Shown here piece after piece: positions 1-39,544 of a stretch of 39,544 nt of DNA (position 1 is the stretch's first letter; every line of letters begins with the position of its first letter). The notes beneath the pieces were generated by a model. That model did no database searches. It saw nothing but the letters and a program-made list of their open reading frames with translations, and was not told the DNA's origin. The position numbers were made by a program, and so were the translations under genes. Source of the DNA: a bacterium (GTDB lineage Bacteria > Patescibacteriota > Microgenomatia > UBA1406 > GWC2-37-13). Location: assembly GCA_027624795.1 (NCBI GenBank), contig JAQBTX010000003.1, positions 1 through 39,544 of the forward strand. The letters are read 5' to 3'.

Positions 1-65
1 AGGATCCATGTATTGTCAGAACATGGATTCTTCGGTCGTCGCTCAAGCTCCTACTCAGAATGACA
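1..65. repeat. Family A dispersed repeat (partial at window edge)
   Basis: 'aggatccatgtattg...ggattcttcggtcgtcgctcaagctcctactcagaatgacag' nearly repeats 420-496. Confidence 0.85.
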
Positions 66-76
66 GAGATGCTTTG

Positions 77-985
77 TCATAATCGAATTGATCCATACGG
101 AATCTTTGCCAACATTTCCACCACCCATACAATAAATTCCAACAATGGGTATACGAACCAAGAAAGCACAAATCCAAACTGCCAATGAACTAATCCCGTC
201 ACGATCGTGAGCATTCCCAGTATCATAATGGGAGCTATCATCCATGCCACCAATATATTTGCAATCGGTGAAATTAATGAGATCTGTCGAAAGTACCAGA
301 AGATGAGGGGGAGAGTAAATACTTGTGCGGAAAGAGATATACGAAGTTCTTCGAGAAAATAAGATTTAAGAATCATGAATTTGTCATCCTGAGGAAGACT
401 GTCATCCTGAGCGTTAGCGAAGGATCCATGTATTGTTGTATTCTGGATTCTTCGGTCGTCACCACGTCTGACGTGGTTCCTACTCAGAATGACAGTCTTT
501 TCTTCATGTTCAATACTTCCAAACAACACAATTCCCAGAGTAGCAGCAAACGATAATTGGAATGAAATACTCTGCAACCATTCGAAATTTATAATAAGCA
601 TGATTATTCCCGAAAGGAACAATGAATATAATGCCAAAGTCTTTCGTCCGTATAACACAGCTCCCAGCGATATAATTCCCATTATTGCAGCGCGGATTAT
701 GGGAGGTTCTGCTCCAACAAATAGAACAAACAAAATAACAATCACGATCGTACATAATAATGCCCATTTTCTATTTATAAAATAAACGAGCGTATTTAAT
801 ACAATCGCACTGAGCATGGTTATATTCATACCAGAAAGGACTACTATATGTATCAACCCTACTTGTTTAAGTTCGTTATAAAAGGTCTGAGTCACAAAAA
901 GATCCCGCCCGAGAAGTATTCCATTCAAAAGCGATGCATGAGGTTCAGGGTAGTAGGAATTTACAAGCGAGGTGAGTATGTCCAT
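77..985 (-). CDS. comEC: ComEC/Rec2-like competence membrane protein (competence domain only)
   Basis: Translation has the ComEC core 'NGILLGRD...GLIHIVVLSGMNITML...' and many TM segments. The N-terminal OB region and C-terminal metallo-beta-lactamase domain are not visible. Start placed at MDILTSL because the upstream part of the ORF is repeat sequence. Confidence 0.82.
   Translation of the reverse strand: MDILTSLVNSYYPEPHASLLNGILLGRDLFVTQTFYNELKQVGLIHIVVLSGMNITMLSAIVLNTLVYFINRKWALLCTIVIVILFVLFVGAEPPIIRAAIMGIISLGAVLYGRKTLALYSLFLSGIIMLIINFEWLQSISFQLSFAATLGIVLFGSIEHEEKTVILSRNHVRRGDDRRIQNTTIHGSFANAQDDSLPQDDKFMILKSYFLEELRISLSAQVFTLPLIFWYFRQISLISPIANILVAWMIAPIMILGMLTIVTGLVHWQFGFVLSWFVYPLLEFIVWVVEMLAKIPYGSIRL
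378..497. repeat. Family A dispersed palindromic repeat (TGTCATCCTGAG...GGATTCTTCGGTC...CTCAGAATGACAG) inside comEC
   Basis: Same motifs as repeats at 1-65, 3087-3206, 23788-23910 and others. Encodes 'VILSRNHVRRGDDRRIQNTTIHGSFANAQDDSLPQDDKF' in frame. Confidence 0.85.
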
Positions 986-987
986 AC

Positions 988-1075
988 AAAAAATCCTAAA
1001 TCCTAAATCCTTGCCTTGCCGGCAGGCAGGCGAAATCCTAAACAATGCTCAAATATCAAAAGATCAAAATTCAAT
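988..1075. repeat. Family B repeat, 3' flank of the four-helix-bundle gene; contains nested GC-rich palindrome CCTTGCCGGCAGGCAGG
   Basis: 'aaatcctaaatcctaaatcc...gaaatcctaaacaatgctcaaatatcaaaagatcaaaattcaatta' closely matches 26328-26392 inside leuS. Confidence 0.8.
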
Positions 1076-1078
1076 TAC

Positions 1079-1438
1079 CTATTTACATTTTTCTATTATT
1101 GCTCCAAATATTTTCGTCAACTCAATTGATTCTTGTATAAGATTGGTTTGCACTGGTGTGTTTTGATTGTTTGGATTACTTAATCTAAGCCATAAGCCGC
1201 TTTCCTTTGCTTCTTTACGACATATTTTTATCCTCATAACAAAATCTTTTTTACTTAACGATTCATTAGCTTCGATATAATTAGCTGCCACAGAACCAGA
1301 AGATCTTATAAGTTGTTTTCCATCTTCAATTCCAGCGATGGTCTTAGGTAATTGTTGTATATAAATTCGACATTTATTTGCAAAGATATATGTTCTTTGT
1401 TCTAAGTCATAGTGTTTGGTTTTTTGAATTGTATTCAT
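1079..1438 (-). CDS. Four-helix-bundle protein (23S rRNA intervening-sequence / S23 family)
   Basis: Translation 'QLPKTIAGIEDGKQLIRSSGSVAANYIEANESLSKKDFVMRIKICRKEAKESGLWLRL' is the hallmark of this family. Confidence 0.9.
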   Translation of the reverse strand: MNTIQKTKHYDLEQRTYIFANKCRIYIQQLPKTIAGIEDGKQLIRSSGSVAANYIEANESLSKKDFVMRIKICRKEAKESGLWLRLSNPNNQNTPVQTNLIQESIELTKIFGAIIEKCK

Positions 1439-1440
1439 TT

Positions 1441-1490
1441 GAATTTATTTAGAGTTTAGAGTTTAGGGTTTAGGATTTAGAGTTTAATAA
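1441..1490. repeat. Family B repeat, 5' flank of the four-helix-bundle gene, inverted relative to 988-1075
   Basis: 'ttatttagagtttagagtttagggtttaggatttagagttta' is the reverse-complement style of the AAATCCTAAACTCTAAATCC unit. Confidence 0.75.
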
Positions 1491-2148
1491 GTTCTCTCAA
1501 ACTCTCAAACGTACTCTGATTCATAACTTTCTTATTTACTAGCTCGTCTATTGTGGTATAAGGTCTACTATCAAGTATCTTCTGGGCAGTCACCAGTCCA
1601 ATTCCTGGTAATGTATCAAGTTCTTGCAGGCTTGCATCATTTATGGAGATGGTTAAACCACCCTCTTCAGGAAGGGGAGCTTTATCATTATTTAGGTATA
1701 AGGGTTGGAGATATTCAAGCACGCGATTTTGTTCATAAAAGGTACCATTTTGGATATCCCACACATAGGGAATATATATTTTTTCCTGGTCACCCACGAG
1801 TCGAGCTAGGTTGTAATTGCGTCCTACATAGAAGTGGTCAGCCATGCTGGTAAGACCACCTGCCATATCTATCAGATCCTTCATGTTTGTTCCCGGTGCA
1901 ACTAAATAGACATCGGGGTAGAGTACCGCGCCAGATACCTCGACAGAAAGGGTAAGATCCTCAATTTCATCGTGCTCTTCAACGTCTTTTGATGGAGACT
2001 GTATTGCTGTTGCGCCTTGAACTTCTGGTTCAGATGCGTGGCTTCGGGGGATAAACGAAATAATTGAGATTAAGATTGCCAAGGAAATAAGCCCTGTTTC
2101 TACTGGATACCTTCGTAATAAAGCAAGAATGGGTTCGACATATCTCAT
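1477..2148 (-). CDS. comEA: ComEA-like protein (TM + SLBB + helix-hairpin-helix)
   Basis: SLBB-like 'EVSGAVLYPDVYLVAPGTNMKDLIDMAGGL' and HhH 'INDASLQELDTLPGIGLVTAQKILDSRPYTTIDELV'. Confidence 0.85.
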   Translation of the reverse strand: MRYVEPILALLRRYPVETGLISLAILISIISFIPRSHASEPEVQGATAIQSPSKDVEEHDEIEDLTLSVEVSGAVLYPDVYLVAPGTNMKDLIDMAGGLTSMADHFYVGRNYNLARLVGDQEKIYIPYVWDIQNGTFYEQNRVLEYLQPLYLNNDKAPLPEEGGLTISINDASLQELDTLPGIGLVTAQKILDSRPYTTIDELVNKKVMNQSTFESLRELIKL

Positions 2149-2183
2149 TACATATTCATTGTAGCAAGAGAACAAAAAGATAG

Positions 2184-3092
2184 TTACGCTTTTACATATT
2201 TGCTAAGCATATACATCACTAATCCTATGATAAGCATGGCTCCTGCTCCCAACAAAAGAGGTAACGGAAGAATGTAAAATGTCACCTCAGTAAGTATTGG
2301 GTTAGGATCGGTATCAAAATATACTACTGCCTGAGCGTTCACTTTTCCCAACCATTTATCATTGAGTTCATCTGCAAACGTGAGCGTGCGTTGTTGCCCA
2401 CTCATAAAAAATGTGGAGGGGATTTCAAACTCATTGATCGTTCCATACGCTCGCGTTACATTCATCCCCGTATTTATGAGTGTCATGGTAAAGTACATAT
2501 CGGACGGTCGGGTAACGATAGTAATATTTTTTCCCCAAAAAGGAATTTTCACGTTCGGAGATACATCAAATTGCACTACATCGCCACCTGCATCCAATCT
2601 TCCAGTTTCACTCACCGATACGATGATTCGCGCTGCCGTACCGCCTTGCAACGTAATGACACTTGATGATTGAAACCCATCCGTCTGTTCTGCTTCTGCC
2701 ACAATTGCCAGTGCGTAATCGCCCAAAGGTGTTTGTTCTGGTATTGTTATGGTAATATCGGCTCGGATGTTGTCGCGCGTATTGATAAGAAACGGTGAGC
2801 TAATGGGCGCATCGGTATCTCCCAGAGTAATACTAGGGAGGTTGGGATTATCTGACAAATAGGGAATAATCATTGGCGTGCCTGAAGTATTTGCATATTG
2901 AACCATATATGGATTCAGTCGTATGATAAGCGGGTCTCCACTATTGGTCACTTCAAGGGGAACGGTAGCACTTTCGCCCGGCTTGATAATAATATGATAG
3001 GTATGAGGTGTGAGAGATAGCGAGTACGATTGTGCATGAAGCGCGCTGGGGAACAGAAGAAAAGCACACATTACTATAAAAATCTTTGTCAT
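2184..3092 (-). CDS. Secreted/membrane-anchored beta-sandwich protein (DUF916/WxL-like)
   Basis: Signal peptide 'MTKIFIVMCAFLLFPSALHAQS', 'KPGESATVPLEVTNSGDP...', C-terminal TM 'LPLLLGAGAMLIIGLVMYMLSKY'. Start moved to 3092 because upstream ORF sequence is Family A repeat. Confidence 0.6.
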   Translation of the reverse strand: MTKIFIVMCAFLLFPSALHAQSYSLSLTPHTYHIIIKPGESATVPLEVTNSGDPLIIRLNPYMVQYANTSGTPMIIPYLSDNPNLPSITLGDTDAPISSPFLINTRDNIRADITITIPEQTPLGDYALAIVAEAEQTDGFQSSSVITLQGGTAARIIVSVSETGRLDAGGDVVQFDVSPNVKIPFWGKNITIVTRPSDMYFTMTLINTGMNVTRAYGTINEFEIPSTFFMSGQQRTLTFADELNDKWLGKVNAQAVVYFDTDPNPILTEVTFYILPLPLLLGAGAMLIIGLVMYMLSKYVKA

Positions 3093-3206
3093 TCTGACCC
3101 CGAGCACTCGGGGGAAGAATCCATGCCTTTTCCTGGATCCTTCGTCCGCCAACTGGCGGACTCTGGATGACAACAGTCTGTCATTCTGAGCAAAGCGATG
3201 GATGAC
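3087..3206. repeat. Family A dispersed repeat between two secreted-protein genes
   Basis: 'tgtcattctgaccccgagcactcgggggaagaatcc...ggatccttcgtccgccaactggcggactctggatgacaa...tgtcattctgag...gatgacag'. Confidence 0.85.
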
Positions 3207-3211
3207 AGTAT

Positions 3212-3910
3212 TTACCATGGCAGTGCAATAATTTGTATAGTGGTTTTATAGGTACCAAGCGGCTGGATAGTACTGGGAAATACGGCGAGTTCCATAGTTG
3301 TTGAATCTTCTTTATTCAGGTAATTCTTTTTTGACAGTAATTCGTAACCATCAACATCAAACGGTTTATAATTGACTCCATCAAGAGTATATCCCCATCC
3401 ATAGGCATCTTCTTTCGACCATAATCCCGCTATACGCGCGTTGCATTCATCATTACAGCTGGTAAGTGGCATCACATTGCCGGAGGTGGTTTGAAGTTGA
3501 TTTTTGAGCGAAGAAATTAATTGATATCCGGTACTATCTGAAGTAGAAACGGTCATAGAGGTCGGATTTATATCTTCCCGTTTCCCAGGAACGAGATCAA
3601 ATGATTTAAGGGTACTATCTATTGAAAAATGCAGTGAGGCAGGCTTGCCGGATTCATCATCAAATCTGCGTATCACATACCCATAATCATGAAACGATTC
3701 CTGTTCTTGAGGAGTAAGAGAAGAGTTTTCTGCAATAATCTGTGCATCAGTTTGAGTTATTTCTAAGATATATTGTTGATCTTCAGATGACTGTGTATCA
3801 ATTTCATCCAAGAAATCTATGGGCGCCAATACTTCATCAAGGTCAGTTTGTGCATAAATAGAAAGAGGGAAGATAATGAACATTGAAAAGAGTATTACCA
3901 TTGTGCGCAT
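3212..3910 (-). CDS. Hypothetical secreted protein
   Basis: Long ORF with signal peptide 'MRTMVILFSMFIIFPLSIYAQT'. A TAGACT -10-like box lies 6 nt before the ATG. Confidence 0.6.
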   Translation of the reverse strand: MRTMVILFSMFIIFPLSIYAQTDLDEVLAPIDFLDEIDTQSSEDQQYILEITQTDAQIIAENSSLTPQEQESFHDYGYVIRRFDDESGKPASLHFSIDSTLKSFDLVPGKREDINPTSMTVSTSDSTGYQLISSLKNQLQTTSGNVMPLTSCNDECNARIAGLWSKEDAYGWGYTLDGVNYKPFDVDGYELLSKKNYLNKEDSTTMELAVFPSTIQPLGTYKTTIQIIALPW

Positions 3911-3934
3911 ACAGTAAGTCTACCATTACTCTTG

Positions 3935-4016
3935 GTCATCCTGAGGCATCTTTTGTCATCCCGAACTCGTTTCGGGATCTTTCTATCAAAGATGCTGAAA
4001 TAAATTCAGCATGACA
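3935..4016. repeat. Family A dispersed repeat
   Basis: 'tcatcctgag...tcatcccgaactcgtttcgggatc...gatgctgaaataaattcagcatgaca'. Confidence 0.85.
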
Positions 4017-4039
4017 ATATATTGAATGACATGAAAAAA

Positions 4040-4834
4040 TTACTCTAATGTTATTTTCACTGAAGGAGTCATAGATCCTGCGATATAGAGCTCTTTAATA
4101 TTTTTTTTACCTACTGATTCAATAAATGATTCAATATTTTCTACAATTGCTTTAGTATCAAGTGAAAATTTTGCAACTGTTTGATGAATAATAGGAAATT
4201 TAGACTCAGATTTCCAGTGGAGTACACCCTTTTTGAATTTCTCTGCTGCCTTTTCTGGTTCAGTATTTATGGTTCCCGCCTTGGGATTGGGCATCAGTCC
4301 TTTTGGTCCCAGTACTTTGGCGTATTTGCCAAGCTTTGACATAAATGATGGATGTGCTATAAGAACATCAAAATCTATAATGCCGGAAGCAATACTGTCG
4401 AGCAATGCGTCATCGAGGATTTTAACGGTAATAGTGCGTCCCGTTGAGTGGGGGAGTGAAACTTCTCCTCGTTGATTCGTTTCCAGTATGTTTATATGTA
4501 CTTCTACCGACTCATTAAATGAGGTGTATGACATCTTTTTGAGTAGTTCGACGGCACTGGCAAGAGGGTAAGATTTACTCTTATCTACCTGTTTTAAAGC
4601 ATGTTGATATTTTTTACCTGCTTCTTTTTTTTTGGTACCTACTCCCTTTTTTCCCTTCTTTTTAGAAGCTGGAATTTCTTCTGTGGATGTTTTCTCTGTT
4701 GGTGCTTTCTCAGTCACAGGAGCTTCGACTGTCTCTTCTCCTTCTTTTTTGCGCATAGCACGTTCCTTGGACTGAGCTTTTTGTTTTTTTTCGATTTCTT
4801 CATCTCCGATTAATCGAGTTCGTTTTTTTCCCAT
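4040..4834 (-). CDS. rplA: 50S ribosomal protein L1 with long charged N-terminal extension
   Basis: L1 core 'YPLASAVELLKKMSYTSFNESVEVHINI...VLGPKGLMPNPKAGTI...' preceded by about 75 aa rich in K/E/T. Confidence 0.95.
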   Translation of the reverse strand: MGKKRTRLIGDEEIEKKQKAQSKERAMRKKEGEETVEAPVTEKAPTEKTSTEEIPASKKKGKKGVGTKKKEAGKKYQHALKQVDKSKSYPLASAVELLKKMSYTSFNESVEVHINILETNQRGEVSLPHSTGRTITVKILDDALLDSIASGIIDFDVLIAHPSFMSKLGKYAKVLGPKGLMPNPKAGTINTEPEKAAEKFKKGVLHWKSESKFPIIHQTVAKFSLDTKAIVENIESFIESVGKKNIKELYIAGSMTPSVKITLE

Positions 4835-4835
4835 A

Positions 4836-5258
4836 TTATTCTGTATCTATTCCCATACTTCTTGCGGTGCCGCGTACAATATTTTTTGCAGCTTCCAAAT
4901 CGTCAGTATTAAGATCTTTTAATTTTTCCTTCGCAATTTCTGTAATTTGTGCATTGCTCAGTTTACCAACCTTAATAGTATTAGGTTCTCCAGATCCCTT
5001 TTCTATTCCCAATGCTTTTTTAATCATGGCAGCTACGGGGGGGAGTTTTGTTATGAAATCATAACTTCGATCTTCATACACCGTAATAACAACAGGAATT
5101 ATATTGCCCTTTTTATTGGCAGTTTTTGCATTATATTCCTTAATAAATTCCATAATGGGAATACCATGCTGACCTAATGCTGGTCCAACTGGTGGTGCGG
5201 GAGTTGCCTCACCGGCAGCAAGATTGAGTTTAAATTGTGTTTTTACTACTTTTGCCAT
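4836..5258 (-). CDS. rplK: 50S ribosomal protein L11
   Basis: '[38 protein letters not shown]'. Confidence 0.97.
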
Positions 5259-5267
5259 AAATTTTTA

Positions 5268-5398
5268 CAAATCCTAAATCCTAAACTCTAAATCCTAAAT
5301 AATACTCAAAATACTAAATTTAAATATTCAAAACAGTTTAATGATTTGAGCATTAGAATTTAGAATTTGTTTAGAATTTAGATATTAGAGCTTATTAT
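5268..5398. repeat. Family B element with inverted ends (gene-less) between nusG and rplK
   Basis: 'aaatcctaaatcctaaactctaaatcctaaataatactcaaaatac...gatttgagcattagaatttagaatttgtttagaatttagatattagagc'. Confidence 0.75.
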
Positions 5399-5399
5399 T

Positions 5400-5948
5400 T
5401 TACAACTTTTTCACTTGTAAAAAATCTAATTCTACCGATGTCTCACGATCAAACATTGAAACTAACGCGTGAACTTTACCCTTTTCTTCATCTATAGCTG
5501 AAACGGTGCCCAAAAAGTCAGTGAATGGGCCTTCGGTTATCTTTATTGCCTCGCCTACATTAAATGCTCTCTTAAACTTAGGTTGTTCTTGCTCAACAAA
5601 TTTCATGATCGCTCCTATCTCTTTGTCAGATATAGGGGTAGGTTTTGTACCAGCACCGATGAATCCCGTTACTCCTTCAGTGGTGCGAACTACCAACCAA
5701 GACTGATCATCAAGGATCATTTTTACAAAAATATAGCCTGAAAAGACTTTTTCTTTTTGTTTCGTTTTTTTACCCTTTTTAATGACGATTACATCTCGGG
5801 TAGGCACAATGCTTTCAAATATCTTATCTTCAACTCCTAAGCTTTGTATACGTTGTTGAAGGTTATTTTGAACTCGGTTTTCATGCCCCGTCTGAGAATG
5901 CAGCACGTACCATTTGCCTAATTGTTTTTTTTCATCTGAATCTGCCAT
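5400..5948 (-). CDS. nusG: Transcription termination/antitermination protein NusG
   Basis: 'GKWYVLHSQTGHENRVQNNLQQRI...SGYIFVKMILDDQSWLVVRTTEGVTGFIG...'. Confidence 0.95.
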   Translation of the reverse strand: MADSDEKKQLGKWYVLHSQTGHENRVQNNLQQRIQSLGVEDKIFESIVPTRDVIVIKKGKKTKQKEKVFSGYIFVKMILDDQSWLVVRTTEGVTGFIGAGTKPTPISDKEIGAIMKFVEQEQPKFKRAFNVGEAIKITEGPFTDFLGTVSAIDEEKGKVHALVSMFDRETSVELDFLQVKKL

Positions 5949-5962
5949 ATCATTTATTGGTG

Positions 5963-6178
5963 TTAACGAATATGAGTAAGATATTCCAGGACTTTCGCTA
6001 ACAGAAAGTCAATTATACCTATGTAAAAGCCAATAATCAAGGAGATCATGATCACGATCAGTGTGAGACGTGTTGTTTCTTCTCGGGTAGGCCATGTTAC
6101 TTTCTTCAATTCTCCAAGCATATTTGCCAAAATGTTCTTCGGTGGTTGTACTTGTGTTTGTTTTAATTTTTTAACCAT
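5963..6178 (-). CDS. secE: Preprotein translocase subunit SecE
   Basis: 'NILANMLGELKKVTWPTREETTRLTLIVIMISLIIGFYIGIIDFLL'. Start at MVKKLK; TATAAT lies 6 nt before the ATG. Confidence 0.93.
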   Translation of the reverse strand: MVKKLKQTQVQPPKNILANMLGELKKVTWPTREETTRLTLIVIMISLIIGFYIGIIDFLLAKVLEYLTHIR

Positions 6179-6185
6179 GAGAGTA

Positions 6186-7556
6186 TTATAACAAAGATAG
6201 GGTCTCATACCAATCGTAGTGAATGATAAAAGCTTTGATTGGATACAGAGGAAGCGTCTGTAATACTTTTGACTCAGGAATGAGCGTCTTTCCTACATAT
6301 TGAGGAATTTCATCATAGGATTTGCCAAAAATAAAAACCTCATCATCGATATAATATTGAGCTAAATGAAAATCGAGCTCACTGGTAAGGTAGATCACAT
6401 CAATTGGAGCACGAATTACATTTACCTCTGCATATAATGGGGACACCGATCTTTTTGTATGATACTGTATGTTGAGAGGACTATAGAGATGAATCACGAA
6501 GAGAAGAAATCCTCCTAATGCGTAGAAAATCCAGTTCTTATATTGTTGAGTTCGTTCAACAATCAGTTCAAATGATGTAATAATAAGTAAGAGTAATCCG
6601 GGTGCAGATATGATGATATATCGTGGTAAGTACACCGGGGTAGAAATCAATGACCAGATAAAAAGTGTAATAGCCGGTAAGAAAGTCCAGAGATAGAGGT
6701 TTGCGAGGTAGTTAGATTTTTTAATGAACTTACGAATTGCAATAGGAAGGAGGATAATGATACCCAATATGATATTGAGGTTGGTATGGAATGAGATGTA
6801 TCCTGTTGTGTCATGATAATAGGTGGCAAACACACGTTCGTATCCTGTAAACAATATAAATGGCATATAGAACAGATCTTGAAGTGAAGGTTGGAGAATC
6901 CAAAACCGTGCATCAGAAAAGTCATGATTAAGCCAAACATAGATGAGCCAAGGTAGGATGAGGAAAAAAGGAAGAAGAGTAGTAGCTAGCAGCTTGTAGT
7001 TAGCCAATTTAATCGCAAAGCGTCTAGTTGAAAAGAGCTTTACAATATCTTTGTAATGAGCTCCTATTATTTGTGCAGCAAAAATAAATATCGTAAAGTA
7101 ATGGGTGTAAAGTGCCAGGGTGATTGACACGAAATAGAGATTTTTATTCTTTTTCCACAGAGCAAAGTAGGAAAGGGCTACTAAGAACGTGGCCATCATA
7201 TACATACGTGCTTCAAATGCATAATAAATCAGAAAGGGATTGGTGACTATAATTAAGAAGTAAAGAAGAGCGCGTTTTATAGGCACTTTTAATATAAGTA
7301 CCATAATCTCAAAAAGAACAAAAACCAACAATGCATACATCAGAAATGATAAACTCCGCAGTGCAATTTCACTGGTTCCAAAGATTAACATCCAGTAATG
7401 AAGAACAATATAGTAGAGGGGTGGTGCGAAATCTTGTGCGGACGTACGAAGTATGTCAACTATTCCTTGGCGTGCCATGACATAGGAAAATGCTTCATCA
7501 CGCCATAAATCCATGACAAAAAATGAAAGAGGAGTTTTGGTAAAAAGGTAGTTCAT
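6186..7556 (-). CDS. Membrane glycosyltransferase, GT39/ArnT-like
   Basis: Multi-TM protein with 'DLWRDEAFSYVMARQG...APPLYYIVLHYWMLIFGTSEIALRSLSFL', typical of PMT-like glycosyltransferases. Confidence 0.8.
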   Translation of the reverse strand: MNYLFTKTPLSFFVMDLWRDEAFSYVMARQGIVDILRTSAQDFAPPLYYIVLHYWMLIFGTSEIALRSLSFLMYALLVFVLFEIMVLILKVPIKRALLYFLIIVTNPFLIYYAFEARMYMMATFLVALSYFALWKKNKNLYFVSITLALYTHYFTIFIFAAQIIGAHYKDIVKLFSTRRFAIKLANYKLLATTLLPFFLILPWLIYVWLNHDFSDARFWILQPSLQDLFYMPFILFTGYERVFATYYHDTTGYISFHTNLNIILGIIILLPIAIRKFIKKSNYLANLYLWTFLPAITLFIWSLISTPVYLPRYIIISAPGLLLLIITSFELIVERTQQYKNWIFYALGGFLLFVIHLYSPLNIQYHTKRSVSPLYAEVNVIRAPIDVIYLTSELDFHLAQYYIDDEVFIFGKSYDEIPQYVGKTLIPESKVLQTLPLYPIKAFIIHYDWYETLSLL

Positions 7557-7562
7557 TTATAT

Positions 7563-7695
7563 TAAATCCAAAATCCTAAACTCTAAATCCTAAATAAATA
7601 ATAAACTCAAATTATCAAATGTTAAAACATGAGCACTATTTAGATTTAAGATTTTGATCATTGTTTCGTACTTAGCGCTTAGTATTTAGAGCTTT
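7563..7695. repeat. Family B element with inverted ends (gene-less)
   Basis: 'aatcctaaactctaaatcctaaat...ctcaaattatcaaatgtt...gatttaagattttgatcattg...tagtatttagagc'. Confidence 0.7.
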
Positions 7696-7698
7696 TAT

Positions 7699-9177
7699 CT
7701 ATACCTTCTCGGTCACCTTATATTCTATCTTCTTGCCAAACAAGAGGCGCGTATGAGCGTCAAGTGCAGGCAAAGCAGACAGGACAAACGAAACAATAGG
7801 CAACAAATACCATTGTATCAAAATCAGCGGGAAGCTAAACGCGTGTGTTTTCTGATTTAATTTATTGCGTAATTTAATATCTAAGTGCGTGTACAAGATG
7901 AGCATGGTTGTTGCTAAGGTAAGTAAGAATCCCGTGAGTCGTGGCAACAGAAACCCAAGTACGGTTCGCTTAAAGGTCGGGTTTATGATGGGTGGTATCC
8001 ATCCACTCACCGTGAGTATAAAGAATGATACGGGCCAGAGTAAGTGTGTTTCTACTAAATATGAAAATCTACGCAGTTTAACCTTCCAGGGAATGTGCGG
8101 CGTGATAAACATATTATTCCAAAAGTATGATATGTCAGTCACTCCCCAAGCCCAACGTTTTTCTTGCTCATAGCGATTTACAAAAGTTTTCCCTATGCTT
8201 CCCGAATATACCGCATCACCATTCACGATCGTATATAATGGAATTGTTTTTACCTTCTCGCCCAGCTTAAAAAATGCTTGATAATATATATGCCAGTCCT
8301 CAGGAATAATATCAACATCCCAATAATCTACTTGTTTCAAGAGCCATAAATTTGTTGAATAGGTAGATATATGAATGAGATTGTTTGTTTGCGAAAGGAA
8401 AGATAAGCGCATAAGTGAAGAGAGTGTTGATTGTATACGCACAAAAAAGGGAAGCTGCCAGAAGTTATTGTACAAAAGGACGGGTGCCCAATAAAAATGG
8501 AAATCACGATCCGTATCGCGTAAGAATTCAAACGACATGTAAGAAACATAATTGGCCGGCAATATACTATCAGCATCGCATACCGTTATAATCGTATCCT
8601 TTTGTTCATAATGATTTTTCTCACAATACGCTTCTATCTGACGTGCGGCAAAGGTTTGATTACTTGCTTTACCAGGAACTTCTCCTTCTTTAAGGACATG
8701 ATATACGGCAATGATTTCTTTAAAATGCTCACTCCATCGTTCTCGAAGTATTCGTTCTTTTTCAAGAGCTTCTGTTTCTCGCTCTTCAAAAGCAATTACT
8801 AAATGCAACGTTTTGTAGGGGTAATCTTGTTTTGCCAATGCGCCAATTGTGTCGTTAAGCTTATGGAGCGGTTCTTTGTAATTGGGAATAATGATAAAGT
8901 GTTGAAGGTTTGGTGCATGATCAAGCGTTTGTACTGTTTTATAAAACGGAGTATCTTGAAATGCTTTGATAAGTGAGTATGAAAGAACAGCATAGTACGC
9001 GGTCGTGAATGTTTTAATTAAAAAATACAGATCAAACGCAATGATAAAGTAAGCGACAACTGCGGGATGAAATGGAGAGAGCCAAACCGGCATAAGAATG
9101 ATGAGCCATGCCAAAAAAGGAACTAACATTTCACCAAAACGATGAAAATACTTTGATCTGACAATACGTTCGGTCAT
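7699..9177 (-). CDS. Glycosyltransferase family 2-like membrane protein
   Basis: 'HFIIIPNYKEPLHKLNDTIGALAKQDYPYKTLHLVIAFEERE...VCDADSILP...EDWHIYYQAFFKLG', multiple TM. Start set at MTERIVRSKYF; TATAAT lies 7 nt before the ATG. Confidence 0.82.
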   Translation of the reverse strand: MTERIVRSKYFHRFGEMLVPFLAWLIILMPVWLSPFHPAVVAYFIIAFDLYFLIKTFTTAYYAVLSYSLIKAFQDTPFYKTVQTLDHAPNLQHFIIIPNYKEPLHKLNDTIGALAKQDYPYKTLHLVIAFEERETEALEKERILRERWSEHFKEIIAVYHVLKEGEVPGKASNQTFAARQIEAYCEKNHYEQKDTIITVCDADSILPANYVSYMSFEFLRDTDRDFHFYWAPVLLYNNFWQLPFFVRIQSTLSSLMRLSFLSQTNNLIHISTYSTNLWLLKQVDYWDVDIIPEDWHIYYQAFFKLGEKVKTIPLYTIVNGDAVYSGSIGKTFVNRYEQEKRWAWGVTDISYFWNNMFITPHIPWKVKLRRFSYLVETHLLWPVSFFILTVSGWIPPIINPTFKRTVLGFLLPRLTGFLLTLATTMLILYTHLDIKLRNKLNQKTHAFSFPLILIQWYLLPIVSFVLSALPALDAHTRLLFGKKIEYKVTEKV

Positions 9178-9235
9178 ACTGTTTATTATACAGTGAAGAA
9201 CGTTGTGATAAAAGTCCATTATTATGAACCCATGT

Positions 9236-9279
9236 CTTATAGTAAAAGGGTCTGTCCCGAAAATCGGGACAGACCCTAA
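9236..9279. repeat. REP-like element upstream of RAYT; two half-copies inverted to give a perfect 14-bp hairpin
   Basis: 'tatagtaaaAGGGTCTGTCCCGAaaaTCGGGACAGACCCTaat'. Shares 'atagtaaaagggtctgtcccga' with 10039-10083. Confidence 0.9.
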
Positions 9280-9321
9280 TATGACCCTCAAAATAATATT
9301 GATATATGTATGAGTATATGA

Positions 9322-10023
9322 TTGAATAAATGTATGCCATGTAAAAATAGGGTCAAACAACTTGCAGAAGGAGCGTACTATCATGCATATAATCGGGGTT
9401 ACCATCGTCAGCAGGTATTTCTCAATGAACACGATTATCATACCTTTATACATATTCTTAAAAAATACCTCGACCCAGATTTTCGTGAAACTAAATTCCT
9501 TCCCAATGGAGAAGCTGTTCAAATAGCCGTAAATAAGCCTTTGTATGAAAAAGTGGAATTGCACTCCTATTGTCTCATGCCTAATCACTTCCATCTTTTA
9601 GTAAAACAGATTTCTAAAGATGGTATGTCTCGACTAATCAATGTAGTATGTTCTCAATATTCGACCTACTTTAATAATAAATACGAACGTGAAGGGACGA
9701 TATGGCAGGGGACCTATAAGGCAGTAATAGTGAAAACAGAAGAGCAGTATCTTCATTTAAGCAGATATATTCACCTGAATCCATTTCCTATTTTACATAA
9801 ACTAGAAGAATATCCCTACTCGAGCTATCCAACGTTTATAGGAAAAAAGAAATTTTCCCATTGGTTTAAACCAGAAGGTATTTTGCATTCCTTTACTTCG
9901 AAATATAAAGACACCGGAGCATCATATCAGAGATTTGTTGAAGGATACCACCAACTTCACGAAGACGAGCGTAGGAAAGAGGAAGAATTAATCCAGCCGC
10001 TCATATTAGATGAAAAAACATGA
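9322..10023 (+). CDS. REP-associated tyrosine transposase (RAYT; Y1/IS200-like, HUH family)
   Basis: 'GAYYHAYNRGYHRQQVFL...LHSYCLMPNHFHLLVKQ...REGTIWQGTYKAVIVKTEEQYLHLSRYIHLNP'. HUH signature HFH and conserved Y/HLNP region. Start may be the TTG at 9322 or the ATG at 9334. Confidence 0.93.
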   Translation: MNKCMPCKNRVKQLAEGAYYHAYNRGYHRQQVFLNEHDYHTFIHILKKYLDPDFRETKFLPNGEAVQIAVNKPLYEKVELHSYCLMPNHFHLLVKQISKDGMSRLINVVCSQYSTYFNNKYEREGTIWQGTYKAVIVKTEEQYLHLSRYIHLNPFPILHKLEEYPYSSYPTFIGKKKFSHWFKPEGILHSFTSKYKDTGASYQRFVEGYHQLHEDERRKEEELIQPLILDEKT

Positions 10024-10038
10024 GAATAAAACAAAAAG

Positions 10039-10083
10039 TCTCATAGTAAAAGGGTCTGTCCCGATTACTATAGACATTTTTGT
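10039..10083 (+). repeat. REP-like hairpin element downstream of RAYT
   Basis: 'tctcATAGTAAaaGGGtctgtCCCgaTTACTATagacatttttgt'. Exact 45-nt match in reverse orientation at 22542-22586. Confidence 0.95.
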
Positions 10084-10138
10084 GTTATACAACCAGATGG
10101 GAGGAACTCCGATTAGTGAAATGATATGATGAATATAT

Positions 10139-10630
10139 ATGCTAACACTCATCAAGCGGGAACCCATTTGGGAGTACCTTTCTACTACTCAAAAAGATCT
10201 TATTCAAGAAGGGAATTTCCTCATGAGCATGGTCAAGCCTCATCAGTTTAAAGATTATTCATTTTTAGTCTTCCCTTTCGCTAAAGTATTTGAAGGGTAC
10301 TTAAAACAACTCTTTCTCGATGTCGGGTTTATTACCCATCAAGACTATATTTCTGACCATTTTCGCATTGGTAAATACCTTTCTCCCCATATGGTGCTCC
10401 GGCTTGAAAAGCACTCGGTATTTGCGCAGATCCGCGATGCTTCAACCATCGATTTAGCCACAAAACTATGGACAATCTGGAAAAGAGGAAGAAACGAAAT
10501 CATCCATTATTACCCTCATAATTTGAGAAGCATTTCCTACCTTGAAGCCAAAGAAATGAACGAAGACATCCTGCACGCAATGATTGAGTCATATGAGGGT
10601 TTAAAAGTTTCTGCCAAAGGCGGTAATTAG
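10139..10630 (+). CDS. Hypothetical protein, RnlA/LsoA DBD-like or HEPN-like
   Basis: 'FLVFPFAKVFEGYLKQLFLDVGFI...IGKYLSP...LWTIWKRGRNEIIHYYPHNLRSISYLEAKEMNEDIL'; contains RNxxxH (RNEIIH). Family call is from pattern recognition only. Confidence 0.45.
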   Translation: MLTLIKREPIWEYLSTTQKDLIQEGNFLMSMVKPHQFKDYSFLVFPFAKVFEGYLKQLFLDVGFITHQDYISDHFRIGKYLSPHMVLRLEKHSVFAQIRDASTIDLATKLWTIWKRGRNEIIHYYPHNLRSISYLEAKEMNEDILHAMIESYEGLKVSAKGGN

Positions 10631-10634
10631 TTTT

Positions 10635-13208
10635 ATGACAGGCTTAACATCACATCATGCCCGTGAGCTTCTGAAGCAACATGGACCCAATAGTATTGTA
10701 GAAAAATCTCATCGCTCTATCATACATGTACTAGCTGAGCAGTTTATGAATTTCCTTACTATTCTTCTCGTTATAGCAGCGTTCCTTTCTTTTTTTATTG
10801 GTGAAACAGTAGATGGCGCACTCATTCTCACTATTCTCATATTAAATGCAACTTTTGGCTTATATCAGGAGTATAAAGCTGAATCTGCAATCGCTGCGCT
10901 TAAGAAAATGACCGTGAGTATGGTGCGCGTTATACGAGATGGGAAAGAACAACAAATTGAGAATGTACAACTGGTGCCCGGAGACATAGTCATTCTCGCA
11001 GAAGGAGATAAAGTACCTGCAGATGCAACAGTCACTGATGTACATGCCCTTGAGGTAAATGAAGCATCGCTAACGGGCGAGTCGGTTCCTGTGAGTAAGG
11101 TATCACAAGACCAGATATACATGGGAACCATCGTGACCAAAGGCCGTGCTATAGCCCATATAACCCACACCGGAATGGAAACTAAATTTGGCATTATAGC
11201 AGACAAGCTTACGCGAGTGCAAAAAATTGAAACACCACTTCAAAAGAAGATTACCAAATTATCGGAATTAATTGGGATTGTAGGTATCGTGTTGTCATTT
11301 ATGGTATTTGTACTGTCATCCCTCCAGGGAAATGGATATTTACCTTCATTTCTTTTGGCCATATCTCTTGCCGTTGCCTTAGTTCCTGAAGGCCTTCCAG
11401 CAGTGATGACTATCATTTTATCTATGGGAGTAAAGCGTATGGCAGCACGAGGCGCAATAGTGCGCAAGCTAACGGCCATAGAAGCGCTAGGGAGCACTAC
11501 GCTTATCGCAACCGATAAAACGGGAACGCTTACGCAAAATAACATGCATGTCAATGAGATATGGTTTCATAACAAGCTTGTGAAACCAACAGAATTACCC
11601 AAACAGTCATCAGTAGACTCAGTGTTACTTCTGACTGATGGAGTTGTCTGCTCGACTGCATCATTAGTAATTCAGCATGACAGTGAGAAATGTGAGATAT
11701 TGGGTGATCCAACCGAAGGAGCACTTTTGTGTTTGGCTAAAAATCACGGAATTGATGTGATTCAAATGCGAAGCGAATGGAAACTTACAGATGAAATCGC
11801 ATTCAATTCTCTCACTAAACGCATGAGTGTTGTTGTTACCAAAGATGAGCCTGTTCTTTTTTCCAAAGGAGCACCTGAATCATTACTTGCCATTTGTTCT
11901 CACATACAAGTAGGTTCAAATGTACGAAAGATTACCAAAGAAGATCAAAGCGAGATCCATGATCAACTTACTTCCTGGGCAAAAGATGGACTCAGAGTAC
12001 TTGCCATGGGATATAAAAATGACCCAGATGACCATCTCATAAAGCGCCTCAAGCACCGAAACGAGCACGGCGATGGGGGATTAGCACCTTTGTCAGATGG
12101 CTTGGTATTTATCGGCATGACTGCATTAGAAGATCCACCACGAAGTGAGGTGCCAGATGCCATAGCGCGTGCCAAAAAGGCAGGAATAACCGTAGTTATG
12201 ATCACCGGAGATAATGAAAAAACCGCAGAAAACATCGGTACTCGTGTGGGCTTATTAAAAAAAGGAGACATCATATTAAAAGGAGAACAGATCGATACGA
12301 TGAGCGATAAAGAACTCATGGCTATGCTTCCCCATGTGCGTATATTTGCCCGTGCTACTCCGTTTCACAAGAGTAGAATCGTATCACTTTATCAACAAAT
12401 GGGAGAAGTAGTCACCGTCACAGGCGATGGCGTAAATGACGCCATCGCACTTAAGCAAGCTAATGTGGGTGTAGCCATGGGACTTGTCGGCACCGATGTC
12501 GCACGAGAAACTGCCGATATAATCATAACGGACGATAACTTTGCAACCATTGTAAATGCCATAGAAGAGGGGAGAAATATTGCACTCAGACTCAATAATT
12601 CCATAAAATACCTTCTCACTGGTAACTTGTCTGAAGGACTTGCACTCTTGGGGGGGTTGGCCTTGGGAATGCCACCGATTCTCCTTCCCATTCAGCTTCT
12701 TTACATCAATCTCATCTCTGATGGTTTGCCGGCTCTTGCCTTTGCATTTTCACCTCAATCTTCGCACGTTATGAGTCATAAACCCCAAAAGGATTCAGCT
12801 ATACTCCGGTTGAAAGATTATGAATATATTGTTCCTATTGGATTACTTGTAGCATTAATGGTAATAGGAGCATATGTATTTTTTAGCTCATCTCAAATGG
12901 GAGCACAGACTGCAGCATTCACCGTGCTTGCACTCATTCAAGCAGTAATATTTGCTGACATATGGCTTAGACAACACAAGCAATCCCAATCTCCACACAC
13001 GTATATATCAGCTATGTTTGTCTTTGCAGTTGGGATTCCGATCATATTCCAGTATGCACTGGTGCGTATACCATTTATAGCAGAAGCATTTCACATCCAT
13101 GTATTATCTATCAGACGTTTTGTAGGGTATATTGCGTACTCTGGATTGCTCTATGTACTCTTATGGATCTATAGAGGTTATCGGTCGATGGCTGCAACTA
13201 AGCGTTGA
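10635..13208 (+). CDS. Cation-transporting P-type ATPase (Ca2+-ATPase-like, P2)
   Basis: Phosphorylation motif 'DKTGTLTQN', 'LTGESVPV', 'MITGDN', 'VTGDGVNDAIALKQANVGVAMG'. Confidence 0.95.
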   Translation: MTGLTSHHARELLKQHGPNSIVEKSHRSIIHVLAEQFMNFLTILLVIAAFLSFFIGETVDGALILTILILNATFGLYQEYKAESAIAALKKMTVSMVRVIRDGKEQQIENVQLVPGDIVILAEGDKVPADATVTDVHALEVNEASLTGESVPVSKVSQDQIYMGTIVTKGRAIAHITHTGMETKFGIIADKLTRVQKIETPLQKKITKLSELIGIVGIVLSFMVFVLSSLQGNGYLPSFLLAISLAVALVPEGLPAVMTIILSMGVKRMAARGAIVRKLTAIEALGSTTLIATDKTGTLTQNNMHVNEIWFHNKLVKPTELPKQSSVDSVLLLTDGVVCSTASLVIQHDSEKCEILGDPTEGALLCLAKNHGIDVIQMRSEWKLTDEIAFNSLTKRMSVVVTKDEPVLFSKGAPESLLAICSHIQVGSNVRKITKEDQSEIHDQLTSWAKDGLRVLAMGYKNDPDDHLIKRLKHRNEHGDGGLAPLSDGLVFIGMTALEDPPRSEVPDAIARAKKAGITVVMITGDNEKTAENIGTRVGLLKKGDIILKGEQIDTMSDKELMAMLPHVRIFARATPFHKSRIVSLYQQMGEVVTVTGDGVNDAIALKQANVGVAMGLVGTDVARETADIIITDDNFATIVNAIEEGRNIALRLNNSIKYLLTGNLSEGLALLGGLALGMPPILLPIQLLYINLISDGLPALAFAFSPQSSHVMSHKPQKDSAILRLKDYEYIVPIGLLVALMVIGAYVFFSSSQMGAQTAAFTVLALIQAVIFADIWLRQHKQSQSPHTYISAMFVFAVGIPIIFQYALVRIPFIAEAFHIHVLSIRRFVGYIAYSGLLYVLLWIYRGYRSMAATKR

Positions 13209-14437
13209 ATAGCAACAATATATGCTGCGGTGCGCAGTGATACCTTATGCTTCTTATGGGCACCCCACACTTCATCTGTTGCTTGGGTCATATAGGTATG
13301 AAGTTCTCGACGGTAGTGTTCTATAGTCCACGTTTGACCTTTCATATTTTGTTCCCATTCAAAGTAAGAACCAGTAACACCACCAGAGTTTGCCAAAATA
13401 TCGGGTATTACCATACATCCATTGTCGTCCAATATTTGGGCAGCTTCTTTAGTTGTGGGCCCATTGGCCATTTCGAGAATAATGTTGGCCTTGATGTTAT
13501 GGACATTGACTTTACTTATCACATGTTCAAGCGCAGCAGGAACCAATATGTCTACATCTAGCTCAAGAATCTCATCATTCGTAATCCTCTTTCCCAGTTT
13601 GTCTGAGATGCTTTTATTCTCTTTTTTATCTGCCATTACTTTTTCTGGGTCTAACGCTTGAGCAGTAATACCACCTTTTGAATCAGATACCGCAACAATA
13701 TGAAACATTGGCTGATCATCAGACGTTCGCGCTTTATATAAATATTGAGCCAGAAAATATCCTACATTTCCAAACCCTTGTATAGCTACCGTCAGAGGAT
13801 AGGTCAGCTCGCCTTCTTTTTTTAATAATATATTTTTAAGTACTGTTGCGCCACCTAAGCCCGTAGCTTCTTCACGACCCTCACTGCCGCCGTAACTTAC
13901 GGGTTTTCCCGTGACAACTGCTCTGAGTGTAGAGGACTCATCTGAAGTCATGCCTACCACGCGCGCATATTCATCAGCAATCCACTCCATGATTTGAGCA
14001 GTGGTATTTACGTCTGGGGCTGGTACATCTATGGTTGGACCAATCACATGTGCAATCCGCCTTACAAATGATCTCGTGAGTCGTTCTAATTCACCCGGGC
14101 TTAACGATTTAGGATCTACTTGTATACCACCTTTTCCTCCGCCAAACGGTACATTTACCACCGCATTTTTCACCATCATCCAAAATGCGAGTGCCTGAGC
14201 TTCATCTTCATTCACCTGTGGGTGATAACGGAGACCACCTTTATAGGGGCCCAAGAGGGAATTGTGTTGCATGCGGTAGCCATGAAACAATTTCCGGGTT
14301 CCATCATCCATGGTGACGGGAATCGATACGCTTAATTTTCTCTCAGCGGTTGTAAGAACAGCGAGAACGTCTTCTGGGGTTTTTATGTATTTTGAAGCTT
14401 CGCGCAGTTGCTCAGTCGCTTCTTTAAATATATTCAT
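13178..14437 (-). CDS. gdhA: Glu/Leu/Phe/Val dehydrogenase (glutamate dehydrogenase)
   Basis: 'GPYKGGLRYHPQVNEDEAQALAFWMMVKNAVVNVPFGGGKGGIQVDPK...ILEMANGPTTKEA...ILANSGGVTGSYFEW'. Confidence 0.95.
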   Translation of the reverse strand: MNIFKEATEQLREASKYIKTPEDVLAVLTTAERKLSVSIPVTMDDGTRKLFHGYRMQHNSLLGPYKGGLRYHPQVNEDEAQALAFWMMVKNAVVNVPFGGGKGGIQVDPKSLSPGELERLTRSFVRRIAHVIGPTIDVPAPDVNTTAQIMEWIADEYARVVGMTSDESSTLRAVVTGKPVSYGGSEGREEATGLGGATVLKNILLKKEGELTYPLTVAIQGFGNVGYFLAQYLYKARTSDDQPMFHIVAVSDSKGGITAQALDPEKVMADKKENKSISDKLGKRITNDEILELDVDILVPAALEHVISKVNVHNIKANIILEMANGPTTKEAAQILDDNGCMVIPDILANSGGVTGSYFEWEQNMKGQTWTIEHYRRELHTYMTQATDEVWGAHKKHKVSLRTAAYIVAIQRLVAAIDR

Positions 14438-14453
14438 ATATCTTCATACAGTA

Positions 14454-14831
14454 TCATATATTTTTTTTCTTTTCAAGTGGTTTACTTGTTTGCTTGTCTG
14501 GTTGCATTATTTCATCGGGTCTGAGTAAGTTGTGAATCATTGATTTTGCTTCTTTTTCTTGAACATCTATTAAAATAATGACTTGATCATGCGATACTTG
14601 TAGAATTGCCTGATTAATATGAATTGAAGTCTTATGGTGATCGGGAGTTTGAATATCAATGTGGGTATCAATCATCGACATAAAAAAGCTGTGCTCAGGG
14701 AGAATATCAAACTCTCCAACCGGATTTCTACATGATACGGTGATGGCTTCACCTTGGAATAAGGTTTTATCTGGGGACATAACAAGCACTTTTAGAACTT
14801 CAGGAAGATTTTTCTTATCAACATTATCCAT
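14454..14831 (-). CDS. atpC: F1 ATPase epsilon subunit
   Basis: 'LKVLVMSPDKTLFQGEAITVSCRNPVGEFDILPEHSFFMSMI'; follows beta. Confidence 0.85.
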   Translation of the reverse strand: MDNVDKKNLPEVLKVLVMSPDKTLFQGEAITVSCRNPVGEFDILPEHSFFMSMIDTHIDIQTPDHHKTSIHINQAILQVSHDQVIILIDVQEKEAKSMIHNLLRPDEIMQPDKQTSKPLEKKKNI

Positions 14832-14833
14832 GA

Positions 14834-16216
<1,383 letters not shown>

Positions 16217-17080
16217 TTATGTATTTATTATTCCATACATTCCGGTCATTCTGTTCATTTGTTTATTTTGCTCTTCTGCTGTTTTCATTTTTCTCATGGT
16301 TCGATCGAGCACTTTTGATTGCTCTTTCACATTACCCAGGAGCGATTCCATGGCTTTTATACGAGATGCATGACGGGCTAATTGAGAGTCGAAAAGGGAT
16401 TGACGAACTAACGATATCGTTACGGTGTCATTTAAAAAGGAGGCGATTTCTTCACCGGATGGCTCAAATGCATAGCGAGGAACATTTTTCTTGTTTCCTT
16501 CAGCTTTTGCTCGCTCTTTTTCCTGGGTAAGAAGTGTATCAATACTCATTATCTCCGAACGTGTGGGTTCTTGTGTAAGAACCGTTTTAAACTGGGCATA
16601 GTACACATATACCTTTTTATAGGTTAATAACAATTGAATAAGCTTTACGATGTGTTTGTACTCAAAGTCACTGTCGGGAATATCAAAGTACTCAAATTCA
16701 GCATTACTATCTTGCTCGGCCAAATACTCTTTTCCCACACTTCCAATTAATATAATGTCGCTCTGTTGATCAACATCTTGCATAAAAAATCTGAATGTCT
16801 GGCGCAAGATATCACCATGAAAGCGCGCATTTGCAGTAATGAGTACGCGCGCGGTATCTTTAGTCGTATGACTGATTGACGCTATATTTTTTAAATACGG
16901 GTAGGAATAACGAAGCGACATATAAATAGTGGTCAGCTTTTGCGCAAACAAGTGAGCGTGCAAAATACCACCGCGGGTATTTTGCATCCGCATAACCGCA
17001 ATTTCCTGATATGCTGTTGCAATGGTTTTGAGCGTATCTAGAAGGAGAATATCGCTTATGATGTTATTTTTGTTGCGCAT
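16217..17080 (-). CDS. atpG: F1 ATPase gamma subunit (divergent)
   Basis: Position between alpha and beta. N-terminal 'TLKTIATAYQEIAVMRMQNTR' and C-terminal 'RQSLFDSQLARHASRIKAMESLLGN' match gamma ends. Confidence 0.8.
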   Translation of the reverse strand: MRNKNNIISDILLLDTLKTIATAYQEIAVMRMQNTRGGILHAHLFAQKLTTIYMSLRYSYPYLKNIASISHTTKDTARVLITANARFHGDILRQTFRFFMQDVDQQSDIILIGSVGKEYLAEQDSNAEFEYFDIPDSDFEYKHIVKLIQLLLTYKKVYVYYAQFKTVLTQEPTRSEIMSIDTLLTQEKERAKAEGNKKNVPRYAFEPSGEEIASFLNDTVTISLVRQSLFDSQLARHASRIKAMESLLGNVKEQSKVLDRTMRKMKTAEEQNKQMNRMTGMYGIINT

Positions 17081-18531
17081 AGACTTGCTATAGTGGTATC
17101 CTTTTTCAGGGCCAATAAATAATCAGATAACGATTCAGAAGAAACAAGTTTTTGAATCAGTTCGCGCCCAGAGGGGATCTCATAATGATCCATGAGCTTT
17201 TTTAGGAGGGTCGAATATTCGGTAGTATTGGAAAGGGGGGTAAGGTTAAGCCAAATAATCCCAAATAAGATGACCTGTACATCACGTGGTATGATGGTGC
17301 GCTCTTGGCGTATCATAAGTTGTAACGCTTCTCCTTTTTGAAGAATGAGAACTGATTCTCCGGACAACTCGTTCCCTAAATGTGAAATACCTTGAATTTT
17401 GGTATATTGGCTCAAAATCGAGAGTATTTCTACACTAATGCTTCGCAGAAGTTTTGATTGAGTCTGTCTTCCTACCCGGGTTACCGAAAGGGGAATATTG
17501 ATAGCTGGTCGATACCCCTTGTTATAAATGTCTACATCAAATAATATATGCCCATCAGTCATACCCATAAGATTCGTTGCTATATATCCACTAATATCTC
17601 CCTCCACGGTGGTTGCTATGGGGAAGCAGGTTATAGAAGCGCTTTTATTGTTTGGTAGTTTTATATTACCAGCACGTTCCAATAACTGAGCATGGGTAAA
17701 AAAGATATCTCCAGGGTACGAATCTCTTCCAGGGAAACGCTGACTTAATAATGATATTTCTCGGTATGCTTGACCATGGATGGAAAGATCATCCATAATC
17801 ATAATTACATCTTGACCTTTATCTCGGAAATACTCAGCTACTGTCATAGCGGTATAGGGAGTGAGATAGATCATACTTGATATATCCGATGAAGTTGATG
17901 CCACTATGACCATATTTGGTAATACTCCCTGTTTATAAAATTGTGCCATAATTTGTTTGATTTCACTGCGCCGTTTACCAATGGCTGCATATATACCTAC
18001 CGTTCCTTCACGCTGAATTTGGTTAATAAGGATCGAAAGTAATACTGATGTTTTTCCGGTTTTCACATCACCGAGGACTAGTTCACGCTGACCCTTACCT
18101 AAAGGAAGCAAGAGGTCTGTTATGGTGATGCCTGTTTGAAGTGATTCAGTTATGCGTGCCCGATCATTTACCCCTGGAGCAGGTCGGAATATCTCACGCG
18201 TTTCAGTAAGATTTATCGTCGAATTCGCCGATGCTACATTTCCCAATGCATCAATGGTTTGTCCGCGGAGCCCGTCTCCCACATTAATACTTACTTGGCT
18301 TGTGGTTCGTGTGGCATGTGTGCCCAAAGGAATGGGTTCATGAGTAAACACCAGTGCATGCACTCGATCTAGTTCAATATCCATGATCATGCCAGACATA
18401 CCATTTTCAAATACGATTATTTCGCGTGGCTTTACATAAGGGAGTCCATCGATATACACGAGTGGGTGCTTGGATTCTATAACCGTACCATATACCCCGG
18501 TTTCCTGCATATATTCGTCATATGTTTTCAT
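17056..18531 (-). CDS. atpA: F1 ATPase alpha subunit
   Basis: 'LPLGKGQRELVLGDVKTGKTSVLLSILINQ', 'DVIMIMDDLSIHGQAYREISLL...RFPGRDSYPGDIFFTHAQLLERAG'. Confidence 0.95.
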   Translation of the reverse strand: MKTYDEYMQETGVYGTVIESKHPLVYIDGLPYVKPREIIVFENGMSGMIMDIELDRVHALVFTHEPIPLGTHATRTTSQVSINVGDGLRGQTIDALGNVASANSTINLTETREIFRPAPGVNDRARITESLQTGITITDLLLPLGKGQRELVLGDVKTGKTSVLLSILINQIQREGTVGIYAAIGKRRSEIKQIMAQFYKQGVLPNMVIVASTSSDISSMIYLTPYTAMTVAEYFRDKGQDVIMIMDDLSIHGQAYREISLLSQRFPGRDSYPGDIFFTHAQLLERAGNIKLPNNKSASITCFPIATTVEGDISGYIATNLMGMTDGHILFDVDIYNKGYRPAINIPLSVTRVGRQTQSKLLRSISVEILSILSQYTKIQGISHLGNELSGESVLILQKGEALQLMIRQERTIIPRDVQVILFGIIWLNLTPLSNTTEYSTLLKKLMDHYEIPSGRELIQKLVSSESLSDYLLALKKDTTIASLCATKITS

Positions 18532-18538
18532 AGGTTTG

Positions 18539-19024
18539 TTAACTTGGTCGCGTTTGTGGTAATGTGGCGTTTAAGTATTTATTGAGAGTAAAATCCTGCA
18601 TATTTCCTTCAAATCCTATGATTGCCCCAGCCAGAACATGTTTATCTATAACAATATCCAGTAAAACAGGTACTTGAGTTACATCACGCCACCAGGCAGC
18701 AATCTGTTTGAGTTGGGCATAAGTAGGAGTAAAGGCTAATTTAAGTTCCAAAACGGGAAGCGCCTTCAAGGTATCGATAAGTTCTTGATAAAATGCTTTG
18801 GCTGTTTCAGCTTTACTAAGCTCAATATTTTCATGTTTTACAATGTGTAATATGGCGTCAACAAAGGTAAAAGGGAGCGACATGTTTAGCTCACTGAGAG
18901 AATTTTTTACCATATCATACTGCGCATCTATAGCTTTTTGCAGTGCAACTACCATAGTATCGCGTTGATACACGGTATAGAGTTCATCATGAAGCACTTG
19001 GTATCGATCATTGGGTTGGTTCAT
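18539..19024 (-). CDS. atpH: F-type ATPase delta subunit
   Basis: C-terminal 'DKHVLAGAIIGFEGNMQDFTLNKYLNAL'-like delta signature and operon position. ATG chosen at 19024 (MNQPNDRY), overlapping the upstream gene. Confidence 0.7.
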   Translation of the reverse strand: MNQPNDRYQVLHDELYTVYQRDTMVVALQKAIDAQYDMVKNSLSELNMSLPFTFVDAILHIVKHENIELSKAETAKAFYQELIDTLKALPVLELKLAFTPTYAQLKQIAAWWRDVTQVPVLLDIVIDKHVLAGAIIGFEGNMQDFTLNKYLNATLPQTRPS

Positions 19025-19733
19025 TTGATTCCTTTTTTGCGTGGCGCATCTTGAACTTCTCAAATGCATTAAATAGAATCTTCTCATGATTATCTTTACT
19101 TAGCTCATTTCCAAAGTAGTCAGATACGATCTGTTTTACAATGTTGTCTGCATGTGAATCGATATCGCCAAATGTCTTATCACGATAATCTTTGATTTCT
19201 TTTTCCACCCCTTTGATTTGATCTTCGATATTTGTTTTCATATCTTTAAGAATACTCAGTGCCTCTTTTTGTAGCTGTTGCGTAAATATGCGGCGCATGT
19301 CTCGAGAATCATGTTGCAAGTTAGCCATAAGCATCTGAGTTTCACCAGTGAATTGCTGTATGACTTGACCATACCCTTCTTTAAACTGCGCTACAATTGC
19401 AGATTTTTCTATATTGAGCTCATTTTGTGCAATATCTGTGGTGTCATCAACCAGTTTATCTATCTTCTCATCGAGTATCTTTTTCGTTCCATGAGCTTGA
19501 AGGACAATTTCTTTTGCTTTACCGGTGGCTTCTTCTATGATTGAAACTGCTTTATTTTCAGCTTGCTTTATGACATTCATCATTTCATTTTCTATTGTTT
19601 GCTGCTCTTTTGGTTTGAGTTTTCCCCGTTGCACCGCGATAATAAGAAAGATCGTGAGAAGGAAGTTAAAAAAGACACTTATTATCGGAATCCAAAATAA
19701 AAGGGGGAGTAACGACTCCATTTCAATGGTCAT
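19008..19733 (-). CDS. atpF: F-type ATPase b-like subunit (N-terminal TM + long coiled coil)
   Basis: N-terminal TM 'LLFWIPIISVFFNFLLTIFLIIAV' followed by long charged helix, upstream of delta and alpha. Confidence 0.7.
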   Translation of the reverse strand: MTIEMESLLPLLFWIPIISVFFNFLLTIFLIIAVQRGKLKPKEQQTIENEMMNVIKQAENKAVSIIEEATGKAKEIVLQAHGTKKILDEKIDKLVDDTTDIAQNELNIEKSAIVAQFKEGYGQVIQQFTGETQMLMANLQHDSRDMRRIFTQQLQKEALSILKDMKTNIEDQIKGVEKEIKDYRDKTFGDIDSHADNIVKQIVSDYFGNELSKDNHEKILFNAFEKFKMRHAKKESNEPTQ

Positions 19734-19792
19734 ACTTTCATTCTACAGAAGAATTTAAGAGATTAAAAGGGGAGAAATATTTTTGAATTATT

Positions 19793-20437
19793 CTATGCAG
19801 AATAGCGTTTATTGGTCCAAAAATATGTGGTGAGAGCAAGATAGAATCCAAGATGAATCATTACAGTGACAAGTATGTAGCCATGGAGAATGAGATACGA
19901 GAAAAGTATGCCCATAGGAATACTTAGAATTGTTATCCAGAGTACAATGATATGTCGTACAAAGATGATATTTATGGCATGGATGAGTACATTGATGATA
20001 GTAAACCAGATAATTCTATCTGCAAGTGAGAATCCATCAAAAACCACACTGAGTAAATATAAAAAAAATACTTCCTGAAATATTACCTCAAAAAATTTGA
20101 GAAATAAAACGGGTGGGTGAGCTGAAATGATAGCGAGTTTTGATGGCGGTTCGAGAATTTTTCTCGGATATACTCCAATGAAAGGAAGAAGTCGAGGTGC
20201 TAAAAACCATAATGTGACAAGAAGTCCCAGTAGAGTAAATATATATAGATTTGTTTCTATTGAAGAAAAATTGAAACTCCTAAGCAACAGTAATATGGAG
20301 GTAAAGAATATGACTGCCAGGATTGTGGCTCTTTTTGCTGAAATATGTAATAAGCCACCCGTGCGTTGCAAGAATTTATACGGGGCGTAAGTAGCGCAAA
20401 TCACCAATAATAAATATAAAAATGCATTCCAGTCCAT
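19793..20437 (-). CDS. Multi-pass membrane protein, degenerate CPBP-protease-like
   Basis: About 6 TM segments; 'EVIFQEVFFLYLLS', 'TIINVLIHAINIIF' and 'VMIHLGFYLAL' are placed like CPBP motifs. Starts 1 bp after the tkt stop. Confidence 0.45.
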   Translation of the reverse strand: MDWNAFLYLLLVICATYAPYKFLQRTGGLLHISAKRATILAVIFFTSILLLLRSFNFSSIETNLYIFTLLGLLVTLWFLAPRLLPFIGVYPRKILEPPSKLAIISAHPPVLFLKFFEVIFQEVFFLYLLSVVFDGFSLADRIIWFTIINVLIHAINIIFVRHIIVLWITILSIPMGILFSYLILHGYILVTVMIHLGFYLALTTYFWTNKRYSA

Positions 20438-20438
20438 T

Positions 20439-22493
20439 TTAGCTCAATTTACTTACAATCGCAGTTGCATCTATTTCCTCAAACCTCAACAGTTCTTCTG
20501 GTTTGCCTGAACGGGGGATTTTATTCACGGCAAGATGCGTTAATTTGATAATGTTACTGGATTCCCGATCGGAGTCGGGAATGACATTAGTTAATGCGTG
20601 TCGAACAGCATCGCCTAAACCGCCATCGGGGTAATGATCTTCTACCACTACCACGTGACCTGTTCTCTGAGCATATTTTTTGATCGTGTTACCATCTAAT
20701 GGTTTGATACTGTATGCATCAATAACTGCTATGTTTGTACCATTTTTTTTGAGCTCTTTTTGTGCTTTGAGTGCTTCATGAACGGTGATCCCTGCGGCAA
20801 TAACTACAGCTATGTCATCTTCATGTTCAACCAGAACTTTTGATCCTCCGATGGGGAATTGTTCATCAGATTGGTAAAGCGATTCAGTTTTTGCTCGAGT
20901 TAATCGCAGGTACGAAAGTCCCTCGTGGGTTCGCAGTTCATTTACCAGTTTTACCGTAGATACAGGATCAGATGGGTACAGAACTACTGCGTGTAGGAGG
21001 GCACGCATCATAGCCAAATCTTCCAGAGCCATTTGTGAAGCCCCATCTTCCCCAATAGAAACACCCGCATGTGAGCCAACAATGGTCATATTGGGATTTG
21101 CATATTGACTCATTCGTATTTGATCATAAGCACGGGCCAAGAATGCAGCAAAACTTGATGCAAAGGGAATGAGTCCAATCTTACTCATGCCCAGTGCTAC
21201 TGACACCATGTTTTGCTCGGCAATAAACATCTCAAAGAATCGATCTGGAGCAACTTCTTTCATGGCTTCTGCAAATGTTGAATTAGATGTCTCGGCATCA
21301 AGAACAACTACGCGCTCGTCTGTTGCTATGAGCTTAAGTGCGGCTCCATAAGCTTCACGAGTGGCAGTGGGTTTAACAAAAGTTGGAACATCCCTCCCCC
21401 CGCTAAGCGGGGTGCTCACACGTCCAACGTGCCTATCGCCTTCATAAGGGAGATCTGTATGAGTTCCCCCTTCAGGCCCGCCTGCCGGCGAGGCAGGAAG
21501 GGGGTGCCCCGAAGGGGTGGGGGATGTTACATCTATCTTTTCTGGTTTATTTACTTCTCCTCGCACATTTAAATCAATATCTCCCAGTTCTTTGAGAGCG
21601 GTTTCCATGACATCTTTTGGCAATGCTTTTCCGTGCCAGCCGTCTTTGTCTTCCACTGCAGAAATACCAGCACCCTTTTTGGTTTTGGCAATGATCATGG
21701 TTGGTTTATCTGATTCCAGATTTGTTAGAGCTTGTTGCACCTCATCTATATTGTTCCCATGTTCGATCATGATAGTTTTCCAGCCAAATGCCTCAACTCG
21801 TTTCTGATAGGTTTCAATATCCCATCCAAGCATTGTTTCTCCTCGTTGTCCTAGACGATTCACATCAAGGATTCCAATCAGATTATTGAGTTTATAGTGT
21901 GATGCCACTTGCATAGCCTCATATACTTGACCTTCGGCAAACTCTGAATCTCCCATCAGTACGTACACCATAGGTGTACGGAAGCTCGAAGCACGAATAT
22001 CTAAATCCGAAACAATTATTGAATTTTCTAAATTCGAATTTTTGTCATTTGAATTTGTTTCGAGTTTAGAGTTTAGAGCTTCGGATTTACTAAGTTGCAG
22101 CTTGATCCCCAGTGCCATGCCAAGTCCCACAGAAAGTCCTTGACCCAGTGAGCCAGTGGCAACATCTACCCATGGAAGATCTGTGGTTGGGTGACCTTCA
22201 AATCGTGAGTCAAATTTACGAAGGGTGAGAAGTTCATCATATTCTACCCAGCCAGCAGCTCGGTACATGGCGTAGAGTAGGGGAGCGGCATGACCTTTAG
22301 ATAATACCATACGGTCGTTAAAAATATACTTTGGATCCTTTTCATCGTATGTAAAGTGTCCATCAAACCAAAGTGCAGTCATAAGTTCTACCGCAGAAAG
22401 TGAGCTGGTAGGGTGACCAGTTCCCGCAGCCGTGGTCATTTGCAGTATGTCATGACGAATGAGTTTAGTGAGTGCTTTGAGTTCAGATTTCAT
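20439..22493 (-). CDS. tkt: Transketolase with repeat-derived in-frame insertions
   Basis: 'GHPTSSLSAVELMTALWFDG', 'GHAAPLLYAMYRAAG', 'GSLGQGLSVGLGMALG', 'GDSEFAEGQVYEAM', 'FIAEQNMVSVALGMSK'. Confidence 0.95.
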   Translation of the reverse strand: MKSELKALTKLIRHDILQMTTAAGTGHPTSSLSAVELMTALWFDGHFTYDEKDPKYIFNDRMVLSKGHAAPLLYAMYRAAGWVEYDELLTLRKFDSRFEGHPTTDLPWVDVATGSLGQGLSVGLGMALGIKLQLSKSEALNSKLETNSNDKNSNLENSIIVSDLDIRASSFRTPMVYVLMGDSEFAEGQVYEAMQVASHYKLNNLIGILDVNRLGQRGETMLGWDIETYQKRVEAFGWKTIMIEHGNNIDEVQQALTNLESDKPTMIIAKTKKGAGISAVEDKDGWHGKALPKDVMETALKELGDIDLNVRGEVNKPEKIDVTSPTPSGHPLPASPAGGPEGGTHTDLPYEGDRHVGRVSTPLSGGRDVPTFVKPTATREAYGAALKLIATDERVVVLDAETSNSTFAEAMKEVAPDRFFEMFIAEQNMVSVALGMSKIGLIPFASSFAAFLARAYDQIRMSQYANPNMTIVGSHAGVSIGEDGASQMALEDLAMMRALLHAVVLYPSDPVSTVKLVNELRTHEGLSYLRLTRAKTESLYQSDEQFPIGGSKVLVEHEDDIAVVIAAGITVHEALKAQKELKKNGTNIAVIDAYSIKPLDGNTIKKYAQRTGHVVVVEDHYPDGGLGDAVRHALTNVIPDSDRESSNIIKLTHLAVNKIPRSGKPEELLRFEEIDATAIVSKLS
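20558..20592. repeat. Family A-type palindrome inside tkt
   Basis: 'ggattcccgatcggagtcgggaatgacat', encodes 'VIPDSDRESSN'. Confidence 0.75.
21388..21535. repeat. Family C repeat inside tkt
   Basis: 'ccctccccccgctaagcggggtgctcac...ccttcataagggagatc...gttcccccttcaggcccgcctgccggcgaggcaggaagggggtgccccgaaggggtgggggatg'; related to 27500-27685 in leuS. Confidence 0.8.
21985..22092. repeat. Family B-related palindromic insertion inside tkt
   Basis: Nearly identical to 23002-23118 in tyrS. Termini 'cgaagc...aaatccgaaacaa' / 'ttgtttcgag...gcttcgga' are inverted. Confidence 0.9.
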
Positions 22494-22541
22494 ATGAAAA
22501 TTAGTATACCATATGGTGGAATTGTGGACTTTGTCATCTAG

Positions 22542-22586
22542 ACAAAAATGTCTATAGTAATCGGGACAGACCCTTTTACTATGAGA
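22542..22586 (-). repeat. Solo REP-like hairpin element between tyrS stop and tkt
   Basis: 45-nt exact reverse-complement match to 10039-10083. Confidence 0.95.
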
Positions 22587-22588
22587 TG

Positions 22589-23770
22589 TTATCGGGTCAC
22601 CTGAAAAGATCTGACTTGTTCAAGAAGTTTTTTTGCCTCTTCATTTTCTTCAAAATGTTTTCGTACTGGCTCAAGTAAATTGTCTAAAATATCTATCACA
22701 GCCGATTTCAAATCCATTGGATGAAGTGCTTTGGAAGCATAATCTTGTTCCAATTCTTGGTACGATTTATAGGTTGCTGCACCGCCAAACTTATCCGGAC
22801 GTGAAATTTGAATTTCATTTTGTGTTTCGAAAATGATGTATTTGCAATATTCAAGAATCGGATTCTCTTCCACTATTCCTTCCGGTGCCCATGCTTTCCC
22901 AATTTTTCGTTTGATATCTTCTTTGGTATCGGTCATAAATATGGCAGAGTCAGGATTGGATTTGGACATTTTAATGGCAATGACACGGCTTATCGCATCA
23001 TCCTTTAAATCCGAAGCACGAATATCTAAATCCGAAACAATGTCCGAATTTTTTAAATTCGAATTTTGATCATTTATATTTGTTTCGAGTTTCGAGTTTG
23101 ATGCTTCGAGTTTTTGCGGAGGAGTGAGGCCCTGTAACATATGGTGACTCACCACTACTGGTTTCCAAAATCCAAGTTGAGGTCCAATCTCTCTGGCTAA
23201 CATGTTAACTTTCCGCTGATCCATCCCTAGTTGTGTTATTTTAGCTCCAAGGGTAAAAATATCTGCAACCTGCATACAAGAATATATGATATGAGCGCCA
23301 GTGAGTTTATCCATTGATTCATCTCGTCCCATCATCTCTGCAGTGCGGACAAATCGTTTGAGTGCATTTGACTTACCCACTTGAAGCACAAGCTTCCAGT
23401 AATCCGGGTCTTTGACCAAATCTGAGGCCCAAACAAATTCAACATTCGACAGATCCATGCCGCATGCCTTCCAAACTTCAATGAAATACTTTCCCACGGT
23501 TTTGATCTTTTCCAAATCCCCTCCCATTTTATTGTTTGCATAGGCGTGCCAGTCAGCCACAAACATTTTGAATGATATGCCGGCTTTCGTCATCTTATTC
23601 ACATTCACCGCTTTCAAGATTCCTTGAGCAATATGTATTTGGCCTGAAGGTTCAAAGCCATCATAGGCTATAAGTTTTTCTTCAGATGAGAGAAGTGTTT
23701 TGAGGTCTTCTTGAGTGGTGACTTCTTCTCCAACTTGGTTAATAAGATCCATACGCTCGTCGAGTGTCAT
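22589..23770 (-). CDS. tyrS: Tyrosyl-tRNA synthetase, archaeal/eukaryotic-like, with in-frame repeat insertion
   Basis: 'YDGFEPSGQIHIAQGILKAVNVNKMTKAG', 'WHAYANNKMGGDLEKIK', 'AIKMSKSNPDSAIFMTDTKEDIKRKIGKAW'. Confidence 0.88.
   Translation of the reverse strand: MTLDERMDLINQVGEEVTTQEDLKTLLSSEEKLIAYDGFEPSGQIHIAQGILKAVNVNKMTKAGISFKMFVADWHAYANNKMGGDLEKIKTVGKYFIEVWKACGMDLSNVEFVWASDLVKDPDYWKLVLQVGKSNALKRFVRTAEMMGRDESMDKLTGAHIIYSCMQVADIFTLGAKITQLGMDQRKVNMLAREIGPQLGFWKPVVVSHHMLQGLTPPQKLEASNSKLETNINDQNSNLKNSDIVSDLDIRASDLKDDAISRVIAIKMSKSNPDSAIFMTDTKEDIKRKIGKAWAPEGIVEENPILEYCKYIIFETQNEIQISRPDKFGGAATYKSYQELEQDYASKALHPMDLKSAVIDILDNLLEPVRKHFEENEEAKKLLEQVRSFQVTR
23002..23118. repeat. Family B-related palindromic insertion inside tyrS
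   Basis: 'aaatccgaagcacgaatatctaaatccgaaacaa...ttgtttcgagtttcgagtttgatgcttcgag'; encodes 'KLEASNSKLETNINDQNSNLKNSDIVSDLDIRASDLK'. Confidence 0.9.
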
Positions 23771-23787
23771 AGAGATAGTATAACAAA

Positions 23788-23910
23788 TACCACTTGTCAT
23801 GCTGAACTTGTTTCAGCATCTTTTATAGATAGATCCTGAACTAAATTCAGGATGACAATGCATGGATTCTTCGGTCGCTTCGCTCGCTCAGTATGACAAA
23901 TTATCATATA
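23788..23910. repeat. Family A dispersed repeat (intergenic)
   Basis: 'cttgtcatgctgaacttgtttcagcatc...gatcctgaactaaattcaggatgacaatgcatggattcttcggtcgcttcgctcgctcagtatgacaaa'. Confidence 0.85.
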
Positions 23911-23925
23911 CCCCCACAGGGTATG

Positions 23926-24429
23926 TTATTTTGTCATGATAGATGGATCGGGGGAGCCGAGTACTTTGCCAAAAAGATCTTGGTCGATACCAAAGTAAGA
24001 AGCCTTCCTATTTCCTTCCCAGCCTAAACCCATCTTTTCATAAAACACTTTTGCAGTTGGTTGACCGGCTACTTCCATCTTATGAGCATGTTGAGTTCTA
24101 GCTATCGTTTCCCACTCGTGAATAAGCTTTGTACCTATTCCCTTATGTTGAAAATCGGCAAGCACCCCTAACCAGCGGCAAAAAGATACTCCCCCATAAA
24201 GGGTATCAATCATAGCAAATCCAACAAACGTATCGTCATTTTTTGCTCCTACTATGATTTTATCGCCGCGCTGTACCCATATGCGCAGGTTTGGTATGTT
24301 GTACATACGATTTAACAGAAAGTCGATTACTTCTGGGCCGTAGCCAGGAAATTGGGTTCTAATTACCTTAGTAAAGGTAGGGTAGAATTCTTCAATTTGT
24401 GTTGCAGGGAGCAAAGATAAGTGGATCAT
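23926..24429 (-). CDS. GNAT family N-acetyltransferase
   Basis: 'GFAMIDTLYGGVSFCRWLGVLADFQHKGIGTKLIHEWETIART' fits the acetyl-CoA binding motif. Confidence 0.75.
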   Translation of the reverse strand: MIHLSLLPATQIEEFYPTFTKVIRTQFPGYGPEVIDFLLNRMYNIPNLRIWVQRGDKIIVGAKNDDTFVGFAMIDTLYGGVSFCRWLGVLADFQHKGIGTKLIHEWETIARTQHAHKMEVAGQPTAKVFYEKMGLGWEGNRKASYFGIDQDLFGKVLGSPDPSIMTK

Positions 24430-24438
24430 ACTACTACT

Positions 24439-25419
24439 TTAATGGAAACTACTCATAATTTCTGCAACCCTTTTCTTCATTTCTTCATCCACAAGTACAA
24501 CCACTACTCCTTTGTCAAATATCCCATAGAGCACCACACTTCCCAGAGGTGCCAATTGTATAGCGGGGAGTGCGAGTAGGTCTTCCTCGCCATCTATGCT
24601 GATGCATATGGAGTTGGCAGGATCCTCAATTGCAATAAATGCATGCTCAATGACTTTAACCGCTTCGTAAGTTATAGTACCTGCAGGATTTTTCGCATCA
24701 AAATGATGACGCTTGATTTTCTCACCTATAGCTTCGCGTCTTGTGCGGTAATCAATGATTTCAATATGAGCCTTAGTATCATTGTCTCTTAGTGACTGAG
24801 TTACAATGTCACCTACTGTAATAATCAGGGTTGGTTCCTTATTTGCAAGGTAAGTCAAGACTTCCTTTGTTTGCATAACTTCACCTAACGGCATTTGCAG
24901 GGTTTTACGAAGAGGCTGGGGGAGTGAACGATTTTCTGAAAACTCATCAAGGTATATGCTGCCTGTTCGATCAATCTGGCCTTTGCGAATGCGGGTTGAA
25001 CTTATGACTTCATTCTTCGCATCTCTAAGTAATGGAACTCGGATATATGCAAGTTTGGGCAGATTAAGTTGAGCTCGTTTATCATTAATTATCTGAGCAT
25101 TGGGTTCGGAATCACTGGTAATCATTATAGAATCGATGTCACCACGACTTCCGGCAGTTCCATAAATGTCATCTAATATTTCATAAAATACACGATCGTC
25201 CCAATTATTACTCAAAATATAGTTCTCGAGTGCCTTCATACGTACATCATGGGGTTGTATGATATTTGATAGCTCCTTTTCTTTTACAAATGTATCTGAT
25301 GTGACACCTATGGTTACATGGGAAGCTGCATCAAATACAGCATGAAGAATGCGCTCATGACCTGCATGAAGATGGTCAAAGGTACCACCTAATACCGCAT
25401 GTGTATGTTTATGGGACAT
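24439..25419 (-). CDS. Fusion: archaeal-type phosphopantetheine adenylyltransferase + DUF359 (GTP-dependent dephospho-CoA kinase)
   Basis: N-terminal 'LGGTFDHLHAGHERIL...ISSTRIRKGQI' (HxGH nucleotidyltransferase). C-terminal 'ITVGDIVTQSL...IIDYRTRRE...NPAGTITYEAVKVIEHA...ISIDGEEDLLALPAIQLAPLGSVVLYGIFDKGVVVV' matches DUF359. Confidence 0.88.
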   Translation of the reverse strand: MSHKHTHAVLGGTFDHLHAGHERILHAVFDAASHVTIGVTSDTFVKEKELSNIIQPHDVRMKALENYILSNNWDDRVFYEILDDIYGTAGSRGDIDSIMITSDSEPNAQIINDKRAQLNLPKLAYIRVPLLRDAKNEVISSTRIRKGQIDRTGSIYLDEFSENRSLPQPLRKTLQMPLGEVMQTKEVLTYLANKEPTLIITVGDIVTQSLRDNDTKAHIEIIDYRTRREAIGEKIKRHHFDAKNPAGTITYEAVKVIEHAFIAIEDPANSICISIDGEEDLLALPAIQLAPLGSVVLYGIFDKGVVVVLVDEEMKKRVAEIMSSFH

Positions 25420-25425
25420 GAGAGT

Positions 25426-25435
25426 AGTATATAAT
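25426..25435. promoter_or_regulatory. Overlapping bidirectional -10 elements (TATACT minus, TATAAT plus), each 6 nt from an ATG
   Basis: Plus: TATAAT 25430-25435, AGTTCC, ATG 25442. Minus: TATACT (25426-25431), ACTCTC, ATG at 25419. Confidence 0.6.
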
Positions 25436-25441
25436 AGTTCC

Positions 25442-28153
25442 ATGTCAAAGTATTTCCCCGAACAATTTGAAGAAAAATGGGCTCAGCAGTGGGTTGCAGA
25501 TGGGTTGTTTCAAAAGACTTTTGATGTAGAAGGTCAAACCTTAGAAAATAAAATGTATCTTCTCTATGCGTTTGCCTACCCATCGGGAAGCGGGCTGCAT
25601 GTGGGGCATGTAGAACCACTTACCGCACTTGACATTATGGCTCGGTATTACCGATCTATAGGTAAAAAGGTATTTTTTCCGGTTGGTTGGGACGCCTTTG
25701 GGGTACCTGCAGAAAACTATGCCATAAAAACCGGGGTTCCCCCCGTACAAACAACCAAAGAGTCTATTGCTACTTTTTCACGGCAAATAAAGCGCATTGG
25801 CATATCATACGATTGGGGAGCAGAGCTGGCAACCTGTCACCCCGGATATTATAAATGGACTCAATGGCTCTTTTTACAGCTTTATAAAAAAGGTCTTGCA
25901 TATAAAAAAGATGCACCAGTCAATTGGTGCCCGAGCTGTCAAACCGTACTTGCCAATGAACAGGTAGTTGAAGGTAAGTGTGAACGCTGCGGAACTGATG
26001 TAATTCAAAAAAAGATGGATCAATGGTTTTTCAAAATTACCCAGTACAAAGATGAGCTCATTTCAGGACTTGACCAAGTAGATTGGCCCAAAGCCACCAA
26101 ACAACAACAGATTAACTGGATTGGGAAGAGTGAAGGCGCTCTTATAAAGTTTGAGCTGTGTCATTCTGATCCCGACGTTATGTCGGGAGAAGAATCCAGA
26201 AAAGACATGGATCCTTCGGTTTCACCTCAGGATGACACTGGAGAAATTAAAGTTTTTACGACCGCGCATGATACCATATATGGCGCGACATTTTTGGTCG
26301 TCGCGCCAGAACATGAGATTATCAATGAAATCCTAAATCCCAAATCCGAAATCCTAAATAATACTCAAATATCAAATGATCAAATTCAATTAATCGAACA
26401 ATACATTAATCAAGCCAAGTCTAAAACAGAAGAGGAACGATTGATTAATAAAGAAAAAACCGGTGTTTTTTCAGGTCTTTATGCTTTTAATCCAGCTTCA
26501 CAAAAAGAAATTCCTATTTGGATTGCAGACTATGTACTAGCTCAATATGGTACGGGCGCTATAATGGCTGTACCAGGGAGTGATGAGCGTGACAATCAGT
26601 TTGCTAAGAAATTTGAGCTCCCCATCACCTATGTCGCTCAAAAAAATGGTAGTTCTGACAAAGATAAATTCATCAGTTTTTCAAATGAGATTAAAGTAAA
26701 TCCATCTCAATATATGCTAATAAACTCAGGTGAATTTAATGGACAGGACTTTACAGAAGGACGTGAAGGCATCATGAAAAAGCTAGAAGACATGGGTGTT
26801 GCTAAACGAGAAACTACGTACAAACTCCGTGATTGGCTTATATCCCGACAACGTTATTGGGGAGCTCCGATACCCATTGTTTATGACCCAGAAGGAAAAG
26901 CTCATATGGTCAAAGAAGAACATTTACCGTGGATGTTACCTACGGACGTAGATTTTAAACCAACCGGCGAAAGTCCTTTACGACTATCGAAAGAATTTAA
27001 AGAGCGAGTAGAGAAGTTGTATGGGAAAGGGTGGACCCCAGAATATGACACCATGGATACATTTGTGGATTCATCATGGTATTACCTTCGCTACACTGAT
27101 CCTCGAAATGAGAATGAATTTGCACGGACGGATGCCATGAAAAATTGGATGCCGGCAGATTTCTATATGATTGGTCCCGAGCACATTGTACTTCATCTTT
27201 TGTACAGTCGATTTTTTACCAAATTTTTACGTGATGAAGGATATTTGAGCGTGGATGAACCATTTCAAAAAATGCGTCATCAAGGCATGATTCTTGGACC
27301 AGATCACCGAAAGATGAGTAAAAGTAAGGGGAATGTCATAAATCCAGATGACGTGATGAAAGAGTATGGCGCTGACACCTTACGGTTATATGAAATGTTT
27401 TTAGGTCCTATAGATCAAGATAAGCCATGGAGTGTAGAAAGTGTTCAGGGGCAATATAGGTTTTTAAAACGGGCGTGGAGTTTGTTTGAGTCATTACCAC
27501 CCCGTCCTCGACAGGAAGTCGAGTCCACCCCTCCTTATAAAGGCGGGGAGTCAAAATTTGAGAAAGCTCTCCTCCTTCCTAAGGAGGAGTATTCCCGACG
27601 TAACGTCGGAGACCCCCTTTCTGAAGGGGGAACTAAGAAAGATCTCCCTTTTGAAGGGAGTACCCGAAGGGGGAGGGATGTTTCTCAACTTCTTCATAAA
27701 ACTATAAAGAAAGTGGGATCAGATATAGAACAGCTCAAATTTAATACTGCTATTTCGGCAATGATGGAGCTCCTCAACAAGATTGAGGCAGAATTAAGAA
27801 TGAAGAATTACGAATTACGAATTGAAGATGCCAAGAAGTTTTTAAAGATTCTTTCACCTTTTGCGCCCTTTATGACCGAAGAGATATGGCGTAATCAATT
27901 AGGTGAAAAAGAATCGATTCATACAGCACCATGGCCAGAAGTTGACGAATCACTATTGGTAGAATCTACCATAACGATCCCTGTTCAGGTGAACGGAAAA
28001 GTACGCGGACGGGTAGTAATTGGAATAGGCGACGATGAAGAAAGTGTGGTTGCTGCAGCAATGCAAGATGAAACCATCATTGCGTTTATCCCCGAGAAAA
28101 AATATAAGAAAATTATATATGTGAAGGGGAAGATCTTAAACATCATTGTCTAA
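25442..28153 (+). CDS. leuS: Leucyl-tRNA synthetase (bacterial type) with four repeat-derived insertions
   Basis: 'YPSGSGLHVGHVEPLTALDIMARY', 'WCPSCQTVLANEQVVEGKCERCG', 'MAVPGSDERDNQFA', 'KMSKSKGNVINPDDVM'. Confidence 0.96.
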   Translation: MSKYFPEQFEEKWAQQWVADGLFQKTFDVEGQTLENKMYLLYAFAYPSGSGLHVGHVEPLTALDIMARYYRSIGKKVFFPVGWDAFGVPAENYAIKTGVPPVQTTKESIATFSRQIKRIGISYDWGAELATCHPGYYKWTQWLFLQLYKKGLAYKKDAPVNWCPSCQTVLANEQVVEGKCERCGTDVIQKKMDQWFFKITQYKDELISGLDQVDWPKATKQQQINWIGKSEGALIKFELCHSDPDVMSGEESRKDMDPSVSPQDDTGEIKVFTTAHDTIYGATFLVVAPEHEIINEILNPKSEILNNTQISNDQIQLIEQYINQAKSKTEEERLINKEKTGVFSGLYAFNPASQKEIPIWIADYVLAQYGTGAIMAVPGSDERDNQFAKKFELPITYVAQKNGSSDKDKFISFSNEIKVNPSQYMLINSGEFNGQDFTEGREGIMKKLEDMGVAKRETTYKLRDWLISRQRYWGAPIPIVYDPEGKAHMVKEEHLPWMLPTDVDFKPTGESPLRLSKEFKERVEKLYGKGWTPEYDTMDTFVDSSWYYLRYTDPRNENEFARTDAMKNWMPADFYMIGPEHIVLHLLYSRFFTKFLRDEGYLSVDEPFQKMRHQGMILGPDHRKMSKSKGNVINPDDVMKEYGADTLRLYEMFLGPIDQDKPWSVESVQGQYRFLKRAWSLFESLPPRPRQEVESTPPYKGGESKFEKALLLPKEEYSRRNVGDPLSEGGTKKDLPFEGSTRRGRDVSQLLHKTIKKVGSDIEQLKFNTAISAMMELLNKIEAELRMKNYELRIEDAKKFLKILSPFAPFMTEEIWRNQLGEKESIHTAPWPEVDESLLVESTITIPVQVNGKVRGRVVIGIGDDEESVVAAAMQDETIIAFIPEKKYKKIIYVKGKILNIIV
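26157..26245. repeat. Family A repeat inside leuS
   Basis: 'tgtcattctgatcccgacgttatgtcgggagaagaatcc...gatccttcggtttcacctcaggatgacac'; encodes 'CHSDPDVMSGEESRKDMDPSVSPQDDTG'. Confidence 0.9.
26325..26395. repeat. Family B repeat inside leuS
   Basis: 'gaaatcctaaatcccaaatccgaaatcctaaataatactcaaatatcaaatgatcaaattcaatta'; encodes 'EILNPKSEILNNTQISNDQIQL'. Confidence 0.88.
27500..27685. repeat. Family C repeat inside leuS
   Basis: 'ccccgtcctcgacaggaagtcgagtccacccctccttataaaggcggggagtc...ctccttcctaaggaggagtattcccgacgtaacgtcggagaccccctttctgaagggggaac...'; several hairpins. Confidence 0.85.
27792..27829. repeat. Short repeat inside leuS encoding 'ELRMKNYELRIED'
   Basis: 'gaattaagaatgaagaattacgaattacgaattgaag' has an internal near-tandem 'gaattacgaattacgaatt'; absent from the canonical LeuRS pattern. 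Confidence 0.55.
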
Positions 28154-28194
28154 TCCCCTTCAGGGTCTCATTCCCTGACATTGTGCGTCGGATG

Positions 28195-28256
28195 ATTGTC
28201 ATTCCCGTGAAAACGGGAATCCAGACTGGATCCCGCATCAAGTGCGGGATGACAGA
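28195..28256. repeat. Family A dispersed repeat (intergenic)
   Basis: 'tgtcattcccgtgaaaacgggaatccagactggatcccgcatcaagtgcgggatgacag', two hairpins. Confidence 0.85.
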
Positions 28257-28292
28257 AGATACCCCGATGCTTTACGTTGGGGAATAATAATG

Positions 28293-28364
28293 TGGGCCCT
28301 GCGGGATTCGAACCCGCAACCAATAGCTTAAAAGGCTACTGCTCTACCATTGAGCTAAAGGCCC
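28293..28364 (-). tRNA. tRNA-Lys (UUU)
   Basis: Cloverleaf GGGCCTT...GTAGC-CTTTTAA-GCTAT...GCGGG-TTCGAAT-CCCGC-AGGGCCC-A. Confidence 0.95.
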
Positions 28365-28396
28365 AGAAAGACAATTGTAACAATTATACCTTACCA

Positions 28397-29677
28397 ATGC
28401 AATACAACAGTCACATTCTAGAAAACAAACTCCGAACGATATATATCGACACTGATTCGTTTCCAAGTTTTACGGCATTACTTTTAGTGAATGTTGGATC
28501 ACGAGACGAATCCGCTTCCCTCAGTGGCATGTCTCACTTTGTAGAGCACATGACGTTTAAGGGATCAAAAAAATACCCCACAGCTTTTGACATATCTTCT
28601 GAAATCGAAGGAATTGGTGCAGTAGTCAACGCATATACTTCAAAAGATCACACGGGATATTGGGTGAAAGCTCCCATACATCAGGCAGAAAAGGTAATAG
28701 ACGTAATGGCTGATATGATACTGCATTCGAAACTATTAAATGAAGAAATGGATCGAGAAAAGCAGGTGATTATAGAAGAGATAAATATGTATGAAGATAT
28801 GCCCGCTCGAAAAGTTTCCGATATATTTGATGAAGTACTTTTTAAAGGAAGCTCTATGGCACGAGATATTGCCGGAACGCCTAAAACAGTCTCAAGCTTC
28901 ACCCAAGCACAGGTGAAGTCATTTATGAGTACCCATTATCATCCAGAATCTTCACTCCTTGTCATTTCAGGGGGCATAAACAATCATGTAGATGAGCTAA
29001 AATCAAAAATCAACAGTGCGTTTGGTAGGTGGAAACAAGGTAAAAAATACGAACGTTCTGAAATAAGCGTTGTGCAATCTGAGCCAAATCTACATATTCA
29101 TACCAAAGAGACTGAGCAATCCCATGTGTGTTTGGGATTTAGAGCATTTAGTTATAATGATAAGCGAAGATACGCGCTTACGGTCCTTTCTGCCATATTG
29201 GGCGGGGGCATGTCTTCCCGTATGTTTATACAAGTTCGAGAACGGTTGGGACTCTGTTATTATATTTCTACCGGTCGTGAATTATATGAAGATACTGGAT
29301 ATATCGTAACTCAAGCTGGAGTAAAAAATGATATTCAGACCATGCAGAAAGCCTTAAGGGCAATGTACAAAGAGCATTCATCGTTGGCTAACGGTGAGGT
29401 AACAACTACCGAGCTGACTCGAGCAAAAGAACTTCTCAAAGGGCGACTGATACTCTCTTTGGAGGATTCACACAGTATGGCATCGTTTATAGCAGGACAA
29501 ATTCAAATGAGAGGGGACTACCTCACCCCAGAGGAAATTCTTAACCATATTGATGCGGTTTCTGAAAGTGATATTACGAGCCTTGCAAAAGAATTATTTA
29601 CCCCAAATAATATGACTATAACGGCAATCGGTCCCCTTGCTACCAAAGATATCAACCTTGCTGATGTGCTATCATAA
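28397..29677 (+). CDS. M16 family zinc peptidase (processing-peptidase-like)
   Basis: HxxEH in 'MSHFVEHMTFKGSKKYPTAFDISSEIEGIGAVVNAYTSKDHTGYW'. Start at MQYNSHIL, because the upstream ORF part is antisense to the tRNA. Confidence 0.93.
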   Translation: MQYNSHILENKLRTIYIDTDSFPSFTALLLVNVGSRDESASLSGMSHFVEHMTFKGSKKYPTAFDISSEIEGIGAVVNAYTSKDHTGYWVKAPIHQAEKVIDVMADMILHSKLLNEEMDREKQVIIEEINMYEDMPARKVSDIFDEVLFKGSSMARDIAGTPKTVSSFTQAQVKSFMSTHYHPESSLLVISGGINNHVDELKSKINSAFGRWKQGKKYERSEISVVQSEPNLHIHTKETEQSHVCLGFRAFSYNDKRRYALTVLSAILGGGMSSRMFIQVRERLGLCYYISTGRELYEDTGYIVTQAGVKNDIQTMQKALRAMYKEHSSLANGEVTTTELTRAKELLKGRLILSLEDSHSMASFIAGQIQMRGDYLTPEEILNHIDAVSESDITSLAKELFTPNNMTITAIGPLATKDINLADVLS

Positions 29678-29680
29678 AGG

Positions 29681-30475
29681 ATGCTTATACTCATTTGGCT
29701 ATTTATTATTGGATTATTTATTGGATCTTTCTTAAATGTATTAGCCGATAGACTCCCTCGGGGTGAAACAATTCTTGGACGAAGTAAATGTGAATCATGT
29801 AAGCATGTATTGGCATGGAATGACCTCATTCCCGTCATTTCTTACTTGAGCCTTCATGGGAAATGTAGGTATTGTAAAAAGATATTCTCATCTGAATATA
29901 TGTGGGCAGAAATTGGTACGGGCGTGATGTTTTCACTAACCTGGTATTTATCTGAGCTTAATCATTTTCAACTGAGTCAGTCGGTTATATCCCTTGGACT
30001 CATATCAGCGCTGATCGTCATGTTTCTTGCAGATATGCGATACAAGATCATCCCTGATAGTATGCAAGTGGCATTTGGGCTCTTGGCTGTTTTGATGCAT
30101 TCTCTTTCTTTTATTCGAGGAGATATTGAGACTTCAATATATGTACAGCGGTTTGGCAAGATGCTTTTAGATGGAATTATTGTCATGGGACCACTCCTTT
30201 TAATTTTTCTCATTACGAGGGGAAAGGGTATGGGATTTGGAGATGTGAAGTATAGCTTTGTCCTTGGACTTTTGCTGGGAATGTGGAATGGATTCATAGC
30301 ATTATATATGTCATTTGTGTTGGGAGGAATAATAGGAGTTTACTTGCTCTTTGTAAAAAAAATGGACCGGAAAAAATCCATCCCCTTTGGCCCGTATCTC
30401 TTTATTGGTACATACATAATGTATTTTTTTGAAACCGATATTCTCCTTTTTATTCAACGAATCTATGGGTTTTGA
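29681..30475 (+). CDS. pilD: Type IV prepilin peptidase (A24)
   Basis: 'GSFLNVLADRLPRGE', CxxC...CxxC, 'FLADMRYKIIPDSMQ', 'GMGFGDVKYSFVLGLLLG'. Confidence 0.92.
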   Translation: MLILIWLFIIGLFIGSFLNVLADRLPRGETILGRSKCESCKHVLAWNDLIPVISYLSLHGKCRYCKKIFSSEYMWAEIGTGVMFSLTWYLSELNHFQLSQSVISLGLISALIVMFLADMRYKIIPDSMQVAFGLLAVLMHSLSFIRGDIETSIYVQRFGKMLLDGIIVMGPLLLIFLITRGKGMGFGDVKYSFVLGLLLGMWNGFIALYMSFVLGGIIGVYLLFVKKMDRKKSIPFGPYLFIGTYIMYFFETDILLFIQRIYGF

Positions 30476-30515
30476 TATGTTAAAATTGGTTATCAATTAT
30501 TAATTTCATTATTTC

Positions 30516-31097
30516 ATGAAAGAACAAACACTCGTTATATTTAAACCCGATTCAGTTGCGCGCGGATTAGTAGGAGAAATTACCACTCGATTTGAAAAAG
30601 TTGGGCTTAAAATGGTTGCTGCTAAAATGATGATGGTAAGCCGTGAACTTGCTGACAAACATTATCCAGCGAGCAGGGAAGCATTTATCAATGGCATGGG
30701 CGGCAAAACGCTTGAAAACTATCAAGAGATGGGTATCGACCCGGTAAAAGAGGTAGGAAGTGCTGATCCTCATGAAATTGGCTTGAAGATTCGTGAATGG
30801 TTGGTAGATATGATCATTGCTGGCCCCGTGCTTGCTGTTGTTCTTGAGGGACCTCATGCCGTAGAGCTCGTGCGTAAGATGGTAGGACATACCCTTCCCA
30901 TAAAGTCTGCGCCAGGCACCATTCGTGGCGATTACTCATTTGATTCTTCAGCGTTAGCAAATGAAGGAAGGCGACCTATAAAAAATCTCCTTCATGCATC
31001 AGGCGAGCTTGAAGAAGCCAAATATGAAGTGAATTTATGGTTTACATCCCAAGAAATTATGACCTATGAGCTTTCTTCAGAACAAATCATGAAATAA
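30516..31097 (+). CDS. ndk: Nucleoside diphosphate kinase
   Basis: 'EQTLVIFKPDSVARGLVGEITTRFEKVGLKMVAAKM...APGTIRGDYSFDSS...NLLHASGELEEAKYEVNLWF'. Confidence 0.93.
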   Translation: MKEQTLVIFKPDSVARGLVGEITTRFEKVGLKMVAAKMMMVSRELADKHYPASREAFINGMGGKTLENYQEMGIDPVKEVGSADPHEIGLKIREWLVDMIIAGPVLAVVLEGPHAVELVRKMVGHTLPIKSAPGTIRGDYSFDSSALANEGRRPIKNLLHASGELEEAKYEVNLWFTSQEIMTYELSSEQIMK

Positions 31098-31106
31098 GCA
31101 TAGGGA

Positions 31107-31178
31107 GCCCCTGTAGTTAAACGGACATAACAGTCCCGTCCTAAGGGATAGTTCGGGGTTCGACTCCTCGCGGGGGCA
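31107..31178 (+). tRNA. tRNA-Arg (CCU)
   Basis: GCCCCTG...GTCCC-GTCCTAA-GGGAT...GGGGTTCGACTCCTCG-CGGGGGC-A. Confidence 0.9.
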
Positions 31179-31182
31179 CAGT

Positions 31183-31902
31183 ATGTCAAAACACGACTCT
31201 GACTATTATCGAACACTTATACTTCGTACGATCGGGAACTTTCTGATTTTCTCATCACTTTTCATGATCGGAAAGACGTTCTATCAACCCATTCGAGAAG
31301 AAGTGCGCTATTTTATAAACGAACGTGCTAAAAAAGAGTATATAGTCGCTTTGTCCCAAGAAGAAGGGAAATTACTCATCGAACGCGATTTTAGTCCGTC
31401 CGTGCAAGGTGGATCACTCAAGAAACTTAAAGATGAGCAAAGCGTTGAAGTTATGGTTCCGGTAGATCCGGAGTATAGCTTGGTCATTCCTAAAATTGGT
31501 GCTAATGCGCCTGTCATTCCAAACGTAAATGCCGCTGATCGTGAAGAATACCTCGAAGCATTGAAAAGTGGAGTTGCTCACGCACAAGGTACGGCATTTC
31601 CGGGTGAAGGCGGACACATGTTTCTCTTTGCGCATTCAACTGACTCTCTCTGGAATGTGGGGACGTATAATGCGGTCTTTTATCTGTTATACAAATTAGA
31701 AGAAGGAGATGAAATTAACCTGTTCTACGAAGGGCAACGATACATCTACCGAGTTACCGGTAAGCAAATCATCGATCCATCTGAAGTAGAGTACCTTACT
31801 CGAAAGACAGATAAAGAATTTCTTACGCTTCAAACCTGTTGGCCACCCGGAACTACGCTTAAACGGCAGTTGGTCTTTGCAGAACGGGTGTCGGATTTGT
31901 AG
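31183..31902 (+). CDS. Sortase
   Basis: 'LVIPKIGANAPVIPNV...GEGGHMFLFAHSTDS...TLQTCWPPGTTLKRQLVFAE' (catalytic H and TLxTC). Confidence 0.92.
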   Translation: MSKHDSDYYRTLILRTIGNFLIFSSLFMIGKTFYQPIREEVRYFINERAKKEYIVALSQEEGKLLIERDFSPSVQGGSLKKLKDEQSVEVMVPVDPEYSLVIPKIGANAPVIPNVNAADREEYLEALKSGVAHAQGTAFPGEGGHMFLFAHSTDSLWNVGTYNAVFYLLYKLEEGDEINLFYEGQRYIYRVTGKQIIDPSEVEYLTRKTDKEFLTLQTCWPPGTTLKRQLVFAERVSDL

Positions 31903-31907
31903 TGCTT

Positions 31908-32000
31908 GTCATACTCACCACGATATGATTTACTGTCATCCTCGCGGAGGCGGGGATCCATAAAGAGAGCCTGGATCCCGCATCAAGTGCGGGATGACAA
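31908..32000. repeat. Family A dispersed repeat (intergenic)
   Basis: 'tgtcatcctcgcggaggcggggatcc...tggatcccgcatcaagtgcgggatgacaag'. Confidence 0.85.
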
Positions 32001-32004
32001 GAGC

Positions 32005-33219
32005 TTACCGTATTCCAACAGAATATAAATCTCCATACTCATTGAGTTGGGGATTCAGATTTATGACCACGATCAAGTTCCAATCCGGTGATATGCCAAA
32101 AAATGAATTATCATAGGGTCCTGCATATACGATTTCCTTATTGGTCCCGTCATACTGAATCATTACAATTGCTCCTTCTTCTTGAACTGCCACATAGTCA
32201 CTGGTTGGATACCACTTTACACTCTTCTGATTATCTGCTTCTATGGGAATACGGAAGTTTTTGTCTTCTTTTTTATCATATATATACATGGCTCCTGCCT
32301 GTACATCACGCTCTTCTTGTGTTTGATTGGCACCTATAAGCGGTGGATTTATAACAAGCGGCAGAGTTCCATCTTCCTCAGCAATATATAAAACCTTTTT
32401 TTCATCGGGAGACAATGAGATGATTTGAAATGAATCTGAAGCGATCTTTTCAAGTTCGGGTGGGAATGTTTCTATAATTTTAGTAATTTCAATATCTCGT
32501 TCTTCTTTCCAGGCAGCCAAAATATTGTCACGAGATGAAGTAACCTCAATAAGGTCTCCGTTTTCTTGATCTAAGGAAATGAGGTATGAAACAGTGGTTT
32601 CGTCTTCACGCACAAAATTCAAGATGCTTTGCTTATGGTTTGGGTCAAAATCAGCAGTTACATTGCTCATATCTAGATCTTGCGGAAGAATAGAGGCCAA
32701 CATCAAAAGCTTGAGAGGGGGGAATATCACCGCGGGTCTGTTGGATGGCTCAAATAAATACACTCCATCTTTTTCAATATCCCCAGTTTTACTCATTACT
32801 ATAATCTTGTCTGTATTTTCTATTGAGAGAACCGTCAATATGCCTAAATTCGTAAGGGGGGTGAGAGATGGATTTTTGGAAAAGAGAATGGCATTCAAGC
32901 TCATCACTATTTCACCTTTGAGCGATACATCCTTCTTCCAACTGGTGTAACCTTCTTTTCGAACCTCAACGCTATAGTGGCCATAAGGAAGGGTTAGATT
33001 TTCATCGGTTGCACCTACCAGCTCATCATCTATGAATACCGATGCTGGCTTTGGGTTTGAAGTGACTGAAAGGATTCCCGTTGACGATATAGTTCGTTCT
33101 TCTATGTTAAATCGGTAACCTCGTGCATAGGCAATTACGCTCATGAGTACCAAGATGAAGATTACTCCAATAATGATGCGGGGAACTATATTTTTTGTGG
33201 TGTCAATTATTATTTTCAT
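32005..33219 (-). CDS. PEGA-domain membrane protein with beta-propeller-like C-terminal region
   Basis: N-terminal TM and PEGA 'GILSVTSNPKPASVFIDDELVGATDENLTLPYGHYSVEVRKEGYTSWKKDVSL'. Confidence 0.75.
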   Translation of the reverse strand: MKIIIDTTKNIVPRIIIGVIFILVLMSVIAYARGYRFNIEERTISSTGILSVTSNPKPASVFIDDELVGATDENLTLPYGHYSVEVRKEGYTSWKKDVSLKGEIVMSLNAILFSKNPSLTPLTNLGILTVLSIENTDKIIVMSKTGDIEKDGVYLFEPSNRPAVIFPPLKLLMLASILPQDLDMSNVTADFDPNHKQSILNFVREDETTVSYLISLDQENGDLIEVTSSRDNILAAWKEERDIEITKIIETFPPELEKIASDSFQIISLSPDEKKVLYIAEEDGTLPLVINPPLIGANQTQEERDVQAGAMYIYDKKEDKNFRIPIEADNQKSVKWYPTSDYVAVQEEGAIVMIQYDGTNKEIVYAGPYDNSFFGISPDWNLIVVINLNPQLNEYGDLYSVGIR

Positions 33220-33227
33220 GGTTTAGT

Positions 33228-33290
33228 TATGTCATCCCGACCAAAGTGGAGGGATCCCTCGACTTCGTTCTACTCCGCTCGGGATGACGA
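33228..33290. repeat. Family A dispersed repeat between divergent genes
   Basis: 'tgtcatcccgaccaaagtggagggatccctcgacttcgttctactccgctcgggatgacga'. Confidence 0.85.
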
Positions 33291-33338
33291 TGCCTATCTA
33301 CAGGGCATCGTCATATTATACAATAGGAAGTAATACAT

Positions 33339-34358
33339 ATGTTTTTTAATAGAAAGATAGGAATTGATCTGGGAACTGCAAATACGCTCGTATATGTTGC
33401 CGGCAAAGGAATCGTATTAAACGAACCTACGGTGGTGGCATATTCCAAGGACGACAAGTCGGTATTGGCGGTGGGGGAAGATGCGCGGGAAATGCTTGGT
33501 CGCACCCCTGGCTCAATTATCGCAGCCCGCCCCATGAAGGAAGGAGTCATAGCTGATTTCACCACAACCTCCGCCATGATTACATATTATATGCGTAAGG
33601 CTTTGGAAGGGCGTGTATTTTGGCCAGAAGTTATGATTTCTATTCCAGGAGGTTCATCTCAGGTAGAAAAACGAGCTGTGGTAGCAGCTTGTAAAAAGGC
33701 GGGAGCAGGTGACGTATACCTTATTGAGGAGCCCCTTGCTGCGGCAATTGGAGCGCGGATACCCATATCGCAACCATCTGGACACATGATTGTAAATATT
33801 GGGGGCGGCACGGCAGAAATTGGTATATTATCGCTTGGTCAATTGGTGGTATTCAAAACAGTTCGTACTGCAGGTAATAAACTCGATGAATCCATACTCG
33901 AACACATGCGAAAAAAGCACAACTTGCATATCGGTGAGCGCACGGCAGAAGATATAAAAATGAAAATAGGAAATGCACATGTAAAAGATATTGTAGAAAA
34001 AGAAGAAGTAATAGAGATAATGATGGAAGTAAAGGGCCGTGATACACAAACAGGGTTACCCCGGGTCATGAGTGTAGGTGAAGTAAGCATAAATGAAGCA
34101 GTTGCCAAACCTATGAAACTCATTATTGAAGGTGTAAAGGAAGTTCTGAGTCAAGCTCCTCCTGAACTTGCAGCTGACATAGTTGAAAAAGGAATCGTAT
34201 TATCGGGAGGAACATCGATGCTTAAAAATATCGACAAATATGTAACCTATTACACCGGTGTGCCTTCATTTATAGTTGAGGAGCCACTGTTTTGTGTGAT
34301 CCGAGGAATTGGCATGGCAATAGAGAATTTAGACAGTTACAAGAAGGCAATTCGGTAA
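33339..34358 (+). CDS. mreB: Rod shape-determining protein MreB
   Basis: 'RKIGIDLGTANTLVYVAGKGIVLNEPTVVAY...IVNIGGGTAEIGILSLG...IVLSGGTSMLKNIDKY'. AGGAAG lies 8 nt before the ATG. Confidence 0.97.
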   Translation: MFFNRKIGIDLGTANTLVYVAGKGIVLNEPTVVAYSKDDKSVLAVGEDAREMLGRTPGSIIAARPMKEGVIADFTTTSAMITYYMRKALEGRVFWPEVMISIPGGSSQVEKRAVVAACKKAGAGDVYLIEEPLAAAIGARIPISQPSGHMIVNIGGGTAEIGILSLGQLVVFKTVRTAGNKLDESILEHMRKKHNLHIGERTAEDIKMKIGNAHVKDIVEKEEVIEIMMEVKGRDTQTGLPRVMSVGEVSINEAVAKPMKLIIEGVKEVLSQAPPELAADIVEKGIVLSGGTSMLKNIDKYVTYYTGVPSFIVEEPLFCVIRGIGMAIENLDSYKKAIR

Positions 34359-34606
34359 TAGGGTAAAAATATTTAACTTATAATACAAAAATAGGTTAAA
34401 TTGCTTAATTAATAATATTAATAGAAACAGAAAAAATACTGATAAGTAAGAGGATTATAGTATTTACTATAAAAATAGGTATATAACGTATAATAATTAT
34501 AATTAGATTATTACAACAAGAATAATCTAATAATAAAAATTTGAACAATTTATCTAAAATCACTCAATTGGCACTAATTATTAAGACCTTAGAGTAAAAA
34601 CTATAT

Positions 34607-35359
34607 ATGAACACGAATAAATATCTCAATATTGACTTTCATCCATCTTCAAAAAAAGATATCCTAGAGAAAATACTTATGTACATGAGTAGTAAATACA
34701 CATTTGTACATATAGTATCTCTTAATCCTGAAAATATGGTCATGGCACAGACAGATATCGAGTATCGAAATATGCTGTCACAAAGCGATATTCAAATTAT
34801 TGACGGCATAGGAACAGCAGTAGGAGCTGCGATTTTAGGATTTCCAAGCACAGATCGTTTAGCAGGGGTAGATCTTATGGATTTAGTCATACATTTAGCT
34901 GCTGAAAAGGGCTTTCGTATACTGCTGTTGGGCGGAAAGCCAAATTTGGCAGAATCACTTGCTGACTGCTATAAAAAAAAGCTCCCAAATTTGAGCGTAA
35001 AAGGCGAAATGGGCTATGTTGACATTTTAGCCTCAAAATCTGAAGAAGATGATCGAGTATTTTCTATAGTGGCTGACTACAAGCCGCAAATCATCTTTGC
35101 TGCATTTGGTTCTCCGGCCCAAGAAAAGTGGTTTTATGCTCATAAACATGAGCTAAACGGCTCAGTATGCATCGGCGTGGGTGGAGGATTTGATTTCTTA
35201 AGTGGTGAAGTTTCACGAGCACCACAGCTTATACGGTCATTTGGGTTCGAATGGTTATACCGACTTATAACTCAACCGTGGCGGATAAAGAGGCAATTGA
35301 GGCTGATTGAGTTTATACGTCTGGTACTCTTACAGAAATTTGGCATAGTATCTGCATGA
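34607..35359 (+). CDS. WecG/TagA/CpsF family glycosyltransferase
   Basis: 'VSLNPENMVMAQTDIEYRNMLSQSDIQIIDGIGTAVGAAILG...RLAGVDLMD...GFRILLLGGKP...FAAFGSPAQEKWFYAHKHEL...GVGGGFDFLSGEVSRAP'. Confidence 0.93.
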   Translation: MNTNKYLNIDFHPSSKKDILEKILMYMSSKYTFVHIVSLNPENMVMAQTDIEYRNMLSQSDIQIIDGIGTAVGAAILGFPSTDRLAGVDLMDLVIHLAAEKGFRILLLGGKPNLAESLADCYKKKLPNLSVKGEMGYVDILASKSEEDDRVFSIVADYKPQIIFAAFGSPAQEKWFYAHKHELNGSVCIGVGGGFDFLSGEVSRAPQLIRSFGFEWLYRLITQPWRIKRQLRLIEFIRLVLLQKFGIVSA

Positions 35360-36174
35360 GTAAGACTGTCATATCAACCCTTTCCTATTTTGCTCAATTC
35401 AATTACCCTGCTTCAATTGAGCTTCTTCACCTGTTTCATCCACACACAATATCGAAACCCTTGTTACAAAAAAAGATCGACGCATTAGTCCAAAGAAAAG
35501 ATATTCGCACTATAGTAATAAATGGTGAAAAACGATATTATCTAAGCTCAAATAGGCTCAATAATTATGTATCTCGCTACGCCCTTTCCACCTATCTGAT
35601 TTCGCAAACAGAACAGCATTTGAGTTTATTTGAGCTTGTTCCGATGATAAGCTATATGGGAATTTCAGGTTCACTCAGTATGTTAAATGCTGCTCACTCA
35701 AGCGATATTGACCTATTTATTATCACTTCACCGGGAACCCAATGGATGGTACGGTGCATCGTTTTGCTTTATAAAAAGATCCAATGCGTCATAAATCCAA
35801 CTTTTGGTAGTAAGCTGTGCATAAATCTCATATTTGCTCAAAATGGTCTGAAAATAGGAAAGAAGAAACAGAATGAGTATATTGGCCATGAAATTCTTCA
35901 ATTGAAATCAGTTTTCAATAAATCCCAGACGTATGAAATTATGCTCAGTAATAATAAGTGGATCTTAACCTTTTTCCCCAATGTTCACATAAATTCCTCC
36001 CTAGTAACACCTTATGTTAGCTTATCAAAACAGTTCAATATGATTTCTTTATTTGAGCGTTTTGTGCGAATGATCCAAATATGGTGGCTTGATAGAAAGG
36101 GATATACATTTTCCGAGCGGGGAAATCAACTTTGGCTTATACAGAAGGACTATGAAGTGAAATTGCGGAGGTAA
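35356..36174 (+). CDS. Predicted nucleotidyltransferase-fold protein
   Basis: 'MISYMGISGSLSMLNAAHSSDIDLFIITSPGTQW' fits the GS...SDIDLF pattern. ATG overlaps the upstream stop. Confidence 0.6.
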   Translation: MSKTVISTLSYFAQFNYPASIELLHLFHPHTISKPLLQKKIDALVQRKDIRTIVINGEKRYYLSSNRLNNYVSRYALSTYLISQTEQHLSLFELVPMISYMGISGSLSMLNAAHSSDIDLFIITSPGTQWMVRCIVLLYKKIQCVINPTFGSKLCINLIFAQNGLKIGKKKQNEYIGHEILQLKSVFNKSQTYEIMLSNNKWILTFFPNVHINSSLVTPYVSLSKQFNMISLFERFVRMIQIWWLDRKGYTFSERGNQLWLIQKDYEVKLRR

Positions 36175-36253
36175 TGGGATTCGAACCCATGTGGGCGTTT
36201 TAATTCCCGCAGGTTTAGCAAACCTGTGCCATAAGCCGCTAGGCGATACCTCC
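36166..36253 (-). tRNA. tRNA-Ser (GCU)
   Basis: GGAGGTA...CAGGT-TTGCTAA-ACCTG, long variable arm, ATGGGTTCGAATCCCAT, TACCTCC-G. Confidence 0.95.
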
Positions 36254-36257
36254 TTTC

Positions 36258-36300
36258 GATGTCATTCTGAACCTGATTCCCACCTATGCGGGAATGACGA
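36258..36300. repeat. Family A short repeat between tRNA-Ser and tRNA-Leu
   Basis: 'atgtcattctgaacctgattcccacctatgcgggaatgacga'. Confidence 0.75.
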
Positions 36301-36310
36301 TTGTCCAAAG

Positions 36311-36394
36311 TGCCGAAGAGAGGACTTGAACCTCCACGATATTGCTATCACACGCTTCTGAAGCGTGCGCGTCTGCCAATTCCGCCACTCCGGC
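36311..36394 (-). tRNA. tRNA-Leu (CAG)
   Basis: GCCGGAG...CACGC-TTCAGAA-GCGTG...variable arm...GAGGTTCAAGTCCTC...CTTCGGC-A. Confidence 0.95.
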
Positions 36395-36433
36395 TGGTTA
36401 TCTATTTTATCATAAGTGGTGGATATACTCTGT

Positions 36434-36466
36434 ATATAGTAATCGGGGTTACCCCTTTTACTATAA
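36434..36466. repeat. Variant REP-like hairpin
   Basis: 'TATAGTAAtcGGGGttaCCCCttTTACTATA': same outer arms as 22552-22582, different but complementary inner stem. Confidence 0.85.
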
Positions 36467-36587
36467 ACATTCAAAATATATAACTCCTTTTGTGACGGCC
36501 TATATATCAAATATTCGTCAATAATTTACTGGTAATATTTAAAATATCTTTTGTCCCGACCTCCAAAAGTACCTTTTGTCACAATTG

Positions 36588-36616
36588 TTGACATTATTCA
36601 TAACATAGCATATATT
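36588..36616 (+). promoter_or_regulatory. Sigma70-like promoter TTGACA-17-TATATT, 7 nt before a GTG start
   Basis: TTGACA 36588-36593, 17-nt spacer, TATATT 36611-36616. Confidence 0.65.
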
Positions 36617-36623
36617 GAGATTA

Positions 36624-37391
36624 GTGGATAATTTACATAGAAATCTTGAAACAATAGGGTTAAGCGAGGAAGAAATTGCCGTATATTTGGCTGCACTTGA
36701 GCACGGGAGCACTACGGTACTTAAACTCGCACGAAATACCAAAATACCGCGTACTACAGTGTATCTTTTAATTGACTCGCTTACTCAAAAGGGACTTCTT
36801 ACTCTGAGCGTTAAAGGTAAGAAAAAACAATACATTCCTTCAAATCCTCGTGAAATCCTCATTTTGGGAAAAAGTAAACAGCAACGACTTGCTCAGTCTC
36901 TTACCGAGCTTGAACAAGAGATTCCCCAGCTTGACGCATTGTATCGTACTCAACATGAGCTTCCAAAAATACACTATTATCAAGGTGTTGATGAGGTTAA
37001 GAAGATCTATGAAGCAACGCTTGAAGAAGACAAAATCTATGTACATTGCATGAGCCAAAATGCCATAGAAATCATGGGAGATTACCTCAAAAAGTATTTT
37101 AATCGCGTTATACGGCGCATGATACACACCCAAGAGATCGTGTCAGATAGTGCATCAGATAAGGTATATCAGCAAGAACATTCAACTTCTCGAAATCAGA
37201 TCATTTGTATTCCATCCAAGCTGGGAACCAATACCGATTATATGATTTACAACAATAACGTAGCATTTATTACTTACAGAGCAGGCCAACCCGTAGGTGT
37301 CGTAATTTCAGACAAAGAGATTGCACACTTTGAAAAGATCCGATTTCTTATGATTTGGGAACAATTTGCTACTTCTCAAACATCTTCATAA
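36624..37391 (+). CDS. TrmB-family transcriptional regulator
   Basis: 'LETIGLSEEEIAVYLAALEHGSTTVLKLARNTKIPRTTVYLLIDSLTQKGLL' winged helix. GTG start chosen because the TTG at 36615 lies within the -10 element. Confidence 0.85.
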   Translation: MDNLHRNLETIGLSEEEIAVYLAALEHGSTTVLKLARNTKIPRTTVYLLIDSLTQKGLLTLSVKGKKKQYIPSNPREILILGKSKQQRLAQSLTELEQEIPQLDALYRTQHELPKIHYYQGVDEVKKIYEATLEEDKIYVHCMSQNAIEIMGDYLKKYFNRVIRRMIHTQEIVSDSASDKVYQQEHSTSRNQIICIPSKLGTNTDYMIYNNNVAFITYRAGQPVGVVISDKEIAHFEKIRFLMIWEQFATSQTSS

Positions 37392-37740
37392 TCTTCTCAA
37401 CTTCTCTATCATTTATAGCATGGTGTGGTCCGCGGTGACTCAGGAGTGCTCCAGAGAAGGTTTTCGGGATGTGCATAAGCTCATGAATGAGCGTTTTTAT
37501 CTTTTCACGTTCGCTTTGTTTATCAAATCGTTTGGCATTCACCTCAATAATATAGTTGGGTTTTATACCCGCCACTTCACTAAAGAGCTTTGCCATTCCC
37601 CATATGCGCGCTATTGCTCTGGTTTTTGCATCAAAACTACGGATGCAGTGGATCTGATCGATCTTAATATGATCCATTTTGAGAGCGGGAACGAGTTTTG
37701 AGATCTGTTCTTTTATTTCTGGTGCAAGGTCGTATTTCAT
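37369..37740 (-). CDS. Putative metallopeptidase (COG4900-like)
   Basis: HExxH in 'KIKTLIHELMHIPKTFSGALLSHRGPHH'; 'ARIWGMAKLFSEVAGIKPNYIIEVNAKRFD'. Confidence 0.75.
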   Translation of the reverse strand: MKYDLAPEIKEQISKLVPALKMDHIKIDQIHCIRSFDAKTRAIARIWGMAKLFSEVAGIKPNYIIEVNAKRFDKQSEREKIKTLIHELMHIPKTFSGALLSHRGPHHAINDREVEKIMKMFEK

Positions 37741-37763
37741 GTGTACATGCTATCACGAAAATG

Positions 37764-37795
37764 ATAGATCCTGAAATGAATTCAGGATGACAAAG
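37764..37795. repeat. Family A short palindrome
   Basis: 'gatcctgaaatgaattcaggatgaca', matches the intergenic unit near 23838. Confidence 0.75.
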
Positions 37796-37813
37796 ATTTT
37801 GATAGAATAAAGA

Positions 37814-39526
37814 ATGCGCATATTTCATATCATCGTAGGAATAATAGCTATTGCAGGAGCATTCATACTTTCTCCGGTTTCATATGCACAAGAATCATTG
37901 GGGGAGCACATTAAAGAATTTAATGTGGCTATTTTTGTTGAAGAAAATGGCACGCTTTTAATCCAAGAAACCATCACCTATGATTTTGGAAATGAACAAA
38001 GACATGGAATAAAACGGAATATTCCTTTTGTGGTAACCAACGAAGAAGGAGAAAATTTTGCCATGGAAATAGGGATAAGTGGGGTTACCGATGAAAACGA
38101 AAAAGGGTATAGATATAAGGAAGAAGTCACAGACGAGGAAGTTCAACTGAAAATTGGTGATCCCGATACAACTATTTCTGGCATTCATACCTATGTGATT
38201 CGCTACAACGTGAGAGGAGCTTTGCGTTACTTCATAGATGCCGACGAACTGTACTGGAATGCCATAGGGTCCCAGTGGGATCTGCCCATTCTGAAAGCGA
38301 ATGTGGAAGTGTATATGCCCGAATCTATAGTAGAAGAAGATTTGGAATTTCGCTGTTTTGAAGGACCGGTAGAAAGTAACGAACAATGTAAGGCTGCAAG
38401 TTCAGGAAACAAAGTAACACTTTATACCGATAATCTTCAACCTGCTGAAGGAATGACTATAGTAGTACGGTTTCCTACGGGTGTCGTGGCCATGCTTGAG
38501 CCTAAAGAAATCATACCACCAGGGGAGTCATGGTGGGGTAGGGTGTTATCTGTCCTATTTGCGATCACAGCATCTATTTGGTACGTATTTTACCCCTTGT
38601 GGCTTCCGTTCAAATGGTACCGGGACGGTCGCGATCCTTCGACTCGCTCCGCTCGCTCAGGACAAGTCCCTTCTGGACCTGTCTCCGCTTCGTTTGATCC
38701 ACCGAAAATAGATGGTCGTAACCTTACTCCAGCAGAAACAGGGGCACTCATCGATGAAGAGGTGAATATCCGTGAACACGCAGCAACTTTGGTGCAACTT
38801 GCACAGCGTGGGTATTTTAAGATTGTTGAAACAAAAAAGAAAGAATTCGAGCTTATAAAATCCGCGCATCAAGCACTTAACATCAAACTTCTGCCCTATG
38901 AACAAACTCTCATCGATGGATTATTTGCATCGGGAGATACAGTTAGATTAAAAGATGCCAACCTCGTCTCAACTTTGAGTACGGTTGAAGACATGGTTTA
39001 CGGTCAGCTTATAACAAACAAACATTTTCCCCATAATCCAAAAGAGCTTCGAAAAACATATGGAATCATCGTGGGACTTTCCTTATTCACTTTCAACATA
39101 CTTTTGGCCATAAGCGCTGGGTTCTTTGGCAAAAATATGCCACGCAAAACACAAAGTGGCAAAGAGGCAGCAAATAGAGCAGAGTCACTCAAACGATTTC
39201 TTGAGTCTCAAGAGCGGCAACTTAAGCATCAAGCAGATAATCAGGTTATGTTTGAGAAGCTATTGCCCTATGCAATAGCATTTGGAGTTGAGCGGGTGTG
39301 GGCAGAGCGGTTCAAAGACCTAACCCTCAAAAATGCCGATTGGTACGAAACATCTGATCATAATGCATTAACAGCAGGCGTGCTTACCAATAATCTCACT
39401 TCATCGTTTGCGCCGGCATTCAAATCAGCATCAACCCCTGTTACCTCAAGTTCTGGATTCTCTTCTGGCATGAGTAGCGGGTCATCAGGCGGCGGCGGAG
39501 GGGGTGGGGGAGGAGGGAATTGGTAG
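37814..39526 (+). CDS. DUF2207-domain membrane protein with Gly-rich C-terminus
   Basis: 'ESLGEHIKEFNVAIFVEENGTLLIQETITYDFGNEQRHGIKRNIPF' and C-terminal 'SSGMSSGSSGGGGGGGGGGNW'. Confidence 0.88.
   Translation: MRIFHIIVGIIAIAGAFILSPVSYAQESLGEHIKEFNVAIFVEENGTLLIQETITYDFGNEQRHGIKRNIPFVVTNEEGENFAMEIGISGVTDENEKGYRYKEEVTDEEVQLKIGDPDTTISGIHTYVIRYNVRGALRYFIDADELYWNAIGSQWDLPILKANVEVYMPESIVEEDLEFRCFEGPVESNEQCKAASSGNKVTLYTDNLQPAEGMTIVVRFPTGVVAMLEPKEIIPPGESWWGRVLSVLFAITASIWYVFYPLWLPFKWYRDGRDPSTRSARSGQVPSGPVSASFDPPKIDGRNLTPAETGALIDEEVNIREHAATLVQLAQRGYFKIVETKKKEFELIKSAHQALNIKLLPYEQTLIDGLFASGDTVRLKDANLVSTLSTVEDMVYGQLITNKHFPHNPKELRKTYGIIVGLSLFTFNILLAISAGFFGKNMPRKTQSGKEAANRAESLKRFLESQERQLKHQADNQVMFEKLLPYAIAFGVERVWAERFKDLTLKNADWYETSDHNALTAGVLTNNLTSSFAPAFKSASTPVTSSSGFSSGMSSGSSGGGGGGGGGGNW
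38628..38700. repeat. Family A fragment inside the DUF2207 gene
   Basis: 'gatccttcgactcgctccgctcgctcaggacaagtcccttctggacctgtctcc'; encodes 'DPSTRSARSGQVPSGPVSASFD'. Confidence 0.75.
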
Positions 39527-39544
39527 GTAAATGTGATAAAATAG

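Follow-up and report, generated by a model that had tools for sequence, protein, structure and literature searches.

Among the systems closest to the locus described here are the intervening sequences (IVSs) of 23S rRNA that carry S23p, which have complementary ends and are excised by RNase III (PMC4990558). In Coxiella, the 23S IVS possesses a terminal stem of 28 bp, with tandem GACAGAT heptamers upstream of its ORF (PMC4990558). A separate line of work deals with heptanucleotide repeats, represented by the STRR of cyanobacteria, GGGAATC in Xanthomonas, TAACTGA in Beggiatoaceae and the heptamers of Geobacter (sections of PMC4692102, PMC4679880 and PMC2700814), and the sections of PMC4692102 used here report no association of these repeats with mobile elements. 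A search confined to an open-access library yielded no paper that connects heptamer arms with S23 genes at large. To our knowledge, S23 (four-helix-bundle) proteins are encoded by "hypothetical" genes that are very common and lack a known function, and no catalytic motif is known in the protein. The origin of the 23S IVSs is a question standing since 1990.

The S23 gene between comEA and comEC

The stretch of DNA analysed here (39,544 nucleotides, from a genome of the Patescibacteria) will be referred to as the window. Near its beginning, the original prediction placed a four-helix-bundle gene between comEA and comEC, bounded by inverted repeats, and this was confirmed: the product matches TIGR02436 and PF05635, and arrays of the TTTAGRN type stand in inverted orientation at its two sides. 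The locus is made of the following features:

77-985 (-), comEC-like gene, downstream of the insertion (PF03772, E 4.5e-47; ATG at 985)
986-1075 (no strand), downstream arm in the sense of the gene: AAATCCT heptamers at 990-1011, a GCCGGCAGGCAGGC palindrome and an inner part, AAATCCTAAACAATGCTCAAATATCAAAAGATCAAAATTCAATTA; from sequence, complementary to the other arm
1079-1438 (-), S23 / four-helix-bundle (23S rRNA-IVP) gene, 119 aa (TIGR02436, PF05635, AlphaFold model)
1439-1489 (no strand), upstream arm in the sense of the gene: TTTAGAG/TTTAGGG/TTTAGGA heptamer array; from sequence, complementary to the other arm
1477-2175 (-), comEA-like gene upstream of the insertion, of the SLBB + HHH type (HHH_3 and SLBB matches; stop at 1477-1479)

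In profile searches, the product of 1079-1438(-) matched TIGR02436 with E 7.8e-17 and PF05635 with E 5.8e-10, the bit scores of both exceeding the curated cut-offs (61.5 vs 24 and 39.8 vs 33.8, respectively). Its AlphaFold model consists of four helices (mean pLDDT 93), and a PDB search with this model gave as top matches 2rld and 2gsc, both of the S23 family, with TM values of about 0.74-0.80 for most of their chains; further matches include Avd of the diversity-generating retroelements (DGRs; 4dwl, 8ub7). Of these, 2gsc is the Xanthomonas S23 structure. A Xanthomonas S23 relative with a solved structure is a homopentamer, according to work cited in the section of PMC4990558 used here.

The downstream arm adjoins the ATG of comEC, and the comEA stop codon falls inside the upstream arm and is supplied at the edge of the element. 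The two flanks are complementary at 16 of 17 nt in their best pairing, a value reached by one of 2000 dinucleotide shuffles (0.0005). A small, unrelated palindrome of the GCCTTGCCGGCAGGCAGGC / GCCGGCAGGCAGGC / GCCTGCCGGCAGGCAGGC type is embedded in the left arm at 1013-1031, and a GCCTGCCGGCAGGCAGGC-type palindrome is also present inside a heptamer arm at another locus of the same genome (L007). The stretch at approximately 986-1489 is very probably a copy of a small mobile element of wide occurrence (roughly 450-500 bp), made only of an S23 gene and its two arms; towards the best explanation as a whole, with the mechanism envisaged below, we lean slightly.

No rRNA was found in the window or at 20 S23 loci. 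Since none of these 20 loci lies in rRNA, the unit is better assigned to a wider class, of which the rRNA IVSs may be a special case, than to the IVS group itself. The proposal of an IVS-like layout outside rRNA was sustained as regards the complementary ends around the S23 ORF and the location (no tested copy in rRNA), while the ends turned out to be heptamer arrays and not fixed ends.

Cognate arms and S23 divergence

The architecture was examined in 205 S23 genes, not independent of each other and in many cases from genomes that are fragmented MAGs: 114 came from the family of the window (Patescibacteria), whose member G012 is a Roizmanbacteria genome and where TIGR02436 genes occur in 60 of 72 genomes (up to ten in each), and 91 from other genomes and viral contigs, including Bacteroidota, Clostridia, Fibrobacter, Acidobacteria, Proteobacteria, Omnitrophota, KSB1, Atribacterota and others. 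When each upstream flank was compared with the reverse complement of its own downstream flank, the mean score was 16.4 for the first set and 16.2 for the second (16.3 overall), and permuting the partners 10,000 times never brought the mean above 9.5 and 8.9, respectively. Control genes (n=126) gave a mean of 8.0 (S23 vs controls, p about 1e-37), and a score of at least 12 was attained by 78% of the S23 genes vs 1.6% of these controls; the remaining S23 genes, about 22%, score below 12 and have no clear arms. Both flanks are periodic, most often with a lag of 7 and sometimes of 8 or 9: lag 7 was the best one in 67 and 74 of the 114 genes for the two flanks and in 52 and 58 of the 91, compared with 10 of 48 controls.

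The repeated unit varies from gene to gene and agrees between left and right within a gene (TTTAGGA, TAGATGC, GTAGTTG, AAGTATT, GAATATA, AGACCTG, among others, with AGTCAGA and GGGAGTA in Nostoc). A fixed end sequence for the whole S23 family was accordingly rejected, the arms differing between elements and the architecture alone being common. The expectation that the family shares inverted ends was in this way upheld for most members, in the form of cognate arrays of about 7 nt and not of a single end sequence. Pairs of S23 genes use the same unit in 53% of cases at 60-70% protein identity, in 92% at 70-90% and in 1.5% or less below 40%; a rank-correlation Mantel test on the full set of pairs gave a weak correlation (r 0.08, about the same as the highest value in 2000 permutations), its signal residing in pairs above 60% identity. 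Because the sharing of the unit tracks S23 identity, gene and arms are passed on jointly as a single element, the ends of which diverge along with the protein. Two near-identical copies (L236 and L237) differ by 14 nt in the length of the array. A motif like TTTTGTAGGTTATAAGCGGTTGACTAAAAT was also observed just outside the arrays, upstream of S23, at five loci from different genomes (L047, L131, L137, L139 and L140), and it might be a promoter or another repeat.

Empty sites, unrelated sites and gene-less derivatives

The S23 unit is exactly bounded, has cognate inverted ends, and is present or absent at the DNA level. The empty sites anticipated by the original prediction exist both at the window locus and in cyanobacterial plasmids with 97% identical flanks. 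Three congeners (G060, G061 and G063) have an empty comEA-comEC junction; in the window genome and G062 it is filled, with distantly related S23 genes and different arms at the same comEA stop; G063 has a different S23 unit, placed at the stop codon of comEC. A Trichormus variabilis plasmid (site 1) carries an S23 unit in the arrangement AAAAAGTAAT-[unit]-GTAATTAACAAATAA, with a 5-bp target duplication, GTAAT, while four plasmids whose flanks are 97% identical read AAAAAGTAATTAACAAATAA instead. The piece missing from these plasmids is exactly the S23-plus-arms unit, and 50-kb pairwise comparisons at site 1 show a clean gain of the size of the unit. Within a single strain, Nostoc ATCC 53789, a homologous plasmid junction has the unit on one plasmid and lacks it on another. 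Further filled/empty pairs were found in an nrd operon, with S23 in antisense orientation, and in a type III-B CRISPR operon between cas10 and cmr3 (L274, 1992-2348), filled in Picosynechococcus PCC 7003 and without the unit in PCC 7002.

Target-site duplications, also part of the initial proposal, were seen in part: the 5-bp duplication of site 1 is the only clean one. A second candidate, TTCTA at plasmid site 4, was ruled out, as the ATTCTGA unit of the right arm itself accounts for it, and the flanks of the other sites are too diverged for a duplication to be recognised. One 451-bp element, 90% identical, is located at two unrelated sites in sister genomes, and in several further pairs the homology is confined to the S23 unit. 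The element is usually inserted at the stop codon of the upstream gene, which lies at the start of the arm in 122 of 171 cases (median -2.5 nt), and it was outside rRNA in every locus tested; both neighbours are in the same sense in 102 of the 171, and some positions are common to genomes of different genera (L041, L055 and L056). Phage records gave no match, viral contigs did, and PADLOC gave no consistent match. At one Nostoc plasmid locus (L254, 1049-1660), the S23 gene is itself interrupted by an insertion with heptamer-like CAGAATTC/GAATTCTG ends.

The window also contains copies of the arms that lack the gene:

5268-5401 (no strand), gene-less hairpin of the same heptamer family as the window arms (repeat families D1/D2 and I8; fold)
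7563-7694 (no strand), gene-less hairpin of the same heptamer family as the window arms (repeat families; fold)
21987-22089 (no strand), gene-less hairpin whose right arm is 84% identical to the right flank of the gene copy, E 4e-11 (repeats, fold)
23006-23114 (no strand), gene-less hairpin, 85% identical to 21987-22089, with an arm like that of the S23 element L137 from another genus (repeats, fold)
26327-26392 (+), single arm in frame in leuS, in the region of the editing domain (91% identity to 1031-1077)

Besides the heptamers, the gene-less copies retain the inner flank of the gene copy, which is not repetitive (D1, D2). Resemblance to the arms of L137 is seen in two of the hairpins, and the protein of this unit is the nearest relative of the window S23 among those sampled. 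The claim that the 3' flank of the gene is nearly the same as an insertion in leuS was correct (26347-26392 is 91% identical to 1031-1077, E 2.3e-11), and alignment with the leuS of the congener G063, which is 84% identical, shows that the arm amounts to about 16 extra in-frame amino acids. The window genome has 31 matches to the array pattern, the highest number among the 72 genomes of the family. Regarding the idea that gene-less arrays are confined to genomes with the gene, TTTAGRN arrays were found in 17 of 60 S23-bearing genomes and in none of the 12 S23-less ones (p 0.03), in agreement with it. An S23 gene with the matching arm unit was present in 2 of 16 genomes with TTTAGRN arrays (Fisher p 0.20; S23 genes sampled in part only), and the idea that each of these arrays has its own S23 gene with an identical unit was dropped as not significant.

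Other repeats coexist in the window. A second palindromic repeat in leuS, unrelated to the first (GTCATTCTGA..TCAGGATGACA type, 26156-26240), lies in frame and adds about 23 residues that are absent from three congeners, so the LeuRS of the window has taken up two different repeat families. A Y1_Tnp (RAYT-like) gene at 9322-10023(+) is flanked by copies of TAGTAAAAGGGTCTGTCCCGATTACTATAGAC (9234-9260 and 10038-10083), with further copies at 22542-22586, where it is a perfect 45-nt inverted copy, and 36431-36464; this seems to be a separate REP/RAYT unit that has no relation to the S23 arms. REP-like intergenic palindromes of the GGATCCTGAA..TTCAGGATGACA type occur in many copies (3953-4017, 23794-23858, 28223-28254, 31968-32000 and 37763-37794).

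Considering the empty sites, the 451-bp element at unrelated sites and the complementary flanks, S23-plus-arms is very probably a mobile element. A mobile-element class built on the four-helix protein, as first put forward, gains inverted ends, empty sites, copies at unrelated sites and gene-less derivatives, and loses the notion of fixed ends.

Mobility of the unit and comparison with known systems

S23 is the only gene of the unit and its only element-specific protein; profile searches detected no known recombinase or transposase inside it. The term "autonomous" that had been applied to the unit was consequently not supported, given also that a single target duplication is clean and that most genomes with TTTAGRN arrays have no sampled S23 gene of the same unit. 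Since the arms differ between elements yet match within each, the specificity is unlikely to stem from one fixed transposase acting from outside, and S23 might itself recognise the heptamer arms, a proposal that we regard as evenly balanced. In the mechanism envisaged, an S23 oligomer would bind its own two arms at the DNA level, contacting several heptamers, and pair the two ends of the element; a staggered cut at the target would then insert the unit (5-bp duplication at the one clean site), with catalysis provided by S23 or by a host enzyme, and the arms would drift through the gain and loss of heptamers, so that protein and unit would diversify together. In its broadest version, which should be taken as a tentative and rather doubtful whole, S23 would be a new kind of DNA mobility protein, that is, a four-helix-bundle oligomer without a recognisable recombinase domain reading a fast-evolving heptamer code at the ends of its own gene; it would have given rise to the heptanucleotide repeats of cyanobacteria, Xanthomonas, Geobacter and Beggiatoaceae as gene-less derivatives, and the 23S rRNA IVSs would be copies landed in rRNA.

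Alternatively, S23-plus-arms could be a passenger, or MITE-like unit, moved in trans by an unrelated host transposase (Y1/RAYT or DDE), with S23 having another role. Y1_Tnp genes are indeed present in all 16 S23-bearing genomes examined (a set restricted to S23-bearing genomes), one of them in the window, and the gene-less hairpins have spread too. However, the arms are wholly different between elements, so no single transposase could read all of them by sequence, and site 1 has a target duplication, which is not expected of Y1/HUH insertion; this explanation is therefore considered unlikely.

The nature of the pairing bears on a second alternative, an RNA-based element similar to a 23S IVS or a DGR accessory, in which a hairpin RNA with S23 would be reverse-transcribed and inserted. 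The mismatches in the arms show no excess of G.U over A.C (239 vs 264, p 0.28), which indicates that the pairing is not strand-specific, as RNA-stem selection would make it, and argues against selection on an RNA hairpin. Likewise, no RVT_1 reverse transcriptase was found in the window genome and eight other S23-bearing genomes, and a reverse transcriptase partner was discarded (0 of 9). These two results favour DNA rather than RNA, and some units are, besides, antisense to host operons. Hence, in spite of the resemblance of the S23 fold to Avd (4dwl, 8ub7; PMC10053308) and of the precedent of the Coxiella 23S IVS, with its S23p, 28-bp terminal stem, tandem GACAGAT heptamers and RNase III excision (PMC4990558), an RNA route seems quite improbable. 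Finally, a non-mobile regulatory cassette, in which S23 and its own attenuator-like hairpin would be inherited vertically and empty sites would arise by gene loss, would fit the location of most copies between co-oriented genes (102 of 171) and the positions common to different genera (L041, L055, L056), but is hardly credible in view of the exact-unit difference and target duplication in 97%-identical plasmids, of one element at unrelated sites and of the two distantly related S23 genes that two congeners carry at the same comEA stop.

Under the preferred reading, that of a mobile element made of S23 and its arms, one origin could account for this common "hypothetical protein" as well as for many 7-base repeats that lack an explanation. 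S23 elements offer a source for such heptanucleotide repeats, and equally for insertions that lie in frame in essential genes, as in leuS; the function of S23 and the origin of the 23S IVSs both become testable through a unit whose ends are cognate and for which empty sites and gene-less descendants exist.

As for known systems, the DGR accessory protein Avd (4dwl, 8ub7) has a four-helix-bundle fold related to S23, but S23 units lack a reverse transcriptase, a template and a variable repeat. REP/RAYT systems (REPtrons) and MITEs also combine small palindromic gene-less units with one gene-bearing form; in contrast, the S23 unit has no Y1 or DDE transposase and its ends are not fixed in sequence. 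In the P6b region of the Nostoc tRNA-Leu intron, as described in the section of PMC4476775 used here, 7-nt complementary repeat motifs of alternative classes likewise form a stem, although these stems lie inside a group I intron without an S23 gene. The heptanucleotide repeats and STRR are, like the S23 arms, degenerate tandem 7-nt units, intergenic and near stop or start codons, and those of Xanthomonas often occur as inverted pairs; unlike the arms, they are not tied to S23 and are treated as regulatory or simple repeats in the sections of PMC4692102, PMC4679880 and PMC2700814 used here. The 23S IVSs of Coxiella and Leptospira (PMC4990558) share with the units described here an S23 ORF enclosed by complementary ends, a unit length of roughly 430-450 nt and, in Coxiella, tandem heptamers just 5' of the ORF whose copy number changes between strains (PMC4990558), whereas the present units lie between or in protein genes, have heptamer arrays on both sides and show empty sites at the DNA level.

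Follow-up and report, generated by a model that had tools for sequence, protein, structure and literature searches.

The palindrome and its host genes

The window analysed here, a stretch of 39,544 nucleotides, contains neighbouring genes for transketolase and tyrosyl-tRNA synthetase (TyrRS). Both ORFs are intact, and each includes an in-frame segment of about 36 codons that corresponds to an imperfect palindrome of ∼107 nt.

20439..22493, minus strand: transketolase, host gene, 684 aa (Pfam PF00456, PF02779, PF02780)
21982..22088, minus strand: palindromic element without ORF, in frame in transketolase (iterated nhmmer profile match, 78 bits; inverted arms; missing from the G001, G002, G004 and G006 orthologues)
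22589..23800, minus strand: tyrosyl-tRNA synthetase, host gene, 403 aa (Pfam PF00579; PDB matches)
23007..23113, minus strand: sister palindrome, in frame in tyrosyl-tRNA synthetase directly ahead of the KMSKS region (nhmmer, 74.5 bits)

The transketolase palindrome encodes KSEALNSKLETNSNDKNSNLENSIIVSDLDIRASSF and its TyrRS counterpart KLEASNSKLETNINDQNSNLKNSDIVSDLDIRASDL. The arms of the former are 29 nt long (21987–22015 and 22055–22083), 79% complementary and 39 nt apart, while those of the latter are 34 nt long and 74% complementary. Folding of the transketolase copy's strand beats that of dinucleotide shuffles (z = −3.6), as does folding of the TyrRS copy (z = −4.0). The two copies are 87% identical over 97 nt (E = 7e-28; ∼85% overall) and have a common orientation and a common frame. 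Since only two of the six frames of each copy are open, this agreement is partly forced and constitutes weaker evidence than it appears to. Comparison of the two coding copies revealed eight non-synonymous and four synonymous codon differences, with changes distributed 7/5/7 over the three codon positions; there is no third-position excess, and no purifying selection on the insert peptide is visible in this comparison. From the intact frames we infer that the insert is translated rather than removed.

A first-pass annotation had claimed an in-frame palindrome of 108 nt (36 codons) in transketolase, recurring as the same peptide in the same orientation and frame in TyrRS. The first claim held: the stop-free ORF 20439–22493 (minus strand) has the reported peptide at the reported place, and the range was right to within a few bases of the profile-defined element (21982–22088). 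The second held as well, with the reduced weight that the two open frames allow.

Insertion sites in related proteins and solved structures

The transketolase insert lies in the loop between GQGL and GDSE, which spans 68 residues here as compared with 37–45 in the short-loop relatives from the same genus (G001, G002, G004 and G006); in G003, another repeat-derived sequence occupies the place of the palindrome. The TyrRS loop is empty in G001, G002, G003 and G004 of the same genus (DNA alignments included), and in G006 the loop that holds the palindrome here contains an unrelated repeat (DLPYEGDRHVGRVSTP...). The absence of the segment from same-genus orthologues shows that it is an insertion and not an ancestral loop. 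Across about 24 transketolases of the family, the GQGL...GDSE stretch measures 35–39 residues in about half and 55–80 in about one third, and the longer loops contain several unrelated repeat families.

The loops were placed by sequence alignment to PDB entries. In human transketolase, 10 residues stand against 46 in the query, ahead of the strand bearing the ThDP GDG motif. The TyrRS structure 8zmi has two residues (251–252) before KMSKS against 48 in the query, with no counterpart of the insert. Both inserts, before the GDG motif and before KMSKS, thus occupy loops that are kept short in solved structures.

The annotation had further stated that canonical transketolase lacks the segment, and had named alignment with close relatives as a check and conservation in distant lineages without DNA-level identity as a refutation. 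Its statement is borne out by the short loop of the human enzyme and by the same-genus relatives without the segment, and alignment showed the segment to be missing from the nearest relatives. Only one transketolase from another genus (G062; loci L091/L260) has a similar segment in the same loop, and its DNA is recognisable as a member of the element family. The refuting condition does not hold, and the reading that a palindromic repeat was inserted in frame, here and in TyrRS, is supported.

Other repeats are also found in these genes. A second family is in frame in the linker between transketolase domains (SPTPSGHPLPASPAGGPEGGTHTDLPYEGDRHVGRVSTPLSGGRD; 21439–21520), with a related stretch in leucyl-tRNA synthetase (LeuRS; 27621–27657), and the repeat in the G006 TyrRS loop belongs to this family. 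The transketolase loop of G019 (L263) contains a repeat-like peptide, HPELGSGSNEIPKRVRND, perhaps a member of a family such as the dispersed hairpins of the GGATCCCGCATCAAGTGCGGGATGACA type, repeats of which lie at 3987–4017, 23828–23858, 28223–28254, 31970–32000 and 37763–37793.

Copies and distribution of the element family

Three further matches were found within the window.

5269..5393, minus strand: intergenic copy in the rplK/nusG gap, T-type heptamers (CTAAATC), no open frame (nhmmer, 44 bits; six-frame translation)
7564..7693, minus strand: intergenic copy, T-type heptamers (nhmmer, 42.5 bits)
26328..26369, plus strand: half-element match in frame in LeuRS (NEILNPKSEILNNTQ; repeat family D2, 90% over 42 nt to an intergenic copy; open frame; not compared with relatives)

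The arms are composed of tandem 7-mers (AAATTCG AAATTCG AATATCG AAATTCG AAACAAT ...), with the complement on the other side. Full-length copies measure ∼131–132 nt in the family's other genera and a little more elsewhere (median 133 nt for 98 copies retrieved with the iterated profile). By BLAST, 31 of the 73 family genomes contain the element; the only one of these from the genus is the genome studied here. A search for the exact arm pattern gave at least 120 stretches from many bacterial phyla; the titles of the metagenome-assembled genomes (MAGs) concerned include Deltaproteobacteria/Desulfobacterales, Aminicenantes, Planctomycetes, Omnitrophota, Ignavibacteria, Calditrichota, Acidobacteriota, Verrucomicrobia and several Patescibacteria. 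Other proteins hosting the element in frame, as identified with Pfam, are CarB, LeuRS, an M16 peptidase, a MiaB-type radical SAM enzyme, a DUF359 protein, a non-ribosomal peptide synthetase (NRPS) and another transketolase. In Acidobacteriota and Aminicenantes MAGs (L157 and L173) the element sits in the same loop of the NRPS adenylation domain, just before YIIYTSG(T/S)TG, at residues 1089–1139 and 1201–1250, respectively, of the stop-free frame. An Rfam scan of the window returned tRNAs only and no rRNA.

The genomes are mostly draft MAGs; that independent genomes show this pattern speaks against chimeric assembly. Related sequences are not independent, and p-values throughout are to be taken as guides.

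Reading frames of heptamer arrays

Because 7 equals 1 modulo 3, no frame of a strand is closed in a stop-free 7-mer array, and all three encode the same cyclic peptide. Arrays of CGAAATT give RNSKFEI and their complement NFEFRIS; for CTAAATT arrays all six frames are closed. The intergenic copies in the window are of the CT kind and the two coding copies, in transketolase and TyrRS, largely of the CG kind. Across loci, stop-forming (CT) heptamers account for 15 of 109 in coding copies versus 113 of 467 (p = 0.055), a marginal difference that is suggestive only. Coding copies also favour lengths of 2 modulo 3 (11 of 17 versus 23 of 74, p = 0.013), a comparison made post hoc. We infer that the openness of stop-free arrays in every frame helps to explain in-frame survival.

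Association with S23/IVP genes

The first-pass annotation missed that longer members of the family carry an S23/IVP gene, one of them inside the window, where a half-element at 1423–1478 pointed to the ORF 1079–1438.

991..1485, minus strand: candidate complete element of the same family, ∼495 nt (sequence; half-element match 1423–1478)
1079..1438, minus strand: S23/IVP (four-helix-bundle) gene (PF05635, 23S_rRNA_IVP, E = 5.8e-10, 39.8 bits against a cut-off of 33.8; bracketed by element halves)

The candidate element consists of a heptamer arm (1439–1485), the S23/IVP gene, whose ATG directly follows this left arm, and, after the stop codon, a complementary arm (991–1078) broken up by a GC-rich nested repeat. 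An upstream ComEA-like ORF (1477–2175) takes its stop codon (1477–1488) from the initial T-type heptamer of the element arm.

A tblastn search of 121 loci, comprising the window and loci picked for element DNA, yielded six close relatives of the window S23 protein, itself included (window, L085, L096, L102, L124 and L176). All six genes are bracketed by half-elements on both sides. L124 and L176 are deltaproteobacterial MAGs, and the evidence for arms at PF05635 genes outside Patescibacteria rests on these two. The palindromes, in turn, retain a relic of the start region: the junction of arm and ATGA is found at the right place in 34 of the 98 full-length copies, versus 5.1 expected by shuffling (maximum 10).

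The association extends to PF05635 genes picked regardless of the element. At 24 loci from the family, flank complementarity was 17.0 out of 20, whereas swapped partners scored 13.6 (p = 5e-14) and 33 control genes 13.2; at 28 phylum-wide loci it was 16.6 versus 13.2 (p = 1e-16), with lag 7 giving the highest mean periodicity on both flanks. The arm repeat unit varies by lineage, each having a different 7- to 9-mer, of which 7 is dominant and 8 or 9 occurs in some. Clear 7-mer arms are not present at every PF05635 locus, some having 8- to 9-mers and some only weak arms. A more distant S23-like gene (L186, 1518–1844) is flanked by a different, GTCAATG-type 7-mer family, and it is possible that each S23 lineage has its own 7-mer.

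Palindromes and PF05635 genes covary. Over 73 genomes the element count tracks the PF05635 count (rho 0.51, p = 5e-6; partial correlation 0.41 given Y1 transposases), and the 13 genomes without PF05635 hold one element match in total; these correlations are without phylogenetic correction.

No target-site duplication was detected (1.76 versus 1.69 ± 0.13 in swapped flanks), and there is hence no signature of classical transposition. Reverse transcriptase was considered as the mobiliser and rejected: RVT_1 is present in only 11 of the 73 family genomes, with rho of −0.13 to the elements and −0.11 to PF05635.

Origin of the palindromes

The palindromes are likely to be ORF-less, MITE-like derivatives of an inverted-repeat element with S23/IVP (PF05635) cargo, because half-elements bracket all six S23 genes and start-region relics persist in 34 of 98 palindromes. 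In this view, the complete element would be a 7-mer array followed by ATG, the S23/IVP ORF and the complementary 7-mer array, about 480–500 nt altogether, and loss of most of the ORF would leave a palindrome of about 100–135 nt. Mobility itself is inferred from dispersal and patchiness. Copies may be moved by the S23 protein or by a host activity; the mobilising enzyme is unknown, S23/IVP is not known to possess nuclease or transposase activity, and to our knowledge no mobility mechanism has been established for either in-frame palindromes or S23/IVP. Inserts would persist owing to exposed loops and to stop-free 7-mer arrays that are open in every frame, lengthening transketolase and TyrRS by about 36 residues that are polar and probably disordered, without benefit to the host. 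Counting against this explanation, the Coxiella S23p is perhaps not expressed (PMC4990558).

A bolder reading, which taken as a whole could as easily prove wrong as right, would make S23/IVP genes the defining feature of a large class of mobile elements in bacteria, bounded at both ends by inverted arrays of 7- to 9-mers that differ between lineages. Such elements would be chromosome-wide and present in many phyla; 23S rRNA intervening sequences would be their rRNA-inserted members and in-frame heptamer palindromes in essential proteins their ORF-less derivatives. The S23 protein would aid the mobility of its own element by recognising its own 7-mer.

Alternative explanations

The palindromes might instead be REP/MITE-like sequences that depend for their mobility on a Y1 (IS200-like/RAYT) transposase acting in trans, for example the one encoded at 9322–10023, the S23 gene being a passenger. 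A Y1_Tnp gene is present in the window and in 53 of 73 family genomes, including all 13 with at least four elements, and the missing target-site duplication is compatible with Y1 enzymes. However, the repeat beside the Y1 gene of the window is a different 45-bp sequence (10039–10083; exact inverted copy at 22542–22586), the partial correlation between element and Y1 numbers given PF05635 is only 0.13, a weak independent tie, and the element arms bracket S23 genes. We consider this explanation unlikely. The 45-bp repeat, located right after the Y1 gene and, inverted, between the transketolase and TyrRS genes, is probably the Y1 enzyme's own.

Similarly improbable is that heptamer arrays arise and spread locally through replication slippage, hairpin-templated repair or gene conversion, with S23 genes there by accident or needing the hairpin. 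The arms are indeed tandem short repeats, the transketolase and TyrRS copies lie 1 kb apart and are closest to each other, and target-site duplications are absent. However, the same ∼131-nt element, with conserved ends and the start-codon relic, is found at unrelated sites and in many phyla, and each S23 gene has a left and a right arm specific to it.

It is very unlikely that the insert is cut from the mRNA, as rRNA intervening sequences are by RNase III, leaving a normal protein. The hairpin potential of the coding strand (z of −3.6 and −4.0) and RNase III excision of the Coxiella rRNA intervening sequence (PMC4990558) would favour this; however, fragmented rRNA can work unjoined whereas a cut mRNA cannot be translated through, and intragenic copies sit in long stop-free frames and favour lengths of 2 modulo 3 (the post hoc comparison above).

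One could also regard the segment as a normal functional loop, specific to this lineage and kept in transketolase by protein-level selection, as the naturally variable length of the loop across transketolases might suggest. This is all but excluded by the same DNA in TyrRS and between genes, by same-genus orthologues without it, and by the codon differences between the two coding copies (8 non-synonymous, 4 synonymous) with no third-position excess.

Significance

The proposed derivation from an S23/IVP element unites in-frame selfish palindromes and S23/IVP in one sequence-readable element, in a phylum with very small genomes. It provides a testable parent for protein-coding palindromes, suggests what an uncharacterised protein family may do, and accounts for low-complexity inserts that would otherwise be annotated as parts of proteins. 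The loops of essential enzymes offer natural experiments in loop tolerance, the same transketolase loop having taken repeats of several unrelated families. The element family is widespread and little described; in the open-access literature searched (subscription papers being outside the scope) we found no paper connecting S23/IVP with heptamer palindromes in chromosomes or with inserts lying in frame in proteins.

Comparison with known systems

REP/RAYT systems likewise comprise dispersed palindromes with a Y1 transposase gene nearby. The repeat described here differs in that no RAYT gene flanks it, and in being longer, heptamer-built and often intragenic. PARCEL elements of Mycoplasma and allies (PMC2996958) are also palindromic repeats coding for protein, but were described as amphipathic repeat-coding sequences, without a link to S23 or 7-mer arms.

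S23/IVP proteins were described from 23S rRNA intervening sequences. That of Coxiella is 428 nt long and is removed by RNase III; tandem heptamers immediately precede the start codon of the S23p ORF that it contains (PMC4990558). IVP ORFs have been reported in rRNA insertions of CPR bacteria (PMC11270868) and IVP genes in cas loci (PMC3936711), and PF05635 resembles the DGR protein Avd (PMC10053308). The present family shares with intervening sequences a PF05635 ORF in its larger element; unlike them, its copies reside in protein genes and spacers, mostly without an ORF, and none of the window copies is in rRNA. Like MITEs, it displays terminal inverted repeats, high copy number and internal-deletion derivatives whose ends are shared with a larger coding element (six of six close S23 genes), but target-site duplications are absent and the parent has no recognisable transposase.

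As a kind, the element resembles the Rickettsia palindromic elements (RPE) and the protein-coding palindromes of Wolbachia, multi-copy palindromes of 100–150 bp of which some lie in frame within unrelated proteins and others between genes (PMC3767692, citing Ogata 2000 and 2005). It is likewise a multi-copy palindrome of ∼100–150 bp, in frame in some unrelated genes, intergenic elsewhere and absent from relatives' orthologues. It differs from them in that its arms are tandem 7-mers, its hosts are Patescibacteria and many other phyla, and an S23/IVP parent is visible.
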